Assembly: GCA_003116875.1 (NCBI GenBank) | Contig: BCKT01000001.1 | Span: 1,483,486-1,547,485, forward strand | DNA length: 64,000 bases | Direction: 5' to 3' | DNA from: Takashimella koratensis | Lineage: Eukaryota > Basidiomycota > Tremellomycetes > Trichosporonales > Tetragoniomycetaceae | Part shown: positions 1 through 64,000 of the stretch, piece by piece | Layout: the number at the start of each line of letters is the position of its first letter | Position numbering within the stretch: position 1 is the first letter of the stretch | The notes under the pieces: model-generated | Seen by the model: the letters and a program-made list of their open reading frames with translations, nothing else | Told to the model about the DNA's origin: nothing | Database searches by the model: none | Translations under genes and position numbers: made by a program

Positions 1-829
1 AGGTCCAAGGATCAGCTCCCTCACAAGTTCCCTATTCGTGATCTCAGATCAAGAAACATATCAAATCTATGCGCTCACCTCGACAAGAGCAGAGGCAAAG
101 TTCCAACCCTGCATGACCCGCAAACAGCCAAATACCACGCCGTTGTGATGAATCCCTAGTCTGACAAACGATCAGCATCTACCATGACCCATGTTCCATA
201 TCCCCAAAATCCCTTGCGAGAGAAAAAGTGAGAGTGATTGAAACAGCAAACTCACGGATCAATTACCAGGACTGGATGGTTTCTCGTATCCAAGATGAGC
301 TCGAGAGCAGTCTTGACAATCTCTTCTCGAACTGGCTTCCAATCCGTCATTGGCCGGAACAAGGTTACCCCCAGGTGAATCTGTCATCTGATCAGCTTTG
401 ACCTTTGACCCTCCGCCTTCGTCCCCATCCAGCAGCACCGCAAATTGTATTCAACCTCGAGGTAAGGAGAAGAGACATGACCACTTACAAAGTTGATATT
501 GTTCAACCGGACGAAGTGGACGAGCGGCTTGATTGGGTGTTCAGGCGTCAAGGAGATAATACACCTCAGTCCGAGTGAGGCGAGGTACGGCACCTATCCA
601 GTGGGTTAGCCACCAGTCTTCGAAGTTCCCTGGTCTCCCCCTCTTGCTCCTCTCCACCTTTAGTCACTCCACGCGACCTCGGTCAAGGTCCAAGGGGAGG
701 AATGACGACCGGCAGGCTTTTGCTTACCTGCGGAGCTGTGGGACTCGCGGATCTGTACACGCCTTGCTCGACGACCGAGAATTTTGCAGGGACGTGTATG
801 AGCGCCGGACCCTGGCTCTTGCTCGCCAT
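1..829 (-). CDS. Siw14/Oca-family dual-specificity phosphatase-like protein, probably catalytically dead (3' end outside window)
   Basis: The start ATG is the complement of 827-829 (MASKSQGPALIH...). Spliced exons read ...FSVVEQGVYRSASPTAPQ, VPYLASLGLRCIISLTPE..., then HLGVTLFRPMTDWKPVREE and HPVLVIDPLGIHHNGVVFG followed by CLRVMQGWNFASALVE. This order (GxYRSxxP, LGLRxIIxL, HLG, P-loop, GCLRxxQxW) is that of the fungal Siw14/Oca1 atypical phosphatases, cytoplasmic proteins of inositol-pyrophosphate and stress signalling. In active members the P-loop is HCxxGxxRTG. Here it reads IDPLGIHHNG, with no catalytic Cys or Arg, as in the degenerate Oca relatives. I infer a pseudophosphatase or scaffold. 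The P-loop exon uses acceptor ...GTCAG before ACTAGGG, which keeps the frame. At least three introns are seen, and the C-terminus lies off the left edge. Confidence 0.75.
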
Positions 830-2232
830 TGCTAAGAGGTACTGGCGGCTGCGCTGCTGGCTGCTGCTGTTAACTGTTGGCTACGACTGATCGGTGACTT
901 GCTCTGTTGATTTAATCAGTCTTCGGTGGGTGGAGGTGAGGATGAAAACTAAATGGGACGCCTGAATAAGAGAAACGAAAGACTAATTACGTAATACGGC
1001 TTGGGACTACCGTTTGTCGGGCATCACCGCATCATTCTTCCCTGACCCTGATTTTTTTTAGCCTACTCTCTCTGTATGGAACCATCACCCATCACTTTTG
1101 CTTGCTTCCTTTGGGTACATATGCTTCCGCGGGCGCAGTTGAGGCACCTCACTCTCACTCACACACCACACGCATCTTTGTTTGACCCTGACTTTCATCT
1201 TGATCTTTGATTCAGCGCCCCCCTGATCACGCCCCTCTGCGCCCCCCCTCCCCCCCTTCTTCCCACCCCCGCATGCCCGAGATTACAAAACACGTCCTGC
1301 ATCGCATTTCCATCTTGGCCTAGGTTATGCACCGAAGACGCTACGCTATTGCCGCAAGGGACCCTGCCGGTGTTGGTGTCGCTACCCGGGCGAGGGCGAA
1401 GGCGAGACGAGGGTACATCGTGTCACCCACGCTCACTGGCTATCCTCGTTCCTTTCACTGGGACACAGACTATTGCCTCTCCTCGGACGATGGCACTGGC
1501 CTAGCGTTGCTCCGCACTGGTCTCCGCCTCTCGGCCTGCTTGGCCCCTTGCTTGGCTTCTTGGCTCTGCTCTGGCTCTCATCCCTGCCTCCTGGCTCCTG
1601 GCTTCTGACTCCTGGCTCCTGGCTTCTGACTCCTGGCTCCTGGCTCTCTCGCAGCTCCTGAATTCCCCCTTCACCCCCTTCCTCGCTGCGTCTAGTTTCT
1701 CCGCTCTGCCTGATCGGGCGACTCGGTCTGTCTTCGGCGCTAGTAAAACCATCATCGCTAAACCGACATACATACACAAACAAGAATCAACCGCGCATCC
1801 CTTGTTGCCGAAACGCCAGAGCTAGGGGTCCGACCCCGGGGTCGGGGGTTGGGGAGATAAAAATAATCAACAAATCGTCCGGCCGGTGGTGAGATTTGAT
1901 ACACAAGCACAGCTCTACAGCTGTACCCCTCCCTGTCCCCCGTTCCCCCTTCGCCATCGCGTCCGTCTTGTCCATCTTCCCAATCTTCTCCAACCCCTCT
2001 TTGTCCCTCCTGTCCATCTCTTATTCCTGGACTCATTGCTTCTTCACATACCCACGCTCATTTTTCTCACCATCTCAAAGTCGCCCGCTTGATCTCTCCT
2101 TTCACCAGCCGCCGGCACGCGATTTTTTTCCTGAACCCATCGCCGACGCGAGTATCTCGCTATAATCCCGTCTACCTCTCTACCTAAACTGAAATCAACA
2201 CCGACAGCGTCCGCCCATCCCCTTTTGGCGCG
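830..2232. other. Divergent intergenic region, pyrimidine-rich
   Basis: This lies between two divergently transcribed genes. It holds CT-rich tracts typical of fungal promoters and 5' leaders, and a short tandem repeat (1588-1648). No convincing coding stretch was seen; short open frames here have repeat-like composition. Confidence 0.6.
1588..1648. repeat. 21-bp tandem repeat, about 2.9 copies
   Basis: The unit CTCCTGGCTCCTGGCTTCTGA begins at 1588, 1609 and 1630, the last copy being incomplete. It is itself built of CTCCTGG sub-repeats. Confidence 0.85.
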
Positions 2233-3793
2233 ATGTTGATCTCTCTCCCTTCGCTCGTGCTTGCGCTCGGCGCTGCCGCCGCGGTACGCGCCGCATGCAC
2301 GGCAAACACCACGTCCACCTCCGACTTGCAGGCGCTGTTAACTCAAGGCGGGTCGGGATACACCTTGTCCCTCTGTGCGAGCCAGACGTACAGTCTCTCC
2401 GACATTCTCAACTTTACCGCTACCGCTCAGGTGAGTAACCTCCTCCTTCTCCTTCTCCCCAGATCACTCATCATCGATCCCATTCTGATCTCTTCTATGT
2501 GTTGAACCGATATTGACAATTCAATCTGTTCAATCTTTTCAGGAAATCTCTACGGAAAACTACCCAACCGATGATACGCGAGCTGTCCTTGTGGTTTCTG
2601 GGTTCAACATTACCACCGCTATCCAAGGCCAAGCCGCTGGTCTTGACGGATGCACGTTACGGAATATCCAAATCAACGGAAACCGAGGGGACGCAGTTAT
2701 CTATACCGGGTCCAACGCGAACATTGAGATGGGCGGTGCGAACGCTAACCAAACAATCGAGTACGTCCGGAGCTACGACCCCCGCGGTTGGTCGTGTTGC
2801 CATATCGCCGAGGGACCATTCCAATGCACCAACACGACCGTGCAGAACAACGATATCGGACCTTGCGGATCGAGTTATTTTCAAAACTGGGCAGACGGGA
2901 TCAGTCTCTCTTGCATGTCAAGTTTGGTTCAGAACAACGTGATTACAGATGCGACGGATGGTGGGATTGTCGTTTTCGGTGCCCCCTTTTCGACTGTTAG
3001 GAATAACACGATCCGAGTGAAGACGAGGACAATGTTGGGTGGGATCAACCTCGTCGATGTACTCCCCTGGCTACCAGAGGGCAACTACTCTCACACCCTC
3101 GTCGAGGATAATACGATTTACGGAGGTTTCGCGACGGATTTCGGTAACGCTTCGTTGGGTACGAACAACGCTTCAGCGGTGATCAAGATTGGAATCGCGG
3201 TGGGGCCTCAGACGTGGTTTGGGACTCAATACGGGACCAACCAATCTCGTGGCGGGACGGTTCAGAATAACGTCCTCTCTGGAGCCTTCTCATTCGGTAT
3301 GGCCGTAACTAGCGCCGCCAACTTTGTTATCCAGAACAACTCGTTTACAGGTAACACCTCTTTCATCGGTTCGTACGGGATCAACTGCACGACGGGTTCG
3401 CAGACTCCACACTTGCCTACCGCGTTGCTCGAGGACGAATCGCTACTCACCAACGTCACCATCTCCGCTGGGAGCTCGAGCTCCGCGACGACCGCCGGGA
3501 ACGCGGCGTTCATCAATGGGACAGGACTAGGGTTGACGTGTTTCGATACCCTGGGTGCGAGCGCGGTCGCTTGGCCTTATGGTGGTGGGCAGGTAGATTC
3601 CGCCGGGACCGCGCCGTCAGTCACCACGTCGAGTTCGCCAAGCTCCACAAGTAGCGCGTCGGCCACGTCGAGTAGTCCAGCGACGACGAGCAAGAGTAGT
3701 GCCGCGACGTCAACGATGGAGAGGACTCAGGCAGTGATGATGGTCGTCGCGCCCGTTGCACTCTTCGCTACTATCCCGGCGCTCTTGGTGTAA
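2233..3793 (+). CDS. Secreted parallel beta-helix (pectate-lyase-like) protein, probably GPI-anchored
   Basis: Exon 1 is 2233-2430, the intron 2431-2542 (GTGAGT...CAG), and exon 2 2543-3793, giving 482 residues. The N-terminus MLISLPSLVLALGAAAAVRA is a clear signal peptide. The body carries repeated rungs such as LRNIQINGNRGDAVIYTG, VQNNVITDATDGGIVVFG, VRNNTIRVKT, VEDNTIYGGF, VQNNVLSGAFSFGMAVTS and FVIQNNSFTGN, the N-N-x-I/V pattern of right-handed parallel beta-helix folds. Many N-x-S/T sequons are present. After about residue 395 comes a Ser/Thr/Ala-rich linker and then a hydrophobic C-terminus (MMVVAPVALFATIPALLV), consistent with a GPI-anchor signal. The family includes polysaccharide lyases and hydrolases, but the sequence alone does not show a substrate or catalytic residues. 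Confidence 0.85.
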
Positions 3794-4498
3794 TCGTGTC
3801 CACGACGTCAATGGCTATTCCTCTCAGCCATTGAAACACTGCGTCACCCCTTGCTTCGTCGACTCCTCTCTCTACCTCTGAAAGACGGCTACGTCCGTCC
3901 TTGTGAATAGACATTAGGTTGAACCCTTATATATTCTCCATCTCTACAACCCCTGTCACTCTCTAGTCGCTCTTCCCTCTTCTTCTCCGTTCTGATCCAT
4001 CCCCATCTTACGTTTCCTCGACTGTATCCACTACCCCTTTCTCGTCAGTTCGTACATCCATTTCCCCTTCTGTTTCGTCACGAACAATTTCTCTTTGTCA
4101 CTCTTACTCCTTGCATCATACTTGCACTTGACTTCAAGTCTATAGGAGACGTCAACGACTATAGACAATGCATAGAGGCTTCAAAGTTTCAAGGACATGG
4201 GTTGGGTATCACGGGGTCTTAATGTGCACAACAGTCATTACAAATCTATCTCACAATTCTCATCTGGGTCATCTTTGATACCGTGATTCTCCCTCCGCTC
4301 TCCACGTTGACCCACACCACCTTCAATTTGACCATCTAAACACTTCTTCACACCTTCCACGACTCCCTTTGACAATTTCACACTAGCGAATAGTACTCCG
4401 CGATTCTGAACGACTCACGCCGTTGCTTAGAAATTAAGAGTGGACCTACCTTCATCAGTACGCATTCTCCTCGCTTCTCACCCCAACCCACTTCAGAC
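3794..4498. other. Convergent intergenic region
   Basis: This lies between the 3' ends of the beta-helix gene and SMC6. It is CT-rich, and no coding stretch, RNA gene or mobile element was recognised. Confidence 0.5.
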
Positions 4499-7400
4499 TT
4501 ACTGATTCCTCTCCGGGTCTGAAAGTTTGATAACGCCTCCATCTGCTCCAAACGAATTGACGCCGGCCATATCCTGCGTCACGAAAGTTAGTGTCCACCC
4601 CCGAGTTTATATAAGAATCACAAACATCTTACTCACCTGTGGGGTAATGAGGAGGAACTGTTTCCCATAGTCCTCTTGGGCGCCTTGGATCTACACCCCT
4701 TCGTCAGCTCTCTTCCCTCACCTCAAATCCCTTACCCCACCACTCCGGACCCACGCCCCACTCACAAGCATCTTCGCAGCGACCTGTCGATTAACCGAAT
4801 CCAGGAACACATCCCACTCATCCAAACACCTAATCATCGAAGTGCTCGTATCCCACAAGGACAACAACAAGGAAACTGTCGTGAATGATCGTTCACCACC
4901 ACTCATATTGGCCGGAGTCTTGTATTGGGGTAGGTGTTGAGTAGACGATTCGGCCTGGGTTTGTTGGAGGCCCGTGGAGTGAACCTGGGGAAGGGAAGCG
5001 CGAGCGATGAATGTGTGTGATGAAACAAAAAAAAAAAAAAAGACACCAAGACGCCCGCAATATGAGAAAGAATGAGAGGACAAGGCAAAAGTCAGCATCT
5101 CGTCTGTTAGCGAGATGATCAAAAGTGAACTTGGATACGCACCCTGATACTCAGCGTCTCCGACTTGTGGTCAAACACGAGTTGACCTTCCATACTCCTC
5201 CTCGCGATATTCGTAATAAAGGCCGTCCGAGCGCGAACCGAGATATGTTTTCGAAGGAGCAACCAAAGTTCTTTCCGTTTCAACAGTGAGTCGTCGATCA
5301 CCTATGCGCAGGCAGGTAAACCGATAAAAAACCAAGCGTCAATATCTGGTATTCTATTGTCCAGGTGTCATCAAAACTCACATGGGCAAGTTTCTGCCAA
5401 TCGACAATGAACTTGTGAACTTCGTCAAGCTTTCCCTTGGCCGTATTATACCGCCTCGTAGCTTCATGAATATCCACTCGTCCGCTACCCACAATGTCAG
5501 CTCGAGAATATATCATACCCATCCCGCCTATCCCCTTAATCATTGGTACCTCTCACTCACCGACGACCGGCATCTTCAATAGCCTTGGCGACAGCCGCGC
5601 GCTCTCGATTGATCACCTCGGGTTTTCGAGTACTCTGTACTCTCTCTTCCGAGATATTATGCGCTTTGCTGATATAGTCCTATTTTGACGATACCGAACG
5701 GTTCCCATGGTCAGTTGAATTATCCTCTTTGAACGATCGTTCCTTGTTCCTGCTCACCTTGAGTTCACGCGATAGCTCGTCCAAGGCGACTTGCCTCGCC
5801 TCGACCTCTGCTCGATACCTCTGAATCGACTTCTCCCAATGTTTCTCAGTCTGCTGCAACTCCATGAGCTGCTGAAACAATGCCTGTGCCGCACGCTATG
5901 ACCAGGGTCCCATCAGCGATTAATACTCCTGGTTAAGACAAACGCAAAGCAGAACAAGGAGGACTTCAACTTACAACACGCCTTTCTTTCTCCGGACCAT
6001 ACTCGTTCAACTGCGCATCTACTCTTGCAATACTCTCTTGGATCTCGGCAATCTTTGCCCTCTTCTCCTCCATATCCGTATTGAGCTTTTCACGCTCATC
6101 TTGGAGCCTGGTGATCTCGGCTTGGATCTCCTGATGACCATCAGCACGCCCCATTCCCTGATTTGATGTACCAGATACTCACATTACGGCTTTGCTCGAG
6201 GGCGTTGCTGTCTTCAGGCCGGAGATCGGTGATCTCGTCCGAGAGTCGTTGCAGCTTGGTCTGGAAATCTTGGATCCCTCGTTGCACTTTCTCCACCGAG
6301 TCCTTGGTTCCGAGGTCAACTCCGTACCACAACGGTTCCAACCCTTACAATCCACCTATCAACGGTGAGACCAACTCACTCTTGCCTGTTGTAGATCCGA
6401 TCGAGATTGTCTCAACTTGGCATCTTGGACACGAAGAGCTTGTTCGGCATTCTTCCTCTCGTCTTCAGCTTGAGCGACCGCCTCGCGTTGTTGACTAGTA
6501 AATCATGTCAGCTCGAAATATCGACAATCCGATGGAGAGAGCTCACTGGATCTCGGCGGCGATGTTGGTGTAAAACAAAGCGTTACCGCGCCACTGCTGC
6601 TGAGGACCAGATTCACGTCTATCGCGCAAATATCAGTTCTCAGTCGCCATATCGTCAGACTATCTCAGACTGCAATCCCAAAGTCCACTTACGTCCTGCC
6701 TGTCCCGGCGTAGCCAGTCTGCTGGAACGGTCGGTCCGGACCTTCACTATAAACCAAGACCTGTTTCAATCCCGGTCCCAAAAGCCGCTTAATCTCAGCT
6801 TCCGCGGCTCGTTGGTCTAGCGCCACAAAGTTTTTCTCGATTTTGGCCGTGTTGATCAAGATACGCAACACGTGTTCGTTGTTGATCTGACCCGTTTTTC
6901 AGCATATGTCTTTCTCATCTAGCGGACTTACGGTGAGTTTGCTTAAGACGGTCTCGCCCATGTTGGACAGGTCGCCGTTGGAGAAATCGAACAGCTCACC
7001 CGAGTGTTGTATCACCGGAGGCAGGCCGTTGCTCCCCGTTCCCGGCCTGTAACCCCTGTACCACGATATCAGCGAACGAAATCAGTCTGACTCGCATTGA
7101 TCAAATCCTTTGCACACTCCACTTACTGTCTCTGGCAATTCGTGAGAATCTTCATCAACTGGTCCTTGTCGTGCTTATCTCGCACCGCAAATCCACACAT
7201 CAAGTTGCCTAGGAGCGACTGCATCGTGTTTTTGTAACGCGGGTCGTTGAGCTGAACGTGAACTCCCAGGGGACCAATCGGGACCGAGTGGCGCCACTTT
7301 GCCTTTTGGATCTCTCGTAGCACTTGATCGACGTGTAGACCGTAGGCGTTGATCTGGTTCTTTTCTTGACCCTCGAGATTCCTCAACCGAGTCTGCGCTA

Positions 7401-9482
7401 GCCGTTGACGCTCTTCACTGTTACTGAGCTCGCCTCTCAGCCGCCCTTGTTCGTCGACAGCGTGCTGGATCGCCGTTTTCGCATCTTCGTACGCTCGGCT
7501 CCGGGTAGGGAGGTCGCGCCGTTGCAATTTGCTGAGCATATCTTGATGCCTGTCGTGCGCTGTTCGTTTCTCCTCGATAAGTCGATCACGCTCTTGATTG
7601 ACCCCGCTCTCGTTCAACTTGGCAACGACGTCGCCCATATCGGTCTTCATGGTCTCGATCATCGCTTGGCAGTCTTCCAGCGCGTCCTTGCACCTCGGAT
7701 CAACCTCACCTCTCATACACTTGGACAAAAACCTTGCTTACTTTGGAATCTTGCATCTCCCTATCCGCCTCCTTGCGCTTGGACAACAACCTTCGTCGCT
7801 CTTGCTCCAGAGGTCCCTTCACTGCATCGAAAGCGGTGATACCTTCATTCAACTGATTCATCTCCGCTTCGACAGGTCGCTGTTTGGCCTATGACGATGG
7901 TCAGTATCGGCACTGAGCGGTCCGAAGCAAGACCTACCTCATTCTCTTTGAGTTGTTCCTGACTCCTCAACTGCTTCTCCTTGAACTCTTCGATCAACGC
8001 CTGGGCTCCATGAACTTGCTACAGATATTGTCAGTGATGTAATTGACAAGCTTTTCAGTCAGGGTGACTCACCTTCTCTTTCAGCTGAACATATGCCCAG
8101 GCAAGCTCATGGTCCAGCTGGTCGCGTCGGGTGATCATACCACCAGCAGCTCGAGCCTCCTCGAGTTGTCGACCTCGGCGCCCGACTTCGAGCTGGAGGT
8201 CTGGTTTAGACTCTCTCGCACGTGTAAGCGACCGGTTGATGAGTTCCAGGCTCGCCTCGCTTTGGCGGTACTGTGTCGTGAGATCGGCCAAACTCGTGCC
8301 GCGAAGGAAAAACTATTGGTTCAAGGCAGAGTCAGCAATGTTCTCCACAAGACTGCAGATACACAATGAGCTTAAAAACGTACCTCATAAAGCTGCTTCT
8401 CGTCCGTCGACATGAGAAATGTCTTGGCAGTATCTTGAGTCAAAACAGTGAGCGGCGAATCGACGTTGATCTGAAACTTTGCACAGATCTGGGTCAATTC
8501 ATCTCGCTTGTTACTGATGATTCGACCGTCCCGAGTCGCTCGGAATTTCCAGGATGACATGCCATTTTTGTCGATGTGACGCTCAATGACAATGTCGGGG
8601 TTGTATACGTCAGGTCGATACGCCTCGATACCTTTGTTGGCGAGGGTGAGAATGATTTTGGCGGAACTGAAGGGGAAGATGAGCTCGCATACAGATTCTG
8701 GGAGCTTCACCGCTGATACTCACTCGCAGTCGCGTTTGATGAGGTCCTTGAGACCGGCTCCACGGCCAGTGGTCGCAGCCTTGCTACCAAGCGCGACGGC
8801 AACGGCAGTCAGGATCGCGGATTTGCCACCTGCAAGGTATATCAGTGCATAGCTCCAGACGCGCGCGAGAAAGATAGCTACTCACTTCCATTGTGCCCCA
8901 CGAGAAAGTTCATCCTCTTGAAAAAGTTGAGACTGAGGTGAGAGTGACACATGAAGTTGACCAAAGTGATGCTTTTGAGAACGCCGGCCTCGCTGGAGAG
9001 CTGTATCCAGGGGAAGAGTCAGCGAGGAAACCTGATCAACATCTGCTATTGATCGTCCACGAGGATAACGAGGAAGGCATGGACTGACCTGGTTCCGCTG
9101 GTCGTTCTTCCTTGCCGCCTGGTATGCGAGCAAGTTTTCACCATCATCCTCAAAGTCGGTCACATCCTCTTCCTCGAACCCTTGCGAGTCGACCGAAACC
9201 GCATCGTCCTCTAACTCGGGTGTTGGTTCTCGAGCCGCCTCGGGTGCATGCTCGAGCTTGACTCGTTTCAACTGTGACAAGGAGTCACGGTCAGATAAGG
9301 CTTGGGACTGGGAGGGAAGGGGCGATCAAATGGGGAGAGAAGCGTGAAGGTAGTGAAGGAGGTGGTAGACGAGAAGGCGAGGGATGGGTCACACTCACAG
9401 CGGCGGTTCTGCTATCAACCTCGTGCTCTTCCTCATCTTCATCTCCGGACGCTGACCGCCTCTTGACGGGCTTTTGGGCCAT
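4499..9482 (-). CDS. SMC6: SMC6, structural maintenance of chromosomes protein 6
   Basis: The start ATG is the complement of 9480-9482 (MAQKPVKRRSASGDEDEEEH) and the stop the complement of 4499-4501 (...LSDPERNQ). After a basic/acidic leader comes the head half: VLKSITLVNFMCHSHLSLNF, then NFLVGHNG-SGKSAILTAV (Walker A, split by an intron near 8884), and INVDSPLTVLTQDTAKTFL. Long heptad coiled-coil exons follow, a hinge around 7000-7300 (SVPIGPLGVHVQLND, MQSLLGNLMCGFAV), and a second coil. The C-terminal head has HISVRARTAFITNIARRSME, the signature LSGGERSFTTVSLLLSLW, and Walker B in MIRCLDEWDVFLDSVNR. The order and SGGERS...DEWDVF motifs identify SMC6, partner of SMC5 in the nuclear repair and recombination complex. 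Many short introns are present, one with a 16-A run at about 5026-5041. A further tiny last exon cannot be excluded because the end reads CAGTAAGT. Confidence 0.93.
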
Positions 9483-9758
9483 GGCGAGAGTGAGGGAGCG
9501 GTGAGAGGGATTTTTCGGAAGAGAGACAGAGAGAGAAAGAGAATCAATGATCTTTCAACGTTTGGCAGTCGCGTCACCCGCGCGTAGAGGCAAAATCAAA
9601 AACATCAAGATTGATCGGTGTGGCATATAGTAATGTTCATTTCCCTTATTTGGTTCAAAGTACAAAAGTTGTGGACAGGAGCATTTTCCAAATTCATCTC
9701 TCAGGATTCTCTACTGCTCTGCGCCTACTCTAACCTCAACCCTCCTTGCTCGGGGTGC

Positions 9759-10829
9759 TTACGAACGTCGAGCCATAAGAGCATCAATATGAGCCTTAAC
9801 GCTCTCCTCCCACTCGTACCACATGACGGAAGCGACCCAGCTGTCACGCTGCGGGTTCTCTGCGAGCCTCACTCCCGGGCGACCATCTGAGCGGGAAAGA
9901 AACGTGTCAGCAAAATAAACACAACTCCACGTTTGACGGTAGCTCAGACCTACCTCGAATACCGATCTTGCCCTTGGGGAGGACCTTGACGGCACGGAGG
10001 ACACCCTCGTGCTTGTACCCAAGACGGAGGGCGGCTTTCTGGCTAGGAAGGTTGAGCGTCGTCGTCTGCCACTGGCATCGACGGAGACCGAGGCCGCCTT
10101 CCTCGGGCTTGTCGAGGATACGGTGCATCATGAGTCCCGCAGCGTGGGTAAGGACGTGCGTGCGCTGTCGGGGGATTAGCAAAACGCCAGGCAACGTCAG
10201 AAAGCCGCGGGAAGGGTGTAGCATAGTATGGCACAAGCTTACCTGGAACGGGGTCATGATGAGGAGCCAACCAGGCTCAGAGATCATCTGCTCATACGAA
10301 GACTCGATCATCCCGACGCATCCAGCAAAGACGTACTCGCTGACATCGGCGTCAAGCTTGTTCAGCGGGGCCGTGTAGACGGCGTAGTGGAGGCTGGTCT
10401 GAAGTGAGGAGGTCCCATGTCAGCGCCGGTAGCCAAAGGTTGAATTTTGGAGATGGAGATGGAGGGCAGGAGCTCACCGAGGGGCGTCGGCAGATGGTTT
10501 CGGTCCATTGGTAGACATCGTTGATGCTAGTCCAAGGGGCACCACCGAGCCACTTGAGGATCTCGGGATTGGCCTGAATTCCGTCCCAGAGCGACTGAGC
10601 GTGAATTGAGGGCTGCAATGAATAGGTTGTTAGCTACACGAGAACAGAGTGTTGGAGAAATGAATAAACAGATGCTCACAACAAACGGCCTTAGCTCGAC
10701 ACGATCCGAGCGGAGCGACTTGACTTCGAATACATAGTTGAAGTCGTAGACCTCCGGAGCGGTGGTAGCGTGAATGTCAGCGGGGATATCGACGACTGGC
10801 GGGGTGTAAGAGTTCTTGTAAGTGGTCAT
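9759..10829 (-). CDS. GNAT-family N-acetyltransferase (RimJ/RimL-like)
   Basis: The start ATG is the complement of 10827-10829 (MTTYKNSYTPPVVDIPADIH) and the stop is at 9759-9761. The exons join as ...LRSDRVELRPFV, PSIHAQSLWDGIQANPEILK, WLGGAPWTSINDVYQWTETI, SLHYAVYTAPLN, GMIESSYEQMISEPGWLLIM, THVLTHAAGLMMHRILD, LGLRRCQWQTTTLNLPSQKA and ALRLGYKHEGVLRAVKVLPKG. The last two match the C-terminal half of the Acetyltransf_3 fold (xxR.W.T...N.PS..A..RLGF..EG.LR). Such fungal proteins are usually soluble acetyltransferases of unknown substrate. An early exon carries the R(V/L)xLRP strand that opens this family. At least four introns are present. Substrate and gene name cannot be assigned from the sequence. 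Confidence 0.82.
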
Positions 10830-11753
10830 GGTGGGAGATAAGAGGTGGGAGGGTTATAGACAAGAGAGAGGTGGGAGGAGGGGAAGGAGAGCCGGGTAGA
10901 TATGTGTCTGTGGGAGCCGAGTCAGTGAGTGACCAGTGGATGAGTTAATCGAGGGAAGGGGTGGGTCGAGTCGACAACAACAAAATGCATTTCAGAGACT
11001 TGAGACTTGACATATAGCCGGGGTGGATGACCTCGCTTAAATCTCCGCCTCCCACGTGGGGGAGTCGAAGCGAGCTTTGGCCCAGGCCTAGATCTACATC
11101 TAGCAAACCCACATGCGGTGTTGATTGATCGGCAAAGCCGAGTGAATGAGCTCGTCGTTTGCGTCGGTTGGGCCGAGGGGCACGCCGGGGTAAGGGCTGG
11201 CTGTAGATCCAAGCTGGAGTATATAGTATGCATGACTCACGGGGTGGGGGGTTGGAAGAGGTATGGGTGAGTGGGGAATGACGTGTTCTAAAGCAATCCC
11301 ATTTGCATCCGGGCGGACGGCGGTGTTGGCCGTGATAAGGGGGTGTCCCCTTTCACTGTCACCCTGAAACACCCTGGCCCCATCTTTCCCCAGGCGCCAC
11401 GGCGTCACACGTCATTGTATAGTACTGTATCCTCCATTAGCAGCGCCCCGAAACAACCACGGGGCATTCCACAGTCACACACAAGACATACATACACACA
11501 CACACACACACACTCACACCAAGCAACTACCAAGTACCCTTCTCCTTTGTCTAACCCCTTTGCCTCTATCAAGAGAATACCACGGTCGATCACACCGTGT
11601 CTTCACACCCCTCTTCACACCCCTTAGCCCTTGGCACGACCCCCTCCCCCTTCCTCCACCATTACCTCCCAAGTCCGCTTCACCTCGCCCGCACCGGGCC
11701 CATCCTCCTCCTCTATTCTCAACCCTCACGACAGAGACAACCCAGACGACAGC
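10830..11753. other. Divergent intergenic region with CA microsatellite
   Basis: This lies between the GNAT gene and the sugar transporter. A CA dinucleotide tract lies at about 11491-11515, and CT-rich promoter-like sequence continues to the transporter start. No coding stretch was recognised. Confidence 0.5.
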
Positions 11754-14700
11754 ATGCCGCCAACAGATCCAGCCATCCCGCTCGTACACGGCAAGACGAG
11801 ATCCAAGCTCACGGGCGAGCCGCTGTTGTACTCGGTCTCCGTCTTTCTCAGTATAGGTGTCTGGCTTTTCGGGTGAGTTCGCGTGCAGCTTGAATGTTTA
11901 AGAACGCCCCCAAACTGACATCCTCGTTCCAGGTATGATCAAGGGTACGTACAGCTTACATCTCCAAGTGATTGAAAGCTGACCCGATGCCGACCTCAGA
12001 GTCATGTCTGGTGAGTAGAGATAGACTCGAGCAAAGCGTAAGGACCTCGCTCACCGCTTGCAGGTGTCATCACTGGACCATATTTCAAGTAAGTCTGGCG
12101 TAAAAACACTCGTTACATGAGCTAACCACCTATTCCAGAGCATACTGTAGGCATCTTATCCAGATCAGAAGGCCCAACTAACCCTACACAGTCCACCAAC
12201 CCACCTCCACGGAGCTCGGCAAGTACGTACCTTTGCTCTGTCTTTGTGCCGGAAACACACTGACAGTGCTACAGCATGGTCGCCGTGCTGGAGATTGGAG
12301 CTTTCAGTGAGTCTCGCACAAGGCGAAACTTACCTCTTGCACGGGATGAGAACTAACATCGTGCTCAGTCACGTCCCTGCTTGCGGCGTCAATAGCAGAT
12401 ACCTACGGCCGACGCATGACCCTGCGCTCGGGCGCCATCTTGTTCACTATTGGCGGCGCGTTTCAGACTTACTGCAACGGATACGGCATGATGGTGTTCG
12501 GTCGAGTGATCAGTGGATTCGGTGTCGGCATGTTGAGGTGAGCTCGAGCGTCCGGTGAATATGGTGCTGACGATGATCAGTATGGTAGTCCCTATTTACC
12601 AATCGTGAGTATGAGTAAGATGAATAGTTGTGTGGGAAGAGTGAATACTTACAAAGTTCAGAGAAATCTCGCCAGCAGACCACGTGAGTCCCTTGTCTTG
12701 CTCAAATGATAAGAGTGCTGATGGTCGTAGCGAGGTTTCCTTGGCGCCCTGGAGTTTACAGGAAACATTGTAGGCTACGCATCTTCAGTCGTAAGTGTCA
12801 GAAGCAAACAACTACCCTTGACGTATCAGGGACTATGGGCTGATTGAACCCCACCGCAGTGGATCGACTATGCTTGCTCCTATATTCAATCAGACTGGTC
12901 ATGGCGTCTCCCACTTTTCGTCCAGTGCATCGGCGGTACTCTCTTGGCCATTGGCAGTCTCGTCACTCCTGAATCTCCTCGGTAAGCCAGGTTGCTGGAG
13001 GTGAAGCTGCTTTGAGCGATGCTCTGACAATCACTCCAGATACCTCATTGACCGAGATCACGAGGTTGAGGGACTCGCGGTGATTGCCGACTTCCAGGGG
13101 GCGTCGTTGGACGACTACAAAGTGCAGGCCGAATACAAAGAGATCCGCGATGCAGTTTTGGCCGACGTGAGTGAACCGAGAATTCACGAGATCGCTCTTC
13201 AGAGATACTCATCATAGCTGACTTGAGGACAGCGCGCGCTCGGTGATCGGTCTTACAAGGCCCTGTGGAGGAGGTACAAGAGTCGCGTGATGATCGCTAT
13301 GAGCAGTCAGATGTTTGCGCAGCTGAACGGCATTAATGGTGGGTCTTTGCAGACGGTCGGGAAGGGGCGGAGGTTGCTGACTTTGGTTCTCTCTGTTCAG
13401 TCATCTCGTACTATGCTCGTGAGTCTGCTGCGATTTCTTTCTCGTACGAAGTGATAGCTGACTGTTTTCAGCTCTTGTGCGTTTCCCAATTCATCGCAAT
13501 CTCAACTGTGTTTGACAAAACTAACATGAATCTGCGTTTTTTCAGGTATTCGAACGTGAGTGCATTAAGATTGCTGGCGAACTACTGTTGCAAAGGACTC
13601 CACTGACATGACCAGAGGCCGGATGGATCGGACGTGACGCGATCTTGATGACGGGTATCAACGCCCTTTGCTACGTTGCCAGTTCTGTCCCTCCGTACGT
13701 CGTATCCCTCTCTTCGAAACTAACAGCCAGATGGTTTCTCACCGACCGAGCGGGACGTCGACCTATCCTCCTCTCTGGAGCCGTGGCGATGGCGATCGCT
13801 CTCACTGCTACCGGATGGTGGATCTACATTGACCAAGCTATCACCCCAAACGCAGGTACGTCAGCAAGTTCGTGACGTATCTTAAGTAGACCTGATCTGC
13901 GGACTGATATTCTGCAGTGGTGATCTGCGTGATCATTTACAACGCCGCGTTTGGAATGAGTTGGGGCCCGATTCCATGGTTGTACCCACCCGAGATCATG
14001 CCGCTTCCTTTCCGCGCAAAAGGTGTTTCTATCTCCACGGCTACCGTAAGTACAGCTTTGGGTCATCTTCTCGGGCACCTTCAGCTGACACACTTGCACA
14101 GAACTGGCTATTTGTAAGCATTCCCCGTTGGAGTGAAAACTCCATGACGCACACTAATGTTGCAGAATTATTGGGTCGGAGTTTCGACACCGCTCTTCCA
14201 GGAACTCATCGGGTGGAGGCTGTACCCGATGCACGCGTTCTTCTGTGCTCTCTCTTTCGTTCTCGGTGAGTGCGGATTTGCGTCGCCGCTTCGTGAGATG
14301 ACAAATGCTGATATTGTCCAGTCTACTTTTGTAAGTTTGCTGTTTATTCCCTAGCTTCTTCACAGCCAACTAATGATCAGTGTACCCCGAAACCCGTGGC
14401 GTGCCGCTCGAGGAGATGGACAAGTGAGTTCCATCGCCAGTCTCACAAGAACATTAATACTAACCTTTGCTCCAGGCTCTTCGGAGACGAGAATCTTGGC
14501 GAAGACGATGACGAGGACGACGAAGACGATGATGAAGACGACGACGACGGAGAAGGATCTGACACCTCGTCCATAACCGGCAGCCTACGCCCTGGGTCCT
14601 CGTCCCTTCCGACGTCGCGCAAGCCGTCGCCAATGCCGGAACGGATCGACGGGTCTCGACCACCAGGCGTACTGATTCGGTTCGCAGATGCCGTAGACGG

Positions 14701-14782
14701 GCTGTTTGGGGGTTCAAGGAGGAAAAGAAGAGAGTCGTTGAGAGGGCAGTATAACGCCGTTGGTGGTGGACCGGAACAATAG
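11754..14782 (+). CDS. MFS sugar transporter (hexose-transporter-like) with acidic cytoplasmic tail
   Basis: Spliced exons give a 12-TM sugar porter. Motifs in order are FLSIGVWLFGYDQGVMSGVI, ITSLLAASIADTYGRRMTLR, FGRVISGFGVGML, PIYQSEISPADHRG, LVTPESPRYLIDRD, QLNGINVISYYAPLVFEQAG, TDRAGRRPILLSGA, GMSWGPIPWLYPPEIMPLPF and VYFLYPETRGVPLEEMDKLF. GR(R/K), PESPR and PETRG are the family signatures. It should import a monosaccharide or related solute at the plasma membrane; the substrate is unknown. After the last TM comes a long Asp/Glu run (14500-14553) and a Ser/Pro-rich tail ending GGGPEQ at the TAG of 14780-14782. The gene is extremely intron-dense, with micro-exons of 12, 11, 8, 5 and 10 nt. 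The start at 11754 (MPPTDPAIPLVHG) is preferred; an in-frame ATG at 11631 would add a Pro/Ser-rich leader. Confidence 0.88.
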
Positions 14783-14823
14783 GAACTCGCGAGTGAGTAA
14801 ATGTCCCCCCCCCCCCCCCCCAG

Positions 14824-15086
14824 TAATCTTGATCGGGACGTGGGAGCGGGAGAGAGTTGAGCTGGGAAATGAATCTGATGGGTTTCGAACAGGACTTGAT
14901 AAACGATCGAAGAAGGAGAAGAATAAAAGAAGAAAAAGGCAACATGTCGACGTCGAAGCAGCAAGAGAATTTGAAGAGTTACCCATTGGTGATGAAGATG
15001 AAGAAGGGGATTTGGGGACAAGTCGGATGGAGGGTGGGTTTGAGATTGTGGATGAAGACGATGAGATGGCGAGGTTGAGGAGGTGA
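14824..15086 (+). other. Coding-like stretch just after the transporter stop; possible missed C-terminal exon
   Basis: In a frame other than the transporter's, 14824-15086 reads ...TGLDKRSKKEKNKRRKRQHV, DVEAAREFEELPIGDEDEEG, DLGTSRMEGGFEIVDEDDEM, ARLRR, stop. It is strongly charged and looks like a cytoplasmic tail. Just upstream is GTGAGT (about 14790) followed by a run of 15 C and CAG, resembling a tiny intron. The tail may belong to the transporter through unrecognised splicing or a miscounted C run, or it may be a separate small product. Confidence 0.35.
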
Positions 15087-16248
15087 GGGGTCAATGGGTG
15101 TGCCAAGGGGAGGGTGTGTGGGTGGAGAGGGGGAAGAGGAGGGGAAAGGGAGGAGAGAGAGAGAGAGAGACAAAGCGGAGTGAGAGAGGAAGGGGACAAT
15201 TGCTGCACGAACGAAGATAACGACCCACGCCCTTACACTTTGACAATATCTTCAACTACTACGATCCAATATCGAGTCTCGACATGACCGACATCGACAC
15301 TGACACCGACATCGACACCGTCCCCGCTGGTGACACCACCGCGACTACCTTCACTCCAATACCACTACATTGAATTCATCTCACCGTCTCTCATGTCCCC
15401 GCACCGATAAGGCAGACTTTTGAAGCCTGAGAAAGAGTTGCTTTCGGTAGAGTCTTTTTTGACATCCTCTAGCAATGATAAAGATTGTACAGATTTACAC
15501 CCCATTTCCCTCTTTCCCTTTTTTTGATCTCTCACTTTTACTCTCTCGACTTTTTTTTTTCTCTTTGCTTATGCAAAAATTTCCGTCTATCTTTTGCGAC
15601 CGAGAGAAAAGACCAGAGGCGAGAGGAATGGATAGAGAGGAGAGGATGAAAGCGGCGGTGACGATGAGCTGACGATGAAGGATGAGCAAAGGAGATTGTA
15701 CACTCCACGACCGTTGCACTCTGCCGAGTCAAGACGGACATGACGTACGTATAGTTTTTGCTCCCTCAACATCAAAGGACAATGAGCTCGATTTTACTAC
15801 ACACGGGCTCGAGTCGAGGCGGCGCGGGTCGAGTGTGAGTGAGCGAAGGCTCGCTGGAGGTCTTCGACTCTAGGTGCAAAACCCCCGGAAAGATTTGCTC
15901 CCTAAGAGATCAAAGGAGATTGTGCTCGAACTATCAGTGGTGCTGGTTGAGGCTGCGCGAGCAGTGAATCATGCCGGTCAACAAGACTCCGGGAGCAGGC
16001 TCGGAATTACCATGTAACGCGTAAAACGTTTTGCTCCTTTTTAGATCAAAGGTATATGTTCGTGTTCGGGAGCTTTGCACCAACCGAGTCGGATTGCCCC
16101 CCCCCCCCCCCTTTCAATCCCCCTCTTGAGCTGATCTTTATGCAATGACTCAACGGAATATGATTTTCTACTCCACTAATACCCCCAAGTAACTTACCAT
16201 AAGGTTTGAAGCACCATCGATAACTGACAAGCAAGCACGACGAGCACA
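15087..16248. other. Intergenic region with degenerate repeat
   Basis: No gene is supported here. A 29-codon open stretch at 15284-15373 (MTDIDTDTDIDTVPAGDTTA...) is too short and repetitive to call. The main content is the 136-137 bp repeat described separately. Confidence 0.45.
15757..16070 (+). repeat. Degenerate tandem repeat, 136-137 bp period, three visible cores
   Basis: The core TTTGCTCCCT...(A/G)ATCAAAGG recurs at 15757, 15894 and 16030, spacings of 137 and 136 bp. The second core continues as AGATTGTGCTCGAA. A related piece GCAAAGGAGATTGTAC lies at about 15685, off register. Text between the cores is weakly similar (for example GCCGAGTC blocks at about 15723 and 16085). The array is old and degenerate, and its function is unknown. 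Confidence 0.6.
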
Positions 16249-17070
16249 ATGACGCGCAATACGGACAAGCAGATAACGGCGATAGGGTCAACCGCCCCCA
16301 CCGCTGAAAACGAGACGAGGGCTACTACGTAAGCGACCGTCAACGAGGGTGATGCTGACACTGTTAGAAACCCACGTAAGCCCGATGAGGGAGCAAGATT
16401 GTACCAGGCCACTGTCGAAAACGGATCCCACTCATCCCTTGGGAGCTTGGGGTAGTCGGATTCACCTTGCCTTACTCCACCAGAGTCCCTGGCTGAAGAC
16501 GAGTCTGGCCACAAGCTTCCATTCGATTTCATGAATCAGTTCGGACAGATGCGAACCAGTGGCGGCGTGCGGAACAGTCCATCTATCATTGTGGCCAATG
16601 GTATGACGACCTTGGTTGTGGAGAGCGAAGAGGAGAGAACGAGGAAGCTAATGGAGAGAGCGAAAGATCGAGAAATCGAGATGGAGGAAAGAACGAAAAA
16701 GAGAGAGAGAGAGAGCGAAGCGAAGAATTATCGAGGAGAGAGCAAGAGAGAGCGAAGAGGTGGGGGAGGAGTGAGCCCAAGGCCGCAAGCGGTGACGAGT
16801 CGACTCGCACGTTCTCATCCGACTTTGTCAACGAAAGCTCACCTCATCCCGAGCAACGTGGGTATGATTCGATGACACCAGCCGAACTCATCAAGGCAAT
16901 GGATAGAAATACGGCGGCATTTTTTGCCAAGATCACATCCGATTCTGCGGGAGGCACATGCCGAGATGAAAACAGTGCGTATGAATGGATGACACCTGCT
17001 GATCTCTTTCAAGGAACTAGATAGAAGCACGGCAGAGTTTCATGCCGAGAACAACGCCGATACGGAATAA
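16249..17070 (+). pseudogene. Broken protein-coding region with a 117-bp internal duplication
   Basis: A possible first exon begins with ATG at 16249 (MTRNTDKQITAIGSTAPTAE...). After an acceptor at about 16455, one frame reads SDSPCLTPPESLAEDESGHK, LPFDFMNQFGQMRTSGGVRN, SPSIIVANGMTTLVVESEEE and a charged helix, ERTRKLMERAKDREIEMEER. At the GA dinucleotide run near 16699-16715 the sensible frame changes and continues as RSEELSRREQERAKRWGRSE, PKAASGDESTRTFSSDFVNE, SSPHPEQRGYDS and MTPAELIKAMDRNTAAFFAK. A second copy of the last block starts exactly 117 bp later (16989, MTPADLF...). It changes frame by one base, then reads ELDRSTAEFHAENNADTE and TAA at 17068-17070. Two frame changes suggest a decayed gene. 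Slippage errors or unseen splicing are alternatives. No known domain was recognised. Confidence 0.5.
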
Positions 17071-17480
17071 GAGGTGACGAGGTCGAGATCTTGATGAGCG
17101 GCTCACTGTACTTGGCGCTGCAAATGAGGACATCAATATTCACCGAACGGCCCCAATGACTACAGTTGATGCAAATCAGCGCAAGGGTTGCTTGGTAACC
17201 CCCATCTACCCTCGACGGCGACATTTATGACAGTTTAGTTTCGAGTTTTTTTTTTATAAATAGTGAGAAAGTCATAGGTTGATGAAAGCGAATCACAATG
17301 GCATGAGAAAAGATGACTACTGCGGGCAGACCACGCTGGGTCTAAGCAACTGGGACAGGCCGACTAAGGGGGCAAGAACCGAAAAGGGGGAAGAGATCTC
17401 GAAGTGTGCTGTGTCGTCACTGACGACGAGAGGAAACGGTCGTATTTGAGATATGGAGGATCGTCTGGGCATTCGCAGGC
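17071..17480. other. Intergenic region
   Basis: This lies between the broken coding region and the YPT6 stop. Nothing was recognised except a short T run (about 17247). Confidence 0.5.
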
Positions 17481-19739
<2,259 letters not shown>

Positions 19740-20300
19740 CTAGTCACTACCGGTCGAGGTGGACTCGGGCGCGGAAACCGAGATCGAAGGAAGGCTCATG
19801 CTTCCGGACATGTCGGGAGGCAGACCAGTAAACTTGCCATCTTCGCCGGTCAAAGTCCCCGTCGGGCGTGTGAAGTTGCCAGTAAAGTTCCCAGGCCCGC
19901 CACCAAAGTCGCCGTGTGGCCTGTCGGTCGGGAAGCCCGAAGGCAAGGAGCCGGACCAGGTTCCGGACGGGTGGCCAGAAGGGAAACCGGAGGGGAGGTC
20001 GGTGCCGGTCGGCATGCCAGAGAAATCGGACGGGAGGCTCATTGAGCTCGACGAGTCGGTGTCTTGACGCTTGCCGAGGTGGGCAGGGGCGGCAATGGCT
20101 GAGAAAAGGTAAAAGAGCGGGGGAGGGCGGAGGGAGAGAGAGAGGAAGAGGTAAAGAGAGAGAGGGAGAGAGAGTTAAGCTCCGCAGTTAATGGCATGGA
20201 AGGGGGAGAAAGCGGAAAGGGAATAGGGTAGGAGAGGAGAATGATGTGTGCACTCACCAACGCCGATAGCGAGGAAGAGGGCGAAAAGAGTAGCCTTCAT
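19740..20300 (-). CDS. Small secreted Ser/Gly/Pro-rich protein with Kex2-like site
   Basis: The start ATG is the complement of 20298-20300. Exon 1 encodes MKATLFALFLAIGV, and a single intron (donor GTGAGT near 20255, acceptor CAG near 20098) leads to AIAAPAHLGKRQDTDSSSSM. The mature part has repeats of the type LPSGFPS/GHPSGTWSGSLPS, then FGGGPGNFTGNFTRPTGTLT with two NFT sequons, and ends SVSAPESTSTGSD. The signal peptide is followed by a KR dibasic site. No catalytic domain was seen. It resembles fungal secreted or wall-associated low-complexity proteins, and it shares gene structure (signal exon, one early intron, same strand) with the next two genes. Confidence 0.7.
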
Positions 20301-20969
20301 GTTGACTTGTGACCTTGTGGTGGGGGAGGGTGAAAACAGTTGATTCGACCACTTGGGCGAGCTGAGCGTGCAGGAGGATTTGAGAGAGCACTGGAACCTG
20401 TCCTGCGAAAAAAGGCTTTGTCGAGAGCACCAAAGTTGAGGGGCTTATATATCACCAACTCAATCTCCGCAGCTTGGTTTGCGATACTGACAAGCGGCAC
20501 TGCGAATGACCTTACACTCTTTGTGACTCCCGAGACATGACATTTTACTCCTAGCTGCGGAGTTGAGTTGTTTTTCTTTCTCCTCGATCTGCTGGCCGTC
20601 CTCCTTCGACCTCCAAGACACTTCCGTTGACTGCTCTCGGCTCCCTCGATGTCGACTTACAGTCCCAAAAGGTCGTTCGTTGCTCTTTGTCTGTTCGGGC
20701 CCCTTGATACAGCTCGGAGATGACATCCTTTGGTCTCGACCTTTGGAGAACCCTTTGTACTCTACTGCGAGAGGCTCCGTGTGGTGATTGAGGACTCCGT
20801 GTCGCGCCCGCGGGGCTGCGGAAGGGGTCGCGGCGGGGTGTCGGGTGTCGCGCGTCGGAGGGGGGGGGGNNNNNNNNNNNNNNNNNNNNNNNNNNNNNNN
20901 NNNNNNNNNNNNNNNNNNNNNNNNNNNNNNNNNNNNNNNNNNNNNNNNNNNNNNNNNNNNNNNNNNNNN

Positions 20970-21035
<66 letters not shown>

Positions 21036-21685
21036 AGTGGTTGTTGGCCGATACTGACGCGGGGAGCTGAGCGCGGGGGCGCAGGGTGTATGGAAGGGAG
21101 AAAGTACCCAGTCTGAACTGCGAGCGCGGTACACTGCTTTCGTATGAGAAAGATAGTTGAGAAAAGAGGAGATCTGTACATGCAGAGTGCACGGTATGGA
21201 GGGGGTTGAAACCTCGTCGGGAAAGATGGGAAAGGGTGGGACTCGGCGGGTGCGCAGGTCCGCAGCTTTTCCGCCACTTTGACCTATCCCGGCGATGGGT
21301 TTCCACGTTTCCAGATCGAGGCGGTCCTCTTTTGTCCAAGCTCGCGATCACACCATCACACGCTTTCGAACGTGGTCGAAAGCATTGAAAGTGCGTTGTT
21401 GAGCATTCCAAAGGCTTTCACGAGAGATTGGTGAATAGCTAAGAGAGATATGGGACGAATAATGGGTTCAAGTATTCGGCAAGTTTTGACCTGCTTCCAG
21501 AATCGCTGTGAATGCTTGGCATATCCCGCTGATGCCACTCTGACCCATGGCTTTGTCTCAACAACTAACATGACCATTCAATCGACATCCAATCTCTTCT
21601 ATTCCTCTTCTCTTCTTCTTTCTCTATTTGTACAACAGCTCAACACCTGTCTATCTCTCACTACCGATCCGTACATCGTTATTCA
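20301..21685. other. Intergenic region containing an assembly gap
   Basis: No gene was recognised. The middle is a G homopolymer interrupted by 100 N. Long open frames on either strand across it are artefacts of the G/C run. Confidence 0.6.
20860..21034. repeat. G homopolymer with 100-N assembly gap
   Basis: Ten G (20860-20869), exactly 100 N (20870-20969), then 65 G (20970-21034). The N run has the standard arbitrary gap size, so its true length is unknown. Confidence 0.95.
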
Positions 21686-22334
21686 TCACCTCGACCCCCC
21701 AGCTACGGCCGAAGTCGTCTGAAAGTCGGACAAGAAGGTCGAATTATTCGCTGGGGCCGTGAACGCCCCTGTAGCGGTCGTGGAGGTAGGCGGAGGCGGA
21801 CTGTCACCGTCATCCCTACGCTCTTTGTTATTCTTGCCGGTCTTGCGGTCCTTGTCATCCTTGCTCTCCTTGTGATCTCTGCGATCAGGAGCCGGAACAG
21901 CTGTCGCTGCGTTGTTAGGAAACACCGTGCCATCTGGTACATCTGTCGGGACGTCGGTGACAATCCAAGTGGCCGTCGGGTCGTGCCACGGTGCGGAGAA
22001 AGATTCGAGGTTGTTGACACGCCGGTGAGGGAGGTGAACGACGTGGTTGCGCTGGGCGAGAGGTAAGGTGACGTCTCGCCCGCGCTGGAGGTAAGGTGGG
22101 AGCCCGATGTCCCTGCCGCGGTGGTGGTCGATCGGATGAGCGATGGGGGCCCCCGTGACTAGGCTCGTTAGCGGTCAGGTTACGCCAACGGAGGGGGAAG
22201 AGGCTCTAGCAAGGTCGAGAATGAAGAGTAGGAGAGAAAGAGAAGATAGATAAAGATTGAAAGCGCAGAGTGAGGAGCGAGAACTTACCGAGGCTGAGAG
22301 AGAGGACGATGATGAAGAGTGTGGCCGGCCACAT
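21686..22334 (-). CDS. Secreted protein of unknown function with charged repeat-poor C-terminal half
   Basis: The start ATG is the complement of 22332-22334 (MWPATLFIIVLSLSL), and a donor GTAAGT follows at once. After the intron (acceptor TAG near 22157) the protein continues VTGAPIAHPIDHHRGRDIGL, PPYLQRGRDVTLPLAQRNHV, LESFSAPWHDPTATWIVTDV, PTDVPDGTVFPNNAATAVPA, then a basic/acidic segment PDRRDHKESKDDKDRKTGKN and a tail ending STFLSDFQTTSAVAGGSR. The stop is the complement of 21686-21688. The N-terminus is a signal peptide, with an intron after residue 15. The DPTATWIVTDVPT element resembles short Thr/Val-rich blocks in fungal surface proteins. Function is unknown. Confidence 0.68.
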
Positions 22335-23310
22335 GATGCTGGGTTGGTAGTACAGTAGGCTGATGAGAAGGGCAATTGGGGGATAGTCTCTTCGAGAGTC
22401 GAGGTATCGCCCAGACTAGCTGTGCGATCGAGGTAGTGTTGTGAAAGATGAAGAGAGGGTATATGTATATTTTCATTCAAGTCCACCACAGGGAGAGCCA
22501 GCTGATCTTCGTGCCGGGGGTGATGAAAGGAGCGAAAGGGGTACCGATCAAACGCTGTGTGAGCGTGTGACGCGTGTGATCACTCTGGACCTTTGAGACG
22601 TCCCTTCGACTCCGTCAAACGCCACCTCTTTACCCTACACCTGTGGTACATCTTTGGCACATCTGTTTCTTCCTTGCCCCCTTTCTGCGCGTCTTGTCCT
22701 TTCACATCTACCTCAACGACGCGTTACATCGTTCTTGACGTGATCTTCCGTCCTCGTCCTTTCATGTTAGCTACAAAACACGACAAAACCGTTTAGACAA
22801 CACCTTGGGGAACCTTGAGTCAGGCGGTATAGCGAGGGCCAAAACGCCCCTAGACCTCCTTTCGTCACCTTTTACCCAGTTCCCCGATGTCAGCGCAGAT
22901 TAGTGGGGACGAAAGAGGAGGATAGGGATTGATCTACGAGTCAGGTGTCGGACCAACGACGAGTTAAGGCGGTCAAATAGGCTAGCTGTATCAAACATGT
23001 CAGAACAACTCGGTTCCCCTCGACCACTTCAAACTGCTTCAGCGCCGTCACCCCTCGTTTGGCCAAAACTTCTTTCACTGCATGCGCGCGGAGGGAACTA
23101 TGTCGGGTCCAGCCCTGACAAAGGAAGATAAGGTATGAACAACCGCGCCTGGTCATCACTCTACGTCGGTCGCCAATGGACAGGGTGCGACCTATGGAGT
23201 GGTGATGGACAAGAGTCGTTCAAGCGTTGAAGAGGACAGGAAGGGAATGTTCAGGGTGGTGTGAAATGGTGGTGACAAGTTCGTCACGTTTTGAAGTCAC
23301 AAAGGGAGAA
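22335..23310. other. Intergenic region
   Basis: No supported gene. Short open frames lack introns of the local type and lack recognisable motifs. Confidence 0.45.
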
Positions 23311-24340
23311 TCACCACCCTCCGGAAGAGGAGTCGGTCGAGCCCGAGCCCGAGTCGGTGGACCCGGTAGATCCCGAAGAGTCGGTAGATCCAGTGGAAAC
23401 GTCGGTCTTGTTCGAGGTGCTCGAGCCGTCGCCGACAGTGGTGCGAATCACGGTGCTGTTTGCGGCCCCTGTGTCAGACCCGATGGTTGTCGAGTTGCCG
23501 CCAGCACCAGTGTCAGCGCCGGTGTCGGTACCGGTGCCAGTGCCCGCGCCGGTGTCCGTGCCCGAGGTCGAAGTCGAGGAAGTCGAGTTGGCCACCCCGC
23601 CCGCACCCGGCTCGCCAACGCCACCAGCGCCCGCCCCTGCACCGATAGTCGAGTTGCCCGCTCCGCCAGCACCTGGTCCGCCGGCGCCCGAAATCGAAGA
23701 AGTCGCGTTGGTCCCTGCCCCGCCAGCACCCGCGCCCGCCCCAGTCGTGGTGGTCGTCGAGTTTGCGCCCTTTCGACCACACCGACCCGCCCCGCGCCCG
23801 CCTTGCCCGGCGGTACGGGTAGAGTTACCTCCTCCTGCCGCACCACCGAAACCAGTGGAGTTGCCCGCAGCTCCCGCGCCCGCACCGAAGCCGGTCGAGT
23901 TGGTACCGGTACCCGCCCCAGCACCGGAGCCTGCACCTCCGCCGAACCCGGTGGCGTTGGACGCGGCGCCGGTGAATGCGGCGCCGGGCGGCGAAGAGGA
24001 ACCAGAGACCCCGAGGGCGGTGGCGATCGCACTGGTGCTGGAGGAAACGGAGGAAGGGGCACTGTCGGCGATGCTGATCGGCGACGAGGAAGCGGGGAGG
24101 GAGGAAGAGACGCCAGAGGCTGGGATCTCAGTCTGACGCGCTTTCAAAGCGGGAGCGGTAGTAGTCGGCGCTTTGAAACCGCCGAACATGGGCGCCGCAT
24201 TGGTACCTACCACCCAGGGTCAGCGATGATGGAGAAGAGCAAGCGGAGAGGGGGTCAGGCAGAGGAGTTGCGAGATGGACTCGAGACCTACCGGCACCAA
24301 CGAGGACAACGAGGAGAGAAAGCAAAGTGATGGCCTGCAT
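23311..24340 (-). CDS. Secreted Gly/Ala/Ser-rich repetitive glycoprotein (cell-wall or matrix type)
   Basis: The start ATG is the complement of 24338-24340. Exon 1 encodes MQAITLLSLLVVLVGAG, and a single intron with acceptor GGTAG near 24210 leads to TNAAPMFGGFKAPTTTAPAL and KARQTEIPASG. The rest is irregular repeats with N-glycosylation sequons: SNATGFGGGAGSGAGAGTGT, NSTGFGAGAGAAG, NSTIGAGAGAGGVGEPGAGG, TGTDTGADTGAGGNSTTIGS, ending STDSGSGSTDSSSGGW. More than ten N-S/A-T sequons lie among Gly/Ala blocks. No enzyme domain and no obvious GPI signal were seen. GC content is very high, and the plus strand therefore also shows a long but spurious open frame of 367 codons. Confidence 0.75.
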
Positions 24341-26015
24341 CGTGGAAAGAGCGTGGTTCGTGAGAAACGTAACGACGGTGGGGAGAAGCTGTAGAGGATC
24401 TCGTCAAGAGATCGGGTCGGGTCGTGGTAGGTCGTGAGTGAGAAACTGGGGAGTGAGGTGCATCCTGGTGTGCCCGTCTTTATATGTCAGCGAGCGAAGT
24501 GAGCTGGCAGTGGGGTTAGGGTAGGTCGTCATCTTGGGTCAGAACCCCAAATCGGTAGACACAGAAACGGGCCTGGAAATTGGATTCCAGGTGGACAGGG
24601 TAAGGGCCGAAACTGGGATGACATGTGGGTGATGAACGACGAGGGAGAGCGACGAGCGTCGTAGGCTTGTCAAGAGTCCGGGTGGAGGTGGGATGGCACC
24701 TCGCGACGGGTGGAGATAGAGTGCAGGTAACTTGTGTCGCGTCAGAAAGGTGGGTCTGGGTAGGTGAAAGACAGAACAGGCTATACGACGCGCATCGTAG
24801 GGTCAGAGATTGTGTAGTCTGGATAGTCTGGCTCGGACGTGCTTGCTCATGCTCTCTCGTGCGTGCCAGAGTTAGCACGTGAAGACAAGGATCCGCTCCA
24901 TAGGTGCGGGTTCAAGGTTGTGGGAAAAGTCAGACCCGGATTTCAAGGTGACTGCGAGGTAACCTTGTTTAAGCGGGATCCCAGACTTTGGCACTCGCGC
25001 GCGTGCTCACTCGCGTGGTCCGGTGGGTGGTCGTGGTCGTGGTCGTGGTCTTGGTCCGTTTTCCCTCCCCTGAGGTTTCTAGATTCATCGTGTCCTGACG
25101 TTTCACCCGGCAAGACCTCGTTTTGCCATCGCCGTCGCAGCTGCGGTCGGTTGTGACCTCGGTCTGCTCAACGTCTCCTTTCCAGGGGAGTGGTGGTCTC
25201 CAAGGCAATGGAAGCGGGGCGATGGAAGGTGGGCTTGGGTCCGGTGTAGCGACGCTTGATGCGGATCTGTGGTAACCGGGCGATGGGTAGAGCGGCACAG
25301 GCAATACCGCGACCGGGAGACTGGAAGCGAAATTGCCCGGGTCATTTGCCCGCCTGGGAATGGTGTGGCCTTTGCTCATTGCAGCCGAGAGAGGTCATTG
25401 CGGCTACGAGGGCGAGGGATAGGACGAGGTGGTGATGGGATTGGGAGTGATGAATGATGAGTGCGCTCAGCGTCCATGTCCTTTGACATCACCACCTCGT
25501 CTCCCCTGGCCTCGGGTCGTGCGCCTTGACCCCCTCAGGCACCCTTGTGGCAGAATGATCCATCACCTTCAATCCATCACGCACACACGACGAACTCCTG
25601 ATGCCATCTTCTCTCACCACTCCCCTCTCTCCTCTTTCCCTATTGCTCTTGCCATCGCTATCACCATGTCACCACCTCGTCACGCTCTGCGCCCAGATCA
25701 CTTCATCCTACTCCACCATCAACGACTCGCCGCATTGGGCATCTACACCATCCACCAGCAGTGCAAAAGGACGCGTAGCGTGAAGAAGGCGGAAAGGCGG
25801 AAGGAAGGATAGCCGATCGAGACGAGGTGGTGACATGGTCCACGGTTAAACGGGACGAGGCCGTGACGTGGGAAGACGGTAAACTGGAGTAGATGGTGAA
25901 AGTTTTTTTCAACTCGACGTAACGGTACATAAACACCTCCTGCGGCGATGAACGTAGCTCCCAACTCCCCCTCGAGCATCGAGCAACACCACTACTCATA
26001 GCTCACCTCACAATC
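24341..26015. other. Intergenic region with inverted repeats
   Basis: No convincing gene. Open frames at 24516-24878 (-) and 24969-25379 (-) have no introns, motifs or signal peptides and were left out. Several copies of a 13-bp element, two of them a longer inverted pair, lie at 25423-25871. Confidence 0.45.
25663..25839. repeat. 19-bp perfect inverted repeat flanking about 139 bp
   Basis: ACCATGTCACCACCTCGTC at 25663-25681 is the exact reverse complement of 25821-25839. The inner 13-mer TCACCACCTCGTC also occurs at 25489-25501 and inverted at 25423-25435, and a degenerate copy lies at 25854-25871. It sits 150-600 bp upstream of the gene at 26016. Confidence 0.75.
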
Positions 26016-27090
26016 ATGGACGCCTCCACTCAGCCCCCGTCTCCACCTCGCTGCCCCGTCTCACTCCCACCTCCGTCCCCAACACCCTCCACCTCCACCA
26101 CACCTACCCGCCCGCCACGGTCCCTCGAGCGTCTTACTATCCACTCATCACGCAGCACCCCCTCCCTCCGCCCTTCCACCTACACCTCCCCCGACTCCGC
26201 TTCCATTCCTTCACCCACCTCCCCTACACCCTCGCTCTCTCCGGAGACACCCACCACCCCTTCTCTGTCCTCACCGACTTCGCGATCGGCTTCGCGCAAA
26301 TCCACTCCGTCAGTCCGGCGCAAGCCCGTTCCCGTCGAGGACCTCGTCGCGGACGGTGTGGTCGTCTTCAACCCTCGGACACGAAGTGTGGACGCTTTCA
26401 ATGGCGGTGATCACCTTACCTCAAGTGAGACCCCGGCGACCCCTACAATTCAGCCACGGTTCATCGTCCAGCCGCCGCAGTACGTCCTCCCTGTCGACCC
26501 AGCTCCGGCCCAGCTCCTTCCCACGGACCAAGTCACCGAGAACCCTGACCTCTCCCTCGCTCCACCGGATTACGTCCCAGCCTCCTCCCACACCCAGCAG
26601 GGTCAACATGTCCCCAGTTCCCGGCGCGACATCCATGCCGACACCTGCATCTTCAACAGGAGCGAGACATCCTCACTCGATCAACTCCCGACCTACGCCA
26701 AGGATACTCAAACCGAGCCCAAGACGCTCGCTCGGCAACTTTGGAAATGGGGGTTCCTCTTCCCTGCCCTTTGGTTCATCGGGATGCTCATGTGAGTTGG
26801 CTGCCCAGATCGTGGAACCCGAACGAGCCGCTGACACCTGCCATCAGCCTGTGGATCCCATTGCGCCCGACAGAGGAGGAGCTCGACCCTGAGAAAGCAC
26901 AGAAGCTCGAAGAGATGATCGTCATCATTCGTCAGGTCAGTTGAGAATTGCTTGCGATACAGCGGGCCAAACTGACAATACTCAGGCTGAGCTCAAGTAC
27001 GCACGTCGTTGCGCTATTGCATTCGGGTCGTTCATCTCTATCCTCCTGTGCATCATCGTCCTCATAGTTGTCGTGACTCATTTCGTCTAG
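26016..27090 (+). CDS. Pro/Ser-rich protein with two C-terminal transmembrane segments, function unknown
   Basis: The exons are 26016-26791, 26848-26935 and 26986-27090, for 322 residues. The first 130 residues are a Pro/Ser/Thr-rich disordered region. Residues about 130-240 are moderately conserved in look (VEDLVADGVVVFNPRTRSVD; LPTYAKDTQTEPKTLARQLW). Two hydrophobic segments follow: WKWGFLFPALWFIGMLILWI (about 243-264), and FGSFISILLCIIVLIVVVTH near the C-terminus. Between them is a charged stretch, RPTEEELDPEKAQKLEEMIV. I infer a membrane-anchored protein with a large cytoplasmic disordered head. It resembles uncharacterised basidiomycete proteins, but I cannot name the family. Confidence 0.78.
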
Positions 27091-27398
27091 GCTAGACCCT
27101 CATAATAAAACAAAACACACTGTAACGAAAACTTCCAACTATCGCTTTCTTCTATGGGTGTACAGATTATGTACTTTGGTGTTCATGCAACCCGGTTGTC
27201 TCGGCTCACTACACCTCAGTTGGGAAGAAAGGATTAGTCAAGCTCAGATTGAGCCCCGCGATTTTGACCATCGACGGAGCTGCTGTAGAGGTAAGAAAGG
27301 ATCGAATACACATGACGGTAAAGTACAGTGGCAACATATAATGGGACTATCCAGCGTGGGGCTATCCAGCTCCCACAACGGTGAGGAACCTCTTCTCT

Positions 27399-27437
27399 GC
27401 TCCCTGCTCCCTGCTCCCTGCTCCCTGCTCCCTCCTC
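27399..27437. repeat. GCTCCCT heptanucleotide tandem repeat
   Basis: Five perfect units of GCTCCCT from 27399, then CCTCCC. It lies between the two-TM gene and the first member of the small-gene cluster. Confidence 0.85.
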
Positions 27438-27493
27438 CCATATGTTCTCATAGGCTCTTTGTTCCGTATTATACTCTGTGCCCCTCATGATTC

Positions 27494-28051
27494 CTAGTGC
27501 TCGGTCTGCTGCACCGGAGAGCTCTCAGTGGGTGCGTCGGGGATCGCAGTTTGCACCTCTGTCGTATCCGTCTCCACGCCTGAGAAATCAGTAACTGTTT
27601 CCTCGTCGTTTTCAGGGTCTGCCTCCACGGGGTTGGAGGGAGGGTACACCTTCATGACCAAACGGTAAGCTCCAGGGCCATTTCGGATGACTCTTGCGTC
27701 CAGCTGGAGATTCAGATACCTGGCTATCAACAACCGAGGGCCACGCGACTTCCGCAGGAGGAGAGTTGAGACCTGTCTCTTCCGCATTCGAAGCATGTTC
27801 TTCTTCCATCGACAAGATCCTGTTTTTCAAATTCGTTTTCAGTACTGTAAGCTGGCGATTGGATATAAGGTCTTTCACATCTTTCTCCCACTCGGTCTCC
27901 CATTCCGTCCATCTAGCATCTTGTAACTCTGCAAGCCATGGATCGCCAAACTCGAGTCGAAACGCGGGATCATGGGTAAGAAACTTTCGATTGAGTGAGC
28001 GTATCTCTGAATGGGTCTGAGACCTGGGAAGAGCTCGTCGTCTTCTGACAT
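27494..28051 (-). pseudogene. Cluster member 1, frameshifted copy
   Basis: The ATG at 28049-28051 starts MSEDDELFPG, but the family-like sequence SQTHSEIRSLNRKFLTHDPA, FRLEFGDPWLAELQDARWTE, WETEWEKDVKDLISNRQLTV and TGLNSPPAEVAWPSVVDS lies in another frame (change near 28025-28040). The C-terminal part LDARVIRNGPGAYRLVMKVY is in a third frame (change near 27695-27705). The neighbour at 28542 has the same two blocks (TGLHTPPPETSWILSV; FSRAPGAYRLELKVY) in one frame. I therefore read this as a decayed or mis-sequenced paralogue. No intron with proper sites fits either shift. The tail ends SSPVQQTEH at 27494. Confidence 0.6.
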
Positions 28052-28541
28052 TGTGGATAGCGCTGTTACAGGTGGGAGATCGGGCTGGAAAGTATGTAGG
28101 AGAGCAATAAGACAGAGAGAGGGAAGTGACAGAAAGTGAGGTGTGAAGGCGGGCAGAGCAGACAGAAACAACAACGGGCGCCGGGTGAGCTGAGCGGCTC
28201 GGCGCAAACCGTTGGGCAGAAAGGAGTACCGTTTTCACACCCAGCCTCGCCTTTGAACCCCATCATCACCAAGGAGGCATGGGTAGGAGAAAGGATCGAC
28301 GTGTGCATAAGCCATGCAGCGTGAATTCGTACTGGTTATGGAGGAGAAATGGGCAACAAGCCTACCTATTCTATATACAGTATGTCCTGCCACTCCATCA
28401 ACTTCTTGTACGTGTACGGGGTATGTACAGGATCATGTTCTGCTGCTTTCACACGTGAACTTGACTTGTTTGCTCAACTTGAGAGAGCTCATGCTGCACC
28501 TTCGGCTGCTCCGTCCCCTGCCCAGACATCCCACAACCACT

Positions 28542-28994
28542 TCAATTAACGTCTGCGTCGTCGCCCTCGATAGTCTGCGGAACCGCATAGACTTTCAACT
28601 CTAAACGATAAGCTCCCGGGGCGCGACTAAATAGCGTAGCCTCAACTGGAGGTTCGCCTTGCTTGTGAGTAACTGATAAAATCCACGATGTCTCCGGAGG
28701 TGGGGTATGAAGCCCAGTTCTCGCTCGAGTCCAAGAACAACCCTGTTCAGCCCGGGTGATATACTCTCTCAAAGATTCCTTGAGACTCTCACGCTGCTCG
28801 ATGGAGACAGTCCCAGGGACGTCACTCATCCATTTGTCTGTCCAATCATCCCATTCTTTGTCCTGGGACGTGGGGGTGGAAGTGGGCGTTGAATTGAGGT
28901 CGATGCTGGGATAATCCGGTAAGCCCCGGTTAAAGAGGTACTGCACTCCTTCAAGCTTTGATCTCTCTGCGACCGCGTGGTTATACTCTGTCAT
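28542..28994 (-). CDS. Cluster member 2, small intronless protein (150 aa)
   Basis: It starts MTEYNHAVAERSKLEGVQYL and ends EGDDADVN. The N-terminal part has PDYPSIDLNSTPTSTPTSQ, then a Trp-rich helix, EWDDWTDKWMSDV, and an amphipathic helix, SIEQRESLKESLREYITRAE. The C-terminal half reads TGLHTPPPETSWILSV and FSRAPGAYRLELKVYAVPQT. It is the intact close relative of the frameshifted copy at 27494. YRLELKVY stands where other members have IELTVKIY. Function is unknown; no known domain was recognised. Confidence 0.7.
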   Translation of the reverse strand: MTEYNHAVAERSKLEGVQYLFNRGLPDYPSIDLNSTPTSTPTSQDKEWDDWTDKWMSDVPGTVSIEQRESLKESLREYITRAEQGCSWTRARTGLHTPPPETSWILSVTHKQGEPPVEATLFSRAPGAYRLELKVYAVPQTIEGDDADVN

Positions 28995-29434
28995 TGTGGA
29001 CTAGGCTTGAAAAAGGCGGGATGAAGTTGAGGATGAAGAAACGGAGAGAGACGGAAAGCCGGGGGTTGTGAGCTCGCTTGTAGGTCATGAGAAGGCCCAG
29101 AGGAAAGGGTGTGGAGCAGACTGCCAGAGAAAGGACCCCCCGGGAGACGATAACGGATGGTGGAGTGAAAACTGATCTGCGCTGCTCTCGGGCGCAGACG
29201 GGCTAGAGAAAAGAGTCAATTTTACGTCCCGGCTCGGTAGTTTCACGCACGATGATCCCGAGGCGGAGAGAAAAGTGACGGGGACAGCGAATGTGCATGC
29301 GCAGCTGTACTATGTAATCCAGCTGAGAAGGAGATCCATTCTCTCAACATAGGAAATAAGTGGTACTACGGGCACACGTCAGGTGCTTTCAATGCACTTC
29401 CTAACTCTGAAGTCGCTTCCAAGCAGTAGCATAA

Positions 29435-29980
29435 TCATTCAGATTCAGAATCATCTGGGTGATAGCCATCGGCACCTAGGTACTCTGAAGCGGGGCTGCC
29501 ACCCTCTCTAATCGTTGGAAGATGGCGGGAATGATCAGAGCTGTCAGAAGCGGTTGAAGTCGAATAGATTTTGACAGTCAGCTCAATGAGAGGAGCATTC
29601 ACCGCTTCGTTAGTGTGCTCAATGAAGTTCTCGGAAGCTTTGTAAACCATGTCACAAACACGTCCATGGTCGCGGAGAGTCGCCTGAGCCAACAACCTGA
29701 ACATTGCTGGTTTCTCTTGCATCATTTCGATAACCCTGCTCACAATGTCGTCCAGGTGGCCAGGCGGCAAAGAACCTGAAAGTCCCGATGTGAGTGCTGT
29801 GGTACAACCCTCTCGCCACTGGCTCTGTAGCAAATCCAACTGCGTCGAGTCGCTGTTGTTCAAAGCCCGGGGATAAGGCTGTATGTTAAAGCGGTGGTTT
29901 GATCCATCTGAGCTAGCACTTGCTCCTCCACTCGATAACCCCGGTCCAGAGGAAGAGGAAGATGAGTGAGTTTCCTGCAT
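29435..29980 (-). CDS. Cluster member 3, small intronless protein (181 aa)
   Basis: It starts MQETHSSSSSSGPGLSSGGA. The core reads HRFNIQPYPRALNNSDST, LLQSQWREGCTTALTSGLSG and SLPPGHLDDIVSRVIEMMQE, then AQATLRDHGRVCDMVYKASE, with the final strand APLIELTVKIYSTST. An acidic tail ends YHPDDSESE. The QWREGCTTALTSGLSGS block matches EWRRECLRALTSSLSGS of the member at 31886, the clearest pairwise similarity in the cluster outside members 1/2 and 4/5. A block about 280 bp upstream of its start is also duplicated upstream of 31886. Function is unknown. Confidence 0.75.
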   Translation of the reverse strand: MQETHSSSSSSGPGLSSGGASASSDGSNHRFNIQPYPRALNNSDSTQLDLLQSQWREGCTTALTSGLSGSLPPGHLDDIVSRVIEMMQEKPAMFRLLAQATLRDHGRVCDMVYKASENFIEHTNEAVNAPLIELTVKIYSTSTASDSSDHSRHLPTIREGGSPASEYLGADGYHPDDSESE

Positions 29981-30249
29981 TGTGTGGTGTGTAGACGTCT
30001 GTTATAAGCGAAGGCCTCGCGTACACGTCGGTAGGGGTGATGGATGGCAAGGTTCCCTTCCTGAGACTGTGTTACCCAGGGTATATTTGATCAGCAGCAT
30101 TTACAGGTCTTTAAGCGAGTACTGTACGCTCGTGCGGTGATTGGTATGAAGAAAAAGGGTGGAAACGGTATGCCCAATATTTAGATAAGTACGCCACGGG
30201 AGCAAAAGTATCCTGGAGCTGGACATTACAAGAGGAGCCGTCTTGGCCG

Positions 30250-30395
30250 TTGTCTGTCTAGCCTTCCATGCTACCCCTTTACCACCGGTAAGCGGTGACA
30301 TTTAAAAGCAAAGGAAGTGCCGGAGGCGAGCAGATAGAGAAAAAGGTGGCAAAGGATGGGGATACCGTACAGACTGGTCAAGCCCTTTGTGGGAC
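30250..30395 (-). repeat. Upstream block of member 3, related to 32741-32880
   Basis: TAGCCTTCCA at 30259 and 32750 opens a similar stretch in both places. It is followed by AAGCGG(T/C)G..ATTT(A/G)AAAG, then a (C/T)GGAGG block and (A/G)ATGGTCAA-like text. Distances to the start codons are 279 and 283 bp, so the two promoters look duplicated with their genes. Confidence 0.55.
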
Positions 30396-30648
30396 GTTGC
30401 CAAGGTGGAGTGTCGCTGAAGGCTTTGTCCACCTCGGGAGTAAACACCTGGGGAGGCCAGTCAAAATGTGCAGCAAAGTATCCTGGTGCTAATCATTCCC
30501 TCAATGCGCTTCCCTAGATGTAAAGCATTTATTGACATAGGAAAGAATACTTGCATCTCTCGGCTGTTCGCTCGCTCTATCACCTCGGCAACACAATTCA
30601 AGACTCCGGCTCGTCAGAAGGGAAGCCGTCGACATGCACATTCAGTGA

Positions 30649-31161
30649 CTAAGCGTCAGCATACTCCACAACTTCTGAGGAATGCGCTTCGGGACGATCC
30701 GCATCTTCGGCCGCGAGTGAACCCTCGTCAATCGAAACGGTAAGTTCAATTGTTTCTGCTTTAAGCCTGTTAGGCTCCTGTGAATAATTGACCACATAGC
30801 ACGTCGCGTCACAAGCATCTGGTGACTCGTTGTTTGTGACTGTCGCAAAGAATCTATTTGAGCCGGGTGAGCTTGTGATTCTTTCCAGAGCCGCGGCTAC
30901 CAGAGCACCGATACAATGATCAATCAACATCTCAGAGAGTAACGATCGTAAGGTGTCGCCACATTCTTGCTTCCTTTGGGTTTGGCGAAGGTGAAGATTG
31001 TTCAAATACGATGGGTCGTTGCTGTTTGGTGCTTGATCTGAGAACATTGGGTAAAGAGGGACGTCAATCACAGTTTCCCTTGTCTCTGAGTTATCATCTG
31101 TAGCGCCTGCAATCGGTTTGGTAACCAGAGAAGCGGTTCCGGCTGCATAGTTGTTCTCCAT
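30649..31161 (-). CDS. Cluster member 4, small intronless protein (about 170 aa)
   Basis: The start is placed at MENNYAAGTASLVTKPIAGA because the neighbour begins MENGYASE; an in-frame ATG at 31176 would add five residues. The core has VIDVPLYPMFSDQAPNSND, RQTQRKQECGDTLRSLLSEM, LIDHCIGALVAAALERITSS and PGSNRFFATVTNNESPDACD, then the strand ETIELTVSIDEGS and an acidic C-terminus. The blocks CIGALVAAALERITSSPGSNRFFA and CIGTLVSAITERVGRSPGSVRFFA (member 5) align almost residue by residue over 24 positions, showing recent duplication. Function is unknown. Confidence 0.77.
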   Translation of the reverse strand: MENNYAAGTASLVTKPIAGATDDNSETRETVIDVPLYPMFSDQAPNSNDPSYLNNLHLRQTQRKQECGDTLRSLLSEMLIDHCIGALVAAALERITSSPGSNRFFATVTNNESPDACDATCYVVNYSQEPNRLKAETIELTVSIDEGSLAAEDADRPEAHSSEVVEYADA

Positions 31162-31885
31162 GATCCTCTGTGTCAATGAGTGATGGTATTAGAATGGTCG
31201 TGCAAGCAAGTATCGGGCCGAAGATAACCTTGTGAAGAATCTAGAGTGGGAGATAGACATGTCAAGCAACGGGCAGCTACCGTTCGCCAAGGTCACTTAC
31301 AGTAGCTATGAGTGTCTTTATCCGCTTAGAGGATGAGTGAAAGTAGAAAATGTAAAAGCGACATCATGTTCAACAGTCTGATCAGCGAGAGAGCAGCGAA
31401 GACAAAACCTCTTACTCGCCGATAGCTGGCACCGACCATGTAGCAGTGACCCAAGCGGCTGTCTGCCGGGTCTTCAAGGCAGTACGTGTCCCGAATGACC
31501 GGCGAAGGGAGAGCTCAAAGGGAGCACAGAGGTCGGAGGAAGATGGTAAGAAAAGGGATTCTGGACATATCTGGGAAGTTCCGAGCACGGGCGAGGCTTG
31601 ACAAACCTCTCGAGACGAAATGTCGCTCACAAACTTTCTCACCTCGGTAGCAGATATCTGAGCAGACCAGAAAGGCCAAAATACGCTTTCAGACGACAGA
31701 GCGATAAACTCGCTGCCATATACGCCTGGTTGGAATGGAAACTGGATATTGTCATAAAAACAAACGGGAAAAAAGAAGGAACGTCGCTTCTACGTATGCC
31801 CTAGCACTGTATGCAATACTTATGTGTGCTTCACTACTTGCACCTTTCGGATGCCTCCTCGATTCTCAAGTTTCGACAATATCAT

Positions 31886-32467
31886 TCAAGCCGCTGAGTC
31901 TTCAGAAGATGTGTCGTTGACCAGCTCTTCCTCAGGCGACGCCCCACTGACTTCTGCCCTTGACGGCGGACGCCCTTCGGGACTGTCTCGGTCTCCAGAG
32001 GGGGACGCATTAGAGGCCCGTTCAATGGTGACTCTGAGCTGGATAGGATGCCCACTCCGCCCACGGCCGGGGTTCTCTTCATAGTGATCGTCCACGTAGC
32101 AGTACGCTTGGCATGTGTTGTCTCTCTCGGTTGAGACATTGGCGAAGAACCGGACCGACCCAGGAGAGCGTCCAACCCTTTCGGTAATCGCACTCACCAG
32201 AGTGCCGATGCATGCTTGAGTCATTGACCCCGATAGCGAGGAGGTCAGTGCTCTGAGACATTCTCTTCTCCACTCCGCCTGGAGCAATGCCAATCTGTGT
32301 CCGTACAAAGAGTCGCTGCTGCTTAGCGTGAGGGCTGAAAAATGGGGATAAGGCGGGAGGGAAATCGGAATACCCTCTGTCACCAGATTGCCATCAGCGT
32401 CGTCGGTCCTCCTTCTGATCGACTCATCGGCTTGAGATGACGTTTCGGATGCATATCCATTCTCCAT
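31886..32467 (-). CDS. Cluster member 5, small intronless protein (193 aa)
   Basis: It starts MENGYASETSSQADESIRRR. The core reads GIPISLPPYPHFSALTLSSS, LLQAEWRRECLRALTSSLSG, TQACIGTLVSAITERVGRSP, GSVRFFANVSTERDNTCQAY and CYVDDH, then HPIQLRVTIERASNASPSGD. The acidic tail ends LVNDTSSEDSAA. It is the best template for the family, since every shared element is present: LPPYP, WRRxC, helix, F-A-N-V strand, D-x-C hairpin and final strand. Its closest relative is member 4, immediately downstream. Function is unknown. Confidence 0.77.
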   Translation of the reverse strand: MENGYASETSSQADESIRRRTDDADGNLVTEGIPISLPPYPHFSALTLSSSDSLYGHRLALLQAEWRRECLRALTSSLSGSMTQACIGTLVSAITERVGRSPGSVRFFANVSTERDNTCQAYCYVDDHYEENPGRGRSGHPIQLRVTIERASNASPSGDRDSPEGRPPSRAEVSGASPEEELVNDTSSEDSAA

Positions 32468-33171
32468 GGTGTGATGTGACGAGCGTTCTCTTGGGTGAGG
32501 AGTCGCGCTCAGTTGTGGTCACGCGGACAACGAGATTACCTTGAGAGGCTTCTAGGATACGGATGGTCTTGCCAAAAATGGGCAACTATCGTATTCAGGC
32601 CTGATTCACTGGCGAAGAGTGTGAATGCACTTGTTCGTTGAACAGTGAGGGAATAGTATGGTCGAAAGAAAGATAAGTGGGCAGACAGAGATATGTATGG
32701 CATGCTGATAGCTAGAGAGCACAAAGGATTGCTCTAGGCGTCGTCACCTTAGCCTTCCAGGCTATACGTGGTGCAGCTCACAAGCGGCGGGATTTGAAAG
32801 GGAGTATAAAAGCTGGAGGTAAGGAGACAGTGGTAAAGGTAGGTCGACAGGATGAGGATGACCCACAGAATGGTCAAAGGTTCAAAAAAATGTCACCGAG
32901 TCGGAAAGCCGTCCACTACCCCCAAGAGTGCAAGTTGCCAGCACGTTTTGGGAATGACGCGGGAGCAGGAAATGCGCTTGGGAAGCGACCCGAGAGGTAT
33001 GATGGCTTACATTCGCCCCAGATTGGTCTGATAACGGATTGCTTGTCTACACCAACCGAAAGGACACTAGCTTTACTGAAGAGCTCTGCTATCACCAAGA
33101 AAGTTGCAGAAGGTGTGCATGACCAATCCAGGAGGTATTCGCCCTGATAAGCCTCGGCCACTCGCCCTAAC

Positions 33172-33657
33172 TTATGCGTTTTCTGTCTCAATGCACATCA
33201 GCCCAATGCCGGAAGTCTCAGCTTTCGAAGAGTCCCGAATGACATTGATAGACACGTTGAGCTCGATTGTGTCTTCCTCTTCTTCACTGTTTTCCCCGCA
33301 ACTTTCTCCGGTTTGCGAAGGCTTTGGTGCGATAACATAGCTCACCAGAGACGCAGAATCGTTTCTCTCATCAAATATGAAAGAGGCATAGAGTCCAACT
33401 TCTCTCAATTGCGAAAGCGTCAACTTTGCCATTTCTTGGGTGACTTTGAGAGCGAGGGTATCCCTGGACGCTTTTGGTAGGTCTCGGAACAGCGAGCGCT
33501 GCAATATGTTGAGGTTGTTCCAAGCCCAAGATCTCTTGGTCTCGTTCACCTGTGATGGACTCATGGTCGATAGAGTTGACTCCAAGTCCCAAGGAGGGGA
33601 TGACAGATATACTTGAACTGTGTTCGTGATCACGTCGGGTTTTGTTTGTTCCATCAT
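33172..33657 (-). CDS. Cluster member 6, small intronless protein (about 161 aa)
   Basis: The start is placed at MMEQTKPDVITNTVQVYLSS, similar to the MMQQ/MEN starts of other members; an upstream in-frame ATG at 33732 is possible. It has VQVYLSSPPWDLE, a helix with W (RSWAWNNLNILQRSLFRDL), DTLALKVTQEMAKLTLSQLR, the strand EVGLYASFIFDERNDSASLV and the final strand DTIELNVSINVIRDSSKAE after an acidic run. The Cys of the central helix is replaced. Its layout is closest to member 8 (LAKPSLEGLKKMKVTAHVMM). Function is unknown. Confidence 0.7.
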   Translation of the reverse strand: MMEQTKPDVITNTVQVYLSSPPWDLESTLSTMSPSQVNETKRSWAWNNLNILQRSLFRDLPKASRDTLALKVTQEMAKLTLSQLREVGLYASFIFDERNDSASLVSYVIAPKPSQTGESCGENSEEEEDTIELNVSINVIRDSSKAETSGIGLMCIETENA

Positions 33658-34455
33658 CCTCAAATGCGGGGAATATGACAATTGTAATGTATATGGGCTC
33701 GTAGCAGACCCGTACCGTGAAGCTTGAATCACAGTATAAAAAAGGCAGTAGGGAGAATGGTTAACAGAAAAATATAAACAAACTTAGTGCAGAGGGGTCG
33801 AAGTATTTTCAAGCAAGTCTCTGGGATTGCGGGCTGGGGCGGAGGCTTTCAAACGAAGACCCATCCCCATCCCCGTCCCCATTCTCAATTGGCTGACTCC
33901 CGACCAACCCAACGGTGGCAAAATGAGCTGATACCGAATCTCTTGCCCGCTTGGGTAATGGAACTCTCAACCCCATTGTCTCCCTACTCGACTCTACCTC
34001 CTTTTCAGAGCGGAGCAGTGGTACAGAGCGGTCAATCCAGAGCCAGAGCGGGGGCGCAAAAAACATCCGAGGCGCCAGTCAGTCTATAGCGAGTCTTTGA
34101 GCGAGAAAATCATGTTTTTGCGCGATTGCTGTGGGGAAAATAGGGAGAGGGAGGGAGGGGAAACGAACACCGGATTTGAGGAATCCACTTGGAAAATGCG
34201 GGTTCAGAAGAAGTGGCTGACCCTAGGTGCAACTCGCATTCCAATAGGACTGGTAGAATTTGTTTTAGTCAAGGGTACCGATGCAAGGCTGAAATCAATG
34301 TCGCCGCTCTGGGGCGCCACAGCTGACTTGGGCAACTTAATGTCTCCAGTGATATCACACCTACGTCACCCTTCTCCTTCACGCATTCTACTTTGAGTCT
34401 TCTACATGATCGTCTCTGGACCTGACCAAGAGGTAGAGTGGTGGTGGACTATCTA

Positions 34456-34875
34456 CTACGATTTGAGTGGTTTGGTGATGAGCAACTTGAGAGGTATCTT
34501 TCCTTCAATGCTGCTGATCGTCTTGGGCTGGTCGAAAGAAGCTGAACAGGACACGGAAGTAGGTTCATCCTTATCATTAAGGGTGATTTGTGCAGTCAAC
34601 CGAACCCTAGTCTGTTCAGAAAGATTGTGAGAATCGGTTATACTATTGATCTTTTCCACGAGGGGCTGAGTACAAGAGGGGGGAAGCGTTCGGGGCAGAT
34701 GGTACTGCAGACACTTGGTGTAGTCCGACTTCCATTCTTGTCTAAGGCTGGATTCCAGTTGATCATCGGGACCCAGAAACGTATCTTCCGTGTAATTTGG
34801 GGGAGCTGGCAGGAGGAGCTCCATATTGCTCGAAGACGAATATTGATCGTTGTTTATCCTTTCTGCCATCTCCAA
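34456..34875 (-). CDS. Cluster member 7, small intronless protein (139 aa)
   Basis: It starts MEMAERINNDQYSSSSNMEL. The core reads MELLLPAPPNYTED, LESSLRQEWKSDYTKCLQYH, LPRTLPPSCTQPLVEKINSI, RVRLTAQITLNDKDEPTSVS and CSASF, and it ends PLKLLITKPLKS. It has the family's Pro strand, W/C helix and paired strands, but it stops right after the last strand with no acidic tail, making it one of the shortest members. Function is unknown. Confidence 0.7.
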   Translation of the reverse strand: MEMAERINNDQYSSSSNMELLLPAPPNYTEDTFLGPDDQLESSLRQEWKSDYTKCLQYHLPRTLPPSCTQPLVEKINSITDSHNLSEQTRVRLTAQITLNDKDEPTSVSCSASFDQPKTISSIEGKIPLKLLITKPLKS

Positions 34876-35373
34876 GCGATGTGTTCGACAAGGTATTTAC
34901 GTCAAGTTCAAGATCGAGCGTGAACAGAAACTCTAGTTTCGAGTTTGAAGCTGTTGGTCTTAGCGTTGAGGAAGAGAAAGAGTGTTGAGAAAAAGGGGAA
35001 GGTTGTCGGGGGGGATGGGTATATGAATAGTTAGCGACGCAACGTTTTCACTGCTGGCAGATCGGCAGTAAATGCATATCTCCCGAGCGGAGCCCCATTG
35101 ACAAGGACATGGGAAGCTCGCATTGGTCTTCTGATTTCAAAAACATGAGCCTCCGTTCAATGTAGCGGAGCTAGTGCGGGAGTAAAGAGACGCAAAAGTG
35201 TACTCACCAAAGGAGAAAAAGGTGGAGAAAGGAAGGCGGAGCAGCAAAAGCAGGCATTTAGTGCCATGACATTTTGAAGGGGTTACGTCCACACCTGCGA
35301 GTAAGCCAAGGCTACAGTACATCTTGACCACCTCCCTCTCTTTTGACTCTCATCTATTGGACCACAATAGACG

Positions 35374-35904
35374 TCAAAGGTGGTCAACCCCGTCGGTCTC
35401 CGTGGAGAGTAGCCGCCGGGTCGCCGATCCTCCGTCGCTGAAGAGTGTTGGTATGCGAGTCAAGAAAACTTCAAGCTCGATGGTGTCTCCGTCATCGCTG
35501 TCAGGGCCTCCATGCTTCGCTTCCCCTCCCGGGTCCGTCGTCTCTGTCGTCGGAGTTGTCGGCAAGGTGGTGCATTCGATTTCACAACTCTTGTTGACTT
35601 CACTCATCATCACGTGGGCGGTGACTTTCATCTTTTTCAATCCCTCCAGACTGGGCTTTGCAAGTTCGGAGACCACTTTCTTACCCAGCGCAGCGAATTC
35701 TCTCTTGGATAGCGAGCGTGAGAGAGCTCCTGCTATTGTGGAGAGACACGCATGTAGCCATGCATGCTGGACGTTGAGCCCTTCAGTATCGACGAGGGTA
35801 GGAGTCGGAAGTTGGATGAGGTACGTCGTCGTGTGCGAGCGTGAGAGAGCCGCGTCACTCTCACCGAGGTCGTGAAGGTTGTCGGTCTCAATTTGTTGCA
35901 TCAT
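35374..35904 (-). CDS. Cluster member 8, small intronless protein (176 aa)
   Basis: It starts MMQQIETDNLHDLGESDAAL. The core reads TTTYLIQLPTPTLVDTEG, QHAWLHACLSTIAGALSRSL and FAALGKKVVSELAKPSLEGL, then the strand KKMKVTAHVMMSEVNKSCEI, ECTTLPTTPTT, an acidic Gly/Asp loop and the strand DTIELEVFLTRIPTL. It ends TDGVDHL. All family elements are present, with W and C in the central helix and a Cys pair in the hairpin. Function is unknown. Confidence 0.72.
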   Translation of the reverse strand: MMQQIETDNLHDLGESDAALSRSHTTTYLIQLPTPTLVDTEGLNVQHAWLHACLSTIAGALSRSLSKREFAALGKKVVSELAKPSLEGLKKMKVTAHVMMSEVNKSCEIECTTLPTTPTTETTDPGGEAKHGGPDSDDGDTIELEVFLTRIPTLFSDGGSATRRLLSTETDGVDHL

Positions 35905-36495
35905 CTCTGTGTATTCGCTGGGGTGTAGACGACGAGTGTCGGTGGAGTCAATCTGTGGGTCGAGAGTTGAGTGTCAAAGCGTCACTGGATACTGTGAGAA
36001 GTACTTTATATGTAGTATTGGAGCAGGGAAGCACGAAGTGTGAACCGCTGCTGAGTAAGCTGTTGGATTCACAGTCAGCGCCCGGCCCGATACACTGGCG
36101 GTTCAAAAATCAGCTGGAGGCCTTCTCAGCGCGACACAACTCCATCCTTTGAGAGGCGCTGAAGTGGCCCACTTGGGGGCTCGAAATTGTACCAAAGCGG
36201 ACAAGCGGACTGCTCACTCGAGCGAGCGAGGAAGAGCAGACAAGGTTTTGGCGAGCCAACCGGGACATGCAAGACGGAATTCGATGACCCTTCACACTTA
36301 CTTGCAGATATATTGGGAACAAGAAGGGGAGCAAAGCGCTGCACGACTGACAGACGGTCCGCAAATTTATTCATGCTCTCGGACTTATCAAGCGACTACC
36401 CAGGCAGGCCAGCACTAGTCAAATGTACTTCCTTCACATAAAAAGGACTTCAACTTTGGTGATACCGATTCCAAGCCGCACTTTCGCTCTCCAGT

Positions 36496-37035
36496 CTATT
36501 CCTCAACAGTTTCTGATCGATCCTTTTCGATAGTCGCTAGCAAAGTCGATTCAGAAGGTTCAGCTTCGTTTCGATGCGGAGAGTTCAGGATAGATAATTC
36601 TAGCTCAAAATAGTCCGCGTCGGAGCTGCCAGCGGTTGAATTCTTGGGCAAGACACAGAGGTCAACAACGCAATTGTCGTCACTCTCGTCCACTGTGAGT
36701 TTTGCGAACAACCGACGCGTTTTCCAAGTCGATAATGGCAGCTTTTGGAGGTGGCTACTGACCTCGTGCGAAATTGCCTCGTAGCAAGAGCTGGAAATCT
36801 TCCAACCAAGACCGTTTCTCACAGCTTCTTGGCAGTTGGCTTCCCATTCCCGCCGAGGCTGAGCATGGGCTAACCAATCGGTGCTCGTCATCGTTCGGTT
36901 TGGGCGAGCCGAAGGGGGAAGGGGAAGGTTGATAGTGATGGTCATATTCTCCGTCAAATCACCAATATCTTCTGCCTCCGCAGACCGCGACAGATTACTT
37001 GTGGGCTTGGTCCTCATCTCGAGAAGATCGCTCAA
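36496..37035 (-). CDS. Cluster member 9, small intronless protein (179 aa)
   Basis: It starts MSDLLEMRTKPTSNLSRSAE. The core reads MTITINLPLPPSARPNRT, QPRREWEANCQEAVRNGLGW, KISSSCYEAISHEVSSHLQK, TRRLFAKLTVDESDDNCVVD and LCVLPKNS, then the strand YFELELSILNSPHRNEAEPS and an acidic end. A TATATA element lies about 55 bp upstream of the start on the coding strand. LFAKLTVDESDDNC aligns with FFANVSTERDNTC of member 5. Function is unknown. Confidence 0.73.
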   Translation of the reverse strand: MSDLLEMRTKPTSNLSRSAEAEDIGDLTENMTITINLPLPPSARPNRTMTSTDWLAHAQPRREWEANCQEAVRNGLGWKISSSCYEAISHEVSSHLQKLPLSTWKTRRLFAKLTVDESDDNCVVDLCVLPKNSTAGSSDADYFELELSILNSPHRNEAEPSESTLLATIEKDRSETVEE

Positions 37036-37089
37036 GTGATGTGATCGATGAAGGTGGGGAAGGCGGGGGGGAATACTTTCGCTGAGTCG

Positions 37090-37096
37090 TTATATA
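37090..37096 (-). promoter_or_regulatory. TATA-like element upstream of cluster member 9
   Basis: TATATAA on the minus strand, about 55 bp before the ATG at 37035. It was called from sequence and distance only. Confidence 0.35.
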
Positions 37097-37666
37097 GCAA
37101 GTGTTGGCTGTCAACAGACTGCTCGGCAGCAAAATAGAATCCGAATGAGCTCGCTTGTGAATATATAGGAGTGATCTGCCTTTGTCTCGCTTGATCATAG
37201 ACCGTCCTTTGTGGAAGAGCGAGACTGAGCCGCGGCTGAGTTGTAAGATGTCATAAAAGAGTGCCGAGCGGAGGCTTGGGTGTTTGAAAAAAAAGTGGAG
37301 TAGGCGGCATCATTATCGTTCCATGCCGATGCGAATAAGAATGATCCCTCTATGAGATGTCATGTCGATCAAGAGATGTGGTTTGTTGATCTAACGGAGA
37401 AATCTCATTACGAGATCAATGTAGATAGGTGAAAGGCGGACGGTGGGACATCGAGAGCAAAATTAATGTAAAGATTATCTATGCAATTTATCGACCAGCA
37501 AGTACAACCAAGTGCCCAGAAAAAGGGGCTGGAAAAGATAAGGGCAATGAGGCTATGAACAGAGATATATACGAGGCAACTCATTCGGAAAAGTACGAGT
37601 ACAATACGCAGGAGGACATGTGATATGAGATAGCAACAAGTCGCCCAAATAACCTCCACGGTAACC

Positions 37667-38119
37667 TCACTCAAGTCTCGTTTCGTCCATGCTCGACGAA
37701 TCGGTCGGCTCCAAAATGCCCGGCGTCCACGTTGCCCACAGCTCGGGTGAGACCGTCAACGTCCCGCTTCCGACAACCTGAGAGCATTTTCTTGAGAACG
37801 CTTGGGCAAGATTGGTGAGATCGGTCCACACTCGCTGTGCATCCAACGGATCGACATTCGCCGACTTGGAGATTGAGTAGAAGAAGTTTTCGCGGTCCTT
37901 CTCCCAACGGGAGAAGACTCTATGGCAGTAAGCATTGTAGGCATGGAGGAGGACCCTAACTGGCGTGAAGAGGGGCTGCGGGCGAAGAGTGAACGGTGGG
38001 CAGGAAGAGTCGGAGGGGGTCGAAGCTGGAATCTGGATGGATAGTTGTGGAGCGAGAAGGGACGACGAGGGCGTTGCATTCTGTATAGGGCGACCGACAA
38101 GCGAGGTGGCGGTAGACAT
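37667..38119 (-). CDS. Cluster member 10 (divergent), small intronless protein (150 aa)
   Basis: It starts MSTATSLVGRPIQNATPSSS. It has the strand LLAPQLSIQIPASTP, a Pro-rich stretch TLRPQPLFTP, a helix AYNAYCHRVFSRWEKDRENF with C and W, a second helix DAQRVWTDLTNLAQAFSRKC, and a C-terminal end TVSPELWATWTPGILEPTDS. The final IELxVxI strand is not evident, so membership rests on position, size, orientation, lack of introns and the N-terminal plan. Function is unknown. Confidence 0.6.
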   Translation of the reverse strand: MSTATSLVGRPIQNATPSSSLLAPQLSIQIPASTPSDSSCPPFTLRPQPLFTPVRVLLHAYNAYCHRVFSRWEKDRENFFYSISKSANVDPLDAQRVWTDLTNLAQAFSRKCSQVVGSGTLTVSPELWATWTPGILEPTDSSSMDETRLE

Positions 38120-38800
38120 TCCGATGTGTGGTGATGAAGAGTGAAGTGATTCTCGAGATGACTTGTATCGAGGTAGGAGTTGGTGGCTTTGGGTGTAAGG
38201 GAAATGTTGGCAATGGCACCGATGGATGGAAGGGAGAGAAGGGCTAGAAGACGAGGAAGAGAGGGAACTATAGGCAATAGGGGGAGGAGGTTGTGGGGGC
38301 TGGGACGTTGGGCAGAGGGAGAGTTGCGTGCCAGCTCGTGCTCAGTCAAATTGGTCACCACTCCAAGCGGGGTCTCAATCATTCTCTTTCAGCTCCATTA
38401 GTCCCTTCATACTGGTCGATCACTGGGGCTAGCTAAGGGGTTCGAAACGTGCAACATCGGGGGCGACCCTTTGAGGTCCAGTCGGTGCTCGTGGAGCGTC
38501 AAAGGATGGGGGAGGAGTAGGAGGGTTCGCTCCGAAGGCGGGTTGGGGCCAGGTATGACAGAGCAGTCACAGGCTCACGAGGAGAGGGTTTGGTCCTGCA
38601 GGAGGGTGACAGGCCGAGGGTACAGAGGCAGTGGCAATGCAGTGACAGAAGGCGAGGGTCATCTAGTCAAAGTTCATCACAGGTGGAAGACCAGAAACCG
38701 AAGCCTACAGTATACTGAGCACGGTAGGTCTTAGTAAATTGTAAATGGCTGAGTAAAGGCTACAGTACGAGAGCTGGCTTGGGAGCTTTTGTTGCCTTTC

Positions 38801-39202
38801 TCATTCTGTATCCCCATTTGTTGTGTTCTCTTCCGTGGGAGCGGTATGATGCCACTCAAACCGATTCTCATCGACCTCCACAAGTGAGCCTTGGACAAGA
38901 TCGACCCTTTTGATCTTGTTCTTGGCTTTACTGTATAAGACAGTATTCAGCCATCCCAACTCTCGTGTCGTGATAGTCTGGTTGTTGATTTCAGAGACTT
39001 CCTGGCAGTACGTATAGAACTTCGTTTTCCACGTTTCTAATGCTGTCTCACGATAAGCCGGGTCGTCGTTGATAAGGCGCGCGGATCGAAGAAAGTTTGG
39101 TGGAAGTGGTGGGAAAAGCTGGAATGTGTTGTTGCTGGCATCGATAGCTGAAAGGGCAGTGCTTGATGGTGTCGTGGCTACACTCTGCGTGGAAGATGGC
39201 AT
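38801..39202 (-). CDS. Cluster member 11 (divergent), small intronless protein (133 aa)
   Basis: It starts MPSSTQSVATTPSSTALSAI. It has the Pro strand NTFQLFPPLPPNFLRSARLI, the W/C helix ALETWKTKFYTYCQEVSEIN, a helix ITTRELGWLNTVLYSKAKNK, and a short C-terminal strand pair LVQGSLVEVDENRFEWHHT before an acidic end EENTTNGDTE. A TATATA element lies about 88 bp upstream of the start on the coding strand. The last family strand is weak or absent. Function is unknown. Confidence 0.62.
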   Translation of the reverse strand: MPSSTQSVATTPSSTALSAIDASNNTFQLFPPLPPNFLRSARLINDDPAYRETALETWKTKFYTYCQEVSEINNQTITTRELGWLNTVLYSKAKNKIKRVDLVQGSLVEVDENRFEWHHTAPTEENTTNGDTE

Positions 39203-39289
39203 AACGAGGGGTTAGGCTTGAGAGACCTGCTGGCAATGGTGTGAATAGACGAACAAGAGCTGGTGGAGGGGTGCATCGTAGCTCCTGGG

Positions 39290-39296
39290 TTATATA
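39290..39296 (-). promoter_or_regulatory. TATA-like element upstream of cluster member 11
   Basis: TATATAA on the minus strand, about 88 bp before the ATG at 39202. It was called from sequence and distance only. Confidence 0.35.
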
Positions 39297-39643
39297 CGGA
39301 GTGCAAGTCGCTCACTGTCAGCGTCCACTCCAATATTGACGCCGCCAACAAAGGTCAGTAAGTCTGGCAATTGCGCCCGAATGGAATGGTGTAACGTAGC
39401 TCCCGTAGTAGAACAATGGTGTGAATTTACCTCCGAGGAGTCAAGCTCCTCCCCGGCGCAGTGATTTTAACAGAGCTGAAAGCAGTGGACTGTCAAAAGG
39501 AAGAGCACCCGTTTGGTTGAAAAGATGCTGTTCGCATTGCAAAGGACGGCAGAATACGACCGGTTAGAGGTGTGAGTTCGTTAGTGGGCCAGGCAGACAT
39601 CCTGCTCTGACGAACGTCCATGAACGAGGGTATACAGAGCTAT

Positions 39644-40589
39644 TTATGACTTCTCTCCAGATCGTTCACGCACTACCCATCGTACCCCATCTGCATCTTC
39701 CGCATCCCACTCGTCCCCCTCTTTGAAACCTCTTGCCTTAACCGTCTCCACCGCCTCTCTCACCATCTTCGCCTCTTCAAGCCCGTCACCTTCCGTCGTC
39801 GCTATCCTGATTCTCTCCCACCCCTGTGCCCCTTTCTTCTCTTCTACAGCCACGTACACCTCTCCCCTCTTGATCAAACCCACCAATCTCTCTCCAATCT
39901 TCACTACCCACCCCTCCCTCCCTTTTCCACCTTCCGCCCGGCCCCCGTTCCCTTCGTTGCCAACACCGACCACGGAGGCAGGGCGAGCATGTGGGGTAGA
40001 AGACCGGGCACCGAGTTCGAGGACGAGCACCGGCGACTCAGAAGAGACTTCGACATCGTACCACACTTCCTCGAACGGCGAGTCAACCCCTGTGATCGGG
40101 TGAGGCATGTGACCCGTCTCAAGGGCCCAGTCGGGATTCGTTGGGTGTGGGACGGTGGTTGATTCTTCCGCGTTGTCGGGGAGAGAAGGGCCAGAGGTTA
40201 GGAACTGCGTCCACCGTGCTACAAGGAGTCAGCAGGGGTTTATCTAGTGTGGGCTGTGGGCTGTTATGGTAGAGTGGAGTTAAACCCGCCAGCTATCCGC
40301 TTGATCAAGACGACTGCGCAGTCAAAACTCTCTCCGACGTGCTTTGATCGTGACTTCCGATGACCCGACGCGAGATGGGGCGCTGGCTAGCAGGGCTTAG
40401 CTCACCTTTCCCGTTCGGTAGCTTCTCTTTCCGCCCCGCAGCACCTAGCTGCAGGTCCCCTGTCTCTCGTGAGACTCGGAGATCGACATACCTGCCCCTC
40501 CGCGAGGTAAGGACGGTCACGTATGCGTCCTCGCAGCTTGCCTCGGGCGGAAACTGGATCGATATTCGGGTAGACACGAGTGCGGCCAT
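39644..40589 (-). CDS. HRI1: Hri1-family protein
   Basis: Exon 1 is the complement of 40406-40589, the intron 40219-40405 (GTGAGC...TAG), and exon 2 the complement of 39644-40218. The 252 residues are close to the usual Hri1 length. It starts MAALVSTRISIQFPPEASCE, continues YVTVLTSRRGRYVDLRVSRE, then ARWTQFLTSGPSLPDNAEES, NPDWALETGHMPHPITGVDS and PFEEVWYDVEVSS, and ends WVVKIGERLVGLIKRGEVYV and DADGVRWVVRERSGEKS. The pattern (GRYVDLRV, W..F, W..E.G.M.HP.TG, EEVW.D) is that of Hri1, a small two-lipocalin-like protein of unclear role in yeast, found in the cytosol and nucleus. A stretch of about 30 residues (HARPASVVGVGNEGNGGRAE) looks like a lineage-specific loop. Confidence 0.85.
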
Positions 40590-41111
40590 GGTCTGTGATG
40601 CTCAGAGGAGAGAGAAGAGGGTAGCAGAGGTGTGAGTGAGAGATGGGAGAGAGAGGGTTAGAAAAGGGTGGAGTCGCGGGTGAGGCAAGAGAGCCAGAGG
40701 AAGGGAGAGATAAGATAGCCGAGGCGTTTTTCTCCCACGGTGTATTCGATCCAGCTTCTTCATCGACAACGGGCCACAGATCAAGCAGCATGCTCACAAG
40801 GATTTATCTTGCCAGCAAGGTCACGCACAGGTCAGCAGCTAGGACCAAACATCACGGGAATGCAAAATCAACTATACATGTATCATTACCAATACTATGA
40901 CCATAGGTATTACAGGAAACCTTTTGTGGAGCAGAACCAACATCCGTCGTCTAGCTAAGAGAACAGGAAAAGATACCATATGTTCTGCGCTCCTCGCGTC
41001 TCACTCAGACCTCAACTGTCTCATTCACAAGATGGCTGTGTAGATCTCCGTACCCGACCGACTCACATGTTCTCTTTCCCCCCTTCCTCGCTCAAGAGCA
41101 CTGGGCCAGCC
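40590..41111. other. Intergenic region
   Basis: This lies between the HRI1 start and the 3' end of the single-pass membrane protein gene. The first 200 bp are GA-rich on the plus strand (a promoter-like CT tract for HRI1). No gene was recognised. Confidence 0.5.
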
Positions 41112-42390
41112 TTAATCCATTTCTGGCCGAGAAGATGTCCCCTCAAGATCAACGACGACTCCCTCCCAGACACCCAATTCCATTCCCTGTATCCATCCGA
41201 CCTGTTCCTCGTCCTCTTCGTCGTACTGACTACTCTGGGCCTGGCGCCGTTCCAGAACCTCGGCAGGGACCGGCATCTGGATAACAACAGCGACGCGAAG
41301 GTTCTCACCGTCGGAAGGGACCCGGCCCGCGTCCGAAGGGATAGGTGCAGCGGGGGGAGGAGGAGGGGGAGGAGGAGGGGGAGGAGGAGGGGGAGGAGTG
41401 GAAGAGGGTATCACGTGTCGCCAGCCCAAGACGGGAGTGGGTCGGGAAGGAGCGGGTGGGTCGGCGAGAGCGATCTCCTCTGGTGTCGGCTCGGGAAGAG
41501 GGGCAAGCGAGTGCACCGTCACTGGCTGTTGATGAGGTCGGGTCAGCAATGTCTTTGGTAGTCTCTTTACCCATCTAATGGGGAGAAGGCAGCGGTATCT
41601 CTACTCACCTGGACTGTACTCCAAGCCGCGAGCTTCTCCAACCCTCCTTCTTCGGTCGCACTATCCTCCTCATCCTCCAAAAGCCCATCTCCCTCGTCAT
41701 ACGCCTCGGCCTCATACAAGACTGGTCGTTTCCCCAACTTCCTATCCTTCTTCTCCCTTGTCCGCCCACCGCGGCCACCTCTATCCATACCTTCGCCGAG
41801 CCCGCCGAACCCCCAGAACTCGTCCCGCCCTTCGGCGTTCCACCACCCGGCAGCGATGAGGGGCTGTTCGCCTCGCATCCGGGCTTGTTGTCGCGCATTG
41901 TAGTAGCGCCGCCGCAGGCGGATCGCACGGAGTGTCAAGCCCGCCGCGAGAAGCGCGAGGACGACGAGAACACCGAGGAACTGGAGTGGAGTCACGGGTC
42001 GGGGTCGGGGGCGGGGAGTAAGGAATTAGCAAGCAGGGAGGAGGGGAACAGCGGCAAGTCGTAGCAGTCGAGTCGTGTCGTCGTTACGAGGGAGTTGGGT
42101 GGCGGGCGGGATCAAAGCCGTTGTTGTCAGTGCTTGTCTTAGACTTTGAATTGGGGAAGGCACCAGCTACGCAGAAAAACAACAACACTGGCTTGCACCC
42201 AGCTAGCTAGCTACTCGCACCCCGTACGGATCCACCTACAAACTTCACTCACGACGAGGTAATAGACGCTTGGAGATCCCGATCCACCGCTTGACGAGGA
42301 CGACGAGCCCGCTGTTGTCGTTGGGAACAAGTTTGTCGCCGACGACGTGGGTGTCGGGTCAGGCGCAGGGGTCGCGGATGAGGTGCTCAT
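41112..42390 (-). CDS. Single-pass membrane protein with Ser-rich N-terminus and polyproline tail
   Basis: The exons are the complement of 42253-42390, 41609-41980 and 41112-41525, for 307 residues. It starts MSTSSATPAPDPTPTSSATN, a Ser/Thr-rich exterior-type region. Then comes a TM segment, YYLVFLGVLVVLALLAAGLT, followed by a basic stop-transfer (RAIRLRRRYYNARQQARMRG) and a cytoplasmic part: EFWGFGGLGEGMDRGGRGGR, KRPVLYEAEAYDEGDG, a 15-residue polyproline run, and VAVVIQMPVPAEVLERRQAQ. The order resembles fungal plasma-membrane sensor or adaptor proteins of the Mid2/Wsc-like layout, but no defining domain is present. An in-frame ATG at 42555 would add a hydrophobic leader (MGPSPISLSICFALSLSSLS). 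That could be a signal peptide or CT-rich 5' UTR, so the start is uncertain. Confidence 0.72.
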
Positions 42391-43274
42391 TGCGTTTGGA
42401 TCGAAACCAAGGTTACGAACGCCCAGGCTGATAGTCGCCTGTTGGGCGTGGGCGAAGGTGCGTTCAGACAGCTTGTGAGAGTGGAAGAGGATAAGAGAGA
42501 GAGAAGAGAGAGAGAGAGCGAAGCAGATGGAGAGGGAGATAGGGGAGGGACCCAAGGGGGGGGGGGGGGGGGGGGAGGCACATTGCGTGGAGAAATNNNN
42601 NNNNNNNNNNNNNNNNNNNNNNNNNNNGGGGGGGGGGGGGTTGAAGCGCAGTAAGGGTTAGGGTGAAATTCAGACCGAGCGGCGGAGCGGCGGCAAGTGA
42701 TCGCCGATGAAGACCGAGCGACAGAGGTTGAAAACGGTCGAGTCGGGCTCACGATCCGGGGTGGGAGTGAATCAGAGCGGTAGGAGTAAAGAGGGAGGGA
42801 AGGGCGAGGTCGAGGTAGATGTGTCGAGGTGGGATGGATGAAGTGAAGGATGTCAAGGGGAAATGAATTGGGTGTACACGGGTGTGAAAAGTGCGAAATT
42901 GACTTGGCATGTTTGGCTGCGCAGTCACCCAACGGTCACTGCCTCGGTCCTATTAAGGTGGGCCGATTGCCCCACTGTAACTGGTACGAGACACGGTCAC
43001 ATCGTTCGACGGCGGAGGCAAGACGAGAATGCATCCACCGACTTTGCCTGACTCTTCGTTCCATGGATACATACATCTTTCATATTTCATCTGGTCATCT
43101 GATATTAACACGAGATGGAGTCAAATAGGTATCGCTCGTCTACCATCACCATGGGCCATGCCGTCTCCACCTTTGCTTCTAATCTTCGCCACTCCCCATC
43201 CCGCTGCATGGATACAAAGCACAAACACCATTCGGCCACACCAACATTGCTCCACCTGACTGGCCACTGTTGAT
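42391..43274. other. Intergenic region with G-run and 31-N gap
   Basis: Contains GA/CT-rich sequence, a G run (about 42556-42575), N at 42597-42627 and another G run to about 42640. No gene was recognised. Confidence 0.55.
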
Positions 43275-45175
43275 TTAGGCGAAAGAGATCACCACAGTCA
43301 GGCTGAACGGCAGTCCTGGATCGGTGACGACAATCTCGTCGCCTTCCACCACCAGTTCCGAGACGAGTTTCTCCAGATTCGGCTTGGTCGCTGCGTAGAT
43401 CTGTGGCGGGGCCTGGAAGAACAGTGGTGCGCCTGAGGAGTATGCCAAAGACGGTCGTTTGATCTGCCTAGATTCGGAGAACAAATGGTGTCAGTATGCA
43501 TGAAAAAGGGCGAAGAAGTAAGCGTAGACATGACTCACATGTCTTGTCGTGTCTCCAGCCACTCGACAAGCCGCTCAAGGGTCCAGTCTTTGCCGACTTC
43601 AGCGGTCAACGACTCGCCGCCGCATACTGGGCACTCGGGTCGTTTCTCGTGCTCAAACGTGAATGTGTAGACCGAGTCGTTTCCGACATACTGTGGTCGT
43701 ATCAGTGTTACTGCACTAACGAGCTGGTAAAGTTCTCCCTACACACCATCATGTAGTTGTTGAGGAACGGAGCACACGTCGTTGCAATCTTCAACGCTTC
43801 ACTGCAACACGAAGCTGAAACCAAGTTAGTCGAGGTTCACATATCGAAGGTTTTGGTCCTCACATACCAGCAATGATAGCGTTGGTACTCGCGATCGCGG
43901 GGATGATATTTTTCACCACACCCTGGGTTAGTGCCCATGTCACACCTTCAATCTTGAACTCGGCAGCTCGTTTCGAGGCTTTTTGGTAGAGCCACTCGAT
44001 GTGGTCCGGGTCATCCGTGTCGAGCTTTTTATCTGCTTCTCGTCAGCTATCACGTACGAGCATTCATGGCTTACCTTTAAACGTCTTGGGCCACTCAAGT
44101 ACGCTAGCCCATTCGATACAGTGTTCAGGGAGACGTGGTGTGTTGGCAATAGTACAGATTGGGAATGCCGTAGGCGGAGTGAGCATGTCGATCTGCAGAG
44201 AGATTTAGCGCTTCTTGATCACCATGAGAGCGTCATCGTACTCACTGAACACTCGTAGCACGACGTGACCGTAGGGAGGATGACTCTCGCCTGACCCTTG
44301 AAACCTAAGGTAATACCATGGTCAGTCTCCACCTTTTTCCCTTTGGCCAGTGACCTACCCTCTGTTCCCCCATCTATCAGAGGTTTCAAACTCTCCTCAT
44401 TTCCCTCGTCAACCATCGACACTAGCGTAGCGTTGATCCACCGCCTGGCCGAGATCGAGTCAAGACCAGCAATGACAATGTTGAATTGCATGTAGAAAGA
44501 CTCGGGGTGATCTTGGATCTTGCCAAAGTACCTAACCCAAAGGGTCAGTCAACAAGATTTTCAGAGTCATGAGAAGTTGGGAAGTCTGACTTACGGAGTC
44601 ACTTTGACGCCTGGACAGCGATTCATCACAAACTCGGCTGCTACATTCGCCTTGGATTTGCCCACATCCGCCTCGCTGAGATAAGATCAGAACCAAGTGA
44701 AGTACCTTGAGAACAAACGCAATCGAGCTCACCGGAAAAGGAACTGGCGATTCAAGTTGGAGATATCGATCGTGTCCATATCGATGACGGAGATATCGCT
44801 AAACCCGACTATGCTGTGTTAATCAAATATTTCCTATTCTCGTCAACGACGAACGGTTGGACTTACTGAGAGCAAGGTTTTGCAGAATTTCACACCCAAG
44901 ACCGCCAGCGCCAATGACCAGGATCTTTGCTTGAGTGCGAAGAAAGTCTTTCGCCTGTGACACAAATGAAATGATCAGTTTCACAGTTTACTTCTTCTTC
45001 AAAGCTGGGCTGAACTCACCGACTGGCCACCCTGGAACGCCTCGTCCGTCCACGGACCTGATCGGTCCAACCCGTTGTCGGCCTGATTATGCCTCTCTTC
45101 TGCACTGACCACGGCTTTCTCCACATCTCCTGTGACTTCCTCTACCCCGTTCCCATTCTGCACAACCCCGACCAT
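43275..45175 (-). CDS. UBA3: NEDD8-activating enzyme E1 catalytic subunit Uba3
   Basis: Exons give [40 protein letters not shown] then EILQNLAL (nucleotide-binding GxGGLG), [20 protein letters not shown] then [90 protein letters not shown] (catalytic Cys in [17 protein letters not shown]), then the C-terminal ubiquitin-fold domain ending [14 protein letters not shown] at TAA 43275-43277. [17 protein letters not shown] and [14 protein letters not shown] identify Uba3, which with Ula1/NAE1 activates NEDD8/Rub1 for cullin modification. The start chosen is the in-frame ATG at 45175 ([10 protein letters not shown]). The same frame is open further upstream into the amidotransferase gene with no stop, so a fusion is possible. 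Confidence 0.9.
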
Positions 45176-46428
45176 CCGATCATCTCCATCAGCGTCGATC
45201 GCGCCTACTGGGAAAGTCTGCAACATGACCCTCCACACTGCCCAGCCAACACGACCGAGTCCCTCGCCGCCTGAACCGTCTTTCCCGCCTAACCGGCGTC
45301 GTGCTTCAGCCGTCGTTGGAGCGTCGAATAGGCCCGAGGCAGAGCGCGCATCGACCATGTGCGACACGATCTCGGGTGTGAACTCGGGGTGGCCCTGAAC
45401 GGTGAAAATGTGTGCAAGAGGATTAGAGGGTGTGGACGCAGAGTGGAGCTTGACCATGGAGTGGACAGGGTAGCGCTCGGTCGTGGCGAGGAGGCGGAAG
45501 CCGGAGGGGACTTCGGGGACGTGGTCGCGGTGCTGCATTTTGTCAGCCTGGTTCAACAATACACGGCATATCACTAACCATCTGTTCCACGTACTGGTCG
45601 ATGTCAGCAGCTTGAAAACAAATATACCTTTTCGAGCCACTTACGATCGCGTCATCTCCACCTTGACCCTCGACGTCCCCAGTCCACCAATACCTCCCTT
45701 CCTTGGTCATTTGCATCCCGAACACCCCAATCTCCCACCCGTTCTGACCAGGTACGACCTGTCCGCCCAGCGCGAGGGACACGATCTGGTGCCCGAAGCA
45801 GACTCCGACGATCTTGATATGTTGCGTCGCTGGGGAGGTAGCGAGGTTTCGAATGAAAGAGACGAGAGGAGGGATAAATGTGATGGATTGGTCATGTGCG
45901 GTGTGTTCTGATATGAGGTTAGCACCCAGCTAGTCGAGGAACGTGAAGGCACGACAGCCGGAGTTGCGGTGTGATGGCGATTCGAGTGGTAGAGAGGGCG
46001 AAATGGACTCACTCGATCCAGTCATCATGACAACGTCGTAAGCTTCTTCAACACCAGCTTGCAGTTTCTCCTCTGAAGGGTACTCTTGCTTTTCTACTAC
46101 ATCGTAACCATCGATCACGAGCTCGGTGCTCTTTGCCACTTCGGGGTCGGGGTAGTGCTTGAGCGCCTGTTCCAGCCATCGCCTGTAGATATCTAGGTCT
46201 GTGAAAGGGTAAGACTGATGCAATAGCTGACAAAACAGCTAGGTTCAGCGGAAGAGGTGACTTACAGTTGCCAAAGTCTGCTTGGACCGCGGGGAGCTGG
46301 GACAAAGGTGTGTCAGCAAGATGGTTGGACGGTATCACAGCTCAGTGATGAAGCAATGAGGGAGAGGGGCTTACCGGAGTATCGCAGAGGAGGAGGGCTA
46401 CACGGACAACACGAGTAGACCTCGTCAT
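45176..46428 (-). CDS. Class-I glutamine amidotransferase-like protein (frame continues into UBA3)
   Basis: It starts MTRSTRVVRVALLLCDTP (ATG complement of 46426-46428). Exons follow as LPAVQADFGN, YPFTDLDIYRRWLEQALKHY, EEAYDVVMMTGS, AHDQSITFIPPLVSFIRNLA, HIKIVGVCFGHQIVSLALGG (nucleophile Cys in GVCFGHQ), WEIGVFGMQMTKEGRYWWTG, QHRDHVPEVPSGFRLLATTE, and IFTVQGHPEFTPEIVSHMVD (catalytic His and Glu in GHPEF). It ends in family style at GRVGWAVWRVML near 45210. The catalytic triad positions look intact. This resembles the stand-alone fungal GATase1 proteins (yeast YLR126C type), whose substrate is not settled. There is no stop codon before UBA3 in this frame, so the end given is only the UBA3 start and the true 3' boundary is unknown. 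Confidence 0.82.
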
Positions 46429-46724
46429 CGCTGCGGGGGTGGTCGAGAGTGGTGGTGGTGAAGATGCAGAGTTGAACGAGAATTGACAGTTGCACAATCG
46501 ACGGCGATGATGAAACGGTCGACGCCGGGTTGGAGGGGATTACGTAACTCGGAGGCATGGAAGAGGAATTAGGATCTGATCAGGGATGGCCATTAGGAAA
46601 GTGTTCAAGAGATTAGAATGTAATTGTTACCCTCTCACCATGCCACGTGGTGCGCAAGGACGTGACTTGGGCTCGCCTTGACCGTGACGATTGTCGATTC
46701 TACACAACCCCATTCGCAAGACCT

Positions 46725-46785
46725 ACCACCACCACCACCACCACCACCACCACCACCACCACCACCACCACCACCACCACCACCA
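46725..46785. repeat. (ACC)n microsatellite, about 20 units
   Basis: An unbroken ACC/CCA trinucleotide run ends 12 bp before the ATG at 46797, so it lies in the presumed 5' leader of the Yip1-family gene. Confidence 0.9.
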
Positions 46786-46796
46786 ACCCAACGACC

Positions 46797-48458
46797 ATGG
46801 CAAGCAGCGGGTACGCAGTGGTTGACGCAGACGACGAGGTGAGTCTTTCACACCTTCACTCTTCTCTCATACGCGGCGACGCTGGCGAACCATCATCGCG
46901 TCTCTTTGCCTGGCTCATGTTTTAACCCCTTGTTGCTCCTCGGATGATGGTCCCATGCTCACTCACCTTAGGCCGAGTCGGGAGGGCTCCAATTCAAAAG
47001 TACGTTTGAAGCCAAAACTCCACGAGACTTTCTCTGACTCTTACTCTTTGAACTTTTGAACCTTTGTAGCTTTCCTCAACACGGACCCGGCGCCGAGTCG
47101 GGGAGGCGGGGGATCCGGTGCCGCCTCGCCTAGTCCTCGCGAACCTCCTTCGGTCCCATACAGCCCCTTCAATATCGCGTACTACCAAGTGAGTCCGAGT
47201 TCGAGTCTACACCAAGACTCATATCCTCTTCATCAAAGTCTTCATCCCACAATTGTAAAGAGAGCTAATAGGGGGTCAGGTGTACTTTGATATCGACACG
47301 AACACGGTACTCAAACGCGTGGGAATGGCGATGATCCCTCGGGAAGGGTTCTTGACGGACGTCTGTGAAGGCTCGGTCGATCTGTACGGTGAGTTGGGCC
47401 GAGCGAGCTTGAGTCAAAGGGGTAGGGATAAGGCGGGGGTATCAAAATATCGATTTGGACGCAAAACATGATTCCTCTGATCGTCCACTTTACTGACATT
47501 GATCTTCTCATACCCATCCGCTATCCACCTCAACCTTCTCTCGACTCATCTCCTTACCCCAGGCCCATTCTGGACACTCACGACCCTCATTCTGGTCCTC
47601 TACACGACCTCAACCTTGACCTCATCCATCACCTCCTACCTTTCCGACCCTACCTCTCACCCATCCTCCAACCTCCCGCTCTTATCTACCGCGACCTCTT
47701 TGATCTACGCATACGGTCTCGGCCTCCCGGCTCTGCTTTGGGGCGCGACGAGGTGGCTCGGTGTTGCCGAGTGGGGGCCGGCGGACGTACTCGCGATTTA
47801 CGGGTACGCAATGGCGGTTTACGTACCCGTTTCGTTGTTGTGCTTGATACCCGTCGGTATCGTGAGATGGGTGTTGGTCGGTCTCGCAGCACTCAGTTCG
47901 GGGTATTTCCTGTGAGTAAAGGTTGAGCATGAGTCGGGTGTGGATGGGACATGCGGCTGGGGGGGGGTGAGGGGGGGAAGGGGGGACTTGGAGGTCGATC
48001 ATCACCTGAATGAGGAGCAAAGGCGACGTGCAGGCACAAGGGTCGCGATGAGCTCGCGCTGACAAGAAACCCAATTTGAAGCGTGCGCAACATCTACCCG
48101 GTTCTCTCAACAGTAAGTTTCGTCTTCTTTCCCTCTTCTATACACATCTACTCATCGAGATTACATGCAGCATCGCTGACTGTCCTCATTCATTCCGCGT
48201 CTTGTCTATCCTCTTAGGCAGATAACAAGATGGCTCGACTCCTGATCATCGGTGTCGCCGTCTTACACGCTCTGATGGCGTTGACCATGAAGATCCTTTT
48301 CTTCTCGTACGTGTAGTTTGGATCTAACCTTGACGGTTTGATGATTGGATCAGTCGGATTTGAGATTGGGGCTGATCTGGTGAATGGGGTATAGGTACTC
48401 GGTCGCAGGGGTTAATGTCGGTACCGACCCGCTTTCGGATACCGTCTCGTTGCTTTAA
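46797..48458 (+). CDS. Yip1-domain Golgi membrane protein (YIPF1/2 or Yip5-like)
   Basis: It starts MASSGYAVVDADDE and ends DPLSDTVSLL at TAA 48456-48458. Exons give AESGGLQFK, TFLNTDPAPSRGGGGSGAAS, PYSPFNIAYYQVYFDIDTNT, VLKRVGMAMIPREGFL, GPFWTLTTLILVLYTTSTLT, LLSTATSLIYAYGLGLPALL, PADVLAIYGYAMAVYVPVSL, LCLIPVGIVRWVLVGLAALS, VRNIYPVLST, and RLLIIGVAVLHALMALTMKI. There are five hydrophobic segments after a soluble N-terminus. The YF.vDT..V..R...s..P......GPFW..tTL and YGY....Y.P pattern matches YIPF1/YIPF2 and yeast Yip5, which bind Rab GTPases at Golgi membranes. Introns sit between nearly every block. The (ACC)n repeat directly precedes the start. Confidence 0.87.
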
Positions 48459-49009
48459 CCTCACGGGGTCTGTGAGAGGTGCAGTAGACACGGAGGACGC
48501 AGGGAGGTGGAGCTCGAACAAGGTGTGGACGGAATCTAAGAAAGACTTGATATTTGATCCCCTGCATGCACCTAGATCAGATTTGAGCGGTACAGTCTCA
48601 CAATCCACTTTTGACTCAAAAGACCATATTTTGCAGAATAAGGACTAATTTTTGGAAGCAAAAATCAAATTATGCATTCATTCGTGTGTCGTTCGTTGAT
48701 GTTAAACAAGAAACAATGATATGGAGTAACGAAGATATGCAAACAGAGAAGAAAATGAGTACTAAACAAAAGACTGGGTCGACATTGGTCTTGAGGGAGA
48801 TCACGATGGTGAAGGATGAAGGGCGTATGAGGATAGAAGACTAGGCAGGAACGGAATAGAGTGAGAAGACAACAAGGAGATTTGATACAAGTGGAGACTC
48901 GATCAAGCGCCAGAGACGAAGGAGTCGAGAAGAGCGGCAACTAGGATAGGGCGGCTTTGATACAGATCTACAGCTTGAATGACCAGTAAATGACCTCCCC
49001 ATCATCCGA
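48459..49009. other. Convergent intergenic region
   Basis: AT-richer than its surroundings. It holds the 3' flanks of the Yip1-family and PAH1 genes; no gene was recognised. Confidence 0.5.
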
Positions 49010-52000
49010 TCAGAAGGGGACACGCGCCATCTCACCCGCTGCGAGGATATCATCATCAAAGATCGCCTCATCATCATATACGTCTTCACCTTCTCTCTCT
49101 TCCTCTCCACCTTCCTGCATTGCTCTCCTATCGCCTCTATCCCCCACTTGCTCTTGATCCATTCTAGCACCTCCACCTCCACCTCCACTCCACTCTCCTC
49201 TCTCCGCCTCGTCCTCCCCTCGTTCCTCCGCTCTTCTCGCTCTCTCCCTCACCCAACTGTCCGGGAACCCCCCCGGTTCACCTGACCCATCCTCAAAGCT
49301 TCCGGGCATACTACTATGCCTCGTCCTTGGCTCCCACTCATCTTCATCATAACTATCACTCATCTCATCCGCGCTCATCGCCGGTGCAATAAGCGGTGAA
49401 CTAGGTCGACTACTACGTCGGTCCCGGTCTGGGGAGGTAGGGTTCGAAGTAGGTAAGACAGGTTGACGAGATGATCGACGCGCGATGCCGGTGATTTTGC
49501 CAAGGACGGAAAGACGAGAACGGCCGGATTCGTCAGATCGAGCGGAGAGTGCAGGTGAAGGTGGAGAAAGGTCAGGGATCGGGATATCGGCAATGGAGGG
49601 CCGCCAGTAGTTGAAGTCGGTGAATTCGGGCTTGAAACTGGTTTTCACAGGTGGGAAGACTTCATTGACCAAGTCGTTCTGGGGTGGGGGTTGGAGGGGG
49701 GGAGGGGGCATATCAGCATTGAACAACGAACCGAAGCGTTTGTCCACTTGGACGGGATGGGATGATAAGAATGCCTAGGAAGACTGCGTCTTCTTCCGCT
49801 TTGACTCAATGTACTCACCAAACCCATATAACTACCCTTATGTCCCGCAGCCTGCAACAGCTCCGTCTTTACGACCCCTGTCGAATCAATCGTATATATC
49901 TTCGCCGCTGGAATCGCGACAGATCGATACGACATGGCATCTGTGATTCTATTCCCGAACCCGGCAAAGAAGGCTTCTTTAGCGTGACTGCCGAAGAGGC
50001 GTTGAATGTCGCGAAGGCAGGCCATTTTGAATAGTTCAGGTTTGCGCATGATTACTTCTCTGTTTGTTTTTTTTATGGAAGAAGAAACGATATCCAGTCA
50101 GCAAGGATTCTACAACCACTTGTTTGCTCCATATTCGCTGAGCGGACGTCGAAACGTTGGACGTACCGGTGCAAACTCGCCATGAGCCTATCGGGGCTCA
50201 TGATTACCGGCCCCTCCGGCATCCTATAATCACCCTGATTAATCGTTCTCAAATACTCTCTTGTCGTATCTGCCTGCCCGATGGCTCGGGAAGTAAGGTA
50301 CAGAATTTTGTACCCATTGTTACAGATGTCGGTGTAGAGTTTGGCAATCCCTACGTGGGTCCAGTCGCGCCCTATGGCGGCAAAGACGTGGCCTAGTGCG
50401 TCAGACCTAAGTACGTTTCGAGAAAAGGAAAGTTGTCAGCAAGTTTCTCTCTGGGATTCTTGAATGAAAGCCTTCGTAACGGTTCGCGTCCGCGTCAATT
50501 GAAGGAGCTAAGGAAGGCAGGAGAGGAGCAACAGAAAATACCCAACCCAAACTCACTTGGTGATCGTCCCGTCGATATCTGAGATAACGACCTGGTCCGT
50601 CTCCTCCCACAAGAAGATCCGAGCGGTGCACACTGCGAAACCAGAATACGACGATGTGACTGAGAACTGAATCGTATTTGGTCCTGGTTTCAAGTTGAGT
50701 TGTTTCTGATGGGATCATCCCAAAGTTGAAAAAGGAAAGCATCGTTAGGACTGGTCCTTCTTATGGTGTCCTCAAAGTGAATGAAGGGAAGAAATGTCCC
50801 ACTCACCAGTTGGTCAGACGATAGTCGAAGCGTCTTGGCGTAGTGTTTCTTCTCATCGTCTCCGAGTTTCGTATCAATCGACACCGCTGGTGGCGGAGCT
50901 GTCGTCGACTCTGCGCCTGAAGGTACACCCTCTTCCGCCTCTACTCCTTCCATTCCCTCCTTACCAGCGTGCACTAAATCACCAACAGTAGCACCCGCCC
51001 CAGCCGCTCCTGCGTGCGCTGGATCCGCTATGACCGCCTGTGCCGAGTGCCTCCTGGGTTCGGGACGGGGCGGTTCCGTTGATGTCGCCCCGCTCTGACC
51101 ACGTCGCCACCACCTCGACCACCCGTACCCTGACGAAGGGCGAGCCGGACCCCCGGCCCCCGCGTCGGCCCCGAGGTCCGCGAGCGGCGGGAGGATCGCG
51201 CTAGGCGAGAGGAGGGATGGAGGGGTCAAGGATCGGCGGTACATTGCCAATGCGAAGAGTAAGCGGTATCCCGTCGTCCATGTCAAGTGCCTGCAGAGTA
51301 TTGAGTGTCAGTCATTGAGCTTGTCAAGGAGGGGTGAAGATCCGGGGTGAAGGGAGACGATGGTGTACGTACAAGAGACTGTAACGAATGACCAATCGAG
51401 AATCATCGACGACATTTGGATCCTCGATAAAGTTCTGAAACGTAATCCGATTATCCAAGAACGCCTGCTGCTCTTCGTCCTAATCAAATCATCAGTACCC
51501 CATTCACTCGCCTCATTTCTGCGCCAGCTCCTCCACTTCCATCTTGACACTTGAGATGCTCGGATCAACCAGCCACGCTATCACTCACTGAAGCCTGTCC
51601 ATGAGGGGCGTACGCTTCCGACCCGCAGAGCGAGAGTTCGAATGTATGTGATGACCCATCTTCCATCTCGAGGACGAATCGATATGGGTCTTCCTCGACA
51701 TTCTTCAGTTTCCCACCTGCTCTTTCGTCCAACGTCGCCATCGCCCCGGACACTTCGGTCTCGCCTTCCCCTTCCGCGGCGGTATGTAGTGCCGCGGCCA
51801 ACTTGGATTCCGGGGTTGAGGGGGAGACATGAATCACGTGCCTTGCGAGATCTCGTTCCGGCGCAGACTGTGTGAACCCACTTAGCGACGCGGGGTCGGT
51901 GACTGATCGTGTAGGTGGGATAGGCACGACCCCTGAGGACGGGGCGGGAATCTTGCCCCAGTCCCAAGCGTAGTCCATTGCAGCGTCGGAGGCTTGGTTT

Positions 52001-53999
52001 GAACCTAGTTGTACAGGGGAAGCGAGGAGGTCTCCCGTGTCCGGAGCTGTGGCTGTAGGGAAAGGTTTACGCTCAGCTGCGGATAGTGGCGGTTCCGAGA
52101 CGCCTCTCTCTCCTCTCCTGAGTGAGGGGGAGGGGGTCCGGGGTGCTCTCAGGCCCAGGTCGGTCACTTCGTCGTTGAGCGAGACGCTAGCGAGGGCGGT
52201 GGGCAAGTCGGGTTCAGATATGGAGACTGCCACACCGGTGGGTGCTACCCCGCCCGCAGCAGGGTCAGGCGAGCCGTCGGCCGTCGTCGGTCCTGTCCCG
52301 ATGGAGGCTGTGCTCGCACTGTGGTGTAGAATCGAGTCGGTCGCGCGGGACGTGGGGAGGGCGGGTCGAGTAGGCGAAAGGGGTGGGACAGGAGGACCAG
52401 CGGAGAGTAAAAGGTCGTTGATGAATGTATCGATTAGCGCGGACTTGATCCCCTGTGCTGAATCCAGAGTGATCGCTCGTTCCATTCGAGGTCCATGTGC
52501 GGCCGCGGGTGCAGGCGCCGGACCATCCAACCCATGAGCTACGCCTTCTGAAGCCCGTCTCTCCATCTCCCGGTCTCGTTCCTCGGCCTGAACAGCAGCG
52601 ACCTCCTTTTTCATCCCCTTCTCTACCTTCTCTTGGCCCCGCTCGCCGGTCGCTTTCCCAGCCTCATGGTACCCGCTCATGTCAAAGACGATATCTTTGC
52701 CGTACACGATCTCGGGACCCTCGCCCTGTCCCGCGCGCACTTTCGGCAGCCCAGACTGTGCGTCTTCAGCCGCGGGCGTCGACCGCCGGTTCAGGTGTTC
52801 CAAGCGGTGGTCTCGGCCTGGCAGTCGAGTCGGCTCGTCGGGCGCTGCTTCTAGCGGATTGGGCGGGGGGGATGTTCGTGAGACGTAGGGCTTCTCGGGG
52901 TCTTCGGAAGTAGGAGGGAGGTTGGAGTCGCCCTGAGCTTGGCTCGACGGGCCTGACGAACGACGCTTTGTTGGCGAATCTGCCGACGTCTCTTCACCCT
53001 CTTGTTGCCTGACCTTGTCCTGGTCTTTCTCGGGGGAATTGGACTTGCTTGACGACGGGGTTGAGAGGAACGGAATGGAAGGGAGTAACGAGGTCGCGGT
53101 ATTGAGGATCGAGGAAGGGGAAGCAGCCGAGGCACTTTCAGCTTCTGATGCTTGCATCCCGCCGGACCCATCTTGCGTCTCAAAACTCGGCAGTGCATCC
53201 AGATCGAGCGGCTCGACTTCGCCTAGAGCGTTGTCCCTCGCACGATGGCCCTGGTGGTCGACCATCGCCTCGGTTGCACCGAACGGCTCTTGCGTTAGGG
53301 AAGTGCCAGGGATGTGTTCGCCTGCGGGGGTAGGGACGTCGGCTGTTCCGTCTTCGCTTGGTCGAGGGCGGAAAAACCCTTCGTCCGACGGTGGTGGCGA
53401 CGGGGGTAGGTCAGACGCCTGTATCGATAGTGCCCAGGGATTTCGATCGATCTCATCAGCAAGCGTCTCTTATATGTTCAGGCGAGGTTTGCTCACGTCC
53501 GTAGCCATGACGACCGGACTCGTCATCAGTTCCTCTGGCACATCCTCCTCCGTCTCCAAAACAAAGAACGCCTCCCCCGCCTCGCCAACTTTCATACTGA
53601 ACGGCGCAACATGAGGTGGGGGGAGGTTGTTGGGGAGACGAAGGGTGACGCGCTTCTCGCCCGCGCGGAGGACTTGGAGTTTGCCGAATCGGACGTGGAA
53701 GGGGGATGAGGAGAGGGTTTCGTCGCCGTTCTAGAAAGAGGGGTCAGCTGGAGGTCGAGGAGGGGGAGTGAGGTAAGGGGAAAGGGAAAGCAGAAAGGAC
53801 GTGGGGTAAGGAAGGAGAGAGGGGAGGAGACTTGCTTCGTCTACATGGCGGACAACGACGACGTCGATCGCGCCCGAGAGGGTGGCGGGGTTGATCCCAG
53901 AGTCTGGGGGTGGGGTCAGCCAGTGAACTCAGATGTGGGGTAGGGGGAGAGGAAGAGTAGCGACGTACAATAGTTGTACGCCTTGGAGAGGTACTGCAT
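49010..53999 (-). CDS. PAH1: Phosphatidate phosphatase Pah1 (lipin)
   Basis: The start ATG is the complement of 53997-53999 ([20 protein letters not shown]) and the stop the complement of 49010-49012 (...GEMARVPF). N-LIP domain: [61 protein letters not shown] long disordered middle with many Ser/Pro phosphorylation-like sites follows. [39 protein letters not shown] (DIDGT is the HAD DxDxT catalytic motif), [40 protein letters not shown], and [20 protein letters not shown]. It removes phosphate from phosphatidic acid to make diacylglycerol, acting at the ER, nuclear envelope and lipid droplets. The unusually long C-terminal tail is acidic ([20 protein letters not shown]), consistent with a Nem1-Spo7 binding tail. 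Confidence 0.94.
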
Positions 54000-54926
54000 G
54001 GTGATTTAGGAGGAGAGGGAGATGAGCGTTCTTGTGGATAATGAGACTGGGATGGGGGTGGGGTTAAAGATGGGTCGGTTGGGCCCAGTCGATGGCTCGT
54101 GGACGGAGTGTTAAGCGCGACGCATGAGGCTGGGTTCTTGTTTGTGGGTATGAAGATGTGGTTGTGATTATGGGAGTAGTTGTGGTGATTGTAGTAGTTG
54201 TGGTAGTTGTGTTGATCAAGAGACCGGCAAGGATTCTTGTTGATGGGATTGAATTGAATGTGCCAAGTGACCGTGGGTGTAGTCGGTTCCAAGTCGGCCC
54301 AAGGGAATTGAACCAGGCGGCGATGGTATGATGCGGGTGACTAGGGGATGGCGCAGTGCACGGACGAGGTGTTGAGGGGTGGGCCGTGCAGCGGCGGTGG
54401 GGGCGGTGAGACGGTGGGGACGGTGGGGACGGCTATGGATACGGGTGAGACGGACGATAGACGGAAATGCAAAAGAAGCGAGGCACGTGGACGTGAAGAT
54501 GGACGGTGGACGGCGGAAAGTTGCCGGCGACCGAGCGTGACGTGAACGTGGACGAGGCCGTGGACGGTGGCCGGATGGAGAATGTGACGGTAATGTCGGC
54601 GATGCAAGGGGGAAAGAGAGTGGTGGTGATGATGGTGGTGGTGGTGATGATCAGAGGGATGGAAAAGTTGTAGGTAGACTGGGGTATGCTGTCATGGATG
54701 CATGGTCATCACCGTCCCCAATGACTGACGTCGACCACATGCACCGTACAGATCCCCAACAAGGTTTCCTCATGCCGGCACACCCACGTGGCCGACACGT
54801 GCGAGCGCTTCCTACTTTCCGTCGCGTCGAGCCAAACAACCTCAGCCAGAGAGATTACTTCAACTCTACTCTTCACTCTTCACTCTTCATTCTCCGTCTT
54901 GTACGCCAACCCACGACGCAATCACT
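54000..54926. other. Divergent intergenic region between PAH1 and DAD3
   Basis: Contains a GTT/GTGATT-rich low-complexity stretch (about 54160-54225) and GATGGTG-type repeats (about 54620-54655). No gene was recognised. Confidence 0.5.
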
Positions 54927-55647
54927 ATGGCGACGACATTACCCACACCCTCTGGGACGACACTCGCCACCACCAACCCATAGTATGTTTCCCCGTCTCA
55001 CCCGTCTCCCCGTTCCTTCTTTCCCTATTATGACATAGAGTTCAACTGACACCCTCCTCTTTCCATCCTGTTCTCAAACTTCTCCTTCTGCCCATCTATA
55101 GCGCAAACAATTCGCAATTGAGCCCACTCGAGGCTGACGTCCTATGGGAGTATGCCAAGCTCGGGGACAAAATCAAGCGGGTAAGTCATGATTCGAACGG
55201 GGCGTCGTTTGAAGATGATGGTTGGGTTGCGGTAGGGGACAATGCCTAGATGTGGATCCTGTTGACAGGTGCTGATACTGGTTGACTCCTGCAGATAGCA
55301 AATCTTGCCAAGAGCACGGCCGAGGCGCCCAACGAATCGCTACTTGCTCAATTGCGTGTACTAGAGAAGAAAATGGGTCTTGTCCTAACCTTGGTACGTT
55401 TTTCTTTGCCCCTTCCTCTCTCTTGGTTTCTTCATCAATGCTATCACTGCCATTCCATCACCGGTCAACCTTGACTCCTGCTGATACCACGGCTCAGTAC
55501 AAAGCCTCTGTATGGGGTGTCATCCAAGAATCGCAAGCCGAGGCTGAACTCGCTGAAGCTCGAGCAATGGCCGCGCACGAGGATCAGAGTGGGTATAATG
55601 ATTCCACTTATCGAGCTTGGAACGATGAGTCGGGGGACCAGTATTGA
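54927..55647 (+). CDS. DAD3: DASH complex subunit Dad3
   Basis: The exons are 54927-54982, 55102-55180, 55295-55393 and 55498-55647, for 127 residues with the frame kept throughout. The sequence includes ANNSQLSPLEADVLWEYAKL, GDKIKRIANLAKSTAEAPNE, SLLAQLRVLEKKMGLVLTLY and KASVWGVIQESQAEAELAEA. LSPLExxVLxEYxxL and LRxLExKMGLVLTLxKASVW are the signature of Dad3, a small coiled subunit of the DASH/Dam1 ring that couples kinetochores to spindle microtubules. The C-terminal extension DQSGYNDSTYRAWNDESGDQ makes it longer than yeast Dad3. It is transcribed away from PAH1. Confidence 0.93.
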
Positions 55648-56111
55648 GCTTCAGCGGCGAGCGGCGGGTGACCTCGAGCTGTGCGTTGCGATTGGCGAGC
55701 TTCGATTCTGGGTTCGAGATAATGGGGTGGACGGGAAAAGAGGCATACGGACCCCAGGAGTGGAGGGGCGTGATGAGCAATTACTGGGCGTAATGGGTGT
55801 CTCGTGGCTGGATCGCGCGGACGAGGTATAACTGAAGCGAGGTGAATTCACCTGCGCCACGCGTTCCATAAGACTTGGTTTACCCGCTTTTTTGTAGTAT
55901 TGTACCAAGATGACATTGTACTACCACATTCTTTCAACCTCATCTACACATGTATGATCTATAGTCTGTGGTCTGTTTCTCACTCTTTTCCTCTCTCGAA
56001 TGTCCGCTCTCGCTGACAGTGAAAGGGCATGAGCAAAAGCTCATTCCCCTGTTCATTCTAACCTCAGTCCATTCTCAACGGTGCTGTTATTCGAGTCCCA
56101 TGAAATCCAAC
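55648..56111. other. Convergent intergenic region
   Basis: 3' flanks of DAD3 and MCR1; no gene recognised. Confidence 0.5.
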
Positions 56112-57893
56112 TTAGAACTTGAACACCTCGGCCTCGGTGTAACCCAGTTCCTTGAGGGCGCCCTTGAGTTCACCTTGACGCGGTCCATCTTTGGGTCCAG
56201 AGAGAGCCGCGTACTGGCCCGGAGGACCACAGACGAACGCCATGACTTTGTCCCCTTCTTTACGCGGGAAAGCCTTGGAGATCATGTCGGCCGAGACGTA
56301 GCCAGTGGGGCCTGTGTCCAGCGACCGGGTCGGGAAGGGGATAAGACAGGATTGGTAGTTATTAATGAGATGAAGGCGGGGTGGGGTGGGGTGGGGTGGG
56401 AAGAAGGGGGTAATAACGGGGATAGCGTCAGCGTCAGGACCAGGTGGAGGAGACGAGAAGACGAGAAGACAAAGACAGAGTCTGGGCAAGTTACAAGGGA
56501 AAATACGCACCTTTCCAGCCACGAGGAGGCTTGTCGAGGATATAAGTGACCTCGAGGCGGTCCGGGTGCTGCTTAGCGAGCGACTCCCATTCCTTTCGGA
56601 GAACTAAGTCATACGGCAACATAATGATCAGCTCGTTCCAATCACTGTTGACTATATCTTCATGACGAAACCCATAGTGGTAGTCAAGGAGATGACCAAA
56701 GTGGTTGTGCCCATCTACGCCACACGGATCGGACGACGGGGTGGAACTCACGAATATCACCCTCGGTGACGTTGGAGAACAAGAGGGTAAACTTGGTCTT
56801 GTCTTCGGGCAAGCTAAGAGCGTGCGAGATGAGCTGGTACATAGGGGTGATACCCGACCCGCCGGCGATACAGAGACCCTTGTCAAAAGTGTTGGGCTTG
56901 TATTGGTACCTGCTGTGTGTGAGTTTGGGTTATATGGTACCGCAAGGAGATGATGTGGAGGGAAATGGATGGAGGTAGAAGCGGGACAGTCTCGGGAGAT
57001 CTCGTGGTACGAGGGGCTAGTGCTCTAGACATACTTGGGGATAGGACCTTTGAAGAGCAGCTGGTCTCCGGGTTTCATGTTGGCGATGTATGGGGTGATC
57101 TTGCCGCCCTGGGAAATAGTCAGCTCTCGGTAATCGCCCAAGGACCACTCGGACCACTCGAGCTATACTCACGGGGTACTCCTTGATCAGGAGCTCGAGG
57201 GACCCAGTAGTATCGGCTGACGAGATTGGGGTGTAAGGTCTGTCATTATCAGCCTCTCTTTCCGCCTATATCAAGCTCAACCCTCAACTGTTCTTTACGT
57301 TGCCAAGTCACCGAATCTCACAAATCCCACCCAGCCTCGCTCTATCACTCGCATGTACTCACCGAATGACCGGCTTTCCCTTATCGTCCTTGACCTGCCC
57401 CTCACCCTCGGGGGTACGCACAAGCAACGCGCTCGCCACCGTCATCCCAGAAACCTTGGCCGACCCGTCGTCACCTGGGAAAGCGAACGTGTAGGTCTTG
57501 GAGTTGTGGTTGTAGTCTTCGACTTTGGTGAGCGTGAATGGGATCCAGGCGTCTCTGGGCGAGCGGGATCAGAGAAATCAAAGGTGAGCGGAGCGAGCCG
57601 AGTGGGATCCATTAAGCGTGAGCATCGCGAAACGACAGCAAGGTGGAGGATGATCGAAAAGAGAGGGGAAAAAAGGTGACGAAGGGTCAGTGTTGTAAAT
57701 TGATAAAAGTTTGGAGCAGAGTCAGAAACAAAGACGCAAGGCTCACTTGATGAGAGCGCCAACGGAAGCAGGAGTCGCTTCGGCATCTTTGACTTGTTGT
57801 TTGGCCGAATCGACTTTTTTCTCAAGCTCGGCTTTGACCGCTGGGTCTAGTTAGCGAGTGAGGTGGGGTAGGAGGTGGGATAAAGGGGTGGGA

Positions 57894-57935
<42 letters not shown>

Positions 57936-58549
57936 GAGGGGAGGGGGGGAGGAGGGGGGATATGCGAAAGGAGGTGGGTAGCTTACAGGGGTTGCGCTGG
58001 AGGTAGGCGTATCCAGCGAGACCAGCCTGAATGGGATGATCAGCTTCACTCTCTCTCTTTCTCTTTTCCACGACAGAACCGGGCTAGAATAGGTTGGTTG
58101 TAGGTTGTAGAGAATGGACGCACAACGCCAAGACCACCGAGGATGAGTGGGAGGTCTGACAAATGTTAGCTAATTCAGCTGTTTATGGAAGAATCAATCG
58201 TAGATCGGGATAGCTTGGAAGTTGAATCTGAATTGTTGATAGAGGACGTGAGACGTACTGGATGAGCTGGAGGTAGGGGCCGAGGCGTACCCGCGGGCGA
58301 TGGGGCGGGCCTTTGTGGAGATGGTGGCACGTCAGCAGGAGCAGCGAAGAGTGGAGGCGGAGAGGTAGAGAGGTGGGGAGGTGGTGAGGTGGGGAACAAA
58401 GGGGTCAAGAAAAGAGAGGGTATCGAAGAGACGAGGAGAGGAGAGGAGAGAAGAGAAGGGAGGGGAGGAGGGGAGGAGGGGAGGAGTCGACGGCGACGTA
58501 CAGCGCGGGCGGAGCGAAGAGCTGCAGGAGCGGCGGTCTTTGCGAACAT
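56112..58549 (-). CDS. MCR1: NADH-cytochrome b5 reductase, mitochondrial type (Mcr1)
   Basis: It starts [17 protein letters not shown], a basic, Ser/Ala-rich mitochondrial-type leader. Then come [14 protein letters not shown], a hydrophobic anchor [20 protein letters not shown], and a helix [20 protein letters not shown]. The reductase part has [40 protein letters not shown] (FAD motif RxYTPxS), [40 protein letters not shown] (NADH-binding GGxGITP), [16 protein letters not shown] (CGPP), and ends [14 protein letters not shown]. It passes electrons from NADH to cytochrome b5 (sterol and fatty-acid steps, erythroascorbate recycling). Leader plus TM order indicates Mcr1 (outer membrane and intermembrane space) rather than Cbr1. 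An intron holds a 38-bp G run (57897-57934). Confidence 0.9.
57897..57934. repeat. 38-bp G homopolymer inside an MCR1 intron
   Basis: An uninterrupted G run, i.e. C on the coding strand just inside the intron. Like the gaps at 20870 and 42597, it marks G/C homopolymers as a recurring feature of this genome. Confidence 0.9.
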
Positions 58550-58826
58550 TCTGACTGACGAGACAAGGACGAGACAAGATGAAGAAAGATGAAAGATGAA
58601 AGATGAAAGGCGAAAGATTGAGGTTGGATGCCGACGTCGCTCAGTTCTGGCCGATCTTGGACGCTGGACGCCTGAGTTTCCGGCAGTCGGCGTGTTTCGT
58701 CATGGTCCAGTGAAGGGGAAATGACACGTCATCTGCGATCGGGGGGTTATCAACGCGTTCCTTGAACATGAACTTGGTCTTCTCGTCTTTGCTTCTATCC
58801 TCTAACCCACTTCACCTATCTTCGCC

Positions 58827-60108
58827 ATGGACATCCGACAAGCAACAGTGAGCCCTCCCCCCTCCCCTACGTACCCCCCCTGTCGACCCACTCTATCGTT
58901 CCGCGGGGCCTAACGTTTGCTACGTTTGCTCTTTCTCCCCTTTCCTTTTAGGTAGACGACCTCCTCGGGATGCAGAATGCCAACTTGCTCAACCTCCCTG
59001 AAAACTATACTTTCAAATACTGTACGTGAGAACCTTGACCTAATCCTCGAACCGATTCATCTACGCGAACGGCGAAGGGCGGTAAACCACCTTATCCCCA
59101 TCTGAATCGCTCGGTCATTGGTTGACTCTTTGATGTTTGATGTTTGCTTGTGCAGATTTGTATCACGCCTTGACTTGGCCTGAACTGAGTTATGTCGCTG
59201 TCGACCCTTCTGGTCGCGTAGTTGGGTATATCCTCGCCAAGATGTAAGTCTCGTCTCGTCTCGTCTCGTCTCGTCTCGTCTCGCATGGTGTCGCAGGTCT
59301 AGTCTCCCTCTCTAGACCTCTCTTCATTCACTCCCAATCACCGCTCTCTCCACTTTTCCCCCCTTCTTTCAACTTTGCTCTTTGGGTTACCTGGCTAACC
59401 CAACTTAGGGAGGAAGAACCAAGTGATCAACCGAGTGGACACGTTACTTCCATCTCAGTTCTACGTCCTTACCGTCGTCTTGGACTCGCCAATAAACTCA
59501 TGAAACAGTCACGTAAATCTCTCAACCCCTTTCCCCTCTTTCCCATCTTCTTCTTCATGCTCTATGGTTATCTCGTCTTTCAATTTTTTAACTGATCACA
59601 TACGTCCATCTTTCACCTTGACAACCTCCCCCTTCCCCTATCCCTACCCCTTTATTCTCATTTCCATACTCTTAACGACAACCACGACAACCACGACAAC
59701 CATCGCGACAACACGCTCTTCGTGCTCGTTCTCGTTCACCCAACATCAGAGGAAGCAATGGTCTCTCATTACAATGCGGCATTCATCACTCTTCACGTAC
59801 GCAAGTCCAACCGAGCCGCTATCTCGCTATACCGCGATACACTCGGGTTCGAAGTGACTGGTGTTGAAAAGGCATACTGTGAGTGAAATCCTCATTAGCG
59901 TTACACCGAGTCCAAGAACGGGTCGAGTGGTGTACAAGATAGGATACGCGTTAGATTCTATCCTAGGCTACGAGATGAGTTGCTGATGATCGTAGACGCC
60001 GATGGGGAAGACGCATACGGGATGAAGTGCGTTTTCAACAAACCCAACGGGGAGGTTTCCNCCCCCGCCCCCGCCCCCGCCCCTTCCGCAACCGCGACGG
60101 CATCGTAG
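58827..60108 (+). CDS. NAA10: N-terminal acetyltransferase A catalytic subunit (Naa10/Ard1)
   Basis: It starts MDIRQAT (ATG 58827-58829) and ends SATATAS at TAG 60106-60108. Exons give [20 protein letters not shown] then [23 protein letters not shown] then [30 protein letters not shown] (acetyl-CoA loop RRLGLA), [40 protein letters not shown] then KAY, and [14 protein letters not shown]. NLPENYxxKYYLYHxLTWP and VSLHVRxSNxAAxxLY are diagnostic of Naa10. With Naa15 it acetylates protein N-termini at the ribosome. The C-terminal tail is short and Pro/Ala-rich. Base 60061 is N, so one residue in the tail is unknown. A TCTCG pentanucleotide run lies in one intron. Confidence 0.94.
59248..59283. 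repeat. (GTCTC)n pentanucleotide repeat in a NAA10 intron
   Basis: About seven units directly after a GTAAG splice donor, within the intron that follows GYILAKM. Confidence 0.85.
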
Positions 60109-60325
60109 CCGTCGTCTAGGACTCGCGAGTAGCTGTTTACCTCTCACCATCAAGCTCGCGTCAAGCCTCGGCGACTCGACACATACATTGCTCATACTGT
60201 ATCACCAATGCATTGTAGTTGACCACTATCTGTTGAGACTTCTTCAAGTCAAATCTACCTTTTTCTCCCCGCTCTAGGCCTATCCCCTTGCCCAGTCTGA
60301 TCCATTTTCTGGTCTAGCTAGGGCA

Positions 60326-63689
<3,364 letters not shown>

Positions 63690-64000
63690 GGGTACTTATC
63701 CCAGGTCGACCTGTTGCTATGAATGTTGTGGACGGTTTTGTTGATTGCTTCTACAACCAAAGCTGGTATATTTTTCTACAGTCACGTGATTGGGCTCGTT
63801 GCCACGTGGAAGAATTCCCTGATTCCCTGGACCGGCTATCACCGTGGGAACGGGCCCAACGGGCCAGTGCAGATCTCTCTCCGCGGTCGGGATAGAGACC
63901 TTGGGGCAGTGAGGAAGGGGGGAGAACAGTGAATGCTTGCGTTGAGTTATGCGTGGCTAGTGAGAGGGGGAATGGGGTAGGTGAAGAGGTGAAGAGGTGG
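63690..64000. other. Upstream region of AFG2 at the right edge
   Basis: This is the presumed AFG2 promoter. No second gene was recognised before the window ends. Confidence 0.5.

Follow-up and report, generated by a model that had tools for sequence, protein, structure and literature searches.

The window analysed here, a stretch of 64,000 nucleotides from Takashimella koratensis, is part of contig 1 of a 25.1-Mb genome in 24 contigs. Ten intact ATG-to-stop frames, all on the minus strand and 133-193 codons long, lie within positions 27494-39202, together with an eleventh frame that is disrupted (Table 1). The ORF listing confirmed the original prediction on all of these points: the positions, the strand, the lengths, and the count of ten intact frames and one broken one. 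The cluster extends from an HRI1-family gene to a plus-strand frame near 26 kb, with gaps of 440-798 bases between its frames. The HRI1-family exon is 39% identical to a protein of Cryptotrichosporon argae, a tremellomycete. Just downstream of g11 there is a 7-base tandem repeat (CTGCTCC, 27389-27439). Elsewhere in the window, a 100-base N gap is followed directly by a 65-base run of G (20870-21034), likely a homopolymer assembly artefact, and a further G-rich run of 63 bases (83% match) is found at 57897-57959.

Table 1. Frames of the tandem array and its upstream boundary, listed from the 5' end of the array (minus strand). Coordinates are positions in the window.
Feature	Coordinates	Strand	Length (aa)	Assignment	Profile evidence
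HRI1-family exon	39644..40228	-		upstream bound of cluster, outside family	PF16815, E 9.3e-11
g1	38801..39202	-	133	weakly linked member	
g2	37667..38119	-	150	membership unsupported; size, strand and spacing alone fit	
g3	36496..37017	-	173	core member	leave-one-out, E 1.1e-20
g4	35374..35904	-	176	core member	leave-one-out, E 6.6e-12
g5	34456..34869	-	137	core member without long tail	leave-one-out, E 2.7e-15
g6	33172..33657	-	161	core member	leave-one-out, E 1.4e-15
g7	31886..32467	-	193	core member, AlphaFold2 model	leave-one-out, E 2.1e-26
g8	30649..31161	-	170	core member, nearest g7	leave-one-out, E 8.1e-22
g9	29435..29980	-	181	core member	leave-one-out, E 1.5e-16
g10	28542..28994	-	150	sister of g11; link to core bare	
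g11	27494..28051	-		frame-disrupted g10 relative; start presumed	

The cluster contains 12 ORFs that start at ATG and span at least 130 amino acids; two of them run in other frames and overlap g2 and g4. Sequences simulated with an order-2 Markov model (200 of them) average 2.6 such ORFs, and none has more than 7. Codon scoring, with 11 flanking frames as the training set (Pfam matches exceed the cut-off in five, three were scanned without such a match, and three were not scanned), makes the named frame the best of six in nine of the ten intact genes. The exception is g2, where another frame scores marginally higher (0.004 versus -0.003). The eleventh frame had been described as broken, and it is: in g11 the putative start and the terminus share one reading frame, and the stretch resembling g10 (27702-27938; 30% identity to g10 residues 39-117, E 7.4e-7) sits in another. 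The gene may have decayed, the assembly may be in error here, or splicing may have gone unrecognised.

Judged by their profiles, g3 to g9 certainly form one family, to which we refer as the core. Each of the seven ranks first by leave-one-out profile among the 230 ORFs outside training (236 in all), with E values of 6.6e-12 to 2.1e-26, and scores 40-87 bits, whereas none of its 500 shuffles exceeds 8.6. The closest relative of g7 is g8, at 39-42% identity. Beyond the core, similarity fades by degrees. A suggestive link joins g1 to the family, in that its profile score against the core (8.1 bits) is equalled by 3 of 2000 shuffles and it comes top of the ORFs other than g3 to g9, both with the core profile and in each of the seven leave-one-out searches (E 0.0018-0.3). 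The link of g10 and g11 to one another is apparent, and their tie to the seven would be weak at best: g10 scores 2.4 bits, a value reached by 37 of 2000 shuffles, and the g11 piece (692 of 2000) does not stand out. Neither does g2 (390 of 2000), for which membership is unsupported by sequence and suggested by position only. Profiles built from the other nine proteins do not place g2 or g10 in their best five rows, hhalign gives g1, g2 and g10 less than 3% probability against the core (2.4% for g1), and genome searches with any of these three return no core member. Profile comparison of the kind that had been proposed thus recovers each of g3 to g9, g1 weakly and g10 more weakly, and leaves g2 unlinked. 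In other words, the predicted single family of eleven stands for the seven core genes, is suggestive for g1 and weak for g10 and g11, and is unsupported for g2.

The frames had also been predicted to lack introns. A search of both strands for a consensus intron pattern found no occurrence in the cluster; five flanking stretches of 1.4-3.4 kb contain 5, 1, 5, 0 and 0 occurrences of the same pattern. Chance predicts 0.84 occurrences in the cluster, so that random DNA would commonly show none; what argues for missing introns is solely the contrast with the two intron-rich flanking stretches, each with five. The prediction is supported in this sense, as an absence of intron signal. Across the window, 18 of the 22 intron-like signals on the plus strand crowd into 11872-14792, which is probably an intron-rich gene. 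TATA boxes precede three of the 11 genes (g1 at -94, g3 at -79 and -150, and g4 at -106), versus 1.8% of random windows, and were not found for the other eight. Their presence before three genes fits separate promoters, and the sequence suggests that each gene would be its own intronless transcription unit.

To compare the array with the rest of the genome, each of the ten intact proteins was used singly as a query, and the best candidates were scored. Within this scope, only the present locus answers credibly to core members in the whole genome. Two places were rejected as chance by the core profile: one on contig 8 (query g3, E 0.41), which by eye looks like a sugar transporter, and one on contig 4 (query g5, E 0.083), which looks like an oxidase. 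Searches with g2 pointed to contig 13 (E 0.012) and contig 14 (E 0.027). The core profile found nothing under E 1 among 664 frames from the stretches on contigs 4, 8, 13 and 14 and from 10 kb on each side of the window. Because this profile does not see g2, we compared g2 directly with the frames on contigs 13 and 14. One contig 13 frame matches at 18.5 bits, whereas 50 shuffles of g2 reach at most 10.4. The matching frame, at 2474-3334 of the contig 13 stretch, is by eye rich in Ser and Pro. This likeness may reflect a real distant relation or composition; that g2 may resemble something elsewhere is a further point against its place in the family.

Database searches were similarly silent. Among 5.8 billion proteins, neither the core profile nor g7 alone found a match at E up to 10, and g7 alone found none among viral contigs, prokaryote genomes and plasmids; these searches reach close relatives only. 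As a control, the HRI1-like exon found one database protein, that of C. argae, with which it has twelve 5-residue words in common. Within the array, such words are shared in just 2 of the 45 pairings of the ten proteins. With so few exact words in common among the paralogues, a relative at the same degree of divergence would escape these searches. The array is possibly restricted to its lineage.

Acquisition of the genes from a bacterium, a virus or a mobile element would explain the missing introns, and a cluster free of intron signals beside flanking stretches of which two of five carry five each would fit such an origin. We nevertheless consider this origin very unlikely. The G+C content of the cluster (50-53% in 2-kb bins) is inside the range of the window (48-61%) and so gives acquisition no support. 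Counter to it, also, are the empty searches of proteins and of viral or prokaryote contigs, within their reach of close relatives, and the lack of a viral fold match. In PHROGs, one of the seven core members has a single row (E 0.044), which we take as chance.

The degree of divergence among the duplicates had been attributed to rapid evolution following duplication, and the data here do not show this. Across all 21 pairs of core genes, pS is 0.66-0.92 and pN is 0.40-0.59, with pN below pS in every pair. When the codons of one partner were put in random order, mean pS was 0.74-0.80 and mean pN 0.72-0.74, and the observed pN was below 20 of 20 such shuffles in every core pair, although this control is lenient, since alignment favours matches. 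Synonymous sites among g3 to g9 are saturated, which indicates that the duplications among them are old. With pN below pS as well, we interpret the seven genes as old duplicates that have retained some protein similarity.

These values bear on two other explanations. The first, raised along with the original prediction, is that these are fast-evolving genes that take part in genetic conflict, such as self/non-self recognition, drive or defence. Tandem arrangement, one broken copy (g11) and the failure to detect relatives, in searches that reach close ones, would all suit such genes. However, with saturated synonymous sites and pN below pS, fast change is not demonstrated, and the STE3 (PF02076, contigs 2 and 15) and homeodomain (PF05920, contig 2) genes that we found are on contigs other than that of the array, to which we found no linkage. 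Participation in conflict seems to us quite unlikely. On contig 2 itself, about 26 kb separates a homeodomain gene from one for an STE3 receptor (2043636-2070893), with more STE3 pieces on contig 15, and this is possibly a linked mating-type locus. The second explanation, that the frames are recently born orphans, or in part chance ORFs, without selected function, we regard as highly improbable: homologues were not found and g2 looks unrelated, its frame not being the top one by codon score, but seven paralogues hold a coherent protein alignment despite saturation at synonymous sites.

The ten proteins are acidic (pI 4.3-6.1). By hydropathy none has a signal-like N-terminus, the highest 8-residue value in the first 32 residues of any of the ten being 1.47, and the predicted lack of a signal peptide agrees with this. 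The predicted lack of a transmembrane segment holds for nine of the ten, in which the 19-residue hydropathy maximum is at most 1.01, and is less sure for g8, which reaches 1.71 at residues 74-92, in a region aligned to helix 2 of g7. The usual mark for a membrane segment is 1.6; this hydrophobic stretch is borderline, and g8 is likely to be without such a segment. Pfam gave no match above the cut-off for any of the ten proteins (six have one row each below it), as expected from the earlier statement that they carry no known motif, and we found no catalytic or binding motif in them.

An AlphaFold model of g7, computed from seven sequences, has a mean pLDDT of 68.7 and a pTM of 0.55. Within residues 31-150, ten of the 12 ten-residue blocks have a mean pLDDT of 74-93 and the remaining two are at 65 and 54. 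The model contains a strand (28-37), two helices (53-78 and 84-100) and three further strands (106-114, 118-125 and 142-151). We are fairly confident in the predicted core of g7, a beta-alpha-alpha-beta-beta-beta arrangement between disordered ends. A model of g10, whose input was without core sequences, is of low confidence (54.1) and has the same order of elements plus an extra N-terminal helix. No fold stands out in the PDB and viral fold libraries, which does not make the fold new, and the core profile matches no PDB sequence at E up to 10.

Dynein light chains of the LC8 and Tctex types are small proteins with two helices followed by strands, a plan that the predicted strand-helix-helix-strand-strand-strand order of the g7 core resembles. 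The array could accordingly consist of diverged members of an old and widespread eukaryotic fold of this kind, acting as adaptors that bind short linear motifs. Arguing against this case, no Pfam row for these families appears at E up to 1 for any of the ten proteins, the absence of PDB sequence matches extends to these chains, and none is among the 50 rows listed for each PDB fold search, a result that falls short of proving absence. We judge such a relationship decidedly unlikely.

The explanation that we consider best, though we hold it tentatively and at somewhat short of even chances, is a tandem array of old local duplications, possibly lineage-restricted, that encodes small intracellular binding proteins. 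Old, local gene duplications would have made the array. Its products, small and acidic, with the predicted core flanked by disordered ends and often with an acidic tail, would stay inside the cell and most likely bind another protein. A binding role is suggested because the proteins belong to no recognised enzyme family and have no secretion-like start. The paralogues would then have diversified in their partners or in the timing of their expression. A more specific version, in which a single founder without introns gave rise to all eleven genes, its fold an undescribed beta-alpha-alpha-beta-beta-beta one, and the paralogues have diversified into a clade-specific recognition repertoire that binds different partners, appears unlikely.

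Small, diverged proteins encoded in tandem clusters are familiar among the secreted effectors of fungi. The array is like these in being tandem and in the size and divergence of its proteins, and differs from them in N-termini that show no likeness to secretion signals by hydropathy. Other parallels are lineage-specific tandem families, also termed orphan or taxonomically restricted. The array has in common with them a single locus, short and diverged local duplicates, no relatives found in searches for close relatives, and no intron signal. In contrast to such families, its duplicates are old rather than recent.

Looking across the entire analysis, the array holds a protein family that these searches connect to nothing known, with a predicted fold that is fairly confident and unmatched. 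Through long divergence the array has remained a single row, free of intron signals, whereas several occur in some of its neighbours. If sister species showed turnover in copy number, the array would be a tractable case of the origin and diversification of an orphan family in basidiomycete yeasts.
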